From Tropicibacter sp. Alg240-R139 (GTDB lineage Bacteria > Pseudomonadota > Alphaproteobacteria > Rhodobacterales > Rhodobacteraceae), in the NCBI RefSeq assembly GCF_900537075.1, contig NZ_UNRA01000001.1:1-64000 (forward strand): a DNA stretch of 64,000 nucleotides, in the 5' to 3' direction. Positions 1-64,000 of this stretch are shown piece after piece. The position numbers were made by a program, and so were the translations under genes. The notes under the pieces are model-generated. The model saw only the letters and a program-made list of their open reading frames with translations, made no database searches and was not told where the DNA came from. How positions within the stretch are numbered: the stretch's first letter is position 1; each line of letters begins with the position of its first letter.

Positions 1-441
1 GGCATCGACACCAAAGCTGTGACCACCGACCAGCCCTTCATCCATGCAGCGCTGCGAAACCGTCTCGAACAGATGCCGGAACAGGCCACTTTCACGGAAA
101 CGGCCGTGACGGTTCTTCGAGAAGGTAGCATGATCCGGCACTGGATCGACCAGGTCCAGCCTACAAAACCAGCGGTAGGCCAGATTGACATGCACCTCTT
201 CGCAAAGCCGCCGCTCGAACCGGATGCCCATGCAATAGCCAAGCAACAACATCCGGATCATCAGCTCAGGATCAATCAAAGGGCGGCCATGCAAACTGTA
301 AAACGGCGAAAGCAACGGACGCACATCTAATAGGTCAAGAAACCGATCAATCCCCCGCATCGGGTGGTCCCGCGGCACAAACGATTCAATTGAGAACTCA
401 TAAAACAGCGCGCCTTGAGCCATCTGCCTTGGTCCCATCAT
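1..441 (-). CDS. IS1182-like transposase, N-terminal part (cut by window edge)
   Basis: Reading leftwards from 441 there is an open frame of 147 codons that runs off the window. It begins MMGPRQMAQG and contains the segments RPLIDPELMIRMLLLGYCMG, RRLCEEVHLN and DHATFSKNRHGRF. These match the N-terminal (DUF772-type) half of IS1182/IS5-like DDE transposases common in roseobacters. The catalytic DDE part would lie outside the window, so whether the element is intact cannot be judged. The likely right terminal inverted repeat is about 55-70 bp upstream of the start. The family call is firm; the exact IS name is not known. Confidence 0.85.
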   Translation of the reverse strand, partial: MMGPRQMAQGALFYEFSIESFVPRDHPMRGIDRFLDLLDVRPLLSPFYSLHGRPLIDPELMIRMLLLGYCMGIRFERRLCEEVHVNLAYRWFCRLDLVDPVPDHATFSKNRHGRFRESGLFRHLFETVSQRCMDEGLVGGHSFGVDA

Positions 442-496
442 CGCCGAACCCTCCACTTTCAAAACAAGTGAATCAGAGCAACAACAACCAATCAAC

Positions 497-515
497 GGAC
501 TTTTTCAACAGGATC
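497..515. repeat. Probable right terminal inverted repeat of the IS
   Basis: Read inward from the right, the sequence is CTGTTGAAAAAGTCC, the kind of terminal repeat seen on IS1182-like elements. It lies just upstream of the transposase start. The matching left end is outside the window, so the boundary is inferred and no target-site duplication can be checked. Confidence 0.5.
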
Positions 516-598
516 CGGACAAAGCGGAAATTGGCGGAAAACTGTTGACGGATCTAGTTTGGAGGCTCCCTATAGGGAAACCTGAGGGAAATTTGGAC

Positions 599-1984
599 AT
601 GAAGAAATCGCTTTTCATCATTGCTTTAGCATGCGTCGCCTTTACGGCCAACGCACAGGACGGACCACGCCAAGTACTGTTTACCAACGTTAACATTTAC
701 AACGGAGTAGACAGCGTACTTGTCGAAAATGGATCGGTCCTCGTGGAAGGTAATTTGATAACGCAGGTTTCGGAAGGAACTCTCAGCGCGCCAGATGCCT
801 TCTTGGTAGACGGTGAGGGCCGCACGATGATGCCCGGTCTCATAGACATGCATTCCCATCTTTGCTTCCGCAACGGGATGCTCGAGTTCAGAGACGACTA
901 TGACCAGATGGCCAATGGCGCATATACAGCGCGCGCCATGTTGGACTATCTGGATCAGGGCTTCACGACTGTTCGAGACGCAGGCTGCAATATTCTTGGT
1001 GTCGCGAAGGCAGTGAACAACGGTATTGTTCCCGGCCCAAGAATTTTCCCAAGCGGGGGCTTTCTCAGCCAGACCGGCGGACACGCAGACACGGGCAGCT
1101 TTAATGACCGCATCGGAGACCAAGACAAACTTGAGCAAGGTCGAGTTGGTTACATCGTCGATGGTGCCGATGAAGCTATCCGCGCGGCGAGACACAACCT
1201 GCGCGCAGGTGCCACTCAAATCAAGATAATGGCCGGAGGCGGTGTAGCCAGCGAGTTTGATCCGCTTCATATGACGCAGTTCACGGCCGAAGAGATGAAG
1301 GCCATTGTCGGGATTGCAGAAGACTACGGCACGTACGTTTTAGCACATGCTTATCACGATAGGTCGGTGAACCGGGCTATTGACGCGGGCGTCAAGGTAA
1401 TTGAGCACAACTTTCTGGTTTCGGAAGAAACCATCGTTCGGATGAAGCAAGAAGGCGTCGCACTGTCCGTTCAAGCTGTTGTCGCGTTAGTTCAATTCGG
1501 CGATCCGGACAGCATCACATTTTTCTCAGAAGATCAGAAAAACAAGGCAAAGCAAGTCAATAGCGGTGCACTTCAGATGATGAAATGGGCGATCAAGCAT
1601 GAGTTGCTGATGGTCACCGGTGGTGACATGTTTGGGCCTGATCTTCCAAATCAAGCCGACAACGTCATCAAGTTTCAGGAAGTCGCGGAAAACTCGCATC
1701 TTGTACTGAAAACTGCGACCAGCAACGCGGCGGAGGTACTAACTTGGAGCGGTGGAATGAACCCCTACAAAGAAGGAACACTGGGGACGATTGCCGAGGG
1801 CGGTTATGCAGACATTATACTGGTGGACGGCAATCCGCTCGAGGACATCACGGTAATCAAGCGCGACACAGTCGATTTCGTCATGAAGGACGGGCTGGTC
1901 TACAAAAACTGGCTGCCGAATGAAAAAGCTCCAGCTTTCCAACCCGCTGGACCAGAACGTGATGCATACTTTGGTCTCCACTAG
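599..1984 (+). CDS. Exported metal-dependent amidohydrolase (imidazolonepropionase/prolidase-like)
   Basis: A 461-residue amidohydrolase-superfamily enzyme. The ATG at 599 is preferred because a GAGGG box precedes it and it opens a classical signal peptide (MKKSLFIIALACVAFTANAQ), so the product is periplasmic. Metal-binding features are visible: DMHSHL near the N-terminus, the candidate carbamylated lysine in IKIMAGGG, histidines in LAHAYHD and IEHN, and the aspartate in VTGGDMF. The closest known class is the Xaa-Pro dipeptidase / imidazolonepropionase-like amidohydrolases; the substrate is unknown. Base composition looks more AT-rich than the flanking catabolic cluster, and an IS end lies about 85 bp upstream, so recent acquisition is possible. 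Confidence 0.85.
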   Translation: MKKSLFIIALACVAFTANAQDGPRQVLFTNVNIYNGVDSVLVENGSVLVEGNLITQVSEGTLSAPDAFLVDGEGRTMMPGLIDMHSHLCFRNGMLEFRDDYDQMANGAYTARAMLDYLDQGFTTVRDAGCNILGVAKAVNNGIVPGPRIFPSGGFLSQTGGHADTGSFNDRIGDQDKLEQGRVGYIVDGADEAIRAARHNLRAGATQIKIMAGGGVASEFDPLHMTQFTAEEMKAIVGIAEDYGTYVLAHAYHDRSVNRAIDAGVKVIEHNFLVSEETIVRMKQEGVALSVQAVVALVQFGDPDSITFFSEDQKNKAKQVNSGALQMMKWAIKHELLMVTGGDMFGPDLPNQADNVIKFQEVAENSHLVLKTATSNAAEVLTWSGGMNPYKEGTLGTIAEGGYADIILVDGNPLEDITVIKRDTVDFVMKDGLVYKNWLPNEKAPAFQPAGPERDAYFGLH

Positions 1985-2215
1985 CTGCGAAAGCGAGCAG
2001 CAAAGGAACCATTGACGATCGCCATGATGCTCGTTGAGTTTGACAAGACGTCACAATCAAAATGATCGGCAGCTTTGGGCTCATACCGGACATTCGGAGT
2101 TCCATCACAAACCTCTTATCCACGACGCTCGGGTCAGGCTTTGACGCAAAATTCAAGACCGTTCGACATTCGACCCCGGCGAGGGGTCGCAACGCGCGGG
2201 TTGACGGCTTTGGGA

Positions 2216-3091
2216 TCAGTTCCCCTGATTGCGAAACAGTCGCGTGGACGAGAACATCGACTCCAGCTCTTCGATCCGCTCCTTGCTCTCTTCCCAACGC
2301 GCGCCCTGAACTTCGGCAATGAGCGCCTCGACAATCAGCAGGATCGCCATTGTGCTGTCCCAGCTTGACGGCGCCTCGACCAGCCCGTTGAACGTGTAGT
2401 CTGCACAGCGCCCGATGGGAGACCCCCATTGATCGGTGAACAGCACCACCGTCACCCCGCGCTCGCTGGCGATCTGGGCGAGTTTTTCCAGATGTGTCTC
2501 GTACCGGCGGATGTCAAAGATCACCAGGACCGAGTTTTCGTCCATATCCAGCAGGTACTGCGGCCAGACGTTGGCGGAATTGCCCAGCATCGTCACATTG
2601 GGGCGGATGATCTGCATATGGTTGAACAGGTAATCCGCATTGGACCGGGTGATGCGCCCGCCCACCACATAAAGCGGTCGGGATTTGTCTGCCAGCAGGC
2701 GCGCGACAGCGTCGAACATCTCGGTGTCGACCCGTTCCAATGTGTGACGCATGTTGGTCCAGACCACCTGTGCAAACCGCATCAGGGGATGTTCGGCGCT
2801 GTCATCCACCATCCAGGCGTCGCGTTTGGACAGCGGTTGCTTGATCTGGGCCGCGACCTCTTCGCGCAAGGCATCTTGCAGAGCGGGAAAACCATCAAAC
2901 CCCAACTTGCGCGCCATACGGATCACTGTGGGGGTCGATACCCCGGCCGATGACGCCAGCTTGGTGATCGATTGCAACCCGCCCATCGGATAGTCCTGTA
3001 ACAGGACCGAGGCCAGCTGCCGCTCCGATGGTGTCAGCTCGGCGGTATGGTCCTGTAGCAATTGCTTCACAAGCTTGGTGGTCGGGGTCAC
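2216..3091 (-). CDS. RpiR-family transcriptional regulator
   Basis: A 291-residue regulator with an N-terminal HTH_6 domain (about residues 5-80; SITKLASSAGVSTPTVIRMA is the helix-turn-helix) and a C-terminal SIS sugar-phosphate-isomerase-like sensor domain. The GTG at 3091 is chosen because AGAGGG lies 8 bases before it; an ATG 16 codons upstream lacks such support. It is divergent from the amidohydrolase/TRAP/GS operon, and three related 16-bp dyads lie in the shared intergenic region. It therefore most likely represses or senses inducer for that operon. RpiR proteins usually bind phosphorylated sugars or amino compounds; the ligand here is unknown. Confidence 0.9.
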   Translation of the reverse strand: MTPTTKLVKQLLQDHTAELTPSERQLASVLLQDYPMGGLQSITKLASSAGVSTPTVIRMARKLGFDGFPALQDALREEVAAQIKQPLSKRDAWMVDDSAEHPLMRFAQVVWTNMRHTLERVDTEMFDAVARLLADKSRPLYVVGGRITRSNADYLFNHMQIIRPNVTMLGNSANVWPQYLLDMDENSVLVIFDIRRYETHLEKLAQIASERGVTVVLFTDQWGSPIGRCADYTFNGLVEAPSSWDSTMAILLIVEALIAEVQGARWEESKERIEELESMFSSTRLFRNQGN

Positions 3092-3145
3092 GGGATGCCC
3101 TCTTGTCTCGCATCGGCTATAGGCGACGCCTATGGGCACCGTCCA

Positions 3146-3234
3146 GTTAGCATTTACTACAGCCTAACCAGCTTTGTAGCGATGTCTACAGAAATAATAT
3201 TGACAGACGATGGCCGCCTGTAACTAATGCTACA
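3146..3234. promoter_or_regulatory. Three 16-bp dyads, candidate RpiR operators, with a promoter
   Basis: Three copies of a TGTAR-N6-CTAMM dyad occur: 3146-3161 (reverse strand, TGTAGTAAATGCTAAC), 3175-3190 (TGTAGCGATGTCTACA) and 3219-3234 (TGTAACTAATGCTACA). A TTGACA at 3200-3205 followed after 17 bases by ACTAAT (3223-3228) forms a promoter for the rightward operon. The third dyad covers its -10 and the second lies just upstream of the -35. This is the arrangement expected for repression by the divergent RpiR-type regulator. Binding is inferred from position and symmetry only. Confidence 0.65.
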
Positions 3235-3235
3235 C

Positions 3236-4018
3236 ATGTCTGCCAACACCGAGTCATTTCTGCTGTCCGATCTGGAACGCCCTGCGGCGTGTGCCCTGAA
3301 TGTGCGTGGCCAAGGTCAGGCCATTCTGGTCTGTGAGCACGCCAGCCGATTTGTCCCTGACAGCCTGAATGGCCTCGGCCTAAGTGATGAGGCCGCGCGC
3401 TCCCATGCCGCCTGGGACATCGGCGCGCTGGAGCTGTCGGTTGAGTTGATGCGCGCGCTGGATGCACCGCTCGTGCATTCGCGCGTTAGCCGTCTGGCCT
3501 ATGACTGCAACCGCCCCCCAAGCGCCCCTGACGCCATACCGCCCAAAAGCGAACGCTTTGACGTACCCGGCAATAATGACCTGTCCAACGCCCAGCGCAC
3601 TGCCCGCGTGATCGAAGTCTATGAGCCGTTCCGCGATCTGCTAAGCCAGACGCTGGACACCCGCCCCGCCCCACCGGTGTTGATCACCATTCACAGCTTC
3701 ACACCGATCTACCGCGGCGAGCGACGTACCGTTGAACTGGGCATCCTTCACGACACAGATGACCGCGCTGCGCAGCTGCTGCTGAAGGCGGCTCAAAGCA
3801 GTGGCTTAAACACCGCACTAAACGAGCCCTACTCCGCAACCGACGGTGTCACACACACGTTACGTGAGCATGGCCTAAAACGCGGATTGCCCAACGTAAT
3901 GATCGAAGTGCGCAATGATCTGATCGACACGCCCGCAGGTGTGAACCGCATCTCGGGCCTTTTGGCACCGATGCTGGCACAGATGGTCAAACAACTGACG
4001 ACGGAGGCCGCGGAATGA
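3236..4018 (+). CDS. N-formylglutamate amidohydrolase-family protein
   Basis: A 260-residue PF05013 (HutG-like) amidohydrolase. The conserved LVCEHASRFVP metal-site region is at about residues 30-40, followed by HAAWDIGALELS and CNRPPSAPDAIP. Relatives hydrolyse N-formyl-L-glutamate to formate and glutamate. No hut genes are nearby. It instead heads an operon with a TRAP transporter and a glutamine-synthetase-like ligase, so it may release glutamate from a glutamylated intermediate (inference). The ATG at 3236 or the one at 3227 could be used. Neither has a ribosome-binding site, and the promoter at 3200-3228 would place the transcript start almost at 3236, suggesting a leaderless message. 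The stop overlaps the next gene by 4 bases. Confidence 0.85.
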   Translation: MSANTESFLLSDLERPAACALNVRGQGQAILVCEHASRFVPDSLNGLGLSDEAARSHAAWDIGALELSVELMRALDAPLVHSRVSRLAYDCNRPPSAPDAIPPKSERFDVPGNNDLSNAQRTARVIEVYEPFRDLLSQTLDTRPAPPVLITIHSFTPIYRGERRTVELGILHDTDDRAAQLLLKAAQSSGLNTALNEPYSATDGVTHTLREHGLKRGLPNVMIEVRNDLIDTPAGVNRISGLLAPMLAQMVKQLTTEAAE

Positions 4019-4533
4019 ACTTCGCACGGCGTTACATCGCCTGGATTGACGGGATGAACCGACTGATCGGCCGGGTGGTGATGTACGGCATCTTTGTGAT
4101 GATGGGCATTCTGCTGTGGTCTTCGATTTCCAAAACTTTTTTCCTGCCATCGCTCTGGACGCTGGAAATGGCGCAGTTTGCCATGGTCTCCTACTACATC
4201 CTGGGCGGGCCTTATTCGATCCAGATGGGGTCGAACGTGCGGATGGACCTGCTCTATGGCGAATGGTCGGTCCGAAGACAGGCCTGGACCGACGCCTTTA
4301 CGGTGTTTTTCCTGATCGTCTACCTCTGCGTCATGCTCTATGGCGGCTATGACTCCTTAAGCTACTCGCTGCAGTACGGCGAGCGCAGCCCCACCGCCTG
4401 GCGCCCCTACCTGTGGCCGATCAAGACCATCATGTGCGTTGGTCTGTTCCTGATGCTGCTGCAGGCGATTTCCGAGCTTTTAAAAGACATCCTGCGTATC
4501 CGCGGAGAAGACATTCCGAAGGAGACCATCTGA
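4015..4533 (+). CDS. TRAP transporter small permease (DctQ-type)
   Basis: A 172-residue membrane protein with four predicted hydrophobic segments and the TRAP small-subunit pattern (ALWTLEMAQFAMVSYYILGG region after the first helix). It pairs with the large permease and the Tat-exported binding protein encoded next to form a sodium-dependent solute importer. Start and stop overlap both neighbours (4 and 1 bases), so translation is coupled. The substrate is not evident from this subunit. Confidence 0.92.
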   Translation: MNFARRYIAWIDGMNRLIGRVVMYGIFVMMGILLWSSISKTFFLPSLWTLEMAQFAMVSYYILGGPYSIQMGSNVRMDLLYGEWSVRRQAWTDAFTVFFLIVYLCVMLYGGYDSLSYSLQYGERSPTAWRPYLWPIKTIMCVGLFLMLLQAISELLKDILRIRGEDIPKETI

Positions 4534-5858
4534 TGTCATATGAGCTGATCGCAATCCTCATGTTCTCGACCATGATGCTGATGCTGATGACCGGCCAGCG
4601 TGTGTTCGGGGCCATCGGGTTTGTGGCGGTCATGGCCTCGCTCCTGCTCTGGGGGGATCGGGGCGGCTATGACCTGGGCTTTTCGGCCGCGATGAAGCTG
4701 ATGAAGTGGTACCCGCTGCTGACGCTGCCGATGTTCATTTTCATGGGCTATGTGCTGTCCGAGAGCAAGATCGCCGACGACCTTTATAAGATGTTCCACG
4801 TCTGGATGGGTGGACTGAATGGCGGGTTGGCGATTGGCACCATCGGGTTGATGGTTCTGATCTCTGCCATGAACGGGCTTTCGGTTGCAGGCATGGCCAT
4901 CGGATCGACGATCGCCCTGCCCGAGCTGCTCAAACGCGGCTACGACAAGAAAATGGTGACGGGGGTTATCCAGGCGGGATCGAGTCTGGGCATCCTTGTG
5001 CCGCCCTCAGTGGTTCTAGTGCTCTATGCGATGATCGCGCGCCAACCGGTGGGCCAGCTCTGGCTTGCTGGCGTCGTTCCCGGTTTAATGATGGCGTCGA
5101 TGTTCATCCTGTATATCGTGATCCGCTGCCGGATGAACCCGGCGCTTGGCCCTGCCCTGCCAAAAGAAGAGCGCGACGTCCCGATGGATGAAAAGCTCCG
5201 GCTGTTGCGCTCTGGCCTGCTGCCACTTGGCATTTTTGCTGCGATGATGGTGCCCTTCGTGAACGGTTGGACGTCGCTGGTGGAAAGCTCGGCCATCGGC
5301 GCGCTGACCGCCTTTGCCGCTGCTGTGCTCAAGGGCCGGATGACGCGCGAGGTATTTGAGAAGTCTGTACGCTCCACCCTTGGAATTTCGTGCATGTTCA
5401 TGTGGATCATCCTCGCCGCGCTCGCGTTCGGCGCCGTGTTCGACGGTCTGGGCGCGGTCAAAGCCATCGAGAATGTCTTCACTGAACGCCTTGGCTTAAG
5501 CCCTTGGATGATCCTGATCCTGATGCAGCTCAGCTTTATCCTGATGGGCACGTTCCTGGATGACACGGCCATGCTGGTCATCGTGGCCCCGCTTTATGTG
5601 CCACTGGTGGGTGAGTTGGGTTTTGATCTAATCTGGTACGGCGTGCTCTACACGATCACCACCCAGATCGCCTATATGACCCCGCCGTTTGGCTACAACC
5701 TGTTCCTGATGCGGGCCATGGCCCCGCCCGAGATCACATTGCGCGACATCTACGGCTCAATCCTGCCTTTTGTTCTGGTGATGGCGCTTGCGTTGGCAAC
5801 GATCATGACCTTCCCGCAGATTGCGCTGTGGCTGCCGGACTACGTCTACAGCAAATGA
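4533..5858 (+). CDS. TRAP transporter large permease (DctM-type)
   Basis: A 441-residue, roughly 12-helix DctM-family protein. Family-typical stretches include IQAGSSLGILVPPSVVLVLY and YMTPPFGYNLFLMR near the C-terminus. The ATG at 4533 shares one base with the stop of the small permease, which fixes the start. It is the transport channel of the importer and is cotranscribed with the upstream amidohydrolase. A 68-bp gap follows before the binding-protein gene. Confidence 0.94.
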   Translation: MSYELIAILMFSTMMLMLMTGQRVFGAIGFVAVMASLLLWGDRGGYDLGFSAAMKLMKWYPLLTLPMFIFMGYVLSESKIADDLYKMFHVWMGGLNGGLAIGTIGLMVLISAMNGLSVAGMAIGSTIALPELLKRGYDKKMVTGVIQAGSSLGILVPPSVVLVLYAMIARQPVGQLWLAGVVPGLMMASMFILYIVIRCRMNPALGPALPKEERDVPMDEKLRLLRSGLLPLGIFAAMMVPFVNGWTSLVESSAIGALTAFAAAVLKGRMTREVFEKSVRSTLGISCMFMWIILAALAFGAVFDGLGAVKAIENVFTERLGLSPWMILILMQLSFILMGTFLDDTAMLVIVAPLYVPLVGELGFDLIWYGVLYTITTQIAYMTPPFGYNLFLMRAMAPPEITLRDIYGSILPFVLVMALALATIMTFPQIALWLPDYVYSK

Positions 5859-5926
5859 CCACAACAACTGATCCCGGGCACACCGGGGCATCCGAACCGA
5901 CCAATAACAACCATGGGAGAGAACCA

Positions 5927-6961
5927 ATGACGACAAGACGCAAGTTTATCACCACCGCCGCCCTCGGCACTGCCGCGGCCCCGCTGGCCACACCGGCACT
6001 GGCGCAGTCCACCATCAAATGGCGGATGCAGACTTATGCGGGCGCAGCCCTCGCCGAGCATGTGATTGATCCCGCAATCAAGATGTTCAACACCATCGCA
6101 GGCGACCGCATGCAGATCGAGCTGTTCTACGCCGATCAGCTGGTTCCAACGGGCGAGCTGTTCCGCGCCATGCAACGTGGCACCATTGATGCCGTGCAAT
6201 CCGATGATGACTCGATGGCATCGCCCACCGAAGTCACGGTGTTCGGCGGCTACTTTCCCTTCGCCTCGCGCTATTCTCTGGACGTGCCGGTGCTATTCAA
6301 CCAGTACGGGTTGAACGAGATCTGGGATGCGGAGTATTCCAAGGTTGGCGTAAAGCACATCAGCGCGGGCTCGTGGGATCCGTGCCACTTTGCCACCAAA
6401 GACCCAATCCGCTCGCTGGCTGACCTCAAGGGCAAACGTGTCTTCACCTTCCCAACGGCGGGCCGCTTCCTGGCACAGTTCGGCGTCGTGCCGGTCACCC
6501 TGCCATGGGAAGACATCGAAGTTGCAGTGCAAACTGGCGAGTTGGACGGCATCGCCTGGTCCGGCATCACCGAGGACTACACTGTTGGCTGGGCTGACGT
6601 GACCAATTACTTCCTGACCAACAACATCTCGGGCGCTTGGGCCGGGTCGTTCTTTGCCAACATGGACCGCTGGAACGAGCTGCCGGAAGATCTGCAAACC
6701 CTGTTCCGCGTCTGCTGTGACCAGTCGCACTACTACCGTCAGTGGTGGTACTGGGGGGGTGAGGCCAATCTGCGGGTCAACGGCCCCAAGATGGAGCTGA
6801 CTTCGATCCCCGACGAAGAATGGGCCACGGTCGAAGCGGCTGCGCGCGTTTTCTGGGATGAAATCGCAGCCGAGTCCGAGACCAAGGCGAAGGTTGTCGA
6901 GATCTTCAAGCAGTATAATGCGGACATGGAAAAGGCCGGTCGCCCCTACCGCTACGGCTGA
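5927..6961 (+). CDS. TRAP transporter substrate-binding protein (DctP-type), Tat-exported
   Basis: A 344-residue periplasmic binding protein. The ATG at 5927 has GGGAGAG upstream and opens a twin-arginine signal (TTRRKFITTAALG) ending at an Ala-x-Ala site (TPALAQ). The mature part is a DctP/TAXI-type fold; the segment TFPTAGRFLAQFGVVPV is part of the ligand pocket region. Tat export of a TRAP binding protein occurs in the branch that handles keto acids and amino compounds, but the ligand here is not assignable. It is followed by two perfect palindromes that may stabilise or attenuate the transcript ahead of the ligase gene. Confidence 0.92.
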   Translation: MTTRRKFITTAALGTAAAPLATPALAQSTIKWRMQTYAGAALAEHVIDPAIKMFNTIAGDRMQIELFYADQLVPTGELFRAMQRGTIDAVQSDDDSMASPTEVTVFGGYFPFASRYSLDVPVLFNQYGLNEIWDAEYSKVGVKHISAGSWDPCHFATKDPIRSLADLKGKRVFTFPTAGRFLAQFGVVPVTLPWEDIEVAVQTGELDGIAWSGITEDYTVGWADVTNYFLTNNISGAWAGSFFANMDRWNELPEDLQTLFRVCCDQSHYYRQWWYWGGEANLRVNGPKMELTSIPDEEWATVEAAARVFWDEIAAESETKAKVVEIFKQYNADMEKAGRPYRYG

Positions 6962-6993
6962 TATGAACAGATTTGGCCCGCTGCTTGGCGGGT

Positions 6994-7043
6994 CAAATTT
7001 CTTACGTAAGAAATTTGGTCAGATTTTTTGGAAAAAATCTGAC
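6994..7043. repeat. Two adjacent perfect palindromes
   Basis: Two back-to-back inverted repeats sit between the binding-protein gene and the GS-like gene. The first has arms CAAATTTCTTAC (6994-7005) and GTAAGAAATTTG (7006-7017) with no loop. The second has arms GTCAGATTTTTT (7018-7029) and AAAAAATCTGAC (7032-7043) with a 2-base loop. Both are perfect 12-bp arms and they abut without a spacer. They could be cruciform/REP-like DNA or RNA hairpins that set differential expression of the binding protein against the downstream enzymes. Confidence 0.9.
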
Positions 7044-7062
7044 ATCGCAGAAAAGGTGCGTC

Positions 7063-8418
7063 ATGCTGACATTCGAAACCCTTAAGGAACAAGCCATCTC
7101 TGGCGAGGTGGATACGGTTCTGGTGTGTCTTGTGGATATGCAGGGCCGCCTGATGGGCAAACGCTTTCACGTACAGAACTTCCTCGACAGTGCTTACGAG
7201 GAAACCCATTGCTGCAACTACCTCCTGGCCACCGACCTCGAAATGGCAACGCCGGACGGCTACAAGGCCACCAGTTGGGAAGCGGGCTATGGCGACTATG
7301 TCATGAAACCCGACCTTTCCACCCTGCGCCCGATGCCATGGCTTGAAGGGACCGTGATGGTGCTCTGTGACGTGTTGGATCACCACACGCACGAACCTGT
7401 CCCGCATTCCCCGCGCCAGATCCTGCAGGCGCAGATTGCCCGCGCCGAAGCCATGGGCCTGACCCCGATGATGGCGACCGAGTTGGAATTTTTCCTGTTC
7501 GACCGCACCTTTGACGAAATCCGCGGAGGTGATTTTCGCGATCTGACACCGATTTCGGGCTACAACGAAGACTATCACATCCTGCAAACCAGCAAAGAAG
7601 AGCACGTGATGCGGCCGATCCGCAATCACCTCTATGCCGCTGGAATTCCTGTGGAAAACACCAAAGGCGAAGCCGAGGCAGGGCAAGAAGAGCTCAACAT
7701 CCGCTACGCTGACGCTTTGGCTTGCGCCGACAACCACACCATCGCCAAACACGCCACCAAAGAGATCGCGCATTTCCACGGCCACGCCGCGTCTTTCCTG
7801 CCGAAATGGCACCACGACAGGGTTGGCTCGGCCAGTCACGTGCACCTGTCGCTGTGGCGCGACGGCAATCCCGAATTCTATGACGCCGACGCCCCCCATG
7901 GCCTAAGCACCTTGGGCCGTCACTTCTGCGCCGGCATGATCAAATACGCGCCCGATTACACCTTCTTCCTTGCGCCTTACGTGAACAGCTACAAACGCTT
8001 CATGAAAGGCACCTTTGCCCCCACCAAGACCGTCTGGTCAGTGGACAACCGCACCGCCGGTTTCCGCATGTGCGGCGAAGGCACCAAGGGCGTGCGCATG
8101 GAATGCCGCATCGGCGGGTCTGACCTTAACCCCTACTTGGCACAGGCCGCACTTCTGGCCGCTGGATTGAAAGGGATCGAGGACAAGTTAGAGCTTGCCC
8201 AGCCCACGGCTGGCGATCTCTACGAGGACAGTGATGCACGTGAAATCCCGCGCACGCTGCGCGACGCCGTAGAAACCCTGCGCGAGTCATCCATGTTGCG
8301 CGACGCCATGGGCGATTGGGCCATGGACCACTACACCCGTTGCGCTGAATGGGAGCAGGAAGAGTTTGACCGCGTGGTAACCGATTGGGAAATCGCGCGC
8401 GGGTTCGAAAAAGCTTGA
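7063..8418 (+). CDS. Glutamine synthetase-family gamma-glutamyl ligase
   Basis: A 451-residue GS fold enzyme with recognisable catalytic blocks: ATELEFFLF, GEAEAGQEELNIRYADAL, SASHVHLSLW, NSYKRF, WSVDNRTAGFR and ECRIGGSDLNPYLA. In a cluster with a transporter, two dehydrogenases and an amidohydrolase, rather than with glnB/ntr genes, such proteins usually act like PuuA/IpuC/GlnA4. These join glutamate to an amine or amino alcohol at ATP cost. The ATG at 7063 has AAAGGTG upstream. It could instead be a true glutamine synthetase paralogue, but the context argues for catabolic gamma-glutamylation (inference). Confidence 0.85.
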   Translation: MLTFETLKEQAISGEVDTVLVCLVDMQGRLMGKRFHVQNFLDSAYEETHCCNYLLATDLEMATPDGYKATSWEAGYGDYVMKPDLSTLRPMPWLEGTVMVLCDVLDHHTHEPVPHSPRQILQAQIARAEAMGLTPMMATELEFFLFDRTFDEIRGGDFRDLTPISGYNEDYHILQTSKEEHVMRPIRNHLYAAGIPVENTKGEAEAGQEELNIRYADALACADNHTIAKHATKEIAHFHGHAASFLPKWHHDRVGSASHVHLSLWRDGNPEFYDADAPHGLSTLGRHFCAGMIKYAPDYTFFLAPYVNSYKRFMKGTFAPTKTVWSVDNRTAGFRMCGEGTKGVRMECRIGGSDLNPYLAQAALLAAGLKGIEDKLELAQPTAGDLYEDSDAREIPRTLRDAVETLRESSMLRDAMGDWAMDHYTRCAEWEQEEFDRVVTDWEIARGFEKA

Positions 8419-8429
8419 CATGTCGGACT

Positions 8430-8472
8430 GGGGCACTGCCCCAGACCCCGGAGTATTTTTGAAAAGATGAAG
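8430..8472 (+). repeat. Dispersed intergenic repeat, family A, copy 1
   Basis: A GC hairpin (GGGGCACTGCCCC, 8430-8442) is followed by CCCCGGAGTATTTTTG and then AAAAGATGAAG. It lies directly behind the GS-like gene. Five further copies in this window share the same AT box and, in most cases, the adjoining GC hairpin (near 31411, 39398, 39541, 50946 and 59403). Confidence 0.85.
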
Positions 8473-8508
8473 TCAGGGACGATGTTGTCCTTTAGTTGGA
8501 GTTCAGTG

Positions 8509-9885
8509 ATGACTGGAACCGTTCAGTGTTTCTCGCCGATTGACGGATCGGTTTATCTGGAGCGGCCCTTGGCCAGCTCGAACGAAGCCAAGGCCGCCGC
8601 CGCACGAGCCAAGGCCGCGCAAAAGGCATGGGCCGCGCGTCCCTTGGCCGAGCGTATCGCTCTGGTGCAGGCCGCCGTGGCCGAGGTGGGCAAGACCACC
8701 GACCGCATGGCTGTGGAACTGGCTCATCAGATGGGCCGCCCGGTGCGCTACGGTGGAGAGTTCGGCGGCTTCAACGAACGCGCCAGCCATATGGCAGACA
8801 TCGCACAAAGCGCGCTTGCGCCAATCGTGGTTGAAGACAGCCCAGCCTTCCTGCGCAAGATCGAACACGAAGCGCATGGTGTGGTGTTGGTCGTCGCGCC
8901 CTGGAACTACCCTTACATGACTGCGATCAACACCGTGGCCCCTGCCCTGATCGCGGGCAACACCGTGCTGCTGAAACACGCCGCCCAAACCTTGCAAGTG
9001 GGTGAGCGGATGGCCGAGGCGTTCCACGCTGTCGGCGTGCCCGAAGATGTATTCCAGAACCTGTTCCTGAGCCACGACACCGCGGCCGAGTTGATTTCGG
9101 GCCGTCACGTAAATTTCGTCAACTTCACCGGCTCGGTTCGCGGCGGTCAGGCGATGGAACGCGCGGCTGCGGGCACGTTCACCCCGGTCTCGACAGAACT
9201 GGGCGGCAAGGACCCCGGCTATGTCCGCGCCGACGCCGATCTGGAAGCCGCGGTTGATACGCTGATCGACGGGGCCTTGTTCAATTCCGGCCAATGCTGT
9301 TGCGGGATCGAGCGGATTTATGTGCATGAGAGCCTTTATGACGCTTTTGTCGAAAAAGCGGTGACGTTGGTCAACACCTACAAGCTAGGCAACCCGCTAG
9401 AGGCCGAAACCACCCTGGGCCCGATGGCGCATGTGCGGTTCGCGCAAGAGGTCCGCGCCCAGATCGCCGAGGCCGTGGACGCAGGCGCCGTGGCCCATAT
9501 CGAGACGATGGAGGCCGACGATGGCGGCGCTTATCTGACGCCGCAGATTCTGACCAATGTCTCCCACGACATGCGCGTCATGCGCGACGAGAGCTTTGGC
9601 CCGGTTGTGGGCATCATGAGGGTCTCGAACGACGACGAAGCCATCGCGCTGATGAACGACAGTCCGTTTGGCCTTACCGCCTCGATCTGGACCGCCGACA
9701 CAGACACGGCAAACGCGATCGGCGCACAGCTGGAAACCGGCACCGTCTTCATGAACCGCTGTGATTACCTGGATCCGGCCTTGTGTTGGACCGGCTGCAA
9801 AGACACCGGGCGCGGTGCAGGCTTGTCCGCCTTGGGCTTTCATGCTCTGACGCGGCCCAAATCCTACCACCTGAAAAAGGGCTGA
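8509..9885 (+). CDS. Aldehyde dehydrogenase (NAD(P)-dependent)
   Basis: A 458-residue ALDH. Seen: the Rossmann segment VVAPWNYPYMTAINTVAPAL, FTGSVRGG, the general-base glutamate in STELGGKDPGYV, and the nucleophile region NSGQCCCG with the central cysteine at residue 264. A TTGGAG box precedes the ATG at 8509; an upstream ATG at 8467 lies within the family A repeat. It stops 4 bases before the alcohol dehydrogenase gene. In the proposed pathway it would oxidise a gamma-glutamylated aminoaldehyde to the acid (inference). On sequence alone it is a generic succinate-semialdehyde-type ALDH. Confidence 0.92.
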   Translation: MTGTVQCFSPIDGSVYLERPLASSNEAKAAAARAKAAQKAWAARPLAERIALVQAAVAEVGKTTDRMAVELAHQMGRPVRYGGEFGGFNERASHMADIAQSALAPIVVEDSPAFLRKIEHEAHGVVLVVAPWNYPYMTAINTVAPALIAGNTVLLKHAAQTLQVGERMAEAFHAVGVPEDVFQNLFLSHDTAAELISGRHVNFVNFTGSVRGGQAMERAAAGTFTPVSTELGGKDPGYVRADADLEAAVDTLIDGALFNSGQCCCGIERIYVHESLYDAFVEKAVTLVNTYKLGNPLEAETTLGPMAHVRFAQEVRAQIAEAVDAGAVAHIETMEADDGGAYLTPQILTNVSHDMRVMRDESFGPVVGIMRVSNDDEAIALMNDSPFGLTASIWTADTDTANAIGAQLETGTVFMNRCDYLDPALCWTGCKDTGRGAGLSALGFHALTRPKSYHLKKG

Positions 9886-9889
9886 ACTG

Positions 9890-11035
9890 ATGAAACTTGT
9901 TGGCAACTGGTCCTACCCCACCGCCATGCGCTTTGGCGCGGGCCGCATTTCTGAAATCGCCGACGCCTGCGGCGCGGCTGGCATCACCAAGCCGCTGCTG
10001 GTGACCGACAAAGGCCTGGCTGATCTGCCGATCACGCAAGCCACGCTGGACCTGCTCGAGGCGGCAGGCCTGGGCCGGGCGATTTTCTCGGACGTTGACC
10101 CGAATCCGAACGAGAAAAACGTCGAGGCCGGGCTGGCCGTCTACCGCGAAGGCGGCTTTGACGGGGTCATCGCTTTTGGCGGCGGCTCTGGCCTGGACCT
10201 GGGCAAGACGCTGGCCTTCATGGCCGGCCAGACGCGCCCCCTGTGGGATTTCGAGGATGTTGGCGATTGGTGGACCCGCGCCGACCCCGCAGGCATCCAC
10301 CCCATCGTGGCCGTGCCCACCACTGCTGGCACTGGATCTGAGGTGGGGCGTGCTGGTGTCATCACCAACTCGCTCAGCCACGAGAAAAAGATCATCTTCC
10401 ACCCGCTGATGTTGCCCAAGGTGGTGATCTGCGACCCGGAACTGACCGTGGGGATGCCGAAATTCATCACCGCGGGCACCGGTCTGGATGCGTTCGCGCA
10501 TTGTGTCGAAGCCTTCTGCTCGCCGCATTATCACCCGATGAGCCAAGGCATGGCGCTGGAAGGTATGCGCCTGGTCAAAGACTATCTGCCGCGCGCTTAT
10601 GCAGACGGCACCGACCTAAAGGCGCGCGCGCATATGATGTCAGCGGCGGCCATGGGCGCGACCGCGTTCCAAAAGGGTCTGGGCGCGATCCACGCCCTGT
10701 CGCACCCCATCGGCGCGCATCACCACACGCACCACGGCACCACAAATGCGGTCTGTATGCCCGCTGTTCTGCAGTTCAACCGCCCCGCAGCCGAAGGCGT
10801 GCTGACACAAGCCGCCGCCTATCTGGGTATTGAGGGCGGGTTTGAAGGGTTTGCAGCTTATGTCGACAACCTGAACGAGAGCCTTGGCATTCCCAAGACA
10901 CTGACCGGGTTGGGCGTCACCAATCCCGACTTGGACATATTGGTGCGCGATGCGCTCAACGACCCGTCAACCGGCGGCAACCCGGTAGAAATGACGCCCG
11001 AGAACACCCGTGCCCTGTTCGAAGCGATCCTCTGA
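9890..11035 (+). CDS. Iron-containing alcohol dehydrogenase
   Basis: A 381-residue group III (PF00465) alcohol dehydrogenase. It has the nucleotide motif FGGGSGLDLGKTLAF, the AVPTTAGTGSEV signature, and metal-binding histidines in GLDAFAHCVEAF, HALSHPIGAHHH and THHGTTNAV. It is the last gene of the RpiR-controlled operon and follows the ALDH by only 4 bases. A role in oxidising an alcohol group on the imported or glutamylated substrate is inferred. A hairpin follows 43 bases after the stop. Confidence 0.92.
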   Translation: MKLVGNWSYPTAMRFGAGRISEIADACGAAGITKPLLVTDKGLADLPITQATLDLLEAAGLGRAIFSDVDPNPNEKNVEAGLAVYREGGFDGVIAFGGGSGLDLGKTLAFMAGQTRPLWDFEDVGDWWTRADPAGIHPIVAVPTTAGTGSEVGRAGVITNSLSHEKKIIFHPLMLPKVVICDPELTVGMPKFITAGTGLDAFAHCVEAFCSPHYHPMSQGMALEGMRLVKDYLPRAYADGTDLKARAHMMSAAAMGATAFQKGLGAIHALSHPIGAHHHTHHGTTNAVCMPAVLQFNRPAAEGVLTQAAAYLGIEGGFEGFAAYVDNLNESLGIPKTLTGLGVTNPDLDILVRDALNDPSTGGNPVEMTPENTRALFEAIL

Positions 11036-11078
11036 CCAACGCTGAATTCACCTGTGTTAATTGAAGTTCCCGCTTGCG

Positions 11079-11102
11079 GCCCCAACCAGCACCGGTTGGG
11101 GC
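11079..11102 (+). terminator. Terminator-like hairpin after the ADH gene
   Basis: Arms GCCCCAACC (11079-11087) and GGTTGGGGC (11094-11102) form a perfect 9-bp stem with a 6-base loop, followed by AGCATTTTCT. The T-run is short, so termination may be only partial. Confidence 0.65.
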
Positions 11103-11274
11103 AGCATTTTCTATGCACGCCCACGCAACGGTCCCCCACGCCGGGTGGCTGTGTTCGCGCCGCAACAACATCACCATTTTCAACCCTGGGGTATTTCGCC
11201 CTTGGATCAATGTGATAGTTGGTAAGAAAACGCACTAAAGTGCTAATAAACAAAAGCATAATTGGAGCAGGTCC

Positions 11275-11994
11275 ATGAGAAATTCGATCCTGGCAGCCCT
11301 CGGGCTGACCGTTGCGCTCGCGCAATCCACCGCAGCCGCAGAATTGGTTGGTGGCTATGTCGATCTTGGCTATTCCGCCTTCACAGACAACACACGCCTA
11401 TCCAAACGCTCGCTGACCGGTTCGGGCGAGGTTGCCTTTACCCGCACCTTTGGCCTGCAAGCCGATCTGGGTCTGTATGACCTGAACGTGGTCAGCGAGG
11501 TCGGAACCAATGTGACCCTGCACGGCAATTTCCACGTGGGTGATTTCACCTCGCTTGGTGTTTTTGCTGGGCGCGACAACCTCAACAACCAGGGCGTGAA
11601 CTTTTACGGCGTCGAGGCGGGCCACGAAACAGGCCGCGTTGAATTCGAAGGCTACGCATCCGTCGCCGACGCGGCAGGAAACAACGGCAGCAATGGTACC
11701 CTGGCTGGCCTGCAAATTCGGGGCAACATCAACGAATCCTGGCGCCTAAAAGCCAACGTCGACTACATCGACGCGCGCAATGGCGTTGACGCAACCCGTT
11801 ACAGCATCGGCGCGGATTACGACTTTGGTCAGGGCGGTGCGTTCTACGCCGAAGCGGGCGGATTTGACGCCAACGCAGGCACCGCGGGCGCAAACGAGGC
11901 TTTTGTCGGCTTTGGCCTGCGCTACAATCTGGGCACCAAGCGCGGCACCACATTTGGCCGTCGCGGGTTCTTGGACAAGCTGCCCGGCCTCTGA
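11275..11994 (+). CDS. Exported beta-barrel-like protein, paralogue 1
   Basis: A 239-residue protein with a signal peptide (about 22 residues, ending STAAA-EL). Its body alternates short hydrophobic and polar strands rich in Gly, Asp, Asn and aromatic residues, as in small outer-membrane barrels or porin-like proteins. It ends TTFGRRGFLDKLPGL. The next gene encodes a protein of the same length with the same layout and C-terminus (TTFGRRAILDRLPGM), so they are tandem duplicates that have diverged. I do not recognise a named family. It lacks the terminal aromatic residue typical of BAM-assembled barrels. Confidence 0.75.
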   Translation: MRNSILAALGLTVALAQSTAAAELVGGYVDLGYSAFTDNTRLSKRSLTGSGEVAFTRTFGLQADLGLYDLNVVSEVGTNVTLHGNFHVGDFTSLGVFAGRDNLNNQGVNFYGVEAGHETGRVEFEGYASVADAAGNNGSNGTLAGLQIRGNINESWRLKANVDYIDARNGVDATRYSIGADYDFGQGGAFYAEAGGFDANAGTAGANEAFVGFGLRYNLGTKRGTTFGRRGFLDKLPGL

Positions 11995-12167
11995 TCCATC
12001 TGTGGCGTCGGCGCCTCGGGTGGCGTCGACGATTCCCCCATAACCTTTAACACTTTACCTGATTCGCTCCGTGCATTAGATTGTGCCTATCAGAGCGCGC
12101 AAAGCGCCGTGCAGAGATGCACAACACAATCCCGTGCGGATATGCACGAGGCAAAGGAGCAGAACAT

Positions 12168-12878
12168 ATGAAACCCCATGCGGTGGCGGCGGTGCTTGCC
12201 ATGGGGCTCGTCCCGATCAGCGCGAACGCTCAGGCAATCAGCGGCGCAAATGTTGACGTGTCCCACTATCAGTTCACCAACAACTCCAAAGGCACGCGCC
12301 AGGCGCTGCGCGGGTCCTTTGAACTTGGTCTCAGCGATACATTCTCGACCCAGATCGATTTGGGCTATTACCGGTTTGGCCAAAGCAACACATCTGGCCA
12401 CAGCGCCACTTTGCACGGCGTCTATCAGTTTGACTACGGCGGTGCCGTGGGCGCCTTTTGGGGCACCGAGGACGAGAACACCATCGACCGAAATTTCTAT
12501 GGGCTCGAAGCCATCTACGACTTCACCGGCATGACGGTCGAAGGGTATTTTTCGCGCGGGCGAGTGCAGGGCCAGAACGCCACTCTGCTGGGTGCTAAGA
12601 TCAGCAGTGATGTGGGCACAAATCTGAACCTAAACGCGCAGGTCGACTATATGAACAACAAAACCGGCTCGGACCTGACCCGTCTGGCCATTGGCGCTGA
12701 CTATGAACTGGGCAGCGGCGTGGCGCTCTATGGCGAGCTGGGCAACGGCAACGCCCGCGTCGCCAATTTCAGCTCCAGCGACGCCTTCATCGGATTTGGC
12801 ATGAAGTTCAACCTGGGCGACCGCCCCGGCACCACTTTTGGCCGACGCGCTATTCTGGATCGCCTGCCAGGCATGTAA
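12168..12878 (+). CDS. Exported beta-barrel-like protein, paralogue 2
   Basis: A 236-residue product. The ATG at 12168 follows AAAGGAG with good spacing and opens a signal peptide (cleavage near SANAQA). Repeated strand-like segments (IDLGYYRFGQ, HGVYQFDYGG, LNAQVDYMNN, IGADYELGSG) align with paralogue 1, including the shared end TTFGRR..LD.LPG. It probably resides in the outer membrane or periplasm; function unknown. The 173 bp between the two genes leave room for a separate promoter. A GC-rich hairpin with a TTTTT tail follows. Confidence 0.75.
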   Translation: MKPHAVAAVLAMGLVPISANAQAISGANVDVSHYQFTNNSKGTRQALRGSFELGLSDTFSTQIDLGYYRFGQSNTSGHSATLHGVYQFDYGGAVGAFWGTEDENTIDRNFYGLEAIYDFTGMTVEGYFSRGRVQGQNATLLGAKISSDVGTNLNLNAQVDYMNNKTGSDLTRLAIGADYELGSGVALYGELGNGNARVANFSSSDAFIGFGMKFNLGDRPGTTFGRRAILDRLPGM

Positions 12879-12910
12879 ATCCGACGCACTGCCAATCAAA
12901 CAATTTCAGG

Positions 12911-12945
12911 TCGCCGCGGCTCCCCGCAGCGGCCATTTTTGCCGT
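12911..12945 (+). terminator. Rho-independent terminator after barrel paralogue 2
   Basis: A GC-rich imperfect stem (GCCGCGG against CCGCAGCGGC) around 12912-12933 is followed by CATTTTTG. It ends the tandem paralogue unit before the restriction-modification genes. Confidence 0.65.
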
Positions 12946-13104
12946 TCGGTTTTGACAATGCCAAGAAAATCTTCAATTCAAGTCGTCTAATTCGAAAAAT
13001 GATGCCCCCATTTCACAAACGACAACCCCCATTTGGTTGATCAAAACAAGCCAGTCAAACGACCCGCATGGACTTGTATTTTCGCCACCAACCCTCCCCG
13101 GGTG

Positions 13105-13133
13105 TTGACATTTTGTTCTCTATCTCGCGATAG
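13105..13133 (+). promoter_or_regulatory. Promoter of the R-M pair with a dyad over the -10
   Basis: TTGACA (13105-13110), a 17-base spacer and CGATAG (13128-13133) make a sigma-70-type promoter. The dyad CTATC-TCGC-GATAG (13120-13133) overlaps its -10. Such a dyad could be an autoregulatory site for the methyltransferase; no separate controller gene is present. Confidence 0.5.
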
Positions 13134-13161
13134 TCGGTGAAAATCAAAACAGGGGCATCTT

Positions 13162-14133
13162 ATGCAGGGGAAACTGACATCACTGGAGCTGTGCGCGGGC
13201 GCCGGTGGTCAGGCCTTGGGCATCGAACGAGCCGGGTTTGGGCATGAAGCCATGGTCGAGGTCGACAAGTGGTGTCGCCAGACCCTGTCGCTGAACCGCC
13301 CCCAATGGAATGTTATCGAGGGCGAGCAGGCCGATCTGACCAATTTTGACGCGCGCCCCTTTGCCGGGGTTGATCTGGTGGCCGGTGGCGTACCCTGCCC
13401 CCCATTTTCCAAGGCAGGCAAACAACTGGGCGCTGCCGATGAACGAGACCTGTTCCCCGAAGCTTTGCGTGTCGTGGACGAGGTACGTCCCAAAGCTGTG
13501 ATGCTGGAAAATGTACGTGGCTTCATGGATGCGGTGTTCCACGACTATCGGCAAAAGCTGAAGTCGCAGCTCAAAAAGATGGGATACAGCTTTGTTGACT
13601 GGCATCTCTACAACGCCAGTGATTTTGGCGTGTCGCAATTGCGCCCTCGGGTGGTGATCGTTGCAGTGCGGGATGAGTTTGCAGACAAGTTCGAATGGCC
13701 CAAAGGCGGTGATATGCAGCCGCCCAGCGTGGGCCACCTGCTGCATGACCTGATGGGCGCGCGGGGCTGGACCGGCGTGGACCGCTGGCGCGATGGCGCC
13801 GATGAAATTGCGCCGACCATCGTCGGTGGGTCAAAAAAGCATGGCGGCCCGGATCTGGGCCCAACCCGCGCCCGGCGCGCGTGGGAGGTTTTGGGCGTCA
13901 ACGGCAAATCTATCGCCGAAGAAGCACCTGATCCCGATTTTGAGGGTCTGCCACGGCTGACCGTCCGTATGGTGGCTCGCATTCAGGGGTTCCCGGATGA
14001 CTGGCAATTTGCCGGGCGCAAGACCAATGCCTATCGACAGGTGGGCAACGCCTTTCCGCCGCCCGTGGCCGAAGCTGTAGCGCGCAACGTCAAAGCGGCG
14101 ATCACCGCGCGGCGCCTGTACGCGGTTGCCTGA
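13162..14133 (+). CDS. DNA (cytosine-5) methyltransferase of an NgoMIV-like R-M system
   Basis: A 323-residue C5-MTase. Motif I is LELCAGAGGQALGIERAGF, motif IV is GGVPCPPFSKAG with the catalytic Cys79, motif VI is LENVRGF, and the C-terminal motifs IX-X include RQVGNAFPPPVAEAVA. The ATG at 13162 has AGGGG upstream. The next gene, 2 bases after the stop, encodes a nuclease closely resembling NgoMIV, so this enzyme should protect GCCGGC by methylating a cytosine. The specificity is inferred from the partner, not from the target-recognition domain itself. Confidence 0.93.
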   Translation: MQGKLTSLELCAGAGGQALGIERAGFGHEAMVEVDKWCRQTLSLNRPQWNVIEGEQADLTNFDARPFAGVDLVAGGVPCPPFSKAGKQLGAADERDLFPEALRVVDEVRPKAVMLENVRGFMDAVFHDYRQKLKSQLKKMGYSFVDWHLYNASDFGVSQLRPRVVIVAVRDEFADKFEWPKGGDMQPPSVGHLLHDLMGARGWTGVDRWRDGADEIAPTIVGGSKKHGGPDLGPTRARRAWEVLGVNGKSIAEEAPDPDFEGLPRLTVRMVARIQGFPDDWQFAGRKTNAYRQVGNAFPPPVAEAVARNVKAAITARRLYAVA

Positions 14134-14135
14134 AC

Positions 14136-14972
14136 ATGACCTGGCTGCGCGATGCGCGGGCGCGGTTTCATGCCAACTGCCTGTCCGGTCCGATCACTGA
14201 AACACGCGGTGTTCCGTCCGTGGCGGATGTCTCCAACGCGTCGAGCCGGGCAATCGCTACGGCCATGGTGGCCAAGATCGGCCCACTGATCAGCCACGCC
14301 GAGAAACCGGCCGGGCAAACCGCCGGCAGCCTGTTCGAGGCGGCATGTCAGGTTTTTTTGGCCGAATGCTTCGAGCAGTTCGCGCATCTGCGGCCCGGAC
14401 GGTTTTCGGTCGAACGCGGGCAGCCGATCTCGCGCTACGCGCAGTATGCCCACCTGGACGAACTGCGCGCGTTGGCCGATGCGAGCCGGACGCTTAAGAC
14501 GCATCTGGGCACAGATTACCTGATCAAACCGGATGTGGTCGTCGTGCGCGGCGCCGAAACGGATGCAGTAATCAACCAGTCTGAAACGCTGGTGGATGGA
14601 AGCATTGCCGAGAACACAGGCCTGCGTCAGACCAATGGGGCACGGGCGACGTTGCATGCCTCGGTCAGTTGCAAACTGACGATCCGATCGGATCGGGTAC
14701 AGAACACGCGATCCGAGGCATTGAACCTGATCCGTAACCGCAAAGGTCGACTGCCGCATATCGTGGCGGTCACGGCCGAACCAGTGCCCTCGCGGATCGC
14801 GGCGATTGCCCTGGGAACCGGGGATATGGACTGCGTCTATCATTTTGCACTGCCTGAATTGGTGGCGACCCTGCGCGAGCAGGAGCGAAACACGCTGGAA
14901 CTGGTCGAAACGATGATCGACGGGCAGCGCCTCAGGGACATTTCGGATCTGCCTCTGGACTTGGTGGTTTAG
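14136..14972 (+). CDS. NgoMIV-like type II restriction endonuclease (predicted GCCGGC)
   Basis: A 278-residue nuclease strongly resembling NgoMIV as I recall it. Shared features are the active-site PD...SxxK pattern (D133 in IKPDVVV; K180 in SVSCK), the base-reading TIRSDR block (R184-D186-R187), and long conserved stretches such as NLIRNRKGRLPHIVAV and the C-terminus DISDLPLDL. NgoMIV-family enzymes act as tetramers and cut G^CCGGC. The gene starts 2 bases after the methyltransferase without a strong ribosome-binding site, suggesting coupled and limited translation. All catalytic and recognition residues I can identify are intact, so it looks functional. Confidence 0.92.
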   Translation: MTWLRDARARFHANCLSGPITETRGVPSVADVSNASSRAIATAMVAKIGPLISHAEKPAGQTAGSLFEAACQVFLAECFEQFAHLRPGRFSVERGQPISRYAQYAHLDELRALADASRTLKTHLGTDYLIKPDVVVVRGAETDAVINQSETLVDGSIAENTGLRQTNGARATLHASVSCKLTIRSDRVQNTRSEALNLIRNRKGRLPHIVAVTAEPVPSRIAAIALGTGDMDCVYHFALPELVATLREQERNTLELVETMIDGQRLRDISDLPLDLVV

Positions 14973-14982
14973 CGATCAGGGG

Positions 14983-15066
14983 GGCGCTCCCGCCCGTCGT
15001 CGATGTTTCTGACGAAACACCTCCTCCCGTTGGGCCGGGCACTGCGCTTTGCGCAGTGCCCGGCCC
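14983..15066 (+). repeat. Structured intergenic repeat, family B, copy 1
   Basis: A conserved lead GGCGCTCCCGCCCGTC, then about 30 bases, then a perfect 16-bp stem with arms GGGCCGGGCACTGCGC (15032-15047) and its complement (15051-15066) and loop TTT. It sits 10 bases behind the restriction gene. The second copy at 29455 keeps the lead but has a different stem sequence that still pairs. Confidence 0.8.
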
Positions 15067-15144
15067 AAAGCCGCTAGCGGTGCCGACGCAGTCGAGATCG
15101 CTCGGGTGCGGGAGTTCCTCGACAATTGAATCCCGACGCTGCAT

Positions 15145-15686
15145 TCAGTCGCGAAAGGGGTCTGCCAGTACTTCCTCGGGCTGTGGGACCACACGGCGTA
15201 CGGCGCGTAAAAGACGCGGGCGTTGACGGTGCCCCGCCTCGATATGAGAGCGCACGGCGGCCTGGGCTGCGGCCAAATTTCGGTCGTGCAAGGCGCGCAA
15301 AAATGCCGCGTGCTCGCCAACGGAATCGGTGGCGCGGGTGCGGCGACGCGGGTGGGGTCGGATAGGATGATAGGGCCCAGGATCAGCAGCGTTTTCTGCA
15401 ACCCTGCGATGGCCTTGATCAGAAGGCGGTTCTTGGCCGCATTCAACAGCGTCAGCTGTGAAATTGCCAGTTCATTTGAAAGGCTAACGTCTTATCCCCA
15501 CATTCCGCTATATCGACGTTCAATGCCTCCAGTTCAGCCAGCTCGACGTCCGAGACCGTGCGCAGCCATTCGCGGCGCCGTGCCTTCGCGTACGGGCCTG
15601 CGGCTGTGCTCAAGCCGGGCGCCCAGTTCGGTTTCAGTCACCCGGCCCCCGGCTCGCAAGGTGCCGTTGCGGATGTCATCCGGCAT
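15145..15686 (-). pseudogene. Broken GntR-family (FCD) regulator
   Basis: Fragments of one GntR/FCD regulator appear in order across different reverse frames. They are an N-terminal piece starting MPDDIRNGTLRAGGRVTETE, then SDVELAELEALNVDIAE and KTLAFQMNWQFHS, then NAAKNRLLIKAIAGLQKTLL, and finally RATDSVGEHAAFLRALHDRN and VRSHIEAG ending in a TGA at 15145. The HTH core is degraded, and stop codons and at least two frameshifts separate the pieces. The gene is therefore dead. It is divergent from the AbrB-type membrane protein, its likely former target. Between 15067 and 15144 I see nothing. Confidence 0.85.
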
Positions 15687-15784
15687 CCCAGACTAAGCAA
15701 TGGCGGCTGACGAGTTTTCTTTTCGCACCATGTTGCTCATAAAGTGCTGCTCAAACCGTGTTGCTCATGTGCGGTGACCTTGGA

Positions 15785-15828
15785 TTGACACAATTGCATC
15801 CAATTGCATACGACTGAATACACAATTG
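15785..15828 (+). promoter_or_regulatory. Promoter region with CAATTGCAT direct repeats
   Basis: TTGACA at 15785-15790 is followed by two direct copies of CAATTGCAT (15791-15799 and 15801-15809) and a further CACAATTG (15821-15828). These AT-rich repeats lie between the dead GntR gene and the AbrB-type gene and may be the orphaned operator of that regulator. The -10 element is not clear. Confidence 0.4.
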
Positions 15829-15848
15829 CCAGAGTCTGAGACCCGCCC

Positions 15849-16880
15849 ATGTCCCTGCCCCCACGATTGGCAACCATAGCAATCGCTGCCATAGGTGCGG
15901 CGGTGTTTTGGGCGCTAAAGCTGCCACTGCCATTTCTGTTTGGCCCGATGTGCACGTGCCTGATTGCCGCCCTGACCGGTGTACCGCTCAAGGGTATCAA
16001 CGTCGTCTCGACTTCGGCCCGTACAGTTCTGGGGATCGCAGTGGGCAGCGCCATCACGGTGGATCTGATGATGAAGCTGCCGGATATGTCTGTCACCTTG
16101 GGCATCATGGTTGCCTACATCGTTTTAATCGCAATCATCGGCGTGCCGTTCTTTACGCGGGTCTGCGGTTTTGACCGGGTCACGGCCTATTTCAGCGCCA
16201 TGCCGGGCGGGCTGCAGGACATGATCCTGTTCGGACAAGAGGCTGGTGGCAACGTGCGCGCCCTATCGCTGATCCATGTGACCCGTGTCCTGGTGATCGT
16301 CTCGATCGCACCCTTCGTCCTGACCGAGTTCTACGGCGTTTCGCTCACAGGAGCCGTGGGTGCGCCAGTGGGAGACATCCCGCCAGCACAGCTGGTGCTG
16401 ATGGTGGTCATCGCAATAGCAGGCTGGCAAGGGGGCGAGCGGCTCGGCCTGTTTGGAGCGGCGATCTTAGGGCCCTTGATCCTTGGAGCAGTGGCTACGC
16501 TTTTGGGGATACTGACCTTTCGCCCCCCGGCCGAGGCGATCTTTGTGGCTCAATTTGTGATCGGCATGGGGCTGGGCGTATCGTACACCGGCATCACCGC
16601 GAGTGAACTGCGCCATATCGTGCTGTCCGGCATCGCATTTGTCATTGTGCTGGCGGTAATGGCGGCAGGGATCACCCAAGGTGTCGTTGCGATGGGGCTA
16701 GCGGACCCTGTCGAAGCTTTCCTGGCCTTTTCACCAGGCGGACAAGCCGAGATGACAGTTCTGGCGCTAGCCGTGGGCGCAGATCTGGGATTTGTGGTTT
16801 TACACCACCTCGTGCGGATGGTGGTCGTCATAGCAGGGGCTCCCGTCGCCGCGCGGATTTACCTGGACGAAAAAGAATGA
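15849..16880 (+). CDS. AbrB-family (PF05145) integral membrane protein
   Basis: A 343-residue, highly hydrophobic protein made of two similar halves. Each carries the diagnostic FS.(M)PGG sequence: YFSAMPGGLQDMILFG in the first half and AFSPGGQAEMTVLA in the second, each followed by a hydrophobic helix pair ending in H(V/L)(T/V)R. PF05145 proteins (sometimes called AbrB or putative ammonia monooxygenase) are uncharacterised membrane proteins usually linked to GntR or transport genes. The dead GntR gene next door suggests it is no longer regulated as before. Transport function is only inferred. Confidence 0.88.
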   Translation: MSLPPRLATIAIAAIGAAVFWALKLPLPFLFGPMCTCLIAALTGVPLKGINVVSTSARTVLGIAVGSAITVDLMMKLPDMSVTLGIMVAYIVLIAIIGVPFFTRVCGFDRVTAYFSAMPGGLQDMILFGQEAGGNVRALSLIHVTRVLVIVSIAPFVLTEFYGVSLTGAVGAPVGDIPPAQLVLMVVIAIAGWQGGERLGLFGAAILGPLILGAVATLLGILTFRPPAEAIFVAQFVIGMGLGVSYTGITASELRHIVLSGIAFVIVLAVMAAGITQGVVAMGLADPVEAFLAFSPGGQAEMTVLALAVGADLGFVVLHHLVRMVVVIAGAPVAARIYLDEKE

Positions 16881-16937
16881 AAAACTGTGCCTTTCCCTCT
16901 TGCGTCTACCTTTCAGCTTGGGTAAATCCGCGCCTAC

Positions 16938-17013
<76 letters not shown>

Positions 17014-17037
17014 TTTTCCCTTAAGAATTCAAATTGT

Positions 17038-17333
17038 TTACAGGGAAATTTGGCTCAACTTAAATGAGTGGTTCCCAAAATCAGGCAGCAGAACAACCGA
17101 GTCTGCATTCATATGTTCCTGTTTTGCCCGACGCCCATAGTGAACTGACATAGCCTTGGAATGGTGCCCCAAGATGCTCTAAACGCGGTCGATCCCTCCG
17201 AACATTCTGGGCTTTGAGCGATCGCCGATGCGATGAATGTTGCGATCGTGGTTCGTATCCCATGATAGGTCAGTGTCAGCGCCTTTTGTTCGGTGCTGAA
17301 ACCATGTGCGTTTTTGAGCTTCTGGAAGGCCAT
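17038..17333 (-). pseudogene. Tyrosine recombinase (integrase) remnant
   Basis: The C-terminal catalytic part of a phage-type integrase survives in two reverse frames. One frame has AFQKLKNAHGF and LTYHGIRTTIATFIASAIAQ, with the H-x-x-R box. After a frameshift and an in-frame stop, SILGHHSKAMSVHYGRRA follows with the catalytic tyrosine in VHY, then VVLLPDFGNH, ending in TAA at 17038. The N-terminal half is missing. It lies at the 3' end of tRNA-Val(TAC), the usual attachment position for such integrases, so it marks an integrative element that was lost. From 17334 to 17433 nothing is recognisable. Confidence 0.8.
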
Positions 17334-17433
17334 GTGTTCCGCTGTGGATTGTGAGTGTGGCAAAAATAATACACTCAAATTCACGGCGAGAGCAGAAATG
17401 TAACGTTGTCGCAGTACCCCGAAGTGAGCGCAC

Positions 17434-17456
17434 AAAAAAAACCCCACAAAGTGAGG
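17434..17456 (-). terminator. Terminator downstream of tRNA-Val(CAC)
   Basis: On the reverse strand CCTCAC-TTT-GTGGGG forms a 6-bp stem (one G-T pair) followed by eight T residues, 86 bases past the tRNA 3' end. Confidence 0.75.
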
Positions 17457-17541
17457 CCGTTCTGCTAGACATCGGATCACACGGCTTGCTACGCAGTACG
17501 CCGTGCGCGATTTACTAAGTTACTGTTATCAAAAGAAAACA

Positions 17542-17616
17542 TGGTGGGTGATAAGAGATTTGAACTCCTGACATCTTCGATGTGAACGAAGCGCTCTACC
17601 ACTGAGCTAATCACCC
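17542..17616 (-). tRNA. tRNA-Val (anticodon CAC)
   Basis: A 75-base cloverleaf on the reverse strand with encoded CCA. The acceptor stem is GGGTGAT/ATCACCC, the D-arm is TAGCTCAGTGGTAGAGC, the anticodon loop is TTCACAT (CAC), and the T-arm is CAGGAGTTCAAATCTCTTA. It faces the tRNA-Val(TAC) gene across the integrase relic and lies just past the hup gene. Confidence 0.96.
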
Positions 17617-17635
17617 GATGGGCGGGGGTTTATCC

Positions 17636-18118
17636 TTACTCCGCCGCCTCTGCAAGAGGTTCTTTTTCGTCCGGACCAGTCGAATTGCTCTGACGCAGTT
17701 TGCACACAATAACGCGGCCATTTTCCTTGTCCTCGACACGGTTGATGCGCAGTTTTCCAAGCGGTTGCAGATTTAATTCTCGCCCCGAAGCAATCGCTTC
17801 GCCCAGGATCGCCAGAGCCGCTTCGATCGCGGGTTTTGCATCCTTTTTCTTGACGCCTGCACGATCCACTACCAGATCGATCAACTCACGCTTTTTCATC
17901 TCGGGCCCATCGTTCGATGGAACCACCACATCAGCTGCGGCAGCGGGTTTAACAACTTTGGGGAGTTCGGCCTTGGCCTCTTCTGCGACCATCGTCTTTT
18001 GGGCGGCAGGGGCTTTGGCCACGGCGGTCTTGGGAGCCGCGGATTTGGAGGTTGCGGTCTTGGTCGGGGTACGGCGCGCGGGCGTCTTGCGCGGCGTTGT
18101 TGTGGTGCTCTTAGCCAT
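17636..18118 (-). CDS. hup: HU-family DNA-binding protein with a long basic N-terminal tail
   Basis: A 160-residue nucleoid protein. The C-terminal 90 residues are an HU/IHF fold (KKRELIDLVVDRAGVKKKDA at the start; PLGKLRINRVEDKENGR in the DNA-binding arm region). About 70 preceding residues are a low-complexity Ala/Lys/Pro/Thr tail like histone H1. The ATG at 18118 has GAGG upstream. Its place right after lon matches the lon-hupB order found widely in proteobacteria. Standard HU is about 90-95 residues; the extended form should bind or compact DNA differently (inference). Confidence 0.85.
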   Translation of the reverse strand: MAKSTTTTPRKTPARRTPTKTATSKSAAPKTAVAKAPAAQKTMVAEEAKAELPKVVKPAAAADVVVPSNDGPEMKKRELIDLVVDRAGVKKKDAKPAIEAALAILGEAIASGRELNLQPLGKLRINRVEDKENGRVIVCKLRQSNSTGPDEKEPLAEAAE

Positions 18119-18230
18119 GGGATGCCTCATACCTGCTTTTTTATTGTCTGTTGCCATCATAGCGACAAAAACCCTTTAAAACCAGAAAACTTGCCTGAAA
18201 GTTTCCAATCCGTCACATATCGGCCCCAGA

Positions 18231-18287
18231 GTGCCTCGCAATGAGGCACCAATGAAAAGGGCGGAACCCCACTGGCCCCGCCCCTTT
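18231..18287 (-). terminator. Terminator of lon plus a hairpin in the hup leader
   Basis: Reading leftwards, AAAGGGGCGG (18287-18278) pairs with CCGCCCTTTT (18264-18255), a strong stem with a T-rich end just behind the lon stop. Next comes a perfect hairpin, GTGCCTC-ATTGC-GAGGCAC on the reverse strand (18231-18249). The second hairpin may be part of the hup leader. Confidence 0.75.
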
Positions 18288-18307
18288 GTTTTCAATTGTC
18301 ACAGAGA

Positions 18308-20716
18308 TCAGTGCGCCGTTGCAGACGCCCCGTCCCCGCCGATGATCGACGCTTTGGCGGCGGCGGCCTCTTCGGCGGCCTCGTCCCATTCGATGGGCTC
18401 AGGCCTGGACACCAGCGCGTGTTTCAGCACCTCAGACACATGGCTGACCGGAATGATCTCCAGCCCTTCTTTGACGTTGTCCGGGATCTCGGGCAGATCC
18501 TTTTCGTTTTCTTGCGGGATCAGCACGGTCTTGACGCCACCGCGCAGGGCCGCCAGCAGCTTTTCTTTCAGCCCGCCAATGGCCGACGCATTGCCCCGCA
18601 GCGTGACCTCGCCCGTCATCGCGATGTCCTTGCGCACCGGGATGCCGGTCAACACCGAGACGATGGCCGTGACCATGGCCAGACCGGCGCTTGGGCCATC
18701 CTTGGGCGTCGCGCCATCGGGCACGTGAACATGGATGTCCAGCTTGTCGAACTTTGGTGGTTTAACGCCGATTTGCGGGCTGATCGAACGCACGTAACTT
18801 GACGCCGCCTCGATCGACTCTTTCATCACGTCGCCCAGCTTGCCGGTGGTCTTCATCCGACCCTTGCCCGGCAGGCGCAGCGCCTCGATGCTCAGCAGTT
18901 CGCCGCCCACGGATGTATAGGCCAGACCGGTGACAACACCCACCTGATCCTCTTTCTCGGCCAGACCATAGCGGAACTTTTTCACGCCCAGGAAATCATC
19001 AAGGTTATCGGCAGTTACAGTGACTTCTTCAGCCTCTTTCTTGACGATCTTGGTTAGCGATTTCCGCGCCACCTTGGCGATTTCCCGCTCCAGGTTCCGC
19101 ACGCCCGCCTCGCGGGTATAGGTGCGGATGATCTCTGTCAGCGCCTCGTCAGTCAGTTCAAACTCCTTGGCCTTCAGACCATGGTTCTTGACCTGCTTTT
19201 CGATCAGATGCTGTTTGGCAATCTCGCGCTTTTCATCTTCGGTGTAGCCCGACAGCGGGATGATCTCCATCCGGTCAAGCAAAGGCCCAGGCATGTTGTA
19301 GCTGTTCGACGTGGTCAGGAACATCACGTTCGAAAGGTCATATTCGACCTCAAGATAGTGATCCATGAACGTGTTGTTCTGCTCCGGATCCAGCACTTCA
19401 AGCATGGCCGACGCCGGATCGCCCCGGAAATCCTGCCCCATTTTGTCGATTTCATCCAGCAGGATCAGCGGGTTCGTGGTCTTCGCCTTCTTCAGCGCCT
19501 GAATGATCTTGCCGGGCATCGAGCCGATATAAGTCCGACGGTGACCGCGGATCTCGCTCTCATCCCGTACCCCACCAAGCGAGATACGAATGAACTCACG
19601 CCCCGTCGCCCGCGCAACGGACTTACCAAGCGAGGTCTTACCAACACCCGGAGGCCCCACAAGGCACAGGATCGGCCCTTTGAGCTTCTTCGAGCGCTGT
19701 TGCACCGCCAGATACTCGACGATCCGCTCCTTGACCTTCTCCAGACCATAGTGATCGTCGTCCAGGATTTCCTGCGCCCGTCCCAAATCCTTTTTCACGC
19801 GAGATTTGGTGCCCCACGGGATCGAAAGCATCCAGTCCAGATAGTTGCGCACCACAGTGGCCTCGGCCGACATGGGCGACATGTTCTTGAGCTTCTTCAG
19901 CTCGGCATCGGCCTTTTCACGGGCCTCTTTGCTCAGCTTGGTCTCGGCGATCTTGGCTTCCAGCTCGGCAACCTCATTGCCGCCATCCTCGCCATCGCCC
20001 AGCTCCTTCTGAATGGCCTTCATCTGCTCATTCAGATAATACTCGCGCTGCGTCTTCTCCATCTGGGATTTGACGCGGGTCTTGATCTTCTTCTCGACCT
20101 GCAGAACACTCATCTCGCCCTGCATCAGGCCGTAAACTTTCTCCAGTCGCTCGCTGACGGACAAAGTCTCCAGCAATTCCTGCTTTTGCTCAACTTCCAA
20201 ACCCAGATGCCCCGAAACCAGATCGGCCAGCTTGGCCGGTTCCGTGGCCTCGCCTACGGCCGCAAGCGCCTCCTCTGGGATGTTTTTGCGCACCTTTGCA
20301 TAACGCTCAAATTCATCGCCAACCGAACGCAACAGCGCCTCGGTGGTGGTCACATCGCCGGGCATCTCGGTCAAATACTCGGCGCGTGCCTCAAAAAAGT
20401 TGTCGTTTTCCAGGAAATCGGTGATCCGCACCCGCGCCTGACCTTCGACCAGCACCTTCACGGTGCCATCGGGCAGCTTCAGCAGTTGCAAAACATTGGC
20501 CAGAACCCCGGCCTTGAAAATCCCGTCCTGATCCGGGTCGTCGACTGACGGGTCAATTTGGCTCGACAGCAGTATCTGCTTGTCGTCCTGCATCACCTCT
20601 TCCAGCGCGCGCACCGATTTCTCGCGACCCACAAACAGGGGCACGATCATATGCGGGAACACGACTATGTCGCGCAGCGGCAGTACGGGGTAAGAGGAGT
20701 TGAGAGGCTCTTGCAT
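18308..20716 (-). CDS. lon: ATP-dependent protease Lon
   Basis: An 802-residue LonA. It has the N-terminal substrate-binding domain (about residues 10-205), a coiled-coil segment, an AAA+ module with Walker A GPPGVGKTS and Walker B LILLDEID, and the S16 protease domain with the catalytic serine in DGPSAGLAMV and the lysine in GLKEKLLAALRGG. Length and order are standard for the family. AAGGAAAGAGC precedes the ATG. A sigma-32-like promoter lies about 80-110 bases upstream, fitting heat-shock induction. Confidence 0.98.
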   Translation of the reverse strand: MQEPLNSSYPVLPLRDIVVFPHMIVPLFVGREKSVRALEEVMQDDKQILLSSQIDPSVDDPDQDGIFKAGVLANVLQLLKLPDGTVKVLVEGQARVRITDFLENDNFFEARAEYLTEMPGDVTTTEALLRSVGDEFERYAKVRKNIPEEALAAVGEATEPAKLADLVSGHLGLEVEQKQELLETLSVSERLEKVYGLMQGEMSVLQVEKKIKTRVKSQMEKTQREYYLNEQMKAIQKELGDGEDGGNEVAELEAKIAETKLSKEAREKADAELKKLKNMSPMSAEATVVRNYLDWMLSIPWGTKSRVKKDLGRAQEILDDDHYGLEKVKERIVEYLAVQQRSKKLKGPILCLVGPPGVGKTSLGKSVARATGREFIRISLGGVRDESEIRGHRRTYIGSMPGKIIQALKKAKTTNPLILLDEIDKMGQDFRGDPASAMLEVLDPEQNNTFMDHYLEVEYDLSNVMFLTTSNSYNMPGPLLDRMEIIPLSGYTEDEKREIAKQHLIEKQVKNHGLKAKEFELTDEALTEIIRTYTREAGVRNLEREIAKVARKSLTKIVKKEAEEVTVTADNLDDFLGVKKFRYGLAEKEDQVGVVTGLAYTSVGGELLSIEALRLPGKGRMKTTGKLGDVMKESIEAASSYVRSISPQIGVKPPKFDKLDIHVHVPDGATPKDGPSAGLAMVTAIVSVLTGIPVRKDIAMTGEVTLRGNASAIGGLKEKLLAALRGGVKTVLIPQENEKDLPEIPDNVKEGLEIIPVSHVSEVLKHALVSRPEPIEWDEAAEEAAAAKASIIGGDGASATAH

Positions 20717-20795
20717 GCTCTTTCCTTATCGTTGGCAAGACGGCACCGGTCCCTGATGCAGGCAACGCTCGGCCATCTCCGGTCATGGATTGATT

Positions 20796-20824
20796 AGGTG
20801 GGGCAACCTGCCCTCCATTTCAAC
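20796..20824 (-). promoter_or_regulatory. lon: Sigma-32 (RpoH)-type promoter of lon
   Basis: On the reverse strand GTTGAAA (20824-20818), a 14-base spacer and CCCCACCT (20803-20796) closely match the heat-shock consensus CTTGAAA-N14-CCCCATNT. The predicted start near 20788 gives a leader of about 70 bases before lon. The rest of the 273-bp lon/tgt interval shows nothing else I can name. Confidence 0.75.
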
Positions 20825-20989
20825 CTCACGGCTCAATTCGTGACCAAGACAATGACCCGCCACGAAACGGGCTGCAAGGCGCGAATGACCCAAAGGTGAA
20901 TTTTCGATGACCAAGCCTCTCGCCAAGATAGAAACGGGACGGTGGGCGGGGCGACGTGCTTGCACGAGCGACGTCCCGCCGTTCGCAAA

Positions 20990-22126
20990 TCACAAAGGCT
21001 CAATATCCCCCTGCGCCCGCTGCGCATGGAACTCCACCTGCCAGACCTCGAATGTCCCAGCAGCGATCGCGTCCCGCATTCCCGCCATGATCTCCTGGAA
21101 ATAATGCAGGTTGTGCCAAGTCAGCAGCATGCCCGAGATCATCTCGTTCGAGCGGTACACATGATGCAGATAGGCGCGTGAAAAATTCGAACAAGCCGGA
21201 CACGAACATGCCTCATCCAATGGGCGCGGATCATCCGCATGACGCGCATTCTTGATGTTCACAACGCCGTGCCGGGTGAATACCTGCCCTGTGCGCCCCG
21301 AACGCGACGGCAACACACAGTCCATCATATCGATGCCTCGCGCCACCGCACCCACGATGTCGTCGGGCTTGCCGACACCCATCAGATAGCGCGGCTTGTC
21401 CTGGGGCAGATGATCCGGTGCATGGTCAAGACAGCCAAACATCGCCTCCTGCCCCTCGCCCACAGCCAGACCGCCAACCGCATAGCCATCAAAGCCGATC
21501 TCCTTCAGCGCCTCAGCGCTTTCTTCGCGAAAATCAGGCTCTAACCCACCTTGCTGAATACCAAACAGAGCATGACCGGGTCGATCACCAAACGCCTCTT
21601 TCGACCGCTCGGCCCAGCGCATGGACAGACGCATGCTTTCGGCAATCCGATCCCGATCCGCGGGCAAAGCGGGGCATTCGTCGAAACACATCACGATGTC
21701 GCTGCCCAACAGCTTCTGGATCTCCATCGAGCGTTCCGGTGTCAATTCATGCTTGGACCCGTCGATGTGGCTCTTGAAGGTCACGCCCTTCTCGGTCAGT
21801 TTGCGCAGTCCCGCCAAAGACATCACCTGAAACCCGCCTGAATCCGTCAAAATAGGCCGATCCCAGTTCATGAACTTGTGCAAGCCGCCAAGGCGGTCAA
21901 TGCGCTCGGCTGTGGGCCGCAGCATCAGATGATAGGTGTTGCCCAGCAGTATGTCTGCCCCCGTCGCGCGCACGCTTTCCGGCATCATCGCCTTGACCGT
22001 CGCTGCCGTCCCCACCGGCATGAAGGCCGGCGTGCGGATCTCGCCGCGCGGTGTGTTGATCACACCCGTGCGGGCCTTGCCATCAGTGGCTTTCAAATCG
22101 AATGAAAAACGCTCGGTCATCATCAT
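20990..22126 (-). CDS. tgt: tRNA-guanine transglycosylase
   Basis: A 378-residue TGT that exchanges guanine-34 for a 7-deazaguanine (preQ1) in GUN-anticodon tRNAs. Seen: the nucleophile region [20 protein letters not shown], the substrate-pocket motif GGLAVGE (the bacterial preQ1 type rather than the queuine type), and the zinc site [22 protein letters not shown] precedes three consecutive ATG codons; the first is used here. A nucleoside hydrolase gene lies 71 bases upstream on the same strand. Confidence 0.97.
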
Positions 22127-22197
22127 ATGTCCTTGGAGTTTTCAGTGCTGCGCAAAGCCCGCAGGGTTTGCCCCATCGCCCCAGCCAATGCAAGCGC

Positions 22198-23109
22198 TCA
22201 GGGCAAGCTCGCCACCTGCCCGGTAAACAGGTCCACAACAGCTTGACCGTCAATATCCCGGCACACCCGCACTTTGACGCCTGTATCCACAGCCCGTGTC
22301 GCGCCCAGAGCCTCGCCCGCCACATCGACCTTTACGGCCGTCTCAACCATCTGGAACAGATGCGGGTGGGTGCACGCAATCACAGCGGTGGAATCATGCA
22401 AGCCACAGCCGTCTTCCCCGGCAACGTTCTGATAGAACTCCAGATAAAACCGGGAAATGTCCTGCAAGAACCCGCCCGTGGCCTTGGACGCCTGCGCCAA
22501 ATCCTCAAAATCGCACGCCCGATAGAGCGTCTGCAAGGTCACATCGAGCCCAACCAGAACCATGTTCCCCTCAGAACTCAGCACTTCGGCTGCGGCTTGC
22601 GCGTCGTGATAGATGTTCGCTTCGGCGTGTTTGGTGATATTGCCCGGGCAGAACACCGCCCCACCCATGATCACCAACTGCGCCAAGTTGCTCAGGAACC
22701 CAGGGTCCATCCGGATTGCATCGGCAATGTTCGTCAGAGGCCCTATGGCACAGACTGACAACTCGCCACGATGCACGCGCGCCATTTCGACCAGATACTC
22801 GGCAGCGGGCAAGGGATGATCCGAACCGATCTGCGGCACATCCGTGAAATGCCCGAACCCCTCGTCCCCATGCACATAGGCTGACGGCTGGTAGGTATCC
22901 GACCCATAGGGCAACGCCGCCCCGGTCGCCACGGGCAGGTCAGCTCCCAAAAGGTCCAACAGATAGCGCGCATTCCGGCTCGATTGCGCCACATGGGTGT
23001 TGCCAAATACCGTGGTCAGCCCCAGCAGATCGATGTCGGGGGACGCATGGGCATAGGCTATCGCCATCGCATCGTCGATGCCTGGGTCTGTGTCGATAAT
23101 CAGTTTCAT
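22198..23109 (-). CDS. Inosine/uridine-preferring nucleoside hydrolase
   Basis: A 303-residue IUNH enzyme that hydrolyses the N-glycosidic bond of ribonucleosides. The Ca-binding signature DTDPGIDDA lies at residues 6-14, LLGLTTVFGN follows, and the distal catalytic region is DGCGLHDSTAV. The ATG at 23109 gives the usual family length; a longer frame upstream has no family match. Substrate cannot be told from sequence. The pairing with tgt is of interest because some IUNH members (QueK) hydrolyse queuosine, but ordinary purine/pyrimidine salvage is equally possible. Confidence 0.88.
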   Translation of the reverse strand: MKLIIDTDPGIDDAMAIAYAHASPDIDLLGLTTVFGNTHVAQSSRNARYLLDLLGADLPVATGAALPYGSDTYQPSAYVHGDEGFGHFTDVPQIGSDHPLPAAEYLVEMARVHRGELSVCAIGPLTNIADAIRMDPGFLSNLAQLVIMGGAVFCPGNITKHAEANIYHDAQAAAEVLSSEGNMVLVGLDVTLQTLYRACDFEDLAQASKATGGFLQDISRFYLEFYQNVAGEDGCGLHDSTAVIACTHPHLFQMVETAVKVDVAGEALGATRAVDTGVKVRVCRDIDGQAVVDLFTGQVASLP

Positions 23110-23277
23110 TCCAGCCTGATACGCCCATCTGCAACGCCGCGCCAGCCCCTCAGATGGCGCCACCCCAAGTCCAATTCCCCTTGCCAGACACGCCATTCTC
23201 CTCATACCTGACTTGAAAACGGGCGACTCAACCCCCAACTGTATACCATTGTACACCAATCACTTCAGGAGCAGCAT

Positions 23278-24168
23278 ATGACCGAAGATCAGATCCTAGG
23301 CCTAATTACCCAGAACATCGTATTTGTCCTGGCTGCCATTTTCATCGTGGTCATCATCCTCAAAGGGATCAAGATCGTGCCACAGTCCGAAAAATACGTG
23401 GTTGAACGCTTTGGCCGCCTGCACTCGGTGCTTGGCCCCGGCATCAACTTTATCGTGCCGTTTCTGGACGTCGCCCGCCACAAGATCTCTATCCTGGAAC
23501 GCCAGCTGCCCAATGCCACACAGGACGCCATCACCAAGGACAACGTGCTGGTGCAGATCGACACCTCTGTGTTCTACCGCATTCTTGAACCGGAAAAGAC
23601 CGTCTACCGCATCCGCGACGTCGATGGTGCCATCGCCACCACCGTGGCCGGCATCGTGCGCGCCGAGATCGGCAAGATGGACCTGGACGAGGTGCAATCC
23701 AACCGTGCCCAGCTGATCGGGCAGATCCAGCACTCGGTCGAGACCGCCGTTGACGACTGGGGCATAGAAGTGACCCGCGCCGAAATCCTGGATGTGAACC
23801 TGGATCAGGCCACCCGCGACGCCATGCTGCAACAGCTGAATGCCGAGCGCGCCCGCCGTGCCCAGGTTACCGAGGCCGAAGGCATGAAACGCTCGGTTGA
23901 GCTGCAGGCCGACGCCGAATTGTATGCCGCCGAGCAAACCGCCAAAGCCCGCCGTATCCAGGCCGAGGCCGAAGCCTATGCAACCGAGGTTGTCGCCAAG
24001 GCCATCGCCGAAAACGGCATCGAGGCGGCGCAGTATCAGGTCGCCCTGAAACAGGTGGAATCGCTCAACGCCCTTGGCAATGGGACCGGCAAACAGACCA
24101 TCGTCCTGCCCGCCAACGCGATCGAAGCCTTTGGCGACGCCTTCAAGATGCTGAAAGGAGGCAAATGA
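23278..24168 (+). CDS. SPFH/band 7 membrane protein (stomatin/QmcA-like)
   Basis: A 296-residue protein: one N-terminal transmembrane helix (about residues 12-32), the band 7 domain (KIVPQSEKYVVERFGR onward), a C-terminal Ala/Glu-rich coiled coil (RARRAQVTEAEGMKRSVELQ) and a short tail. Such paraslipins form membrane-associated oligomers and pair with NfeD proteins, as here (4-base overlap). Roles in membrane microdomain organisation and protein quality control are known for the family; no specific partner is evident. Confidence 0.93.
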   Translation: MTEDQILGLITQNIVFVLAAIFIVVIILKGIKIVPQSEKYVVERFGRLHSVLGPGINFIVPFLDVARHKISILERQLPNATQDAITKDNVLVQIDTSVFYRILEPEKTVYRIRDVDGAIATTVAGIVRAEIGKMDLDEVQSNRAQLIGQIQHSVETAVDDWGIEVTRAEILDVNLDQATRDAMLQQLNAERARRAQVTEAEGMKRSVELQADAELYAAEQTAKARRIQAEAEAYATEVVAKAIAENGIEAAQYQVALKQVESLNALGNGTGKQTIVLPANAIEAFGDAFKMLKGGK

Positions 24169-24440
24169 TGGCCGACCTCTGGTCCGTCTGGTGGGTCTGG
24201 ATGGCCGCAGCGCTGGTGCTGGCGATCATCGAGGTGCTGGCGCCTGGCTTCATCTTCCTGGGCTTCGCCATCGGCGCGGCCCTCACGGGCCTGCTGCTGC
24301 TCTTGCCCATCACCTGGACGCTGCCCGTACTGGCCTTGATCTTCGCCGCGCTGTCGCTCGCCGCTTGGCTGATCCTGCGCCGCAGCTTTGCCCTGCGCAC
24401 CGGCCAGGTGAAACACTTCGAGGATGACATCAACCACTGA
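24165..24440 (+). CDS. Short NfeD-family membrane protein
   Basis: 91 residues (or 90 from the ATG at 24168, which has better spacing from AGGAGG). It has two to three hydrophobic segments (WMAAALVLAIIEVLAPGFIF, then GAALTGLLLLLP) and ends LRTGQVKHFEDDINH. NfeD partners of band 7 proteins normally continue into a C-terminal OB-fold of about 60 residues. That domain is absent, so this is the membrane part only. A hairpin (CTTCAAC/GTTGAAG, 24449-24478) follows. Confidence 0.85.
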   Translation: MMADLWSVWWVWMAAALVLAIIEVLAPGFIFLGFAIGAALTGLLLLLPITWTLPVLALIFAALSLAAWLILRRSFALRTGQVKHFEDDINH

Positions 24441-24631
24441 CACTGTCTCTTCAACTCGGTTCACAGATCGGGTTGAAGACGCCAACGCCTTGGCCGGGCA
24501 CTCCCGCGCTTCCTCTCTGAGCAATAACTCATCCGTCACCGCTTCGGTAACGACGACACAAAGACGACGCGGACACCCGGCAAACGAAATGTGATGCTAA
24601 GCGTTGCGACCGCCCCCCCAATTGAGTGTCA

Positions 24632-25096
24632 TCATCTGCCGGAACCCGGCGTCATGACCGCGTCGAGCTTGGTCTGAACAGCATAGTATCCGCGTATTTC
24701 CTCTGGGGTGAAACACGAAGCAAATTCACCGATCCGCGCCATCTCTGTCGCGCGGATCCCTTCAATCAGATCTCTGCTCTCTTTGGTCAAAACATAGAAA
24801 TGCGAGGTCCGGTGCTTGGGGTTGGGAATGGTTTTCAAAAGCCCCCGCTCGATCAGCTCTTTGAGCAGACGTCCAACCAGCTGTCGTTTCACTTGCAGTA
24901 TCTGCGTGATCTCAGGTCCGGTGGCCTGCGGGACCGAGATCAGAACCTCCAGAATAGCCCGTTCGCCGACACCAATACCAGTCCCGTTCAGATCCGCCTC
25001 CAGGCGCGACGTAATGTTGCGAAGCAATATGCGAGTCATTTGAATTCCCGCATACAGCATCTCAGCAGGCGACATATCCTCTTTGTCGTCGGACAT
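24632..25096 (-). CDS. MarR-family transcriptional regulator
   Basis: A 154-residue winged-helix regulator. The DNA-binding core is GPEITQILQVKRQLVGRLLK with the wing around PNPKHRTSHFYVLT, flanked by dimerisation helices. It is divergent from an acetyltransferase gene, and a perfect dyad lies between them. It likely represses both genes and responds to a small aromatic or drug-like ligand; that ligand is not known. Confidence 0.9.
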   Translation of the reverse strand: MSDDKEDMSPAEMLYAGIQMTRILLRNITSRLEADLNGTGIGVGERAILEVLISVPQATGPEITQILQVKRQLVGRLLKELIERGLLKTIPNPKHRTSHFYVLTKESRDLIEGIRATEMARIGEFASCFTPEEIRGYYAVQTKLDAVMTPGSGR

Positions 25097-25119
25097 TCGA
25101 ATGCCTCTCCGATTATTTC

Positions 25120-25158
25120 GTCAACTCAGTTGACATATCTTTATCTGCATCATAATTA
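25120..25158. promoter_or_regulatory. Perfect dyad (candidate MarR operator) over a -35 element
   Basis: GTCAACT-C-AGTTGAC (25120-25134) is a perfect 15-bp palindrome. Its right arm supplies the TTGACA (25130-25135) of a rightward promoter with TAATTA 17 bases on (25153-25158). Binding would block the acetyltransferase promoter and probably the regulator's own. Confidence 0.65.
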
Positions 25159-25197
25159 CCCCATGCAAGATCATGTTTCCAGACGCGGAGTGGCCCC

Positions 25198-25890
25198 ATG
25201 GCTGACGACACCCGGATACCTTTACCAAACCCAAGAACGCGGAATCCTTTGGTTTTCCCTGATGGGTCACATGATCCGGCCACTGTCTTTCTGTCTGAAA
25301 CCATCGACCATCCGAACATCGAAGTGGGGGATTGGACTTACTACAACGATCGCAATTTGCCTGACGACTATGCCGGCACCTTGGCCCCCTACCTGTATCC
25401 CGGCGCCCCCGAGCAGTTGCGCATCGGCAGATTCTGCCAGATCGCGCAGGGGGTGCAATTCATAACCGCCACCGCCAACCATCCCATGGACGGAATTTCG
25501 ACCTACCCCTTCAGCGTCTTTAACCCCGAGCGGATGGGCACCTATCGCACATCCCTCCCCCGCGGGCGGGACACGGTTGTGGGGCATGATTGCTGGATCG
25601 GACGAGAAGCCGTCTTGATGCCCGGGGCCGAGCTTGGCTGCGGTGTCATTGTCGCCGCAAGGGCCGTCGTACGTGGTAAAATTCCAGATTATGCCGTGGT
25701 GTCCGGAAACCCCGCAACACTGATCCGAATGCGGTTCAACCCTGATGAAATCACCCAGTTGCTAGACCTCGCCTGGTGGGCCTGGCCCCCGGAAAAGATT
25801 GCCCAAAACCTCCAACTAATCGAGCAAGGCAATATTCTTGCACTAGCGGACCGAAACGATGCTGACGCAATAACCGAACCTCACGTCTAG
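25198..25890 (+). CDS. CatB/Vat-type xenobiotic O-acetyltransferase
   Basis: A 230-residue left-handed beta-helix acetyltransferase. Typical segments are the hexapeptide-repeat coils (IGRFCQIAQGVQFI, VGHDCWIGREAVLMPG, ELGCGVIVAARAVV), the loop with the active-site histidine (TATANHPMDGIS), and the C-terminal GNPATLIRMRF before a helical tail. Relatives acetylate chloramphenicol or streptogramins, but many chromosomal members act on unknown hydroxyl compounds. It is controlled by the divergent MarR-type gene. From 25891 to 26114 I see no feature. Confidence 0.88.
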   Translation: MADDTRIPLPNPRTRNPLVFPDGSHDPATVFLSETIDHPNIEVGDWTYYNDRNLPDDYAGTLAPYLYPGAPEQLRIGRFCQIAQGVQFITATANHPMDGISTYPFSVFNPERMGTYRTSLPRGRDTVVGHDCWIGREAVLMPGAELGCGVIVAARAVVRGKIPDYAVVSGNPATLIRMRFNPDEITQLLDLAWWAWPPEKIAQNLQLIEQGNILALADRNDADAITEPHV

Positions 25891-26114
25891 CTGCGGCCAA
25901 ACCCAACACTTCGATACAGCCTCTCAATGCGCGATTTTGCGCAGCCAATAGGCGTGTCCCTTGCCGAGCTGATCAAACACCCGCCCACCGGCGTTCTCTG
26001 ATGAACACATGTTTCGTCGGCCGATCATCTGTGCGCCAACCAAACCTTGCCGATGGCAGGGCAACCAACCGCCTGGACAGGACGCCCAGGCGAGCAACCT
26101 AGAAAGAAAAGACT

Positions 26115-26642
26115 ATGAAATTCACAACAATGACGACACTCGTGGCCCTGTTCAGCGCCCCGACCCTCGCCATCGCTGGCGAAGATTGGAACGGCTTTTA
26201 CGCTGGTCTCCATTTTGGCGCGTCAGATGCTGACCTTACCAGCGGGACCGCAGGCCTCAGCGACCATTCTCCCGTCTATGGCGTTCAATTGGGGTACAAC
26301 CACTCCTTGTTCAACAACTGGGTCATCGGGGGCGAGCTGAGCTATGGCACTGCCGAATACAAGGGACTGGGCGCGTCCAAAGACATGGACACAACCCGGT
26401 TGAAAATAAGGGTGGGTTACGATCTTGGCCCGACCCTGGTGTATGGTGTTCTCGGCTACGCCAATGTTGACTTGGGATCTGCCAACGAAAGCGGCGCAAC
26501 CTACGGAATTGGAATCGGATACAAGGCAGCTGACAGAATAATCGTCAGCGGAGAACTTACCCGGGACAGCTTTGATATCAGATCCACTGGCGTTGACGTC
26601 GACACAACTCAGCTCGCGCTCGGAATTTCCTACCAATTCTGA
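26115..26642 (+). CDS. Small outer-membrane beta-barrel protein (Omp25/opacity-like)
   Basis: 175 residues. A signal peptide (MKFTTMTTLVALFSAPTLAI, cut near AIAG) is followed by about eight amphipathic strands and a C-terminal phenylalanine (ALGISYQF), the BAM signal of outer-membrane barrels. Pattern and length match the OmpA/Omp25 beta-barrel family. GAAAAGA lies upstream. Function is probably structural; no neighbour suggests more. Confidence 0.85.
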   Translation: MKFTTMTTLVALFSAPTLAIAGEDWNGFYAGLHFGASDADLTSGTAGLSDHSPVYGVQLGYNHSLFNNWVIGGELSYGTAEYKGLGASKDMDTTRLKIRVGYDLGPTLVYGVLGYANVDLGSANESGATYGIGIGYKAADRIIVSGELTRDSFDIRSTGVDVDTTQLALGISYQF

Positions 26643-26775
26643 TTGCCACTAAAGACAGCTGATCTGGCAACGATCATCGACAAAGCGGTTGCGGATTGCA
26701 AAATCGCAGTCCCATCCGCAAAGTCATCCAAAAACTCGCCCGAACGAGGGCAGAAATCACATAAGGAGACCGCTC

Positions 26776-26895
26776 ATGGAGACGGGTTCAATCATACTAT
26801 TTGTCGGAATTGTCGTCGGTGCCTGCATCCTGGGAGGCGCGATCCATTCGGGACTTAACAAAATAGCTCTGGCCATCGAAAAGCCGAAAACCTAA
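26776..26895 (+). CDS. Single-span small membrane protein
   Basis: A 39-codon reading frame (METGSIILFVGIVVGACILG as its first half) with one transmembrane helix and a short charged tail (IEKPKT). AAGGAG at 26764-26769, with ideal spacing to the ATG, supports translation. The short window between the barrel gene and the repeats contains no other frame as convincing. I do not recognise a family. Confidence 0.6.
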   Translation: METGSIILFVGIVVGACILGGAIHSGLNKIALAIEKPKT

Positions 26896-27023
26896 CCCGT
26901 ATTCCCGTGGCGAATAATCCATACCGAACGATCACCTCGCGCGCCATTGTCCCAAGCCGCAAGAGCGTCAAAAAAGCCTTTTCCGTACCACGCATCAGAA
27001 GGTCGATTTGCTGTGCCGCAGCG

Positions 27024-27056
27024 GTGCACGCTTGGTGCACGCATAGTGCACGCATG
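27024..27056. repeat. Three tandem 11-bp repeats with GTGCAC cores
   Basis: GTGCACGCTTG, GTGCACGCATA and GTGCACGCATG follow each other without gaps. Each carries the palindrome GTGCAC and the period is one helical turn. They lie 113 bp before the Fe-S assembly gene and could be a repeated protein-binding site. The rest of 26896-27168 shows nothing else. Confidence 0.7.
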
Positions 27057-27168
27057 TCACAGGCACGCTGTACCGTATCCTTTCGCAGTTGCGGCATTAA
27101 CACGCGACCTCTGGACGGCCCATGGTGCTTTCCCTATATAATCACTCAGGAAGCAGATCGAGGCCCTG

Positions 27169-27531
27169 ATGACTCATTCGACCGAACCCATGGAAGGCGC
27201 ACCGCTGATTGCGCCGTCCTCTGTCAATCACCCGCTTTATGACGCCGTGGTGGATGCCTGCCGGAGCGTGTATGACCCCGAAATCCCGGTCAACATTTAC
27301 GAGCTGGGGCTGATCTATACCATTGAGATCAACGAGGAAAATGCGGTTCGGGTAATCATGTCCCTGACCGCGCCCGGCTGCCCTGTCGCAGGTGAAATGC
27401 CCGGCTGGGTCGCCGATGCCGTCGACCCACTGCCCGGCGTCAAACAAGTCGACGTTGAACTGACCTGGGAGCCTCCCTGGGGCATGGAGATGATGTCGGA
27501 TGAGGCGCGTCTCGAACTGGGCTTTATGTAG
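27169..27531 (+). CDS. SUF/MIP18-type Fe-S assembly protein (DUF59, SufT-like)
   Basis: A 120-residue DUF59 domain protein. The signature DPEIPVNIYELGLIYTIEI (residues about 36-54) and the single conserved cysteine in TAPGCPVAGEMPG are present, ending in ELTWEPPWGMEMMSDEAR. In alphaproteobacteria such proteins accompany suf genes and aid maturation of Fe-S proteins. An A-type Fe-S carrier gene lies 1.5 kb downstream, but the sufBCDS genes are not in the window. Confidence 0.9.
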   Translation: MTHSTEPMEGAPLIAPSSVNHPLYDAVVDACRSVYDPEIPVNIYELGLIYTIEINEENAVRVIMSLTAPGCPVAGEMPGWVADAVDPLPGVKQVDVELTWEPPWGMEMMSDEARLELGFM

Positions 27532-27675
27532 GACACCCACGAAATCACCCAAATTTATCCACAGAAATCAATGGGATGTCACAAAACCTTTGTGTGCCCG
27601 TTACTATTCCGACGGATCACTGTCATACTTGGTCGGTAAGGTTTCGGCCAACAACGACCGTCGGAGATGACCCCC

Positions 27676-28917
27676 ATGCGCCACACCCTGGCCTGCGCTG
27701 CATTGCTGCTGTGCCCTACCTTCGCCCCAACCCTTGTTCATGCCGTTGGCGGCACTCAGCCACAGGTGAACGAACCCGCCCTCAGTTACGGCGACCGCCC
27801 CGCCTACCTGATCGACAAGCTGCCCGAAGGACCGCTCAAAACCAAACTGCAGTCCTGCGAAGGCCAGCCCCCCAAACGCAGCCTGTTTTCGATCGGCCAC
27901 CGAGGTGCGCCGCTGCTTTACCCCGAACACACTGTAGAATCAAACGTTGCTGCTGCCCGCATGGGGGCCGGTATTCTGGAATGCGACGTGACCTTTACCA
28001 AGGATCATGAGTTGGTCTGCCGCCACGCCCAGAACGATCTGCACACCACCACCAACATCCTGGTCAGTGACCTGGTCGACACCTGTATCGTGCCCTTCTC
28101 GCCTGCGACGAGTGGCGCTCCGGCGACGGCTGAATGCCGGACTTCGGACCTCACGCTGGAACAATTCCGCACGCTGAAACCCAAGATGGACAGTGCTGAC
28201 AAGACAGCTGCTACGGCCGAGGCCTATCAAGGCGGAGTCGCCCGGTGGCGGACAACGCTCTATGTCGATGGTGCGCGCAGCATGACGCACGCGGAATCCA
28301 TCGCGCTGTTCCGCGAATTAGGGGCCAAGTTTACCCCCGAACTGAAATCCCCCTCGGTTGAGATGCCCCACAACGGGTTCAGTCAAGCGGACTATGCGCA
28401 GAAGATGATCGACGAATACAAAGCGGCCGGAGTGCCTCCCGGGGACGTTTGGGCGCAATCCTTCAATCTTGAAGACGTACTGTACTGGATTGAAAACGAA
28501 CCAGACTTTGGAAAACAGGCTGTGTTCCTAGATGCCTCGTACCGGGTCGAAGGTTTCGACCACACTGACCCGGCGACCTTCCCACATGACTTTGCCGAAT
28601 TGAAGTCAAAAGGCGTCAATTACATCGCTCCGCCGATGTGGATGCTGGTGAGCGTCGAGGGCGGCAAGATGGTGCCCTCGGCCTGGGCCAAGGCCGCCAA
28701 AGAGGCAGATCTGAAGATCATCACCTGGACCCTGGAACGGTCGGGACCGCTGGCAAATGGCGGTGGCTGGTATTTCCAGTCGGTCAATGAGCTGACCAAC
28801 AACGATTCCATGTATTTCCAGGTGCTGGACGTGCTGGCGCAGGACGTAGGCGTCGAAGGTGTGTTCTCGGATTGGCCTGCAACTGTGACCTATTACGCAA
28901 ACTGCATGGGCCTCTGA
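27676..28917 (+). CDS. Exported glycerophosphodiester phosphodiesterase
   Basis: 413 residues. The ATG at 27676 is preferred over 27667 since GGAG lies 9 bases before it. A signal peptide is followed by the GDPD domain: SIGHRGAPLLYPEHTVES with the catalytic His-Arg, then ILECDVTFTKDHELVCRH with the metal-binding Glu/Asp and second histidine. The domain is longer than the minimal 250-residue form, as in periplasmic GlpQ-type enzymes. It would release glycerol-3-phosphate from deacylated lipids in the periplasm. A strong terminator follows. Confidence 0.92.
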   Translation: MRHTLACAALLLCPTFAPTLVHAVGGTQPQVNEPALSYGDRPAYLIDKLPEGPLKTKLQSCEGQPPKRSLFSIGHRGAPLLYPEHTVESNVAAARMGAGILECDVTFTKDHELVCRHAQNDLHTTTNILVSDLVDTCIVPFSPATSGAPATAECRTSDLTLEQFRTLKPKMDSADKTAATAEAYQGGVARWRTTLYVDGARSMTHAESIALFRELGAKFTPELKSPSVEMPHNGFSQADYAQKMIDEYKAAGVPPGDVWAQSFNLEDVLYWIENEPDFGKQAVFLDASYRVEGFDHTDPATFPHDFAELKSKGVNYIAPPMWMLVSVEGGKMVPSAWAKAAKEADLKIITWTLERSGPLANGGGWYFQSVNELTNNDSMYFQVLDVLAQDVGVEGVFSDWPATVTYYANCMGL

Positions 28918-28945
28918 TCCCCCCAAACCTATCAGGCCCATCACC

Positions 28946-28983
28946 GGAACCGTTCCTGTCGCATAGGGAACGGTTCCTTTTTT
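28946..28983 (+). terminator. Rho-independent terminator
   Basis: Arms GGAACCGTTCC (28946-28956) and GGAACGGTTCC (28967-28977) make an 11-bp stem followed by TTTTTT, directly behind the phosphodiesterase gene. Confidence 0.92.
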
Positions 28984-29055
28984 GTTGAACCGCAGCCCCT
29001 TGAGCCTTAGGCGGCAGCGTCCTAGATTAAGGGCAACGCGCAAACGGAGATCAAC

Positions 29056-29427
29056 ATGTTCGGCATTCCCGGCAAACAGGCTGTCACGATGACACCCAAG
29101 GCGGCGGCCCAGATCGCAAAGCTCATGGCCAAGGACGGCCACACGGGCCTGCGAATTGGCGTCAAGAAGGGTGGGTGCGCAGGCATGGAATACACCATGG
29201 AGTACGTAACCGACAACGATCCGCTCGACGAAGTTGTCGAGCAAGACGGTGCCCGCGTGATGATTGCGCCGATGGCGCAAATGTTCCTCTTCGGCACGCA
29301 GATCGATTATGAGGTTTCTTTGCTTGAGGCGGGATTCAAATTCAGCAATCCCAATGTGGTTGATGCCTGCGGGTGTGGTGAATCGATCAAGTTCAAGGGC
29401 GTCGACGAACTGCAGCAAGACGCCTAA
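29056..29427 (+). CDS. A-type Fe-S carrier protein (IscA/SufA/ErpA family)
   Basis: A 123-residue scaffold/carrier. The three cluster-binding cysteines are C41 (KKGGCAG) and C105/C107 (ACGCGES), with the family's spacing. It delivers 4Fe-4S or 2Fe-2S clusters to client proteins. Whether it is SufA or ErpA cannot be told without the suf operon. CAAACGGAGATCAAC gives a ribosome-binding site for the ATG. A family B repeat starts 28 bases after the stop. Confidence 0.94.
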   Translation: MFGIPGKQAVTMTPKAAAQIAKLMAKDGHTGLRIGVKKGGCAGMEYTMEYVTDNDPLDEVVEQDGARVMIAPMAQMFLFGTQIDYEVSLLEAGFKFSNPNVVDACGCGESIKFKGVDELQQDA

Positions 29428-29454
29428 CGTCGTGCTCTTTCTCTAGAAAAACAA

Positions 29455-29544
29455 GGCGCTCCCGCCCGTCATCAATGCCCCTGGCGGGACATCTCCTGCC
29501 GTTGGGCCAGGCTCATGCGGGCCTTGCCCGGATGAGCCTGGCCC
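29455..29544 (+). repeat. Structured intergenic repeat, family B, copy 2
   Basis: It has the same lead as copy 1 (GGCGCTCCCGCCCGTC, then ATCAATG) and CCGTTGGGCC before the stem. The hairpin arms are GGGCCAGGCTCAT (29504-29516) and ATGAGCCTGGCCC (29532-29544), with a shorter inner stem of CGGG/CCCG. Several stem pairs differ from copy 1 on both sides at once, so base pairing is conserved rather than sequence. Confidence 0.8.
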
Positions 29545-29595
29545 CTCGCCGTCCACAAAACGCAAGGCCGACAGGCCGAGCAGCTTGGTAACACG

Positions 29596-30513
29596 TCACG
29601 CGTACTGGTTTTGCAAGTGCACGTAAGTCTCATCATAACGCCGTGTCAGGTGCTCACCGGCAGTAATCACATCACTCGACCCCGGCGGAGCGACATTGGT
29701 GTCATACGCGGGGTTGAAGAACAGCGGTACGGACAGGCGCTCGTCGGCGCTCCCCACGACCCTATGTTCAGTTGCCTTGACCTGACCGGCGGTCCAAAAC
29801 TCCAACATCTCGCCAAAGTTGATCACGAACTCGCCGGGCTGCGTGTTCACCGCCTCCCACGCGCCGTCCGGCATTTTGACTTCAAGTCCGGGCACATCGT
29901 CGGTGGCTAGTAGCGTCAAACAGCCATAATCGGTATGCGCCGCGATCCCAAAATCCCGCGCGCCGGCCCAAGCCGGTCGTTTCGGATAGTAATTCCCCCG
30001 GAGCAGCGCCATCGGCGGATCGAATGCCGCATCAAACGCCGCCTCATCCTGTCCGACGACATGCGCAATCGCGCGCAGCACGTCCATCGCCACGCCCGAG
30101 GCCTCGTGAAAATAGAGCTGAATTCCCTCGCGAAACCCCTCTAAGCTTTCGGGCCAAAGGTTCGGCGCATAAACACTCAGCTTTCGTTCGTGAATTAGGT
30201 TGTCGGGATCTAGCTCAAACCCGCAATCGAACACCTGTTTATAATCCGGGTTCGCATTTGGATCGACCTGTTCGGACTGACCACCACCCCACCCCCGGTT
30301 GGAGCCAGTGCGCGCCATGTCCACAGCGCTCTTGCTTGACTCGGGCAGCAAAAAGAACCCGCGGTAAGTCTCGATCACCTCCACCACACGCGTGGCGCTG
30401 ATCCCTGTGTTGGTGATCTTGAGAAAACCGACCTCGCGCACTGCCAGCTCCAGCCGTCGCATTTCCACGCTGTTGCGCGCTTTGAGCAACTGCAAATCCA
30501 GGTTTTCGAGCAT
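29596..30513 (-). CDS. 2-oxoglutarate/Fe(II)-dependent oxygenase (isopenicillin-N-synthase family)
   Basis: 305 residues with the DIOX_N region followed by the double-stranded beta-helix core. Iron ligands are the His and Asp of AAHTDYGCLTLL and the distal His in KATEHRVVG, with the 2OG-binding Arg-x-Ser in ERLSVPLF. Bacterial members of this group include ethylene-forming-like and flavone/gibberellin-like enzymes, mostly uncharacterised. The gene stands alone, divergent from tpiA with 140 bp between, so context gives no substrate. Confidence 0.9.
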   Translation of the reverse strand: MLENLDLQLLKARNSVEMRRLELAVREVGFLKITNTGISATRVVEVIETYRGFFLLPESSKSAVDMARTGSNRGWGGGQSEQVDPNANPDYKQVFDCGFELDPDNLIHERKLSVYAPNLWPESLEGFREGIQLYFHEASGVAMDVLRAIAHVVGQDEAAFDAAFDPPMALLRGNYYPKRPAWAGARDFGIAAHTDYGCLTLLATDDVPGLEVKMPDGAWEAVNTQPGEFVINFGEMLEFWTAGQVKATEHRVVGSADERLSVPLFFNPAYDTNVAPPGSSDVITAGEHLTRRYDETYVHLQNQYA

Positions 30514-30653
30514 TGAGCGCCTCCCGCCGCTGACGATTGCGTGACGCGGCCTCTACCGGGTGGCCGTCTCGGGAGCAACCGGAATTGTCACCCCGCCCCG
30601 GCGATGCTATCGGGGTTGAGATAACACTACAGAACATTAGACGAGGGCAACAC

Positions 30654-31403
30654 ATGCGGCGCAAACTGGCGGCAGGCAATTGGAAAATGAACGGAACCAG
30701 CGCAGGTCTGGCCGAGTTGGAGAGCCTTGCCGGTTCCCACGCAGACACTGATGTCGACATCCTGATCTGCCCTCCTGCGACCTTGCTGCATCGTGCCGCT
30801 GAAAACGCCAAAGACACCCCTATTCGCATCGGTGGACAAGATTGCCACGCCAATGCATCGGGCGCGCATACCGGTGATATCAGCGCGCCGATGTTGGTTG
30901 ATGCGGGCACTACCGCGGTGATCGTTGGCCATTCGGAACGGCGCGAAGATCATGACGAGCGCAATGAAGACGTGCGCGCCAAGGCCAAGGCCGCCATCGA
31001 CGCTGGCCTGACGGCCGTGATTTGCCTGGGCGAGAGCCTGGCGCAGCGCGAGGCCGCCAACACGCTCGACATCATCGCGGGGCAAATGTCCGGCTCGATC
31101 CCGGATATGGCGACGGGCGAAAACGTGGTGATCGCCTATGAACCGATATGGGCTATCGGCACCGGCAAAGTGCCAACACTGGAGCAGATTGGCGAAGTGC
31201 ATGATTTCATCCGCTCGCATCTGGAGCGCCGTTTTGGCGAAGGTGTTGGCCGCTCGATCCGCCTGCTCTATGGCGGATCGGTCAAACCCACCAACGCCGC
31301 CGAAATTTTTGCGGTCCCGAATGTCGACGGGGCCTTGGTTGGCGGTGCCAGCCTCAAGGCAGCGGATTTCTCGCCGATCATCACGGCCCTCGAACAGGCC
31401 TGA
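30654..31403 (+). CDS. tpiA: Triose-phosphate isomerase
   Basis: A 249-residue TIM barrel. NWKMNG carries the active-site lysine, VGHSERR holds the catalytic histidine, and [11 protein letters not shown] is the PROSITE-like signature with the catalytic glutamate, with LYGGSVKP near the C-terminus. CGAGGG precedes the ATG at 30654; an upstream frame extension is not family sequence. It interconverts dihydroxyacetone phosphate and glyceraldehyde-3-phosphate in central metabolism. Confidence 0.97.
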
Positions 31404-31410
31404 CCCCCAG

Positions 31411-31470
31411 CTTCATCTTTTCAAAAATACTCCGGGGGAGTCGCGCAGCGACGGGGGCAGCGCCCCCTCC
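31411..31470 (-). repeat. Dispersed intergenic repeat, family A, copy 2
   Basis: Inverted relative to copy 1: CTTCATCTTTT, then CAAAAATACTCCGG, then the GC hairpins GTCGCGCAGCGAC and GGGGGCAGCGCCCCC. It lies directly behind tpiA, before the bidirectional terminator. Confidence 0.85.
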
Positions 31471-31485
31471 TTCCTCTCAACAAAT

Positions 31486-31516
31486 AAAGCCGGGCTTGTT
31501 TCCAAGCCCGGCTTTT
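31486..31516. terminator. Bidirectional terminator between tpiA and dctM
   Basis: Arms AAAGCCGGGCTTG (31486-31498) and CAAGCCCGGCTTT (31503-31515) form a perfect 13-bp stem with T-rich flanks on both strands. It serves the convergent tpiA and dct transcripts. Confidence 0.92.
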
Positions 31517-31535
31517 TCTTTGCCCGAAACACGCG

Positions 31536-32954
31536 CTAGTTTGTTATGATCTCCGGCCCCATCACCGCGTTGGGAATAGCAGTGCTGAGCCATGGGATGT
31601 AGGTCACCATGATCAGGAAAACGAAGAGAACTGCCAGGAACGGCAGGGCAGCGCGCACGACGCCCATCATAGGCATCCCCGCCACCCCAGAGGTCACAAA
31701 CAAATTGAGCCCCACAGGTGGCGTAATCATCCCGATTTCCATGTTCACTACCATGATGATGCCCAGATGGATCGGATCGATGCCCAGTTCGATGGCAATC
31801 GGGAACACCAGCGGCGCGACAATGACCAACAGGCCCGAGGGTTCCATGAACTGACCGCCGATCAGCAGGATCACGTTCACGACGATCAGGAACATGATCG
31901 GACCAAAACCGGCCGACAGCATCGCGCTGGCGATATTTTGCGGCACCTGCTCTTCGGTCAGAACATGTTTCAGGATCAGCGCGTTGGCGATCACGAACAT
32001 CAGCGTCACGGTCAACTTGCCTGCCTCAAACAGCGCCTGCTTGGTATCGGGGTGTACCCAGACCGACAGCACCGCCAACGGGTTCTGTATCACAGAACGA
32101 CGCGCGCGCCCCGCCCGTTCGGCCAGCGGCCCCATATCGCGATAGACAAAAGTCGCCACGAAGAACGCATAGACCGAGGCCACTGCAGCCGCTTCGGTCG
32201 GGGTAAAAATTGCCCCTTCTTTGTACAGACCCAGCTCGGACGAATACCACGGATAGCCATAGATGCCGACCATGATAATCACGATCAGGAACAGCCCCCA
32301 GAATGCATCGCGGAACGCGGCACCAATTTCGCGCCAGCCCGCCCATTTGCCCTTGGGCATGTTCTTAAACCGGGCGATCACATAGATGGTCACCATCAGC
32401 ATCAAACCAGCCAGAAGACCTGGAATGATCCCCGCCAGGAACATCCGCCCCACCGACACATCCACCGAGGCCGCATAGACCACCATCACGATCGACGGCG
32501 GGATCAAGATACCAAGCGTACCCGCGTTGCAAATCACGCCAGCGGCAAACTCCTTGGTATAACCCGCCTGACGCATGGCTGCGATCACAATGGACCCAAT
32601 CGCCACAACCGTCGCGGGGGACGAGCCGGACAGGGCTGCAAACATCATGCAGGCAAAGACGCCCGCAATCGCCAGACCACCCTGGAAATGCCCCACGCAG
32701 GCAATCGCAAACCGGATGATCCGCTGCGCCACGCCACCCGTGGACATGAATGTCGAAGCCAGAATGAAGAACGGGATCGCCAACAGGGTGAAATGCCCTT
32801 CAAAGGCTTCGAACAATGTGCCAGCGACCGACGCCAGTGAACTGTCGGAATAGACCAGCAGGAACAAGGTCGAGCTGAGACCAAGGGACACCGCAATGGG
32901 CACCCCGATCAGCATCAGGCCAACGACCATGCCAAACAGAAGAATGACGTCCAT
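31536..32954 (-). CDS. dctM: C4-dicarboxylate TRAP transporter large permease DctM
   Basis: A 472-residue DctM protein with about 12 helices and conserved blocks GSSPATVVAIGSIVIAAMR, GTLGILIPPSIVMVVYA and GMITPPVGLNLFVTSG. An insert of roughly 60 polar residues around the middle (RDMGPLAERAGRARRS) is longer than in the first TRAP operon. It overlaps dctQ by one base. Together with dctQ, dctP and the adjacent dctDB it forms a dicarboxylate uptake system. Confidence 0.93.
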   Translation of the reverse strand: MDVILLFGMVVGLMLIGVPIAVSLGLSSTLFLLVYSDSSLASVAGTLFEAFEGHFTLLAIPFFILASTFMSTGGVAQRIIRFAIACVGHFQGGLAIAGVFACMMFAALSGSSPATVVAIGSIVIAAMRQAGYTKEFAAGVICNAGTLGILIPPSIVMVVYAASVDVSVGRMFLAGIIPGLLAGLMLMVTIYVIARFKNMPKGKWAGWREIGAAFRDAFWGLFLIVIIMVGIYGYPWYSSELGLYKEGAIFTPTEAAAVASVYAFFVATFVYRDMGPLAERAGRARRSVIQNPLAVLSVWVHPDTKQALFEAGKLTVTLMFVIANALILKHVLTEEQVPQNIASAMLSAGFGPIMFLIVVNVILLIGGQFMEPSGLLVIVAPLVFPIAIELGIDPIHLGIIMVVNMEIGMITPPVGLNLFVTSGVAGMPMMGVVRAALPFLAVLFVFLIMVTYIPWLSTAIPNAVMGPEIITN

Positions 32955-33646
32955 TATTTCTCTCCCCCGTTCTCGCCCTCTGTGGCACGGGCCCGGGCCT
33001 CGTCCAGCTCATCTTCAACTTCGTGGCTGGCGACCATGCGGTCTGCCTCGCCGGACCAGATCTGAACACCGGCCTGCGCGAAGCGCAGCACCAACAGCAG
33101 CATCGAAATCGGCAAGACCAGATAGGGCACCACCTTGGGTAGTTTCTCGTATTGGTCGCCGTAGTTGATCAGATCTTCGAGAAACGAGAACAGACCGATC
33201 ATCGGCACATCCTGCACCTCGTAAAACGACTGGCTGCGCGCCTTCATGTCAAACCCGGTGGGAAACCAGCGGCCGCTGGTCGGCGGCAGATCGGCAAAGA
33301 CAGCCCAGTAATCATAGGCCCCCTTGAGCATCAGCAACGAAAACATCAGGCAAGCGGCAACGGTGATCAACCCCAGAACCCGGCGTCCGGCAGACGGCAA
33401 CAAGTTCACGATGGCATCAACACCCAAGTGCGCGTGCTTTTTGACCGCGTATGACGCGCCCAGCAGAACCAGCCAGGCAAACAGAAACACCGTCGCCTCC
33501 AGCGCCCACAGAATGTTTGAGTTGAATGCAAAGCGCGCAACGACGTTTGCGAAGGTGATTATCGTCATCAGCCCCAAAAGCACCGCAATCACGGTCTCCT
33601 CGAACCGGTCGACGAACCCGGATGACCCGGTGTTCTGACCAGACAT
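32954..33646 (-). CDS. dctQ: TRAP transporter small permease DctQ
   Basis: A 230-residue membrane protein with four hydrophobic segments. It is longer than the usual 160-180 residues because of a periplasmic loop (SGRWFPTGFDMKARSQ) and a charged cytoplasmic tail rich in Glu and Arg. The loop is typical of DctQ subunits in dicarboxylate (succinate/malate/fumarate) systems. GAGGA lies before the ATG. Separated from dctP by 133 bp containing a strong hairpin. Confidence 0.92.
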   Translation of the reverse strand: MSGQNTGSSGFVDRFEETVIAVLLGLMTIITFANVVARFAFNSNILWALEATVFLFAWLVLLGASYAVKKHAHLGVDAIVNLLPSAGRRVLGLITVAACLMFSLLMLKGAYDYWAVFADLPPTSGRWFPTGFDMKARSQSFYEVQDVPMIGLFSFLEDLINYGDQYEKLPKVVPYLVLPISMLLLVLRFAQAGVQIWSGEADRMVASHEVEDELDEARARATEGENGGEK

Positions 33647-33684
33647 ATCACTGTCCTCGTTTTGTTTTGGAATTTTGAGTTTAT

Positions 33685-33708
33685 GGCGGGCCGATCAACC
33701 GGCCCGCC
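33685..33708 (-). terminator. Hairpin between dctP and dctQ
   Basis: Arms GGCGGGCCG (33685-33693) and CGGCCCGCC (33700-33708) form a 9-bp stem with a 6-base loop. There is no clear T-run, so it is more likely a 3' stabiliser or attenuator that raises dctP mRNA over dctQM than a full terminator. Confidence 0.7.
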
Positions 33709-33779
33709 CGCGCGCGCATCCAACACTCCCCAGCTTCGGACGCGGCGCTATTTGATTGGCGTGTTCTCTACGCCGTTAT

Positions 33780-34781
33780 TTAGAAACCGGCGTTGATCGC
33801 CTGAGCTGCGTCGATCTTGTCCTGACCCACGTCGCCTGCGAACTTGTCCCAGACCGGCTTCATGGTGTCGACCCAAGCCTGGCGCTGCGTGGCGTCCAGC
33901 TGACGGATGGTGCCGCCAGCATCAATGATCGACTGCTTGGCCGCCTCGTTGACTGCAAAGGCCTCGCCATTGCGGGTCTCAGTGACTTCGCTCAGGATGG
34001 TGGTGAATTGATCACGCACGGCCGGGTCCAGGCTGTCCAGCCAGTCGACCGAGGTCACGACCAGATAGTCGATGATGCCGTGGTTGGTTTCGGTTACACC
34101 GTCCTGAACCTCAAAGAACTTCTTACCGTAGATGTTCGACCAAGTGTTCTCCTGCCCGTCGACAACGCCCTGCTGCAGCGCGCCATAGACTTCGGAAAAC
34201 GCCATTTTCTGGGGTGAACCGCCGATGGCTTCCATCTGCGCCACCAGCACGTCCGAAGACTGCACGCGGAATTTCAAACCGTTCGCGTCGGTAGGCTCAA
34301 CCAGCGGCTTGCTAGCCGACATCTGCTTCATGCCGTTGTGCCAGAACGCCAGACCCTGCAGGCCACGGCGCTGCATGCTGTCCAGCATCGCCTGGCCGTC
34401 GTCGGACGATTGGAAGGCATCCACAGCTTCGATGTTCTTGAACATGAACGGCAAGTCGAACAGGCGGAACTGCTTGGTGAACTTTTCGAACTTCGAGAGC
34501 GACGGCGCGGCAAGCTGCACGTCTCCCTGCAACATGGCCTCAAGCACCTTGTTGTCGTTATACAGCGTGGAGTTCGGATAGACTTCCATGCACATGGTGC
34601 CGTTCATCTCGTCGTTGACACGTTGTTCCAGCAACGAGGCGGCGATCCCTTTGGGGTGCTTGTCGGTGTTTGTGACGTGCGCAAATTTGACGACGATCTC
34701 GCCATCATCACAGGCCGCAAAGCCTGCGCTTGCGGTGACGCTTAGCGCCAGTGCGGTTGCAGCGGTTGTTAGAAATTTCAT
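33780..34781 (-). CDS. dctP: C4-dicarboxylate-binding periplasmic protein DctP
   Basis: A 333-residue TRAP binding protein with a Sec signal peptide (cleaved near AGFAAC). Conserved DctP features are KFAHVTNTDKHPKG near the mature N-terminus, the ligand-arginine region ANGLKFRVQSSDV, and VVDGQENTWSNIY. Linked dctQM and dctDB genes support a C4-dicarboxylate ligand. Two matching dyads upstream of the gene are the probable DctD sites. Confidence 0.93.
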   Translation of the reverse strand: MKFLTTAATALALSVTASAGFAACDDGEIVVKFAHVTNTDKHPKGIAASLLEQRVNDEMNGTMCMEVYPNSTLYNDNKVLEAMLQGDVQLAAPSLSKFEKFTKQFRLFDLPFMFKNIEAVDAFQSSDDGQAMLDSMQRRGLQGLAFWHNGMKQMSASKPLVEPTDANGLKFRVQSSDVLVAQMEAIGGSPQKMAFSEVYGALQQGVVDGQENTWSNIYGKKFFEVQDGVTETNHGIIDYLVVTSVDWLDSLDPAVRDQFTTILSEVTETRNGEAFAVNEAAKQSIIDAGGTIRQLDATQRQAWVDTMKPVWDKFAGDVGQDKIDAAQAINAGF

Positions 34782-34973
34782 CTGCTCTCTCCCTACAGAT
34801 TATCTGAACCAGATTGGCCAACGCCGGAATTCGGCGAACTGAGGACAGTGAACCGACTCAGTGCGAGCAGCTCAACGCTTTGTAAGAAACCAGCACCGAT
34901 TCCGGTTTTTTTGTTTATTTGCTTATCATTACCTGGAAATCTCGCAATCTTAGGAAACACCCAGCCTCCTCGA

Positions 34974-35023
34974 TGTGCGAATTTCCGCACACCCTGCCAG
35001 CCACTTGTGCGAAAAACCGCACA
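34974..35023. promoter_or_regulatory. Two TGTGCG-N6-CGCACA dyads upstream of dctP
   Basis: Dyads at 34974-34991 and 35006-35023 have perfect 6-bp arms and centres 32 bp apart (three helical turns). From memory they resemble DctD upstream activator sites of rhizobia. They lie about 195-240 bp before dctP, between dctP and dctD. I find no -24/-12 sigma-54 element in the remaining 34782-35147 interval, where the only other notable item is an A/T-rich stretch at 34905-34930. Confidence 0.7.
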
Positions 35024-35147
35024 CCTGAACGAATCACCTCTCCGAATCACGGTGTCGCAGGCCGGGCCAGTCAGGGGCCGGACTGCCAAGCCCAAGTCTG
35101 TTCGGACACATCTTTGATGTGATCCGCAGACGCGGGAGCCCCCCTCT

Positions 35148-36377
35148 CTACCGACGGTAATCTTCGGGCCGGATATCATAACGGGCCAGTTTATCGTAAA
35201 ACGTCTTGCGCGGCAGCTTCAACACCTTGGCCGCCTCGGACGCCTTGCCGTTGTTGCGCCCCAGAGCAGAGACCAACAAAGCGCGCTCCACCCGCGCCAA
35301 TTGCTCGGCCAAACCAAGCTCCGCCGCCCGCACCACATCCTCGGGCATGCCCAGAACAAATCGCATTGCCGCCGACATCAACGAACGCGCATTGCCCGGC
35401 CAATCCTGTGCCATCAGCGAGACGAGGTGATCTGGCGTGATCTCAGGCGCGTCGATGCCAGCTTGCTCGGCGGCCTGGGCCACGTAGTGCCGAAAGAGCA
35501 CCGGAATATCCTCGGGTCTTTCGGCCAGCGACGGGATACGCACGCGCATCACATCCAGACGATAGAACAGGTCCGCGTTGAACGCGCCCTGCGCCGCCTG
35601 CGCCCCAAGGTCCGACGTGGTTCCCACCAGAATGCGCGTCCCGGCACCCTGTTCGATCAACTCTAGCGCTGCGTATTGCGTGGCCTCGGGCATGGCCGAA
35701 ACCTCATCGAGAAACAGCGCACCTCCTGCAGCCTCGTCGCAAAGTCGCGTGAACTCTTCTGCGCTTAAACCGGCTGCAGGGCGTTTGACAAAGGCGCCCT
35801 GACTGTCCAGCGACATCAGATGTATCACCTCAGCCACCTTGGAAATCCCGCTGCCCACCGGCCCGGTAACCAGCACCTCGGCCCCGGTTCGCGCGACCGA
35901 GCGGACGCGAGCGCGCAATTCCTCTACCTGTGACGAGGTGCCAAACAACATCCGCGCCGCCGGATCGCCAGTCTCTAGCTGCAGCTTCAGAGCACGGTTT
36001 TCCAACACCAACCCCCGTGTGCGCACAGCCCGCTCCAGCACCGCTAGCAAATCCGCACTGGCGCAGGGCTTTTCCAGGAACCCAAACGCCCCTTGCCTCA
36101 TGGCTTCGACCGCCATTTGGATGTCGCCCTCTCCGGTCAACAGGATCACCGGTAACTCGGCGTCCACTTCTTGAGTATAGTCCAGCAGGTGAAACCCGTC
36201 CCGCCCCGGCATACGAATGTCCGACAGGATCACCCCATTGAAATCTGAACGGATGTGATCTTTGGCCGCCACAAACGATCCCGCTGTCAGCGCGTCATAA
36301 TCGGCCAGCTCCAGCGTCTGCGAAAGCGCCTCGCGCACGGCCGCGTCGTCATCGACCAATAAAACCTTGCGCGTCAT
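35148..36377 (-). CDS. dctD: DctD-like response regulator with degenerate AAA+ domain
   Basis: 409 residues: receiver domain (phospho-acceptor D53 in LSDIRMPG, K103), AAA+ domain (about 145-345), and a Fis-type HTH (GRNNGKASEAAKVLKLPRKT). Walker B (LFLDE, 221-225) and the YRLDV region are kept. The Walker A position reads GPVGSGIS at 172-179, with isoleucine in place of the lysine. The segment that should hold GAFTGA is deleted: only about 20 residues separate FVKRPA from GGALFLDE. It should therefore bind DNA and be phosphorylated but not hydrolyse ATP or open sigma-54 complexes. It overlaps dctB by 4 bases. Confidence 0.9.
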   Translation of the reverse strand: MTRKVLLVDDDAAVREALSQTLELADYDALTAGSFVAAKDHIRSDFNGVILSDIRMPGRDGFHLLDYTQEVDAELPVILLTGEGDIQMAVEAMRQGAFGFLEKPCASADLLAVLERAVRTRGLVLENRALKLQLETGDPAARMLFGTSSQVEELRARVRSVARTGAEVLVTGPVGSGISKVAEVIHLMSLDSQGAFVKRPAAGLSAEEFTRLCDEAAGGALFLDEVSAMPEATQYAALELIEQGAGTRILVGTTSDLGAQAAQGAFNADLFYRLDVMRVRIPSLAERPEDIPVLFRHYVAQAAEQAGIDAPEITPDHLVSLMAQDWPGNARSLMSAAMRFVLGMPEDVVRAAELGLAEQLARVERALLVSALGRNNGKASEAAKVLKLPRKTFYDKLARYDIRPEDYRR

Positions 36378-38125
36378 GCCGCTTGTTCCTTGCCATAAGG
36401 TTCCAATTCGACTGTGAGCATCGCCCCTCGCACTGTGTTTGCGCCCCGGATGTTGCCACCAAAACTCTGTACCAGCCCGTATGAGATCGACAGACCCAGA
36501 CCCATCCCCTCGGAACTGCCAATCACCTTGGTGGAATAGAACGGATCAAAGATCTTCTCCGGTTCCTCGATCCCCGGTCCCGTGTCGGTCACAATGACTT
36601 GCAAACGCTCGTGCGCACGAATAGCAACTTCGATCCGCTTATCTTCAGCGTCTGTCATTGCATCCACCGCATTGTTGATCAGATTGACAAACACCTGCAC
36701 CAGCCGCACCTCGCCGCCCCATGCGTAGACTGACTTCGCAGGCGGGGACCAGAGCAAACTCACACCTTCGGCCTTTAGATGCGTTGCCGTCAGTTCGACC
36801 GCCGTGTCGATCACCTGCACCAGATCGACCTTGCCCATGGGTTCGCTTTCATTGCGGGCAAAAGCGCGCAGGTTCTTGATGATCCGCGCCATCCGCGCCG
36901 CCATATCCGAGATCCGGCCCAAATTCTCGCCAGCCCTCTCAGCCTTTCCCCGATCCAGAAACGCCGCACCGTTGTCGGCAAACTGCTGGATCGCCATCAG
37001 CGGCTGGTTCAGCTCATGGCTTATGCCTGCCGACATCTGTCCAAGCGCGCTCAGCTTGCCCGCCTGCACCAGATCCGCCTGCGCGCGTTTCAGCGCCGCC
37101 TCGGCTTCTTCGCGCTCGGTCACTTCGCGGCGCAGCTGCACGTTGGTGTCTTGCAGAACTCGGGTTCGATCTTCCACACGGCTTTCCAGATCTGCATTGG
37201 CCAGTGCCAACGCCCGACGCCGTTCCGACGCCAGAAACAGCAACGCACCAAAAGCCAAACACAACGCCACCAAAACCGCCGCCTGCAACCCGGCAATGCG
37301 CGCCGCCGGAGCTACGTCCACAATGATTTCGCCGGTCATCCCGATCTGAGGCAGACTAACAGTGGTGTGCAGCCCTGCACGCGGAACATGCGGCCCCCAG
37401 TCAAGCTGCCAGATCTCATGCGCACCGACATCAATCGTCGCAAAAGCGGGCGCGTCACCTGCTGCCGGGGCCAAGCCAATCTGCCCCGCCTCTCGCTGCC
37501 AGAACAGCAGTTCGGGCCGGTTGGAGATATAGATTTCTCCGGCTTCATCGCTAAAAAATACCGGTGGCAAAGAGCCTCGCCATGTCTGTTCCACATCCTC
37601 AAGATCGGCCACCACGATCAGTACACCGCGCACGGGGCCATCAGGTTCAAACGCCGGTGCTGCATATAAATAGGCCCGCCGCCCGGTCTCGGGCATGACC
37701 TCGTGATGGGTGCCTAGTGCGCCTTGCATCGCACGCTCAAAATAGGGTGTCTTGGACAAATCCCGCCCTGCAAGACCCTGAGCAGCCGCCAGAACCCGCC
37801 CGTGTCGATCAGCAAACGCCACGTCCAATGCACCGGTTTTGTCGGCAATCGCCACCATTAACGTGTTGGCCTGCGCCTGCATTTCGGGGCTGTTGTCGAG
37901 CCCCCGCAATCCAGGGTGCGTTGCTGTCAGCACCGCGAGTTCCTGATAAATCTGTAACTGCGTGCTCAACCGGTCGCTGGCTAACGCCAGATCGGCCTCG
38001 GCCCTAAGCGCCAGTTGATCCAACGCCTGACGATAGCCATAGGTCCAGACGCCCGCGGCGAGGGTCGCCACCACGCCGAAGAACCCAACGATGATCCAGC
38101 TGCGCTGACGCCAATATCCCTTCAT
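36374..38125 (-). CDS. dctB: C4-dicarboxylate sensor histidine kinase DctB
   Basis: 583 residues from the ATG at 38125: transmembrane helix (about 10-30), periplasmic double-PDC sensor domain, second helix (about 285-305), coiled coil (ADLESRVEDRTRVLQDTNVQ), HisKA with the phospho-accepting histidine in GISHELNQPLMAI, and HATPase_c with N-box VNLINNAVDAM and G-boxes DTGPGI and EGMGLGLSIS. It senses dicarboxylates in the periplasm and phosphorylates the DctD-like protein. The domain order is standard for DctB. Confidence 0.93.
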   Translation of the reverse strand: MKGYWRQRSWIIVGFFGVVATLAAGVWTYGYRQALDQLALRAEADLALASDRLSTQLQIYQELAVLTATHPGLRGLDNSPEMQAQANTLMVAIADKTGALDVAFADRHGRVLAAAQGLAGRDLSKTPYFERAMQGALGTHHEVMPETGRRAYLYAAPAFEPDGPVRGVLIVVADLEDVEQTWRGSLPPVFFSDEAGEIYISNRPELLFWQREAGQIGLAPAAGDAPAFATIDVGAHEIWQLDWGPHVPRAGLHTTVSLPQIGMTGEIIVDVAPAARIAGLQAAVLVALCLAFGALLFLASERRRALALANADLESRVEDRTRVLQDTNVQLRREVTEREEAEAALKRAQADLVQAGKLSALGQMSAGISHELNQPLMAIQQFADNGAAFLDRGKAERAGENLGRISDMAARMARIIKNLRAFARNESEPMGKVDLVQVIDTAVELTATHLKAEGVSLLWSPPAKSVYAWGGEVRLVQVFVNLINNAVDAMTDAEDKRIEVAIRAHERLQVIVTDTGPGIEEPEKIFDPFYSTKVIGSSEGMGLGLSISYGLVQSFGGNIRGANTVRGAMLTVELEPYGKEQAA

Positions 38126-38186
38126 GTCGCCAACCTTAGCAAAGCCGCTCTTGCATTGACCAGAGCGGCGCGGCACATCTCGGCAC

Positions 38187-39365
38187 ATGAAGACACTGCA
38201 TCAAACCCCGACAGACGCCCAATTTGTCCAGAACCCCTATGCCTTTTATCGCGCGGCGCGCGCCGACGGGGATCTGCACTTCTGGGCCGACTTCAGGATG
38301 CCTGCCGCCTTTACCCATGACGCCGTGCAAAATATCCTACGGGACCGCCGCTTTGGCCGCGAGGTTCCACCCGAGCAAGCGAAACCCGGCCCGGCGCATC
38401 TGGCTCCCTGGCTGGCGATCGAGGCAACCTCGCTGCTCGAAGCGGAAACTCCCCGCCATACCCGGCTGCGTTCCCTGGTGCTACGCGCCTTTACCTCACG
38501 CGCGATCAGCGCGCTGGCGCCGGACATCGAGACGCTGTGTCACCACCTGATCGATCAATTTCCTGAAGGCCCGTTCGACCTGCTTGATGCCTATTGCACC
38601 CAAGTCCCGGTGATCACTATCTGCCGTCTTTTGGGCGTACCCGAAGAGATGGCGCCTGACCTGCTCAACTGGTCCCACGCCATGGTCGCTATGTATCAGG
38701 CCAACCGCACCCGCAAGACAGAAGACGCCGCTGCCCAGGCCTCGAGCGAATTTACGGATTTCCTGCGTGGCTACATCGATGAACGCCGCACCGACCCAGG
38801 CGACGACCTGATCACCCGGTTGATCGCGGCGGAAGAGGAAGGCCAAAAGCTGAATACCGACGAATTGATCGGTACCTGCATCCTACTGCTGAACGCGGGC
38901 CACGAGGCGACGGTGCATGCTCTTTCCAACGGTGTAAAAACGCTGCTGGAAACCGGCTCGGTCGAGGCTCTGTTCGGCAACGCACTGGACGAGACCGTCG
39001 AGGAAGTCCTGCGCTACGATCCGCCTTTGCATATGTTCACGCGCTATGCCTATGAAGATGTCCACCTCTACGGGCACACTTTCAAACGCGGTGATCAGGT
39101 GGCGTTGCTGCTGGGGGCCGCAAACCGCGACCCGGCGATTTGGGACGAGCCAGACAAGTTTGTCCCGACCCGGCACACCCAGACCAACACCAGCTTCGGC
39201 GGCGGGCTGCATTTCTGCGTTGGCGCACCATTGGCCCGGCTGGAAATGCGGATCGCATTGCCGATCCTGTTTCGACGCTGCCCCGATCTGTCGCTGCCCC
39301 AACCACCGGAATACTCCAACAGCTACCATTTTCACGGGCTCACCCGGCTCATGGCCAAGCTCTAG
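38187..39365 (+). CDS. Cytochrome P450
   Basis: A 392-residue soluble bacterial P450. The I-helix oxygen-binding motif is AGHEAT, the K-helix ExxR lies in EEVLRYDPP, and the heme loop FGGGLHFCVGAPLARLE carries the thiolate ligand Cys344. No ferredoxin, ferredoxin reductase or biosynthetic genes adjoin it, so it must use shared redox partners; the fpr gene 5 kb away is one candidate. The substrate is not predictable. It is divergent from dctB with 61 bp between. Confidence 0.93.
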   Translation: MKTLHQTPTDAQFVQNPYAFYRAARADGDLHFWADFRMPAAFTHDAVQNILRDRRFGREVPPEQAKPGPAHLAPWLAIEATSLLEAETPRHTRLRSLVLRAFTSRAISALAPDIETLCHHLIDQFPEGPFDLLDAYCTQVPVITICRLLGVPEEMAPDLLNWSHAMVAMYQANRTRKTEDAAAQASSEFTDFLRGYIDERRTDPGDDLITRLIAAEEEGQKLNTDELIGTCILLLNAGHEATVHALSNGVKTLLETGSVEALFGNALDETVEEVLRYDPPLHMFTRYAYEDVHLYGHTFKRGDQVALLLGAANRDPAIWDEPDKFVPTRHTQTNTSFGGGLHFCVGAPLARLEMRIALPILFRRCPDLSLPQPPEYSNSYHFHGLTRLMAKL

Positions 39366-39397
39366 ACCCTTGAACCAATCACACGCGCCGTGCGATG

Positions 39398-39430
39398 CCT
39401 CCTGCAAGGATATTTTTAGCCAGATGAAAC
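39398..39430 (+). repeat. Dispersed intergenic repeat, family A, copy 3 (partial)
   Basis: GCCTCCTGCAAGGATATTTT continues into AGCCAGATGAAAC. It has the AT box of family A without the GC hairpin, and lies 33 bases behind the P450 gene. Confidence 0.65.
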
Positions 39431-39540
39431 AGGGGATCCGCACCCCGAATCCGGCCGGGGCGCTTCACCTGGCGCGGTCATCGGCGTCCCCGCCTGAACA
39501 GCAGGATTGACGATAACTTCCATGAGTTAAGGATCCGCTA

Positions 39541-39604
39541 CTTCATCTGGCCCAAAATACCCCGAGGGAGTCGCCAAAGGCGGCTGGGGGCAGAGCCCCC
39601 TCCC
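39541..39604 (-). repeat. Dispersed intergenic repeat, family A, copy 4
   Basis: CTTCATCTGG, then CCCAAAATACCCCG, then the hairpins GTCGCCAAAGGCGGC and GGGGGCAGAGCCCCC. It ends next to the stop of the Lrp-type gene, so it may serve as that gene's 3' hairpin. Confidence 0.85.
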
Positions 39605-39607
39605 CAC

Positions 39608-40069
39608 CTACAAGGGCAGCATCGTCGTCGATTTGATCTCTTCCATCGACAAGAGCGCAGTAACGTTGTGAACCCGCACCTCGGAAATCAGCGCCTGATA
39701 AAACGCATCGTAGGCGCGCGCGTTCTGCACCCGGACTTTCAGAATATAATCGATGTCACCTGCCAGCCTGTGTGCCTCTTGCACTTCAGGGCGATCACGC
39801 AGCGCTTTGAGGAAAGATTTTTGCCAATCCGCCTCGTGCTCAGAGGTGCGGATCAGGACAAAGAAACAGGCTTCGAACCCAAGCGCCTCGGCGTCCAATT
39901 GCACAGTCTGCTGACCGATCACTCCGGCCCCGCGCAGTTTGCGGATGCGATTCCAGACCGGCGTCTTGGAAGACCCCACCCGACCGGCGATTTCGTCCAG
40001 CGACTGGCTGGCGTCGCGTTGCAGCTCAGCCAGAATTTTCCGATCTGTGTCGTCTATTCGTACCGACAT
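39608..40069 (-). CDS. Lrp/AsnC-family transcriptional regulator
   Basis: 153 residues from the ATG at 40069. It has an N-terminal HTH (IDDTDRKILAELQRDASQSL then GRVGSSKTPVWNRIRKL) and a C-terminal RAM ligand-binding domain. It is divergent from the cobA-cysI-cysH operon, so it is the likely sulfur- or amino-acid-responsive regulator of sulfate assimilation in this organism. No CysB gene is present nearby. The effector is unknown. Confidence 0.9.
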   Translation of the reverse strand: MSVRIDDTDRKILAELQRDASQSLDEIAGRVGSSKTPVWNRIRKLRGAGVIGQQTVQLDAEALGFEACFFVLIRTSEHEADWQKSFLKALRDRPEVQEAHRLAGDIDYILKVRVQNARAYDAFYQALISEVRVHNVTALLSMEEIKSTTMLPL

Positions 40070-40162
40070 TCCTGTTTTCCCTCTCATTCGAAACCGGCGT
40101 TCCATTTCGCCAGAACTCGAAAACGTTTGTCCTTATTTGATCGCCCGTATGGCGCATTGTCG

Positions 40163-40179
40163 GGAATATTTCCTATATT
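40163..40179. promoter_or_regulatory. Small dyad and -10-like element before cobA
   Basis: GGAA-TAT-TTCC (40163-40173) directly precedes TATATT (40174-40179), about 35 bases before the cobA start. The dyad could be an operator of the divergent Lrp-type gene, and TATATT a -10 box. No good -35 is visible, so this is tentative. Confidence 0.35.
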
Positions 40180-40213
40180 GAGAGCCAAGTCAAACACACT
40201 ACAGGGACCAGCA

Positions 40214-40990
40214 ATGTCCACGACCGCACAACACAAGCCACAAGGCCACGTCGACTTTGTCGGCGCAGGTCCGGGTGATCCTGAACTGCTGACGCTGAAA
40301 GCCTTGCGCGCGTTTGAGATGGCGGATGTGGTGATGCACGATCGTCTGATCAGCGAAGAGATTCTGGCACTGGCGGGTAAAACCGCCCGCCTGGTCGATG
40401 TGGGCAAGGCAGGCTTTGGCCCCTCTTGGAAGCAATCCGACATCGACGCGCTGCTGGTTGAGACTGCGCTGACTGGTGCCCGTGTGGTGCGGCTCAAGTC
40501 CGGCGACCCAACCGTGTTCGGTCGCCTGGATGAAGAAATCGAAGCGGTTGAAGCTTCTGGCGTCACCTGGCGTATCGTCCCTGGCCTGACCGCCGCCTCG
40601 GCTGCTGTGGCGGGCATCGGGCAAAGCCTGACGCGCCGTGGCCGCAACTCATCCGTGCGCTTCCTTACTGGTCACGACATGCAAGGCTTTGCCGATCACG
40701 ACTGGGCCGCCTTAGCGCGCTCGGGCGAGGTTGCCGCAATTTACATGGGCAAGAAATCGGCCCGTTTCGTTCAGGGCCGCCTGATCATGCACGGTGCCGA
40801 CCGCGCGACGCCTGTGACGCTGGTTGAATACGCCTCACGCCCCGATCAGCGCGTTCTGGCCACCACGCTGGACAAGCTGCCCACCGACCTGGCTGCCGCC
40901 GAAATGAACGGCCCCGCCCTGACCCTTTATGGCCTCGCGCCCCGCGACGCGGCACAGGCCCTGCCCCAATTACACAAGGAATTTGCCTGA
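40214..40990 (+). CDS. cobA: Uroporphyrinogen-III C-methyltransferase (siroheme branch)
   Basis: A 258-residue SAM-dependent methylase. The N-terminal signature is VDFVGAGPGDPELLTLKAL, followed by VRLKSGDPTVFGRLDEE and the late IYMGKKSARFVQ region. It makes precorrin-2, the precursor of the siroheme needed by the sulfite reductase encoded downstream. It is the methylase domain alone; the dehydrogenase/ferrochelatase part of CysG is absent here. The start at 40214 is fixed by the conserved N-terminus. Confidence 0.94.
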   Translation: MSTTAQHKPQGHVDFVGAGPGDPELLTLKALRAFEMADVVMHDRLISEEILALAGKTARLVDVGKAGFGPSWKQSDIDALLVETALTGARVVRLKSGDPTVFGRLDEEIEAVEASGVTWRIVPGLTAASAAVAGIGQSLTRRGRNSSVRFLTGHDMQGFADHDWAALARSGEVAAIYMGKKSARFVQGRLIMHGADRATPVTLVEYASRPDQRVLATTLDKLPTDLAAAEMNGPALTLYGLAPRDAAQALPQLHKEFA

Positions 40991-41304
40991 TGGCCCGTGC
41001 CTTTTCCCCCAAGATCGTCACTGCCAACCACCTGCTGGAAGGTGACGTGATTTATCAAACCGCCGATGATCGCTGGTCGCGCCATATTTCCGAGGCCGAG
41101 TTGATCACCGACGAGGCGCATGCGCAGCTGCGGCTGCTGGATGCCTCGCGGCAGGCAAACGTGATCGTGGGGGCCTATCTGGCCGATGCGGTGGCCGGCG
41201 AAAACGGCCCCGAACCCACTCACTTTAGAGAGGCTTTCCGCCGTACCGGGCCGTCAAACTACGTGCACGGCAAGCAGGAAGCCTCTCCGCAGCCCCGGGC
41301 CTGA
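40990..41304 (+). CDS. DUF2849 protein of the sulfite reductase operon
   Basis: A 104-residue soluble protein (FSPKIVTANHLLEGDVIYQT at the N-terminus, then DRWSRHISEAELI) of the DUF2849 family. This family occurs almost only between cobA/cysG and cysI in alphaproteobacteria. It shares one base with the cobA stop. Its role is unknown; a small accessory to sulfite reductase or siroheme delivery is inferred from the fixed position. Confidence 0.9.
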   Translation: MARAFSPKIVTANHLLEGDVIYQTADDRWSRHISEAELITDEAHAQLRLLDASRQANVIVGAYLADAVAGENGPEPTHFREAFRRTGPSNYVHGKQEASPQPRA

Positions 41305-41368
41305 TCGGGCCCCTTCTCTCTCCCCTCAAAAGGCCCCATGTCCGGGGCTGCAACAAGGACAGCAAACC

Positions 41369-43033
41369 ATGTATCGCTACTCCGAGTTTGACACCGCCTT
41401 TCTTGCTGAACGCAACGCTCAGTTCCGCGCCCAGGTCGAGCGCCGCATCGACGGCTCGCTGACCGAAGATGAATTCAAGCCGCTCCGCCTGATGAACGGC
41501 CTGTATCTGCAGCTGCACGCCTATATGCTGCGGGTGGCCATTCCTTATGGTACGGTCAACAGCGCGCAGATGCGCCAACTGGCCCTGCTGGCTGAAAAGT
41601 GGGACAAGGGTTACGGCCATTTCACCACGCGTCAGAACATCCAGTACAACTGGCCCAAGCTGAATGACGTGCCGGACATGTTGGACGCCCTGGCCGAGGT
41701 TGGCATGCACGCCATCCAGACCAGCGGCAACACCATCCGCAACGTGACCGCCGACCACTTCGCCGGCGCCGCCGCCGATGAAGTCGCCGATCCGCGCCCC
41801 TATGCCGAACTGCTGCGCCAGTGGTCCACCGACCACCCGGAATTCCAGTTCATGCCGCGCAAGTTCAAGATCGCCATCACCGGTTCGGAAAACGACCGCG
41901 CGGTGATCAAGGCCCATGACATCGGCCTGCAACTGATCGAGCGTGACAGCGTGTTGGGTGCCAAGGTCATCGTCGGTGGTGGCCTGGGCCGGACGCCGAT
42001 GATCGGCAAGACCTTGAACGAATTCATCGCCTTCGACGATCTGCTGGCCTATCTTGAGGCCACCGTTTCCGTGTGGAACCAGATCGGACGCCGCGACAAC
42101 AAATACAAGGCCCGCATCAAGATCACTGTGCACGAACATGGCATCGACGACATCCGCGCCCGCGTGGAAGAGCGTTACGCCCAGGTGCGCCCGCAGTTCA
42201 AAGGCGTCGACATGGCGCTGCTGGAAGAGATCAAGACGCATTTTGCTTTGCCCGCCTTCCGCGAAGGTTCGGTTGCTGCGTTCGAAGGTGCTTACACCAA
42301 CGATCCGGTCTTCCGCTCGTGGGTCGACACCAACATCGCGCCGCATAAGAACGCGGACCACGCGATTGTCACGATCTCGATCAAAAAGCACGGCAACACG
42401 CCCGGCGATGCAACCGCCGAGCAGATGCGCGTGATGGCGGATCTTGCGCAAGAGTTCGGCTATGACGAGCTGCGCATCAGCCATGAACAGAACGTGATCC
42501 TACCGCATGTCCACAAATCGGACCTGCCCGCGATCCATGCACGCCTGAAAGAGCACGAATTGGCCACCGCCAACATCGGCCTGATCAGCGACATCATCGC
42601 CTGCCCCGGCATGGACTATTGCGCGCTGGCTACGGCCCGCTCGATCCCGGTTGCCGAAACCATCGCGACCCGCTTTGACGAACTGAAGCTGGAGCATGAC
42701 ATCGGCCACCTGAAGATCAAGATCTCGGGCTGCATCAACGCCTGTGGCCACCACCATGTGGGTCACATCGGTATTCTGGGTCTGGACCGTGCTGGCGTCG
42801 AAAACTACCAGATCACCCTGGGCGGCGACGGATCGGAAAACGCCTCTATCGGTGAACGCGCCGGTCCCGGCTTCTCGTATGACGAAATCGTACCTGCCGT
42901 CGAACGTCTGGTTTATGCCTACCTCGACCTGCGCGACAGCAAGGACGAGACGTTCCTGCAGACCTACCGTCGCCTTGGTCTGGCGCCGTTCAAAGCGGCC
43001 CTTTACCCCGAGGCACAGGCCGATGCCGCTTGA
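41369..43033 (+). CDS. cysI: Sulfite reductase hemoprotein (nitrite/sulfite reductase family)
   Basis: 554 residues made of two ferredoxin-like/siroheme-binding repeats. The coupled 4Fe-4S/siroheme cysteines appear as C-x5-C in IACPGMDYCALA and C-x3-C in SGCINACGHHHVGHIG. AAGGAC precedes the ATG at 41369. It reduces sulfite to sulfide with six electrons. No cysJ flavoprotein is encoded nearby, so electrons probably come from ferredoxin, with the fpr gene downstream as reductase. The stop overlaps cysH by 11 bases. Confidence 0.95.
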   Translation: MYRYSEFDTAFLAERNAQFRAQVERRIDGSLTEDEFKPLRLMNGLYLQLHAYMLRVAIPYGTVNSAQMRQLALLAEKWDKGYGHFTTRQNIQYNWPKLNDVPDMLDALAEVGMHAIQTSGNTIRNVTADHFAGAAADEVADPRPYAELLRQWSTDHPEFQFMPRKFKIAITGSENDRAVIKAHDIGLQLIERDSVLGAKVIVGGGLGRTPMIGKTLNEFIAFDDLLAYLEATVSVWNQIGRRDNKYKARIKITVHEHGIDDIRARVEERYAQVRPQFKGVDMALLEEIKTHFALPAFREGSVAAFEGAYTNDPVFRSWVDTNIAPHKNADHAIVTISIKKHGNTPGDATAEQMRVMADLAQEFGYDELRISHEQNVILPHVHKSDLPAIHARLKEHELATANIGLISDIIACPGMDYCALATARSIPVAETIATRFDELKLEHDIGHLKIKISGCINACGHHHVGHIGILGLDRAGVENYQITLGGDGSENASIGERAGPGFSYDEIVPAVERLVYAYLDLRDSKDETFLQTYRRLGLAPFKAALYPEAQADAA

Positions 43034-43784
43034 CGAGATCCAAACGGAACTGGGAGCAGATCGTCAGGCCTTGACCGACAAGGTCGAGGCTCTGAACGAC
43101 CGCTATCGCCACCACAGCGCCACCGATGTCATGCACGGGGCGCTGACGCAGGCGGGTGACATCGCTCTGGTGTCCAGCTTTGGCGCGGAATCGGTGGTTC
43201 TGCTGCACATGGCGGCGGTGATCGACCAAACAGTGCCGGTGCTGTTTGTGGACACCCAGATGCTCTTTGCCGAAACGCTGGTCTATCAGGCCGAAGTGGC
43301 AGAGCGGCTGGGACTCAAGAATGTGCGTATCATCCGTGCGGATGACGAGGATGTGGCAAAACAGGACCCTTATGGCGCCCTGCACCTGAGCGACACCGAC
43401 GCCTGCTGCACGCTGCGCAAGACGATCCCGCTGCAGCGTGCCCTGGGTGGCTTTGACGGCTGGATCACCGGTCGCAAACGATTTCAAGCGGGCACCCGCG
43501 CCACGCTCGATTTCTTCGAGGTCGAAGATGGAACCGGCCGGATCAAGGTCAACCCTTTGGCCCACTGGGCGCCCGAAGATGTACGCGCCTACATGGAAGA
43601 AAACAGATTGCCCCGGCATCCGCTGGTGGCCCAAGGGTATCCATCAATCGGCTGTGCGCCATGCACGTCGAAGGTGAAACCGGGCGAAGATCCCCGCGCC
43701 GGACGCTGGCGCGATCAGAACAAAGAAGAATGCGGTATCCATTTTGTCAACGGCAAGATGGTGCGCGTAGGAGAAAAGACATGA
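43023..43784 (+). CDS. cysH: Adenylylsulfate (APS/PAPS) reductase
   Basis: 253 residues of the PAPS-reductase fold (DIALVSSFGAESVVLLHM). The cysteine pairs CCTLRK and CAPC, together with the ECGIH catalytic motif at the C-terminus, indicate a 4Fe-4S cluster enzyme that uses APS rather than PAPS. This fits an operon without a PAPS-dependent thioredoxin-only form. It supplies sulfite to CysI. The ATG at 43023 lies inside the end of cysI. Confidence 0.95.
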   Translation: MPLDEIQTELGADRQALTDKVEALNDRYRHHSATDVMHGALTQAGDIALVSSFGAESVVLLHMAAVIDQTVPVLFVDTQMLFAETLVYQAEVAERLGLKNVRIIRADDEDVAKQDPYGALHLSDTDACCTLRKTIPLQRALGGFDGWITGRKRFQAGTRATLDFFEVEDGTGRIKVNPLAHWAPEDVRAYMEENRLPRHPLVAQGYPSIGCAPCTSKVKPGEDPRAGRWRDQNKEECGIHFVNGKMVRVGEKT

Positions 43785-44188
43785 ACGTGATCGTAAGCGA
43801 CGAGGGCTTTCAGCCCGACGACTGGACCGACGGCTTTGTCACCCTGGACGATGCCGCCAATGATGTGGTGGCGTTGGACGTGGCGTCCGACACCAACCCC
43901 GACGAATTGATTGGCCGCCTGGGGTCAGCCAAGATGGTGCGGGTGGATTTCCCGTCCTTTTCGGATGGTCGCGGCTTTACCATCGCGCGCACCCTGCGCC
44001 TTAAAGGCTTCACCGGTCGTCTGCGTGCCAAAGGTCACGTGTTGGCCGACCAGTACGCCATGGCAAGGCGCTCAGGGTTTGACGAAGTCGAGATTGATCA
44101 AGATCTGGCCAAGCGCCAGCCGGAGGATCAATGGCTGGCCCGCGCCAACTGGAAAGACCACGACTATCAGGCCCGCCTGCGCGGATAA
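43781..44188 (+). CDS. DUF934 protein of the sulfate-assimilation operon
   Basis: A 135-residue DUF934 protein (VRVDFPSFSDGRGFTIARTL and RLRAKGHVLADQYAMARRSG are the family core). The family is nearly always found behind cysI/cysH in alpha- and betaproteobacteria and is of unknown biochemical function. The start codon overlaps the cysH stop by 4 bases. A strong terminator follows, ending the operon. Confidence 0.92.
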   Translation: MNVIVSDEGFQPDDWTDGFVTLDDAANDVVALDVASDTNPDELIGRLGSAKMVRVDFPSFSDGRGFTIARTLRLKGFTGRLRAKGHVLADQYAMARRSGFDEVEIDQDLAKRQPEDQWLARANWKDHDYQARLRG

Positions 44189-44215
44189 TCCTGCGTCATA
44201 GCCAGCTTGTGAACC

Positions 44216-44239
44216 AAAGGGGGCCGATTGCCCCCTTTT
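44216..44239 (+). terminator. Terminator of the cobA-cysIH-DUF934 operon
   Basis: Arms AAAGGGGGC (44216-44224) and GCCCCCTTT (44230-44238) with a 5-base loop, running into TTTT. Confidence 0.88.
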
Positions 44240-44298
44240 CCTGACTTGGATCAACGCTTAAACGGAGTTGTCGGTTTACAGCACCGGCAGATATAACG

Positions 44299-45129
44299 AT
44301 GACAGAGATGAAATCCGTGACCGACGCCCCCACAACCAAGGCCCCCGTTCTCCCCGACGCTCAGATCGTCACCGAGGTAAAACACTGGACCGACAGCCTG
44401 TTCTCCTTCAAGGTGTCGCGCCCTGCGTCCCTGCGGTTCCGTTCCGGCGAGTTCGTGATGATCGGCCTGTTGGGCGACAACGGCAAGCCTTTGCTGCGCG
44501 CCTACTCCATCGCCTCGCCGTCCTGGGACGAAGAGCTGGAGTTCTATTCGATTAAGGTGCAGGACGGCCCGCTGACCTCGAAGCTGCAACACATCAAGGC
44601 TGGCGATCAGATTATCCTGCGGCCCAAGCCCGTCGGTACCCTTGTGCATGACGCCCTGCTGCCCGGCAAGCGTTTGTGGTTCTTTGCCACCGGCACTGGT
44701 TTTGCGCCCTTTGCCTCGCTGCTGCGTGAACCGCAGACGTACGAGGATTACGACGAGGTGGTCATCACCCACACTTGCCGCGAAGTGGGCGAGCTGGAAT
44801 ATGGCCGTCAGCTGATCGAAAGCATCAAACATGACGAGATGCTGGCCGAGCTGATGGGCGAAGGGTTCGCCGACAAGATCCGCTACTACCCGACCACCAC
44901 CCGCGAAGAGAGCCCCAAGATGGGCCGGATTACCGATCTGCTGAGCGATGGCAGCGTGTTCAAAGATCTGGGCATCGACCCGATCAACCCGGACACCGAT
45001 CGCGGCATGGTCTGCGGCAGCCTGGCGTTCAACAAGGACATCAAAGAGATCCTCGAAGGGTTTGGCCTGGAGGAAGGCGCAAATTCAGACCCCAAACAGT
45101 TCGTGATCGAAAAAGCTTTTGTAGGGTAA
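44299..45129 (+). CDS. fpr: Ferredoxin/flavodoxin-NADP+ reductase
   Basis: A 276-residue FAD enzyme of the bacterial Fpr subclass. FAD-binding RAYSIASPSW, the NADP region WFFATGTGFAPFASLL, and the terminal GFGLEEGANSDPKQFVIEKAF motif are present. It has its own leader after the terminator of the cys operon. Its position suggests it feeds reducing power to sulfite reductase through ferredoxin; it may also serve the P450 upstream (both inferred). The start could be the ATG at 44299 or at 44308. Confidence 0.94.
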   Translation: MTEMKSVTDAPTTKAPVLPDAQIVTEVKHWTDSLFSFKVSRPASLRFRSGEFVMIGLLGDNGKPLLRAYSIASPSWDEELEFYSIKVQDGPLTSKLQHIKAGDQIILRPKPVGTLVHDALLPGKRLWFFATGTGFAPFASLLREPQTYEDYDEVVITHTCREVGELEYGRQLIESIKHDEMLAELMGEGFADKIRYYPTTTREESPKMGRITDLLSDGSVFKDLGIDPINPDTDRGMVCGSLAFNKDIKEILEGFGLEEGANSDPKQFVIEKAFVG

Positions 45130-45152
45130 ATTCGCTACATTTTGAATTTGAA

Positions 45153-45190
45153 ACGCCCCCGAAACGAAAGCTTCGTTCGGGGGTGTTTTG
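45153..45190 (+). terminator. Terminator of fpr
   Basis: CGCCCCCGAA against TTCGGGGGTG with an inner CGAAAGCTTCG hairpin, followed by TTTT. Confidence 0.85.
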
Positions 45191-45236
45191 CATGTAAACT
45201 GCCCGCATTCGTCTTTGACATTGCAGGGCCAATCAC

Positions 45237-46631
45237 ATTCAACGTCGCCTCACCACCATCCTGATGGCCGACATGGCCGGGTACAGCCGCCTGATCGAGG
45301 CGGATGAGGATGGTATACTGGAAAGGCAGCGCGGCTATCGCAAAACCCTGATCGACCCCACGATTGCCGAGGCGCAGGGCCGCATCGTCAAGACCACTGG
45401 CGATGGGATGATGGTTGAATTCTCCAGTCCCCGCGCCGCTGTCACTTGTGCGCTCGCAATCCAATCGGGCATGGCCAAACATGAAAAAGATGAACCACCT
45501 GACACCCGAATTCAGTATCGCATCGGTATCAACATTGGTGACGTTGTGGACGAAGAAGGCGACCTGTTTGGCGATGACATCAACGTGGCTGCGCGCCTAG
45601 AACAGATGGCTGAACCGGGCGGGGTCTGCCTCTCGGATGCACTGCATCAACTTGTGCACAGCCATCTTGATACATCCTTTGCTGATCTGGGTTCACAGAG
45701 CGTCAAGAACATCTCGCGCCTGATCCGGGTCTGGCAATGGACTCCTCAGGCACGTGTTCGGTTCGCTGACCAAACTGACTTGTCCCGCACACAGCAGATC
45801 GAATTTTGCATTGCCCCTGACGATGTGCAGCTCGCCTATGCCTCGGTCGGCTCTGGTCCCGCGGTGTTCAAGATGCCCAACTGGCTCAACCACCTGGAAC
45901 ACGACTGGCTCAGCCCGATCTGGGGTCCGTTGTTGCAGGACATGGCCCGCGGTCACCAATTCGTGCGGTTCGACCAACGCGGCAACGGCCTGTCGGATTG
46001 GGAGGTAGACGAAATCTCGGACGATGCCATGGCAATGGACGTCAAAGCCGTGGTCGAATCTTCGGGCCTGGACCGGTTCGCCGTCTTTGCCGCCTCGCAG
46101 GGCTGTGCAATCGCCGTACGCTATGCTGTGGCCCATCCTGAACGGGTACGCTGCATCGTGATGTATGGCGGTTACGCGCGCGGCAGTTTGCGACGCGGCA
46201 AGGCAGATCAAGAAGACTTGCACAAAGCCACGACACAGGTCATTCGCGCCGGATGGGGCTCGGTCACGCCAGCCTTTCGGCACATGTTCACCGAAATGAT
46301 GATGCCCGGTGCCAGCCCGGTGCAAAAAGACAGCTTCGACGAGTTACAGCGGGTTGCCTCCCCTGCAGAAAATGCCGCCCGGATCAACGAGATGAACGCC
46401 CGGTGCGACGTCAGCGAACTGGCCAAACAGCTACGGGTTCCGGTCCTGGTTCTGCATGCAGAAGGCGACAAGCGTGTGCCCATCGAAGAGGGGCGGCGCC
46501 TGGCGGCCTTAATCCCCGGCGCGCGGTTTCAAACGCTGCCCGGAGACAACCATATGCTTCTGCCCGGAACGCCCGCATACGACAGTTTCTGTCGCAGTTT
46601 TCGCCAATTCTTGAACGAGCACCCCGAATGA
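45237..46631 (+). CDS. Class III adenylate/guanylate cyclase fused to an alpha/beta hydrolase
   Basis: 464 residues if started at the ATT at 45237: this gives I(M)QRRLTTILMADMAGYSRL, the usual N-terminus of this cyclase family, with GCAGGG 8-9 bases upstream. The first ATG (45264) would cut the first beta strand. Cyclase domain: metal Asp in LMADMAGYSR, TTGDGMMVEF with the second Asp, and FGDDINVAARLEQ. From about residue 200 an alpha/beta hydrolase follows: VRFDQRGNGLSD, nucleophile elbow FAASQGC (Ser), and a late GDNHML histidine. The fusion suggests a hydrolase tied to cyclic nucleotide output; substrates are unknown. Confidence 0.82.
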   Translation: MQRRLTTILMADMAGYSRLIEADEDGILERQRGYRKTLIDPTIAEAQGRIVKTTGDGMMVEFSSPRAAVTCALAIQSGMAKHEKDEPPDTRIQYRIGINIGDVVDEEGDLFGDDINVAARLEQMAEPGGVCLSDALHQLVHSHLDTSFADLGSQSVKNISRLIRVWQWTPQARVRFADQTDLSRTQQIEFCIAPDDVQLAYASVGSGPAVFKMPNWLNHLEHDWLSPIWGPLLQDMARGHQFVRFDQRGNGLSDWEVDEISDDAMAMDVKAVVESSGLDRFAVFAASQGCAIAVRYAVAHPERVRCIVMYGGYARGSLRRGKADQEDLHKATTQVIRAGWGSVTPAFRHMFTEMMMPGASPVQKDSFDELQRVASPAENAARINEMNARCDVSELAKQLRVPVLVLHAEGDKRVPIEEGRRLAALIPGARFQTLPGDNHMLLPGTPAYDSFCRSFRQFLNEHPE

Positions 46632-46744
46632 CGGTAAATCATACATGATTTCGGCGGTTTTCCGCGATGATGACGCTTGCAGTGCCGCGCGCCGCAGTCT
46701 AAATTCCGACATCGAAAATCTGCCATTACCAAAGGAATGATCCC

Positions 46745-47293
46745 ATAGCCCGCAGACCGCACAACGCGCCGCCGCAACGCGACACAGGCCCACGCGTCAA
46801 CGACAAGATCCGCGCCACCGAAATCCGCCTGATCGGCGCCGATGGCGATAACGTCGGTGTGGTTCAACCCGCCAGAGCCATGCAAATGGCTGCTGAAGCA
46901 GGTCTGGACCTTGTTGAAATTTCGCCCAATGCCAACCCCCCGGTCTGCAAGATCATGGACTTTGGCAAGTTCAAGTACGAAACCCAGAAACGCGAAAGCG
47001 AAGCGCGCAAAAAACAGAAGATCATCGAGGTGAAAGAGGTCAAATTCCGGCCCAACACCGACACGCATGATTACGACGTTAAGATGCGCAACGTGTTCAA
47101 GTTCCTTGAAAACGGCGACAAGGTCAAAGTGACACTGCGTTTCCGTGGTCGCGAAATGGCACACCAGAATCTTGGTCGCGAGCTGCTCGAACGGGTTGCT
47201 GTGGACACCAAGGAAATCGGCAAGGTTGAAAACATGCCGAAGATGGAAGGCCGTCAGATGATCATGATGATCGGCCCGCTGCCGCAGAAATAA
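46745..47293 (+). CDS. infC: Translation initiation factor IF-3
   Basis: 182 residues from the apparent start codon ATA (46745). The conserved N-terminus [20 protein letters not shown] and INxxI-like helix begin there, with AAAGGA 8 bases upstream and no in-frame ATG or GTG until deep inside the N-domain. Other hallmarks are [20 protein letters not shown], the linker lysine region, and [10 protein letters not shown] in the C-domain. IF-3 genes are known for non-AUG starts (AUU in E. coli) that allow autoregulation; AUA would work likewise. A 3-codon frame ATG-ATC-CCA-TAG (46737-46748) overlaps the start. Confidence 0.95.
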
Positions 47294-47315
47294 TCGCATT
47301 CTACATTTCAAATTC

Positions 47316-47352
47316 AAGCGCCCCGTTGCATCCGCAACGGGGCGCTTTTTGT
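47316..47352 (+). terminator. infC: Terminator of infC
   Basis: Arms AAGCGCCCCGTTGC (47316-47329) and GCAACGGGGCGCTT (47334-47347), loop ATCC, then TTT. It separates infC from the DUF3300 gene; rpmI/rplT, common infC partners, are absent here. Confidence 0.92.
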
Positions 47353-47429
47353 TTCGCCTTTGAAAACCATTTGGTTTCAAAGGGTATTTCCCCTAGGCTT
47401 ACCTTATTCATAGCCGGAGGGGAGACCGG

Positions 47430-48680
47430 ATGTCCTACCGCATTATTTCAGCCGCGGTATTGTGCGCCATGCTTGGCCCGCAACCGTTGATCGCCCAAGA
47501 CACGACCGACACGGCCCAGGCCGAAGCGGCAACTGATCAGGATGCGCAGAACCTTTTGACGCCCGAAGAGCTCCAGGAATTGGTTGGCCCTGTGGCGCTC
47601 TATCCCGACACCCTGCTCATTCAGGTATTGGTCGCTGCCACCTTTCCGCTAGAGGTCGTCAAGGCCGACCGCTTTGTGCAGGACAACAAGGATGCCGACG
47701 ATTTGGAAACCCAGATCGAGGCGCAAGGCTGGGACGAAAGCGTCGCGGTGCTGGCCACCGCCTTTCCTGACGTGCTGGCCGACATGGCAGTCCACGTAGA
47801 ATGGACCGAAACCATCGGAACCGCGATGCTGGCCCAGGACGATGACGTGATGGCCGCTGTGCAGGACATGCGCAAGATCGCCGAAGAGGCCGGCACGCTT
47901 ACCAGCGGCGACGAACAGAAGGTCGAAGTCACTCAAGACGCAGGCGAGGAAACGATTATCATCCAACCCGCCGACCCCGAAGTCGTCTATGTCCCGCAGT
48001 ATGAGCCTGAAACCGTCTATGTCGACGACGGCTCGGACGTAGGCGATGCTGTGGCCGCCGGGGTGATCACATTTGCTACAGTCGCCCTTATTTCAGAGAT
48101 TTTCGACGATAACGATGATTGGAATGACTACTGGGGTTGCCGAAATTGTGGTGGCTGGAACGGCAACCCGATCATCCGAAACCCAGACATCGACATTGAT
48201 ATCGACGGTGATGTGAACATCGGTGACCGCGACAACATCGGCTGGAAACCCAGCGATGACCGCCGCGACAAAGCCCGCGACGAGATCGGCAAGCGTCGCG
48301 GCGATGGCGCAACGACGTTGCCGGTCAAAAGACCCGATCGCGGCGATGAGATGCGCCAACGCCTGTCAAAAGAAACCGGAGCCGCCGACATCTCTCGCCC
48401 TGGCACCGACCGCAATGTCCAACGCCCGGATGGCCGCCCAACCGAGGCCCGCCGCGACGCGGTGGACCGGACAAGGGCCAAGGTTCCGGAAGGATCAAAA
48501 CAAAAGGCCAAGGCAAAAGTCCAATCGCGTCCCAAGCAGCAAACGGCACGCCCCGCTCAGAGAGCGCAGGGAGGTGGCAACCGTGGGGCCGCAATGCAAA
48601 AGCGTGCATCCGGCTCTCGGGCAAACGCAGGTGCTGCGCGGGGCCATGCCTCCCGCGGTGGCGGACGGGCAAGGAGATAA
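47430..48680 (+). CDS. DUF3300 secreted protein
   Basis: 416 residues: a signal peptide (MSYRIISAAVLCAMLGPQPL, cut near LIAQ), then the DUF3300 domain (LTPEELQELVGPVALYPDTL to IIQPADPEVVYVPQYEPETV). A Trp/Asn/Asp-rich middle follows (DDWNDYWGCRNCGGWNGN, then repeated Asp-Ile/Asn pairs). The tail of about 150 residues is highly basic with many RPK, AR and GR steps. The family is periplasmic or surface-associated and of unknown function. It is 3 bases before its regular partner DUF2950. Confidence 0.9.
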   Translation: MSYRIISAAVLCAMLGPQPLIAQDTTDTAQAEAATDQDAQNLLTPEELQELVGPVALYPDTLLIQVLVAATFPLEVVKADRFVQDNKDADDLETQIEAQGWDESVAVLATAFPDVLADMAVHVEWTETIGTAMLAQDDDVMAAVQDMRKIAEEAGTLTSGDEQKVEVTQDAGEETIIIQPADPEVVYVPQYEPETVYVDDGSDVGDAVAAGVITFATVALISEIFDDNDDWNDYWGCRNCGGWNGNPIIRNPDIDIDIDGDVNIGDRDNIGWKPSDDRRDKARDEIGKRRGDGATTLPVKRPDRGDEMRQRLSKETGAADISRPGTDRNVQRPDGRPTEARRDAVDRTRAKVPEGSKQKAKAKVQSRPKQQTARPAQRAQGGGNRGAAMQKRASGSRANAGAARGHASRGGGRARR

Positions 48681-48683
48681 GCC

Positions 48684-49592
48684 ATGAAATATCAAACGCT
48701 TTCCACCGCCATCAGCGCAGCTGCCTTGATCGCTGCCCTGCCCCTGCACGCGGCCGACTCACCCGCAGATTACGCCACTCCGCAGGGCGCGCTTGATGCG
48801 ATGATGACGGCAGTGTCGGCTCAGGACACGCAGGCGTTGCTGTCTGTATTCGGTAACGCCGCCGAAGAACTTTTATCTTCGGGCAACCCCGAGCGCGACC
48901 GGCGAAACCGTCAAGAGATCTTGAACATGTATGGTGAAGGCTACCGCTTCCGCCCCTCAGAAGACGGTCAGGTCACGCTCTTGCTGGGCGATGACGGCTG
49001 GCCATTCCCAATCCCGATTGCGCGGACGGACGCGGGATGGGCTTTTGACATCGTTGCAGGCGAGGACGAAATACACGCCCGTCGGATCGGTTTGAACGAG
49101 CTGGAAACCATTGAGATGCTGATGGCTTATGTGGACATCCAGGCCGAATACCGGCTGACCGATCACGACGGCGACGGCGTGATGGAATTTGCCAGTTCGC
49201 TGCTGTCGTCGCCCCAAGGTCGGGATGGGCTGTTCTGGGCCGATGCCGATAGCCCGCTAGGGGAACGCATCGCGATCGCTGCGCTCGATGGTTACAATGA
49301 CGGGCAGGACGATCAGGCCCCTGAACCCTTTGGTGGCTATTTCTACCGAATTCTGACCGGGCAGTCCGACAATGCGGCGGGCGGTGCGATGGACTATCAG
49401 GTCAACGGACACATGGTGGCCGGTCATGCGATGCTGGCGGTTCCGGCAGACTATGGAAACAGCGGCATCACCAGCTTTATGGTGGCCGAAAATGGCGTCA
49501 TCTACGAGGCCGATCTGGGTGAAAACACGCTCGAAGTTGCGCAATCGTTGACTCTGTTCGATCCGACCGCCGATTGGGAAACGTTCGAGTGA
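48684..49592 (+). CDS. DUF2950 secreted protein
   Basis: 302 residues with a signal peptide (cut near PLHAAD). Family core: ALLSVFGNAAEELLSSGNPE, LNELETIEMLMAYVDIQAEY, and the C-terminal GGYFYRILTGQSDNAAGGAM with the conserved GMTSFMV-like strand (GITSFMVAENGVIYE). DUF3300 and DUF2950 genes occur as pairs in many proteobacteria, suggesting that the two secreted products act together. No known activity. Confidence 0.92.
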   Translation: MKYQTLSTAISAAALIAALPLHAADSPADYATPQGALDAMMTAVSAQDTQALLSVFGNAAEELLSSGNPERDRRNRQEILNMYGEGYRFRPSEDGQVTLLLGDDGWPFPIPIARTDAGWAFDIVAGEDEIHARRIGLNELETIEMLMAYVDIQAEYRLTDHDGDGVMEFASSLLSSPQGRDGLFWADADSPLGERIAIAALDGYNDGQDDQAPEPFGGYFYRILTGQSDNAAGGAMDYQVNGHMVAGHAMLAVPADYGNSGITSFMVAENGVIYEADLGENTLEVAQSLTLFDPTADWETFE

Positions 49593-49666
49593 CACAGATA
49601 CTCTGTGTTGGTGCTGCAAGAGAGGCTCGATCAGATCTTGATCGGGCCAGGTTGACGACGGCGGCC

Positions 49667-50059
49667 CTAGGCGATGTCGCGATCCCCACGCCACCACTTG
49701 ATGGCATCAACGGTGTCAAACAAAAGCGAAATCACATCAACCGCCAGCAGAACCAGCAACAACGCGACATAGCTATCCCGGGCCCCTTCCAGCCCCTGCA
49801 AGTGTACGGCTATCACACCTACAAGCGGCACCCAAAGCAGCAGATGGGGAAAAGCCATCGCCTTGGAAAATCCCTGATACCGCAGCAAAATTGGCAAGTT
49901 CAGGGCCATGCCCCCAATGGCCAGAAACGCAATCAAACCAGCGCCCAATTGGCCCAAAAAAGCCAACGGCAGCAAGTTCACCGGCATTAAGATCGCCCCG
50001 ACCCAGATCTGCACCCACAAGGGGAGCCTGCGGAAACTGGCCCAGATGTTTGCGATCAT
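49667..50059 (-). CDS. Small integral membrane protein at the end of the cox cluster
   Basis: 130 residues with four hydrophobic helices (LWVQIWVGAILMPVNLLPLA, then GLIAFLAIGGMALNLPILL, and two more) and a WW-RGDR tail. AGGAG lies before the ATG at 50059. It follows coxM by 63 bp across a terminator and so may be a separate unit. I do not recognise a named family. Confidence 0.7.
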   Translation of the reverse strand: MIANIWASFRRLPLWVQIWVGAILMPVNLLPLAFLGQLGAGLIAFLAIGGMALNLPILLRYQGFSKAMAFPHLLLWVPLVGVIAVHLQGLEGARDSYVALLLVLLAVDVISLLFDTVDAIKWWRGDRDIA

Positions 50060-50076
50060 GGTACGCTCCTCATAAC

Positions 50077-50105
50077 AAAAGCCGCGCAGTTCCCCGCACG
50101 GCTTT
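50077..50105 (-). terminator. Terminator of coxM
   Basis: Reading leftwards, AAAGCCGTGC and GCGCGGCTTTT (50105-50077) form a stem followed by TTGTT. Located 18 bases past the coxM stop. Confidence 0.82.
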
Positions 50106-50122
50106 CTCTGTTTTTGCAAGGT

Positions 50123-50911
50123 TTACCCGCAGGCGGCAACAGCTCGTTTGGTCAAAACACCTATCAAATGCGCACGATATTCTTTCGAGCCGTGCAGGTC
50201 CCCGATCATATTCGCAGGGTTGATGCTCAGACCCATCAGCGCGTCGCCATGGAACTCCTTGTTCAAGGCTTGCTCGGCCTCGGACCAGCGGAACACCCCT
50301 TCCTCGGACGCGCCCGTCACAGCCACCCTCACACCATCGGCGTATTTGGCGACGTAAACACCCACTAGCGCAAAGCGCGATGCGGGTTGGACGAATTTCT
50401 GATAGTTCGCCGCCTCCGGGATCGGAAAGCGGACCGAGGTCACAATCTCTCCCTCATCCAATGCGGTGGTGAACATGCCCTGGAAATAGTCGTCCGCCGC
50501 AATCTCACGCGCGTTTGTCACGATCGTCGCGCCTGACCCAAGTGCTACCGCCGGGTAGCAGGCCGACGGATCATTGTTGGCCAGTGAACCACCGATAGTG
50601 CCCCGATTGCGCACTGCCGGATCACCGATATGGCTCGCCAGATCGGCCAGCGCCGGGTAATGCGCCACCGCCTCTGCCGCCACAGTCGCGTGGGTGGTCC
50701 CGCCACCAATGCTCACGGCGCCATCTTCTGCACAGACACCCTTCATCTCGGGAATGGCCGCCAGCGACACCAGTTTATTAGGCGACGCCAAACGCTGCTT
50801 CATTGTTGGGATCAAAGTCTGACCGCCCCCCAAAGCCTGCGCATCTTCAGCCCCCAGTGCCGCAACCGCATCTGCGATTGTGCCGGGCTGTTCATAGTCA
50901 AAGTTATACAT
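50123..50911 (-). CDS. coxM: Molybdenum hydroxylase medium (FAD) subunit, CoxM-like
   Basis: 262 residues of the CO-dehydrogenase flavoprotein family. The FAD-binding motif is ALGGGQTLIPTMKQRLASP and the second is GDPAVRNRGTIGGSLANND. It passes electrons from the Fe-S subunit to an acceptor. The gene order S-L-M, seen here, is that of form II enzymes. A family A repeat fills the 99-bp gap to coxL. Confidence 0.94.
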   Translation of the reverse strand: MYNFDYEQPGTIADAVAALGAEDAQALGGGQTLIPTMKQRLASPNKLVSLAAIPEMKGVCAEDGAVSIGGGTTHATVAAEAVAHYPALADLASHIGDPAVRNRGTIGGSLANNDPSACYPAVALGSGATIVTNAREIAADDYFQGMFTTALDEGEIVTSVRFPIPEAANYQKFVQPASRFALVGVYVAKYADGVRVAVTGASEEGVFRWSEAEQALNKEFHGDALMGLSINPANMIGDLHGSKEYRAHLIGVLTKRAVAACG

Positions 50912-50945
50912 CTTCTCTTCCCTTTCCGAAAAACGGGGTTCCGTT

Positions 50946-51000
50946 CTTCATCTGGCAAAAAATATCCCGGGGAGCGCGAGGGGCTGGCCCCTCGCTCCCG
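50946..51000 (-). repeat. Dispersed intergenic repeat, family A, copy 5
   Basis: CTTCATCTGG, then CAAAAAATATCCCGGGG, then the hairpin GAGGGGCTGGCCCCTC. It lies between coxL and coxM within one transcription unit, so it cannot be a strict terminator there. Confidence 0.8.
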
Positions 51001-51010
51001 CCCTCTCATC

Positions 51011-53374
51011 TTACCCGTTCATCGCGGCCCAGACACGGGACGGCGATACGGGCATGTCGATGTGGCCAATGTCCTTGCCACCCGACTGCATCGCATCGAT
51101 CACCGCGTTCACCACCGCTGGTGGTGAGCCAATTGCTCCAGCCTCGCCGCAGCCCTTGACCCCCAGCGGGTTGTGGGTGCACGGCGTCTGGCTGGAATGA
51201 TCAACGGTGTAGAACGGCACGTCATCGGCACGCGGCATCGCATAATCCATGTAGGACGCGCTCAGCAGCTGGCCGTTGTCATCATAAACGCAATTTTCCA
51301 GCAGCGCCTGACCAATGCCCTGACCAATGCCACCATGCACCTGACCGTCCACGATCATCGGGTTGACGATATTGCCAAAGTCATCCGCTGCCGCAAACCG
51401 TTCGATGGTGACCTTGCCGGTCTCCGGGTCCAACTCAACCTCACAGGCATAAGCGCCAGCGGGATAGGTAAAGTTCGCCGGGTCATAAAACGCGGTTTCC
51501 TCCAGCCCCGGTTCGATGTCTTCAAGCGGGAAGTTGTGCGGCACATAAGCCGTCAGCGTGACATCACCCCAAGCCACCGATTTGTCGGTGCCGGCAACGG
51601 TGAATTGACCGTCCTTCAGCTCGATATCAGCATCTGATGCTTCCAGCAGGTGGGCCGCAATCTTCTTGGCCTTGTTGATGATCTTTTCGGTCGCACGAAC
51701 CATCGCAGACCCACAAACCGCAAGCGAACGCGAGCCATAGGTGCCCATGCCAAACGGGATCTTGGATGTGTCACCATGCACGATCTCGACCTGACTTTCG
51801 TCAATGCCAATCATCTCGGCCACGACCTGCGGAAACGCAGTCTCGTGTCCTTGACCGTGGCTGTGTGCGCCCACCATGACGCTGATTGAGCCGGTGGCGT
51901 TCACCCGCACGGTGGCCGCATCATACAGCCCCGCACGCGCGCCCAACATGCCAACGATGTTCGACGGCGCGATGCCGCAAGCCTCGATATAGCAGTTGAC
52001 GCCCAAGCCTCGCAGCTTGCCGTTGGCCTCGCTTTCCGCGCGACGCGCAGCAAAGCCCGCGATATCCGCAGCTGCTTCCAGCTTGTCCATGGTGCCGTTG
52101 TAATCGCCGGTGTCATAGGTCAGCGCAACAGGCGTGTCATATGGAAACTCGGTGACAAAGTTCTGACGCCTCAGCGCAATCGGATCAGCACCCAATTCAC
52201 GTGCAGCCTTATCGATCACCCGCTCCAGCTGATATGTCGCTTCGGGGCGGCCCGCGCCGCGATAGGCATCAACCGGCACCGTGTTGGTGAACATCGCCTT
52301 CACATTCACCTGAATCATCGGGGTCTTGTAGTTCCCCGCCATCAACGTGCCATGCAGCCAGGTCGGAACCGAGCTGGAGAAGGTCGACAGATAGGCCCCC
52401 ATGTTGGCGTGTGTGTTGGTGCGCAGACCGATGAAGTTGTTGTCGCCGTCCAACGCCAATTCGATGGTGGTGACGTGGTCACGACCATGGGCATCGGACA
52501 TGAACGCCTCGGACCGGCTGGCCGTCCATTTCACGGGGCGATTGCAGGCTTTGGCCGCAAAAGTGCAGAATGCCTCTTCCGCATAGTGGAAGATCTTGGT
52601 GCCGAAACCGCCACCTACATCCGGGGCCACAACACGAACCTTGTGCTCGGGCAGGCCCAGAACAAAGGCGCACATCAACAGGCGGATCACATGGGGGTTC
52701 TGCGAGGTGGTATAGAGCGTATAGTCACCAGTGCCCCGGCTGTATTCACCCACCGCCACGCGCGGCTCCATCGGATTGGCAACCAGACGGTTGTTCACCA
52801 GATCAAGTGTTGTCACATGCGCCGCATTGGCGAATGTATCGGACACGACTTGTTCGTCGGTCTCACCCAGCACCCAGTCGTAACAGATGTTCGAGGTCAG
52901 ATCGTCGTGAACCTTGGTCGAGCCATCAACTGCGGCTGCCTTCATGTTCACAACGGCTGGCAGTTCGGCGATATCCAGCTCGATGGCCTCTGCTGCGTCA
53001 CGCGCCTGTTCCAGCGTGTCGGCCACAACGGCCGCAATCGGATCGCCCACGTGGCGGACCTTGCCCTGCGCCAGGATCGGATGCGCCGGTTCCTGCATCG
53101 GCTCGCCGTTGCGGTCGGTGACTTGCCAGCCGCAGGGGATGCCGCCCACGCCCTCGAAATCGGCGCCGGTAAAGATGCGCACCACGCCGGGCATGCCAGC
53201 GGCGGCCTCGGTTCCGATGCTGTTGATGGTTCCATGCGCCACGTCAGAGCGCAGGAAATACACATGGGCCTGACCATGTACGTTGATGTCGTCGGTATAA
53301 TTACCCTCGCCGGTCAAAAAGCGCACGTCTTCGCGGCGCTTTGAACTGGCTCCGATGCCACTGTCTTTGGGCAT
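51011..53374 (-). CDS. coxL: Molybdenum hydroxylase large subunit, CoxL form II
   Basis: A 787-residue xanthine-oxidase-fold subunit from the ATG at 53374 (GGGAGGAG upstream). The active-site loop reads AYRGAGR at residues 370-376, the form II pattern; genuine CO dehydrogenases (form I) have AYRCSFR with the Cu-binding cysteine. Moco-binding segments such as APDVGGGFGTKIFHYAEE and GSPPAVVNAVIDA are normal, and the catalytic Glu lies in GCGEAGAIG. It is therefore an aerobic hydroxylase of unknown, probably heterocyclic or aldehyde, substrate rather than a proven CO oxidiser. Confidence 0.94.
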   Translation of the reverse strand: MPKDSGIGASSKRREDVRFLTGEGNYTDDINVHGQAHVYFLRSDVAHGTINSIGTEAAAGMPGVVRIFTGADFEGVGGIPCGWQVTDRNGEPMQEPAHPILAQGKVRHVGDPIAAVVADTLEQARDAAEAIELDIAELPAVVNMKAAAVDGSTKVHDDLTSNICYDWVLGETDEQVVSDTFANAAHVTTLDLVNNRLVANPMEPRVAVGEYSRGTGDYTLYTTSQNPHVIRLLMCAFVLGLPEHKVRVVAPDVGGGFGTKIFHYAEEAFCTFAAKACNRPVKWTASRSEAFMSDAHGRDHVTTIELALDGDNNFIGLRTNTHANMGAYLSTFSSSVPTWLHGTLMAGNYKTPMIQVNVKAMFTNTVPVDAYRGAGRPEATYQLERVIDKAARELGADPIALRRQNFVTEFPYDTPVALTYDTGDYNGTMDKLEAAADIAGFAARRAESEANGKLRGLGVNCYIEACGIAPSNIVGMLGARAGLYDAATVRVNATGSISVMVGAHSHGQGHETAFPQVVAEMIGIDESQVEIVHGDTSKIPFGMGTYGSRSLAVCGSAMVRATEKIINKAKKIAAHLLEASDADIELKDGQFTVAGTDKSVAWGDVTLTAYVPHNFPLEDIEPGLEETAFYDPANFTYPAGAYACEVELDPETGKVTIERFAAADDFGNIVNPMIVDGQVHGGIGQGIGQALLENCVYDDNGQLLSASYMDYAMPRADDVPFYTVDHSSQTPCTHNPLGVKGCGEAGAIGSPPAVVNAVIDAMQSGGKDIGHIDMPVSPSRVWAAMNG

Positions 53375-53478
53375 AGCTTGTTCTCCTCCCTGGATACCGG
53401 GTCGGGCACCATAGCCCACCGGTCATAGCTCCGGGCGCATCTCCTCAAACTCGCCCGTGCCGGAAATTCGCTTGTGTC

Positions 53479-53964
53479 TTATTCGGCGGCGATTGCGCCC
53501 ACGTCCTGACCGGATGCTGCCATGATCGCCTTGACGATGTTGTGGTAGCCCGTGCAGCGACAAATGTTGCCCTCAAGATGCGCGCGCACTTCGGCCTCAG
53601 TCGGCTTGGGATTGTCTTTCAGCAGGGCTGCTGCTGACATCACCATACCGGGCGTGCAGAACCCGCACTGAAGCCCGTGGTGATCCTGAAACGCCTGCTG
53701 GATCGTGTTCAGCGTTCCATCTGGGGCCGCCTGCCCCTCGATTGTGGCAATCTCGGCGCCGTTCGCCTCCAATGCCAGCATATTGCAGGACTTCACCGCC
53801 TCACCGTTCACATGCACCATGCAGGCACCGCATTGGGCGGTGTCGCAGCCGACATGTGTCCCGGTCAGTGACAGGTGATCCCGCAGAAAGCTCGACAGCA
53901 GCGTGCGGCCTTCAACCTCACCGCTGGCAGCCCGGCCATTCACGGTCATCGTGACCTGTGTCAT
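53479..53964 (-). CDS. coxS: Molybdenum hydroxylase small (2Fe-2S) subunit, CoxS-like
   Basis: 161 residues with two 2Fe-2S domains: the plant-type site [18 protein letters not shown] and the helical site [12 protein letters not shown] with [10 protein letters not shown]. It shuttles electrons from the molybdenum site to the FAD subunit. First gene of the S-L-M unit, 104 bp before coxL. Confidence 0.95.
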
Positions 53965-54128
53965 TCGTCTCTCCCCTTTTTGGCTTATTCAGCTGGGGAA
54001 GAGTTAAACACGGGTCCAACCATTTGAGAACAAAAATTTTTGACCGTTTGGTTTAGGGCGGAATGGAAGTTTTTTATACCTAGAGCAGAGTTATCCCGGG
54101 GCAAGCCTGCCTGTTTTTCAACCATGCG

Positions 54129-55130
54129 TCACTTGCGTTTCCCGGCTCGTGGCTGCGGTCTGGTCGGAATTTCCTTGAGCAATCCGCCCACCCCCATCGC
54201 AGCAATGTCATCACCCGTGACGGCGATTCCGCAGGCCACACGGCTAAGAACCCAATCCGCGCCGTTGAGCGCAGGGGACCGCGCGCACCCCGGCAAGCCA
54301 ATCACCGGCCGCGCGCCGATCCGGCCAGAAAACAACAGGTTGCCGGGGTCCACCGGCATACCGAACCGGTCCACCTGACCACCCGCAGCCCGCACTGCAC
54401 TGGGAGCCACATCATTGACATCCGAGGTGGCCGAGCCGGTCAGGATCATCGCAATGTCCCCCTCGACTCGCGCCACAGCTTGGGCCAGTTCATCCGAGTT
54501 ATGGCGCACGATCCGCACATCTATGAGGTCCATCCCCAAAGCTTCGACACGGCCCCGGATCGCCTGAATACCCTTTTCGTTGGGCGGCCCGCCGGGGATG
54601 TCGGTGACCACCAGACCAGCGGTTTTGTAGGTCGGAGAGATCAGCCGCACCGCATCGCGCGCCGCGTTGCAGGCGGCGGTCACATCCTTCTCCGGCACCG
54701 CGTATGAGATCACCTTGACGGTCGCCACCATGCCGCCGTCGGTCATCTGCTGCCTTTGCGGAACCGTGGCGACTGTGATCATCGGGTGTACCCGGTTGAA
54801 CGCCTCGATCGCGGCCACATCCAGTTCAACAACGCCCGGCCCGTCGGCCAGTAGATTGACCCGCCCCGTGAAAGGGTCCGTTACGCGCAGACCGACGGCC
54901 TCTGGATCGCTGGCCAAAGCCGAGGCCAAACGGCCTGCTGCTTCATCCTCGTGCAAATCGCTGTCTTCCAGCCGGGCAACCGTGACCTCTTGGATTCCCG
55001 CCGCAAACAGCTGCGCCAAATGATCCGCATCCAGCCAGATCCCCTTGCGGAGCTTCTTGGTCGGCGTGGTTACCGAATGCGCCAGAATGGCCCCTTGTGC
55101 CTGATCAAGCGGGACAGACCCGAATTTCAT
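54129..55130 (-). CDS. Molybdopterin-binding (MoCF/MogA-domain) protein of the cox cluster
   Basis: 333 residues. The C-terminal half is a MoCF_biosynth domain (MILTGSATSDVNDVAPSAVR, then GRIGARPVIGLPGCARSPAL). The N-terminal half resembles MoeA-like domains (LDQAQGAILAHSVTTPTKKL, GIWLDADHLAQLFAAGI). Such proteins accompany xdhC/coxI genes and prepare Moco for the hydroxylase. Unlike some relatives it has no fused MobA-type nucleotidyltransferase domain. It overlaps xdhC by 4 bases. Confidence 0.88.
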   Translation of the reverse strand: MKFGSVPLDQAQGAILAHSVTTPTKKLRKGIWLDADHLAQLFAAGIQEVTVARLEDSDLHEDEAAGRLASALASDPEAVGLRVTDPFTGRVNLLADGPGVVELDVAAIEAFNRVHPMITVATVPQRQQMTDGGMVATVKVISYAVPEKDVTAACNAARDAVRLISPTYKTAGLVVTDIPGGPPNEKGIQAIRGRVEALGMDLIDVRIVRHNSDELAQAVARVEGDIAMILTGSATSDVNDVAPSAVRAAGGQVDRFGMPVDPGNLLFSGRIGARPVIGLPGCARSPALNGADWVLSRVACGIAVTGDDIAAMGVGGLLKEIPTRPQPRAGKRK

Positions 55131-56095
55131 GCCTTGCCCCGCAGTACAGCGGTCATCTGTGCCAGAATCGCCACCGCAATCTCGGACGGCCCTGCCGCGC
55201 CGATGTCGAGCCCAACGGGCCCGTGAATGCGATTGATCTGCGCCGCAGTAAAGCCCGCCGCCTGCATTCGCTCGACACGCTTTGCATGGGTCCGGTTAGA
55301 CCCCAAAGCCCCGATGTAGAACACATCCGCCGTCAATGCTGCCTGCAATGCAGGGTCATCCAGTTTCGGATCATGGGTCAACAGCACCAGCGCCGTGCGC
55401 GGATCAAGACCCAGCTTTGCCACCGCCTCGTCCGGCCAATCGTGCAAGATCTGCTCGCCCGGAAACCGCTGGTCCGAGGCAAACGCCTCGCGCGGGTCAA
55501 CCAAGACCGGGTCATACCCAGCAATCCGTGCCATCGGCACCAAGGCCTGTGTGATATGCACCGCACCGATCACGATCAGTCGCAAGGGCGGGTTGTGAAC
55601 GGCCACAAACGTCTCGCCATCCTCTTCGAACCCAGACCGATCCATACGCATCCGGTCTGCGTACCCGTCCCGGACCAACCGCCGCTTGCCCGTGGTGATA
55701 TTGACCTCATATGCCACCGCATCTCGCCCAGCCCGGATCTGCACCAGCTGTGCCAGCATCTCTTCGCTCAAAACTTTGCCGACCGGCTCGACCAGCACAC
55801 GGATGGTTCCGCCGCAGGCCAGCCCCACGGCAAAAGCATCGTCGTCGCTGACACCAAATTCCAATAACCGCGCTTCGCCTTCTTCGATAGCCTCGATTGC
55901 CTCGACTATCACTGCACCCTCGACACAGCCGCCCGACACGGACCCTTCGATCCGGCCATCCCCGCCAATTGCCAGCTGCGAACCGACCCGACGCGGCGCG
56001 CTGCCCCAGGTCTGCACCACCGTGGCCAAGGCCGCGCCAATCCCCTTGCGATGCCAGACAAGGGCGGTCTCGGGGCTGCTGTCAAATCTGTCCAT
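55127..56095 (-). CDS. XdhC/CoxI-family Moco maturation protein
   Basis: 322 residues from the ATG at 56095 (GAGGA upstream). The XdhC N-domain has WGSAPRRVGSQLAI and SVSGGCVEGAV; the Rossmann C-domain has LRLIVIGAVHITQALV and GALGSNRTHAKRVERM. XdhC proteins bind and sulfurate the molybdenum cofactor and insert it into xanthine-oxidase-type enzymes, here surely the CoxL-like subunit. A terminator upstream (56155-56190) separates it from the YeeE pair, so it has its own promoter. Confidence 0.92.
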   Translation of the reverse strand: MDRFDSSPETALVWHRKGIGAALATVVQTWGSAPRRVGSQLAIGGDGRIEGSVSGGCVEGAVIVEAIEAIEEGEARLLEFGVSDDDAFAVGLACGGTIRVLVEPVGKVLSEEMLAQLVQIRAGRDAVAYEVNITTGKRRLVRDGYADRMRMDRSGFEEDGETFVAVHNPPLRLIVIGAVHITQALVPMARIAGYDPVLVDPREAFASDQRFPGEQILHDWPDEAVAKLGLDPRTALVLLTHDPKLDDPALQAALTADVFYIGALGSNRTHAKRVERMQAAGFTAAQINRIHGPVGLDIGAAGPSEIAVAILAQMTAVLRGKA

Positions 56096-56147
56096 TACGG
56101 GGTTCCTCGCGGCGTCATGCCTGCACAACATAAGGACAAATTTCACA

Positions 56148-56190
56148 AAGAAAAGCGGCCCGGCGGGGAACGCTTGGTCCGCCGGGCCGC
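56148..56190 (-). terminator. Terminator of the YeeE/YedE pair
   Basis: On the reverse strand GCGGCCCGGCGG and CCGCCGGGCCGC (56190-56155) form a perfect 12-bp stem followed by TTTTCTTTG. Confidence 0.92.
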
Positions 56191-56263
56191 GACTGCGGGA
56201 CAATGATAGCGCGGGACGTCCCGCAGGCAGAAGACCCATCGGTGTGAGCCCGCTGTTTCGATG

Positions 56264-56854
56264 TTACTCGGCAGGCTGCGCATGTGCCGGGGCACCATTC
56301 AGACGCTCGGGCAATGCAAAGGCCAGTGCGACGAAACCCAAGCCCAGAAAAAGCCCCAGGATGTCACCAGGCAAGGCAGTCAGCCCGTCGTATTTGGCCC
56401 CCGGCACCGCGCCAAGCGTGACTTTGCCGCCCGCCACCGCATCCAACAGACCCGAGGATTTCCACGCCGGGTAAGTCACCATGTAAGCAGCCGCACCCAG
56501 CAAGCCGCCCGCAATGAAAAACAGCGCATCCCTGCGCCCCGAGGCCGCCGCGACAACGCCGGTGCCGGGGCAAAACCCGGACAGCGCCCAACCCGCGCCC
56601 AGCAACAGACCGCCCAGGAAAACACCCGCGTAAGCGGCTTTGACCGACATATGGCCCACATCAACAAGGCCCAGCATCTGGCCGCCAAACATCAGGACCG
56701 AGCCGACCCCGATAGCCAAGAGGATCGATTTGGCCAGGTTCAGATTGGTCAGGTTCAGCATGGCCCCGATGAAAGACGGGTTCGACGCGCCAACGCGGTC
56801 CAGCACCGCACCAAAAGCCGCGCCAATCACAAGAGCAAGTAGAATGGTGGTCAT
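56264..56854 (-). CDS. YeeE/YedE-type sulfur transporter, second half protein
   Basis: 196 residues, about four to five helices. The conserved cysteine motif GFCPGTGVVAAASG corresponds to the C-terminal half of the thiosulfate/sulfur-compound transporter YeeE. The partner gene lies 3 bases upstream; together they make a split YeeE. AGGAGG overlaps the partner's stop. Such split pairs in proteobacteria are often controlled by ArsR-type persulfide sensors. Confidence 0.9.
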   Translation of the reverse strand: MTTILLALVIGAAFGAVLDRVGASNPSFIGAMLNLTNLNLAKSILLAIGVGSVLMFGGQMLGLVDVGHMSVKAAYAGVFLGGLLLGAGWALSGFCPGTGVVAAASGRRDALFFIAGGLLGAAAYMVTYPAWKSSGLLDAVAGGKVTLGAVPGAKYDGLTALPGDILGLFLGLGFVALAFALPERLNGAPAHAQPAE

Positions 56855-56857
56855 GGC

Positions 56858-57409
56858 TCATGCCTCCTTTTTGAAAAGAATCAGAGATACGGGAACCGCC
56901 GCCGCAAAGGCACCAGCGGCAAAAATGTAACCAGACACAGCCGTCTGCATCATGCCCGACATCATGTGGCCCGAGGTGCAGCCCCCCGCGAGCCGCGCAC
57001 CATAAAGAACGATGAACCCACCAACAAAAGCTGCCGCGTAGCGCTTAATCTTGCCATCACCGAAGTTGGCCCGCCACAGCGTGGGCACTTGCCGGTCCGC
57101 CGTCGGGATGCCACCCCGCGCCAAAGCAGACAGCAGCCCGCCAAGCATCATCGCGATGACAAAGACAAAGCTGTAGTTGAGCGGGTTCGACACCGCCTTG
57201 GCGTATTTGCCGCCCGATTTCGCCAGATAGGTGTTGGTCGAAGTAAAGCTGTCCGCGGTCTGCGTCACCAATCCGGGGTTCACGGCCTCCGCCACGATCC
57301 CGTCCAGGATCACAAATTGCGTCGACACGCCAATCGGTTTGACCAGCCACACGGCGGCAAAAAATACCAGCCCCAACAGCAGCCCGCCAACCTTCCAGTT
57401 TAGTTGCAT
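56858..57409 (-). CDS. YeeE/YedE-type sulfur transporter, first half protein
   Basis: 183 residues from the ATG at 57409 (AAAGGA upstream). It has helices at both ends and the cysteine motif ARLAGGCTSGHMMSGM, the other conserved half of YeeE. It probably imports thiosulfate or moves a persulfide sulfur atom. The upstream region has an ATTC-N8-GAAT dyad and an FNR-like box. Confidence 0.9.
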   Translation of the reverse strand: MQLNWKVGGLLLGLVFFAAVWLVKPIGVSTQFVILDGIVAEAVNPGLVTQTADSFTSTNTYLAKSGGKYAKAVSNPLNYSFVFVIAMMLGGLLSALARGGIPTADRQVPTLWRANFGDGKIKRYAAAFVGGFIVLYGARLAGGCTSGHMMSGMMQTAVSGYIFAAGAFAAAVPVSLILFKKEA

Positions 57410-57430
57410 GGGTTTTCCTTTCCTATTCAC

Positions 57431-57483
57431 ATTCCAATTACGATATATATAATACATTCCAACTTCGGAATGATTTAGATCAA
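57431..57483. promoter_or_regulatory. ATTC-N8-GAAT dyad and FNR-like box before the YeeE pair
   Basis: ATTCCAACTTCGGAAT (57456-57471) is a dyad matching, from memory, the SqrR/BigR-type operator pattern ATTC-N8-GAAT. A degenerate half-copy (ATTCC) lies at 57431-57435, with the AT-rich ATATATAATA between them. Adjoining it, ATGAT-TTAG-ATCAA (57470-57483) matches an FNR box in nine of ten positions. The YeeE pair transcribes left and the secreted protein gene right, so either could be controlled. Confidence 0.6.
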
Positions 57484-57622
57484 AGTGACGCAGATCCCCT
57501 GCCGGGGTTGTGCTGGCGAACAGCAAGGCGTATCTTGATTGCGCCTAACTACATGGCACGGCGCAGTTTTTCCGCGCCCAGAACTTTAAAGATCAATTCT
57601 CATTTTTCAGGAGCGTTCCAAG

Positions 57623-58123
57623 TTGAAACACGTCCTCAATCTGACTGCTGCGGCCTGCATGATGGTGGCAACCACCGCCCAGGCCGACAAATTCGAACCC
57701 TATGGCGCGGTCGAAGGATGGAACATCTATGCCGACACCGAAAAGAAATCCTGCATGATCGAAAGCAAGGATGACTTGGGCAACGTGGTGCAGATGGGCC
57801 TGACCGCCGACCGTGGCGTCGCCTACATCGGTGTTTTTACACTGGCCGAAACCAACATCAAGAAAGGTGACAAAGAAGCCGTCGCCATCGTGTTGGGCGA
57901 CAAGATCTACGCCGGCGAAGCAACCGGCATGCGCGGCAACATCACCAAGGGATATTCGGGCGGCTATGTCCTAACCGACGACCCGTCCGTGATCGAGGCT
58001 GTGGCCAAGGAACACGTCATGTCGGTCTTTCCCGAAAAGGAGTACGGCTTTGTCGTGAACCTCAAGGGCACCTACAAGGCAATCGAAGCCGCCGCCAAAT
58101 GCAACCAAGAGCAGCTGCAGTAA
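57623..58123 (+). CDS. Small periplasmic protein, unknown family
   Basis: 166 residues. CAGGAG lies about 9 bases before the TTG at 57623, which is taken as start because it opens a signal peptide (LKHVLNLTAAACMMVATTAQ, cut near AQAD). The mature part has a lone cysteine in KKSCMIESKD and another near the C-terminus (AAKCNQEQ), which could form a disulfide. The overall strand pattern faintly recalls IalB-type proteins, but I would not assign it. It is divergent from the YeeE pair and may share its sulfur-responsive control. Confidence 0.7.
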   Translation: MKHVLNLTAAACMMVATTAQADKFEPYGAVEGWNIYADTEKKSCMIESKDDLGNVVQMGLTADRGVAYIGVFTLAETNIKKGDKEAVAIVLGDKIYAGEATGMRGNITKGYSGGYVLTDDPSVIEAVAKEHVMSVFPEKEYGFVVNLKGTYKAIEAAAKCNQEQLQ

Positions 58124-58130
58124 GCCGTTC

Positions 58131-59390
58131 TTATGGAAGCGCGGCCATCAACCGCGCTTTCTCGCCCACATCGTCGGGGCGTGAAATGACCTCTGCCAGT
58201 TCTTGAAGTGATGCAATGGAATGGCCCGCGCGGAAACTGTCCACATGCGGCAGCATCGCGGCAATGCCTTGGGCCTTGGGTGCAAACCCTTCCCACCGCA
58301 GCAGCGGATTCAACCAGATCAAGCGTCGCGCCGACAGGTGCAATCGCTGCATCTCGTGACTCAGTTGATCCGGCTCGTCCCGATCCAGCCCATCAGTGAT
58401 CAACAGCACCACCGCCCCCTGCCCCATGACTCGGCGTGACCAGTCGCGGTTAAACGCGTGCAAACACGAGCCGATCCGCGTGCCGCCTTCCCAATCCTGC
58501 GCTTCGGCACCTGCTGCCTTCAGCGCCGCGTCCACGTCGCGCTGCGCCAGATGGCGGGTGATATTGGTCAGCCGGGTGCCAAAAGTGAACGCATGTACCT
58601 TGGCCCAACCCGTGCCTTTGGCGTTGCTAACAGCATGGAGGAAGTGCAAGATGATGCGGCTGTACTGGCTCATAGATCCCGAAATATCGCAAAGCACCAC
58701 CAGATTCGGCCAACGCGGGCGCGGCGTCAGCTTTGCAATGTCCTGAATCTCGCCCCCCTGCCGCATCGAGGCACGCAGAGTACGCCGCCAATCCACACGA
58801 GCGCCCCGCAGGCTGGCCATACCGCGCCGAGACGGAATCGGTTTAACTGGGAGGGACAACTGCGCCAGCATCCGCTTGGCCTGAGCGATCTCAGCGGTGC
58901 TCATCAGCTCGAAGTCCAAACTCCGCAGCCGCTCTTCGCCGGACATGGTGCGCGAGGCGTCGATCTCGATTTCGGTTTCGTCAGATGGGTCGCCCTCTTC
59001 CCGCGGCGGCGTCTCCCGTTCGACCCCATCCAGCAAAGCCTCGGCCGCGCGGCGTTCGGCAGCTTGCGCCTCGCGATCCTCCTGCACGCCGCGAATTGCG
59101 GGCAACATGGCGGCCATCATCTGCTCCAGATAACGCGGATCGCGCCAATAGAGGCGAAAGATTTGCGCAAAGACTTCGCGGTGTTCGGGCTTGTTCACAA
59201 AACAGGCGTGAAGCGTCCAATAAAAGTCGCGTTTCTCGGTGAACCCCGCCGCTTCGACCGCATAGATGGCGTCGATCACCCGCCCCGGTCCGATGGGCAG
59301 CCCGGCCTTGCGCAAAGCGCGGGCAAAATGGGTGATGTTCTGCGCCAGTTTGGGGCGCTCGGGGATGTCCAGCGGAATCTGTTCTGCCAT
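58131..59390 (-). CDS. coxE: VWA-domain protein CoxE-like
   Basis: A 419-residue PF05762 protein. The central von Willebrand A domain has the MIDAS motif VVLCDISGSMSQYSR and the later TDGLDRDEPD. The N-terminal helical part is LPIGPGRVIDAIYAVEAAG, followed by an acidic stretch (ETPPREEGDPSDETEIEID). CoxE acts with the MoxR-type ATPase CoxD in assembling the active site of CO-dehydrogenase-type enzymes. It follows coxD with a family A repeat in the 60-bp gap. Confidence 0.93.
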   Translation of the reverse strand: MAEQIPLDIPERPKLAQNITHFARALRKAGLPIGPGRVIDAIYAVEAAGFTEKRDFYWTLHACFVNKPEHREVFAQIFRLYWRDPRYLEQMMAAMLPAIRGVQEDREAQAAERRAAEALLDGVERETPPREEGDPSDETEIEIDASRTMSGEERLRSLDFELMSTAEIAQAKRMLAQLSLPVKPIPSRRGMASLRGARVDWRRTLRASMRQGGEIQDIAKLTPRPRWPNLVVLCDISGSMSQYSRIILHFLHAVSNAKGTGWAKVHAFTFGTRLTNITRHLAQRDVDAALKAAGAEAQDWEGGTRIGSCLHAFNRDWSRRVMGQGAVVLLITDGLDRDEPDQLSHEMQRLHLSARRLIWLNPLLRWEGFAPKAQGIAAMLPHVDSFRAGHSIASLQELAEVISRPDDVGEKARLMAALP

Positions 59391-59402
59391 GTTACAACCG
59401 CC

Positions 59403-59448
59403 GGGGGCGCTGCCCCCGGACCCCCGGAGTATTTGAAAAAAGGTGAAG
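59403..59448 (+). repeat. Dispersed intergenic repeat, family A, copy 6
   Basis: The hairpin GGGGGCGCTGCCCCC is followed by CCCCCGGAGTATTTG and AAAAAAGGTGAAG. It lies between coxD and coxE, again inside a transcription unit. Confidence 0.85.
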
Positions 59449-59450
59449 CA

Positions 59451-60359
59451 TCAGGCGGGTGCAAGGCTGGCATGGGCTTGGTCCAAAATACGTTTGGCCT
59501 CTGATCCTTGCATCTTTTGGATGTCATCCTGGTATTTCAGGATCGCGCCAAGCGTGTCGGCGATCACCTCGGGGCTGAGGTTGATGACGTCGAGTGCCAG
59601 CAGGCATTTGGCCCAATCAATGGTTTCCGCCACGCCAGGTTTCTTAAACAGATCTTCAGTCCGCAGTTGCTGGACAAAAGCCACAATTTCTCGGGACAGG
59701 TTTTCAGCGGCTTCGGGCGCACGGGCATTCAGGATTTCGACCTCACGCTCGAAATCCGGGTAATCGACCCAATGATAGAGGCACCGGCGCTTCAGCGCAT
59801 CATGCACTTCACGTGTGCGGTTCGAGGTCACGATAACCACTGGTGGCTCCGGCGCCTTGATGGTGCCAAGTTCGGGGATGGTAACCTGAAAATCGCTGAG
59901 CGCTTCCAAAAGGAACGCTTCGAAGGGTTCATCCGTGCGGTCCAACTCGTCGATCAACAGCACCGGTGCACCGTTTTCATCCGGGCGCATCGCCTCTAGC
60001 AGCGGGCGCTCGACCAGGAACTCGTCCGAAAACAGCTCGGTCTGTAGGGCCTTGCGATCTGCCCCTCCTGACGCTTCGGCCGTGCGAATTGCCACCATCT
60101 GCGCCGGAAAGTTCCATTCATAAACCGCCGACGATGCATCAAGCCCTTCGTAACATTGCAACCGGATCAGACGGCGCCCCAACGCCGCGCTAAGCGCCTT
60201 GGCAATCTCGGTCTTGCCGACGCCTGCCTCGCCTTCCAGAAACAAGGGCCGCCCCAGCTTGAGCGACAGGAACACCACCGTCGCCAACGACCGTCCACAA
60301 ACGTATCCTTGGGCGGTCAGCATCTCTTGCACCGCATTGATCGAATTCGGAATTGTCAT
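59451..60359 (-). CDS. coxD: MoxR-type AAA+ ATPase CoxD
   Basis: 302 residues from the ATG at 60359 (AGGAGAGAGC upstream). Walker A is GEAGVGKTE, Walker B is LLIDELDRTD, sensor 1 is VIVTSNRTRE, and the MoxR lid domain follows. CoxD is the chaperone-like ATPase partner of CoxE for cofactor assembly in the molybdenum hydroxylase. The two upstream ATG codons are less well supported. Confidence 0.95.
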   Translation of the reverse strand: MTIPNSINAVQEMLTAQGYVCGRSLATVVFLSLKLGRPLFLEGEAGVGKTEIAKALSAALGRRLIRLQCYEGLDASSAVYEWNFPAQMVAIRTAEASGGADRKALQTELFSDEFLVERPLLEAMRPDENGAPVLLIDELDRTDEPFEAFLLEALSDFQVTIPELGTIKAPEPPVVIVTSNRTREVHDALKRRCLYHWVDYPDFEREVEILNARAPEAAENLSREIVAFVQQLRTEDLFKKPGVAETIDWAKCLLALDVINLSPEVIADTLGAILKYQDDIQKMQGSEAKRILDQAHASLAPA

Positions 60360-60608
60360 GCTCTCTCCTCTTGGCGACCAGATGGGCACGAGAGCGCGCC
60401 GTCCGTCAACCGCCCTTGCGGCCGCATTTCACCGCAATTTAGGCCACCGTGGCACACTGTCCAAGAGTTTGCGAAATGTTGACGGATTCGCGCACAAATG
60501 TCATGACTTGGGAAACAATCAGCGCCCAGAGAATGGCGCCCTACAGGTATTGATCGGGGTAGACGTGGTGAAGAGTAGACCGGCATGCGAACCGGCGGAG
60601 GGTCGGGT

Positions 60609-61640
60609 ATGAAGATCACGGCCGTGACCTGCGTCAAGAACGAGGGGCCTTTCCTGCTGGAATGGATCGCCTTTAACCGGTTGATCGGCGTGACCGATTT
60701 CCTGTTTTACTCAAACGATTGCACAGATGCGACCGACCGCTTGCTGGATGCACTGGCAACGCGCGGTATCGTCCGGCACCTGCCGAACCCGGCCCAAGGG
60801 CGCAATTACCAGATGGAGGCGCTCAAGGCCGCCGCCCATGAGGACATCGTAGTGGATGCCGATTGGGTCTGGATCGCGGACGTGGACGAATTTTTGAACA
60901 TCCATGCAGGCGATCATACGATTCCCGCCTTGATCAAAGCCTGCGGCAACCCGCAGGCCATCAGCCTCTCGTTTCAGTTCTTTGCCAACGACGGGATCGA
61001 GGCATTCGAGGACAAGCCGGTGATCGAACAATTCACCCGGTCGCACAATCCCGATCTGTGGGGCGGTGAAAGTGCTGCCGAGGTCAAGACACTGATCCGC
61101 AGCGATTTCCCACTGCAATACTACGGCGCGCACCGCCCGTTTTTTCGCAAGAAATTACCGCCCAAGAAGCGACCCAGTTGGACCGATGGCTCGGGCCGCG
61201 ATGTGCAACACCGGTTCAAAGTTGCCGCCAACCCCCGCCGTATTCGCAAATTCCCGTCCCGTGGCGCGCGCGATCTGGCAACGTTGAACCATTATGCTCT
61301 GCGCAGCCTAGACAGCTATCTGGTCAAAAATGACCGGGGCGACGTAAACCGTGAGCACCGCAACTTCGACGACAGCTATTGGCGCGACCGCAACGATCCG
61401 GCCTGGCAGGATCTAAGCATCCAACGCTATCTGCCCGATCTGGAACGCGAGTTGGCCGAGTTGAAATCGGACTCCGAGATCCGCACGCTGCATGACGAGG
61501 CAGTGGCGCTTCACCGCGCCAAGCGGGACGAGCTGCTGGAGCAAGCTGAATATCAGGCCATGCGCGATCAACTGCGCGCGGCGTCGACCTTGCCGCCAGC
61601 CGAAGAAAAACTGTTGCAAAGACTGGGACTGACCGCATGA
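60609..61640 (+). CDS. Glycosyltransferase family 2-like protein (Glyco_tranf_2_4)
   Basis: 343 residues from the ATG at 60609 (GGAGGG upstream). The domain opens AVTCVKNEGPFLLEWIAFNR, then FLFYSNDCTDATD, with the metal-binding DADWVWIADVDEF (DxD-type) at about residue 90. The C-terminal third is helical and highly charged. The same domain recurs at the end of the protein encoded at 62290. It likely adds sugars to a surface polysaccharide or protein; the acceptor is unknown. It overlaps the sulfotransferase-like gene by 4 bases. Confidence 0.88.
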   Translation: MKITAVTCVKNEGPFLLEWIAFNRLIGVTDFLFYSNDCTDATDRLLDALATRGIVRHLPNPAQGRNYQMEALKAAAHEDIVVDADWVWIADVDEFLNIHAGDHTIPALIKACGNPQAISLSFQFFANDGIEAFEDKPVIEQFTRSHNPDLWGGESAAEVKTLIRSDFPLQYYGAHRPFFRKKLPPKKRPSWTDGSGRDVQHRFKVAANPRRIRKFPSRGARDLATLNHYALRSLDSYLVKNDRGDVNREHRNFDDSYWRDRNDPAWQDLSIQRYLPDLERELAELKSDSEIRTLHDEAVALHRAKRDELLEQAEYQAMRDQLRAASTLPPAEEKLLQRLGLTA

Positions 61641-62290
61641 GCCGTTTGCGCGTGATCAACCTTGGCCTTCCGAAATCGGGCACGACAACCCTGGGCAAGG
61701 CGCTAGAGGCGTCCGGCCTGAAAGTTGCGGATTGGAAGATCCATGATCACCAGACCGAAATCAAAGAGCTGCGAAACGACTTTGTCGGGCGTCTGCTGTA
61801 TCGTGGATATTTCAAGAAAGGCGATCCGCTGCATTTCATGCACGAGTTTGACGCCTTTACCGAAATCAGCATGATCGCACGCGGTTTCAACGAATGGCCG
61901 CAGACCGATTGGGGGTTGTTGAGCACTATCATCGACAAGCACCCCGGCGCCAAATTTCTTTATTCCAGCCGCCCCCCCGAAAAGCTGGTGGATTCCATGC
62001 TGCGCTGGTCCAATTTGGGCAAACGCCGTCTACCAATGTACCAGGTTCCCGGCATGCCCGAGGGATATGGGTACGAGGTCGGAGAATTGATCCGCTGGAT
62101 CGACGGACATCAAAAATTCTGCCGGCAGGTGTTTGCCGGAACCGATCGCTTTCTGGAATACGACATCACCGACCCTGAGGCACCGCAGAAGATCAGCGAA
62201 TTCCTGGGGATGGAAATCAAGTGGTGGGGCAAGGCCAACGTACAGGCCGAGCGGATCGCCGAAAAAACAGCGGCGGGCAAAAAATCCTGA
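61637..62290 (+). CDS. Sulfotransferase-like protein
   Basis: 217 residues. The 5'-phosphosulfate loop GLPKSGTTTLGKALEASGLK is near the N-terminus. A 3'-phosphate-binding Arg/Ser pair is suggested by KFLYSSRPPEKLVDSMLRWS, and EYDITDPEAPQKISEFLG is the usual C-terminal part. It probably transfers sulfate from PAPS to a sugar or other surface group. Start and stop overlap both neighbours (4 bases and 1 base), so it is cotranslated with the two glycosyltransferase genes. Confidence 0.85.
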   Translation: MSRLRVINLGLPKSGTTTLGKALEASGLKVADWKIHDHQTEIKELRNDFVGRLLYRGYFKKGDPLHFMHEFDAFTEISMIARGFNEWPQTDWGLLSTIIDKHPGAKFLYSSRPPEKLVDSMLRWSNLGKRRLPMYQVPGMPEGYGYEVGELIRWIDGHQKFCRQVFAGTDRFLEYDITDPEAPQKISEFLGMEIKWWGKANVQAERIAEKTAAGKKS

Positions 62291-64000
62291 TGCGACTCTA
62301 TCTGCATATCGGCCCCGAAGTGGCAGGCGCGCAGGCGCTGCAAGAGGTCCTGTCGTCCAAGCGCGAGCAGCTGCGCTCCAAGGGTGTTCTGTATCCCCGC
62401 AGCCCCGGCAACAAGGCACACACCCGGTTCTACATGGCGGTGACCGACACCGATCACATTGATCCGCTGCGGTTCAATCGCGGGTTTGCCCACCCGCAGA
62501 AACAGTCAGAGTTGCGCGATGAAGTGATGCGCGACCTGCAACGCGAGATCGACCAGACACGCCCCGAAACGGTGATCCTGTCGGTGCCGCAATTGGCGAC
62601 ATCAGTTCACCGCCGGTCTGAAATGCAGCGCATCCACGATCTGCTGCGCCCCCTTTCGAATGACATCCGCCTGCTGGCCTATTTGGACGACCCCGCGCGC
62701 CTGTTGTTGGATCATTACACCGCGCAACTCTCTGAAGGACGGGCCGAGCCGTTGAGCCACGAGTTGGCTATGATGGAACGCGAAAATTGGTGGGCCTCCT
62801 GCGTCGATGCCATGCCCCGCATCGACCCGCTGGCTGGTGTGTTCGAAGAAACCCAAGGCCCCGCCTTCTGGCTGGACACAAAGGCATTGCAACAAGAGTG
62901 GGAAGCCGTTTTTGGCGCAGGCGCCCTAAGCTTGCGCGCCCATGCCGAAGACCTGTTTGCCCCCGACACCATTACGGATGAAATCCGTACCGCCTTTGGC
63001 ATCAGCCAAACCATCGGCAAGGCCCAAGAGTTGCCCGAAAACCCGCCCATGTCGGCCGCCTGGATGGCCCGTGCGCGACAGCTCAACACGGTCCTTTTGC
63101 GCTTGCTGGCGCAGGGCGAGCGCCACGTGCCCCGACAGCTTTGGCGCAGCTTCATTGCCGAGGTTGCAACGCCCGGCCCAGCGACCAACCCAGGCAGCCT
63201 GTCGCAGATCTCGGACCGGTTCAGTGGAGCAAACGCAGAACTGATCCTGCGCCACCCCGAACTGGACGACGATACGTTCCGAGCGTCTAAGGCCAGTCAG
63301 CCTTGGACTGAGGCTGATCCAGACCGCGGTTTTCGCGCGTCACAGTACCTGCTGGCCTTTCTGTTCCGCATCGAAAAAGCCACAAAAGAAAAATTTGCCC
63401 AACGGGTTGAGGATCTGGCGGATCGCGGCACAGTTTCACCCACGCCCACCGTCTCGCATCCCGCACCTACGCCCGCGCACGAGGCCGCACCTGTCGCGCC
63501 TGTCGCACCAAAAGTTAATGGTTTGACCGACACGGCCCGCGCCCTGATGCCGCCGCAAGCGGTGCAGAATTTTGAAAAGCTCATGACCTCATCCTTTGCG
63601 CCTCACAACCGACTGGGTGCCGTCGACGAGGAGCAGCTGGCCGCCGCCTATACCGAAGTCCCACCGCGCGACCTGCCCGAGGGGCGCAGCGGCAATGTCA
63701 TCGTCGGCTGCATGAAGAACGAAGCCCCCTACATCGTGGAATGGGTCGCCTATCACCGCGCCATGGGGGTCGACAATTTTCTGATCTACACCAACGATTG
63801 TTCCGACGGCACCTCGGAAATCCTGGATCGGCTGCAGGACCTGGGCGTTCTGCAGCACCGCAACAACGATGATTGGAAGGGTAATTCACCTCAGCAATAT
63901 GCGTTGAACCAAGCGTTGAAAGAGCCGGTAATCCAGAACGCTGACTGGATCTTGCATATCGACGTGGACGAGTTCGTCAACGTGCGCACCGGCAACGGCA
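62290..64000 (+). CDS. Two-domain protein: sulfotransferase-like N-terminus and glycosyltransferase C-terminus (cut by window edge)
   Basis: An open frame of 570 codons running off the right edge. Residues 1-400 look like a helical, degenerate sulfotransferase-like region (MRLYLHIGPEVAGAQALQEV in the P-loop position, without the GKSGT consensus). A Pro/Ala-rich linker (TPTVSHPAPTPAHEAAPVAP) is followed by a family 2 glycosyltransferase domain: VGCMKNEAPYIVEWVAYHRA, FLIYTNDCSDGT and DWILHIDVDEFVN. The domain is a paralogue of the gene at 60609. The missing end is outside the window. Confidence 0.82.
   Translation, partial: MRLYLHIGPEVAGAQALQEVLSSKREQLRSKGVLYPRSPGNKAHTRFYMAVTDTDHIDPLRFNRGFAHPQKQSELRDEVMRDLQREIDQTRPETVILSVPQLATSVHRRSEMQRIHDLLRPLSNDIRLLAYLDDPARLLLDHYTAQLSEGRAEPLSHELAMMERENWWASCVDAMPRIDPLAGVFEETQGPAFWLDTKALQQEWEAVFGAGALSLRAHAEDLFAPDTITDEIRTAFGISQTIGKAQELPENPPMSAAWMARARQLNTVLLRLLAQGERHVPRQLWRSFIAEVATPGPATNPGSLSQISDRFSGANAELILRHPELDDDTFRASKASQPWTEADPDRGFRASQYLLAFLFRIEKATKEKFAQRVEDLADRGTVSPTPTVSHPAPTPAHEAAPVAPVAPKVNGLTDTARALMPPQAVQNFEKLMTSSFAPHNRLGAVDEEQLAAAYTEVPPRDLPEGRSGNVIVGCMKNEAPYIVEWVAYHRAMGVDNFLIYTNDCSDGTSEILDRLQDLGVLQHRNNDDWKGNSPQQYALNQALKEPVIQNADWILHIDVDEFVNVRTGNG

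Follow-up and report, generated by a model that had tools for sequence, protein, structure and literature searches.

A probable ethanolamine gamma-glutamylation (eto) cluster in Tropicibacter sp. Alg240-R139

Introduction

Ethanolamine is a piece of membrane lipids which, once freed from phosphatidylethanolamine, is a marine source of nitrogen and carbon. The gene of the ethanolamine importer is reported from roughly 5 to 10% of the bacteria in the ocean (PMC10132767). In Phaeobacter sp. MED193, an ethanolamine cluster homologous to the one described here has been predicted with the order RpiR-GGAH-EtoV-EtoW-EtoX-ETAGA-GAADDH-GETADH (MED193_10021-10056). Its EtoX has a Kd of 7.9 uM for ethanolamine, and five of the cluster proteins are up on phosphorylethanolamine (PMC10132767). 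According to the same paper, the function of the genes has been demonstrated in both C. salexigens and A. tumefaciens (PMC10132767); the C. salexigens pathway is called predicted in silico in one account (PMC6529630) and proposed in another (PMC9397018). The gamma-glutamylglycine-releasing amidohydrolase has been placed in the formylglutamate amidohydrolase family, PF05013 (PMC6529630, PMC9397018).

The window, which is the whole stretch of 64,000 nucleotides of Tropicibacter sp. Alg240-R139 that was analysed, very probably carries an eto cluster, an ethanolamine gamma-glutamylation route without eut genes in which a PF05013 hydrolase would take the last step. It adds one more genome, a gene-order survey and a candidate operator to the published work.

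Organization of the locus

Eight genes lie at 2216-11035, and the gene inventory of the sequence-only reading was upheld in order, strands and families (RpiR, PF05013 hydrolase, DctQ, DctM, DctP, GS-like ligase, ALDH and iron ADH), with all eight products matching the families first given in a Pfam profile search. The features are as follows.

2216..3091, minus strand: RpiR-family regulator, divergent from the operon (HTH_6 58.7 bits, SIS 66.9 bits); the frame is open on to GTG 3139
3175..3190, no strand assigned: candidate operator TGTAG-N6-CTACA, putative function, from motif recurrence near RpiR relatives
3236..4018, plus strand: PF05013 hydrolase, probable gamma-glutamylglycine amidohydrolase (GGAH) (FGase PF05013 138.4 bits, cut-off 28.9)
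4015..4533, plus strand: TRAP small permease DctQ (EtoV) (67.4 bits)
4533..5858, plus strand: TRAP large permease DctM (EtoW) (224 bits)
5927..6961, plus strand: TRAP binding protein DctP (EtoX), predicted to bind ethanolamine (270/319 residues identical to the 4uab chain)
6962..7062, plus strand: three stem-loops between EtoX and the ligase (MFE -37.8 kcal/mol, z -3.90)
7063..8418, plus strand: GS-like ligase, probable ethanolamine gamma-glutamylase (ETAGA) (Gln-synt_C 327.8 bits, cut-off 24)
8509..9885, plus strand: aldehyde dehydrogenase, probable gamma-glutamylacetaldehydeamide dehydrogenase (Aldedh 383.6 bits)
9890..11035, plus strand: iron alcohol dehydrogenase, probable gamma-glutamylethanolamide dehydrogenase (Fe-ADH 156.1 bits; also ADH_Fe_C)

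The start of DctP was refined to ATG 5927, and for the RpiR gene GTG 3091 is the more likely start over 3139. The FGase and DctQ genes overlap by 4 bp and DctQ and DctM by 1 bp, while 4 bp separate the ALDH and ADH genes. Against NCBIfam, the ALDH is under the cut-off for all 25 models listed out of 45, and the iron ADH is under that of all 14 models listed.

Conservation of the gene order and the promoter region

Of 80 loci taken from named genomes (the best of at least 586 relatives), 59 have the same order and strands, as do 10 of 20 lower-identity loci of the same family. Because order and strands recur in both sets, the arrangement is not due to chance. A gene was counted as present when a tblastn match covered at least half of the query at E 1e-15, and the DctM count takes in distant TRAP permeases. 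By this measure, with some loci cut by contig ends, the hydrolase was not detected in 12/80 and 8/20 loci and the ALDH in 7/80 and 2/20. Among 100 genomes of the family, 41 gave no match to the ligase at E 1e-100. The 59 ligase matches listed include the own genome; 29 of them were without a locus, and 20 of these 29 were fetched as the lower-identity set, leaving out nine (G082, G002, G095, G048, G069, G089, G061, G030, G021).

The sequence TTGACA is positioned at 3200-3205, near the candidate operator. Among the 16 regions, that of the window included, in which the RpiR reaches 60% identity or more, the exact TGTAG-N6-CTACA occurs in 10 and a relaxed form in 15, compared with 3/60 and 6/60 in the other regions; a simple letter shuffle, used as the control, gives an expectation of about 0, and these counts are not independent because the regions are related by descent. 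The RpiR-family protein would control the divergent promoter, presumably on sensing an effector.

The binding protein and the imported substrate

The chain of PDB entry 4uab is 84.6% identical to the DctP, and the next PDB match reaches only E 1.9e-17. The entry 4xf5 holds the same chain, with a ligand that we take to be an amino alcohol other than ethanolamine. The glutamate at 217, counted along the 4uab chain, does not vary among the 82 binding proteins compared, and no other Glu of the chain lies closer to position 220. The 4UAB structure is Csal_0678 crystallised with ethanolamine, in which Glu220 holds both the amine and the hydroxyl of the ligand (PMC12410723), a numbering offset being assumed between the two counts. 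Csal_0678 is described as being without the carboxylate-binding Arg, the equivalent of SiaP Arg147 (PMC4646407), and this Arg is likewise absent from the DctP, whose Phe174 aligns in one alignment with the Arg of another TRAP binding protein of the same genome (26% identical); the position is roughly placed because that alignment held unrelated L120 reading frames as extra rows. A binding-protein ligand without an amino group had been named as refuting the pathway, and the DctP proves to be closely related to an ethanolamine-binding protein. On these likenesses the substrate can probably be named as ethanolamine. A second EtoX class is formed by 22 of 81 binding proteins that are less than 70% identical and have several aromatic residues changed.

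The ligase, the substrate and the release step

The best PDB matches of the ligase are 5dm3 (E 2.6e-218), presumably Csal_0679, and 11zs. Its membership in the GS family, together with the Glu, His and Arg residues at GlnA positions 129, 131, 212, 220, 269, 321, 339, 344, 357 and 359 that are kept in 101 of 101 aligned rows, could suggest an ordinary ammonia-using glutamine synthetase that stands in a transport operon by accident; nothing was drawn from positions 50 and 53, which aligned differently in two runs. However, in a tree of 18 rows that sampled every ninth of 100 ligases, the GlnA proteins of E. coli and of the own genome are separated from the ligase with 100/100 support, contrary to the grouping with ammonia-using GlnA that had been named as refuting, although the fork joining the eto ligases has a support of only 83/81 with long branches flagged. 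The position of the GlnA site residue Glu327 is Phe in 101/101 rows. Against NCBIfam, the ligase also stays under the cut-offs of glutamate-ammonia ligase of type I (241.6 of 429.15) and of type III (250.7 of 469.6) and of gamma-glutamylputrescine synthetase (219.4 of 650), and the genome has a separate true GlnA with 532.2 bits against the cut-off of 429.15. The ammonia-using reading was rejected on the tree split, the Phe and the scores, and we regard it as having practically no chance of being right.

Two further readings were weighed. The PF05013 protein might have another job, such as deformylation, and release might fall to a different hydrolase, of the PuuD type or not, encoded outside the cluster; the genome does have a strong PuuD-family protein elsewhere (C26, 202.6 bits); the loci in which the PF05013 hydrolase was not detected point the same way, as does the available text of the pathway literature, in which no assay of this hydrolase was found. 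Against this, the hydrolase is first in the operon in the 59 loci of conserved order and stands next to the ligase in five loci where the eto binding protein is missing, and its MED193 homologue by position is up on phosphorylethanolamine (PMC10132767). Its best PDB match is 2odf (Atu2144), and in an alignment that kept rows of more than 180 residues, invariant positions skip gaps. Deformylation is also opposed by a separate true HutG in the genome, at 343.5 bits against the TIGR02017 cut-off of 278.75; since the PF05013 hydrolase has no NCBIfam match at E 0.001, it is not HutG, and a role as N-formylglutamate deformylase was rejected. We give a release from elsewhere a small chance. The other reading keeps the chemistry and takes another small amino alcohol, e.g., 2-amino-1-propanol, as the main natural substrate, so that alanine and not glycine would be released. 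That the substrate does not follow from the enzyme families, and the presumed ligand of 4xf5, speak for this reading, while the affinity of the MED193 EtoX, the rise of proteins on phosphorylethanolamine (PMC10132767) and the ligand of 4UAB (PMC12410723) speak against it, and we consider it highly improbable.

Proposed pathway and comparison with known systems

For the preferred ethanolamine route, we infer all of the enzymatic steps in Tropicibacter sp. Alg240-R139. Ethanolamine would be taken up by the TRAP importer EtoVWX and joined by the GS-like ligase, with ATP, to the gamma-carboxyl of glutamate. The gamma-glutamylethanolamide may then be oxidized to the aldehyde by the iron ADH and further to gamma-glutamylglycine by the ALDH, from which the PF05013 hydrolase would free glycine and glutamate. 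Import, glutamylation, oxidation and release by PF05013 had been put forward from the sequence, and they gain support from the same pathway predicted for the MED193 gene order (PMC10132767) and from the pathway suggested for C. salexigens as well as for Streptomyces (PMC6529630, PMC9397018). The two features held to be new had already been published: the TRAP importer in the MED193 cluster (PMC10132767) and release by a formylglutamate-type hydrolase for the pathway (PMC6529630, PMC9397018).

The core of ligase, dehydrogenases and hydrolase might also be a module with lineage-specific importers that has diversified towards phosphoethanolamine or further amino alcohols, which we think unlikely. 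At one locus (L102), the core is flanked not by TRAP genes but by an ABC importer of the phosphonate type together with HAD-family hydrolases. If the module reading were true, this locus and the second EtoX class would mark new substrate ranges, and the cluster of the window would still be the standard ethanolamine form.

A search for EutB gave 0 matches in the own genome with a positive E. coli control, and the eut ethanolamine ammonia-lyase pathway was rejected on this absence. The Puu pathway of E. coli (PuuA, PuuB, PuuC, PuuD) shares the logic of glutamylation, oxidation and hydrolysis; in contrast, it relies on PuuP, on an oxidase (PuuB) and on PuuD as the hydrolase, and the ligases are 29.3% identical. 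No PuuD-type (C26) hydrolase or PuuB-type oxidase is among the eight genes, with C26 matches elsewhere in the genome, and a Puu-type pathway was rejected on this and on the ligase score under the putrescine-ligase cut-off. The GlnA4 ethanolamine cluster of Streptomyces coelicolor is alike in its ligase, its dehydrogenases and a proposed hydrolase of the formylglutamate amidohydrolase family, whereas a short-chain dehydrogenase is listed in place of the iron ADH, the transporter differs, the regulator is EtuRI, and the cluster also includes a gene for a glutamine amidotransferase (PMC6529630). The ethanolamine gamma-glutamylation pathway proposed for Chromohalobacter salexigens is alike in having PF00120, PF00465, PF00171 and PF05013 enzymes (PMC9397018), and the likeness extends to the binding protein through Csal_0678. 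The eto cluster of Phaeobacter sp. MED193, compared through the names and order of its genes as published, has the same eight functions in the same order (PMC10132767), and the cluster of the window looks like this described roseobacter ethanolamine cluster, which is already known.

Gene Cluster and Its Conservation

The cluster at positions 2216-11035 is real, the sequence-only reading of it, as import, glutamylation, oxidations and release by a PF05013 enzyme, is sound, and the system is already known. All eight claimed genes were present in the proposed order and strands, and each family was matched in Pfam. The RpiR regulator gene is oriented opposite to the other seven, which encode the PF05013 hydrolase (FGase), the TRAP proteins DctQ, DctM and DctP (EtoV, EtoW and EtoX), a GS-like ligase, an ALDH and an iron ADH. 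The FGase and DctQ genes share 4 bases, DctQ and DctM share 1 base and the ALDH-ADH gap is 4 bases, tight spacing of the kind that one operon would show.

Among the matches listed, the closest named relatives of the ligase come from Rhodobacteraceae, for example Ruegeria spongiae (90%, best segment), and another genome of the same genus carries it at 97%. The eight genes kept the same order and strands in 59 of 80 named-genome loci (the best 80 of 586 relatives) and in 10 of 20 lower-identity family loci, so that the proposed conservation across roseobacters held for most carriers examined and failed for the rest. The ligase was found at E 1e-100 or better in 59 of 100 family genomes sampled (own included) and not in the other 41.

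Several ligase-bearing loci (L numbers) are arranged differently. In L073, L076, L079, L090 and L148, with contig room, the ADH is present and ALDH was undetected beside the ligase. In L110 (7037-9924), a GMC oxidoreductase and a DAO-type FAD oxidoreductase lie immediately ahead of ligase, ALDH and ADH. The Litoreibacter loci L077 and L081 (8432-13892) hold hydrolase, ligase, ALDH and ADH without the eto TRAP genes, and L077 has a DeoR-type regulator. In an Amylibacter MAG (L102, 4737-13883), a phosphonate-type binding protein, an ABC transporter and two HAD-family hydrolases precede ligase, ALDH and ADH, without TRAP genes; this arrangement might import a phosphorylated amine.

The own genome comprises 4,655,854 bases in 14 contigs (completeness 99.8%), and EutB had no match in it. 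Around the cluster, 599-1984, adjoining the regulator and outside the gene order tested, encodes an amidohydrolase whose start is signal-like (Amidohydro_1, 130.6 bits). Tandem, similar-looking small outer-membrane-type proteins lie at 11275-12878, one with a weak Porin_4 match (38.4 bits) and the other without a Pfam match at E 0.0001. A restriction-modification pair, C5-cytosine DNA methylase then NgoMIV-family restriction enzyme (322 bits), occupies 13162-14972.

Binding Protein

The top PDB match of EtoX is 4uab/4xf5 (E 2.7e-193; runner-up only 1.9e-17), and 270 of 319 ungapped positions (84.6%) are identical to the 4uab chain. PMC12410723 describes 4UAB as Csal_0678 of Chromohalobacter salexigens complexed with ethanolamine, the amine and hydroxyl of which are held by Glu220 while aromatic side chains surround the ligand. 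Csal_0678 is described as being without the usual carboxylate-binding arginine (PMC4646407); in a rough alignment, the equivalent position is Phe in the window's EtoX. Glu217 of the 4uab chain is invariant in 82 of 82 aligned binding proteins (window plus 81 loci); it is probably the published Glu220 under another numbering, because no Glu of the chain lies closer to 220.

A second EtoX class comprises 22 of 81 binding proteins less than 70% identical to the window's (including L041, L048 and L056). Glu217 is kept, while the class as a whole differs at several aromatic and non-aromatic residues, e.g., W151Q, F174Y, W195Y and Y270T. L041 has an EtoX of this class even though the other seven proteins there are 66 to 88% identical to the window's. 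This class may take a different ligand.

Ligase

The ligase's top PDB matches are 5dm3 (E 2.6e-218) and 11zs (4.6e-174), the third standing at 2.8e-58. Against NCBIfam cut-offs, it scored 250.7 versus 469.6 as type III and 241.6 versus 429.15 as type I glutamate-ammonia ligase, and 219.4 versus 650 as gamma-glutamylputrescine synthetase; a separate own GlnA exceeds its cut-off (532.2 versus 429.15). An 18-row tree, sampling every ninth of 100 ligases, separated E. coli GlnA and own GlnA from all others with support of 100/100, which bears out the proposal that the ligase stands apart from ammonia-using enzymes. The fork joining eto ligases has lower support (83/81), with long branches flagged. 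All 101 aligned ligases retain the equivalents of E. coli GlnA Glu129, Glu131, Glu212, Glu220, His269, Arg321, Arg339, Arg344, Glu357 and Arg359, but at position 327, Glu in GlnA, all 101 have Phe; we take these aligned positions, 327 included, to be GlnA site residues.

Elsewhere in the own genome, two adjacent GS-like genes (L006 and L008, C2:777854-780947) fall under every NCBIfam GS cut-off listed; they cluster with PuuA in the tree, with long branches flagged.

PF05013 Hydrolase

The top PDB match of the hydrolase is 2odf, hypothetical protein Atu2144 (47.7% identity). At E 0.001 it had no match to any NCBIfam model, HutG included; full HutG is another own-genome protein (343.5 versus 278.75). 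Over 81 rows of more than 180 residues (window, loci and Atu2144; gaps skipped), 32 positions are invariant, and ten are also common to three own paralogues 18 to 32% identical: H35, R86, D90, N92, R93, R124, P131, H153, N196 and E224. Judged from the alignment, these residues fit a working hydrolase.

The hydrolase lies beside the ligase in five loci with contig room and without the eto binding protein (L077, L081, L088, L138 and L144), so its association is closer with the enzymes than with the importer. It went undetected in 12 of the 80 named-genome loci and 8 of the 20 lower-identity ones, some of which are truncated by contig ends; this counts against a releasing role. No enzyme assay of it was found in the literature searched, which did not cover the primary C. 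salexigens papers.

Regulatory and Non-coding Elements

3175-3190, candidate operator, inverted repeat TGTAG-N6-CTACA in the divergent promoter region
3200-3205, TTGACA beside the inverted repeat
6962-7062, three consecutive stem-loops between EtoX and ligase (z -3.90)

Among regions with RpiR at least 60% identical, 10 of 16 carry the repeat in its exact form (window included; relaxed form 15 of 16), as do 3 of the remaining 60 (relaxed 6 of 60), regions related by descent; expectation under a simple letter shuffle is about zero. This pattern is consistent with a putative operator. One stem-loop sits on a perfect 22-base palindrome. In ten relatives, the EtoX-ligase gap is hairpin-rich as judged by eye, its sequence not being conserved; the stem-loops possibly give uneven expression of the binding protein.

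Predicted Pathway and Known Systems

As predicted from the genes, ethanolamine would most likely be imported, ligated to glutamate at the expense of ATP, oxidized by the iron ADH to an aldehyde and by ALDH to gamma-glutamylglycine, which would be hydrolyzed to glycine and glutamate. The glutamyl attachment probably stops the amine reacting with the aldehyde.

Two features had been thought new, the TRAP importer and release by a PF05013-type enzyme; the MED193 TRAP cluster and the published PF05013 enzyme place both in the literature. In Westermann et al. (Sci. Adv. 2023; PMC10132767), under a figure titled predicted pathways, Phaeobacter sp. MED193 has an ethanolamine cluster that reads RpiR, GGAH (gamma-glutamylglycine amidohydrolase), EtoV, EtoW, EtoX, ETAGA, GAADDH and GETADH, a gene order identical to the window's. 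There, EtoX binds ethanolamine (Kd 7.9 uM) and showed no binding of phosphorylethanolamine, glycerol phosphates or phosphocholine. On phosphorylethanolamine, five cluster proteins were raised. PMC6529630 assigns the amidohydrolase that would release the product from gamma-glutamylglycine to the formylglutamate amidohydrolase family. The C. salexigens pathway, as given in PMC9397018, lists PF00120, PF00465, PF00171 and, as in the window cluster, PF05013.
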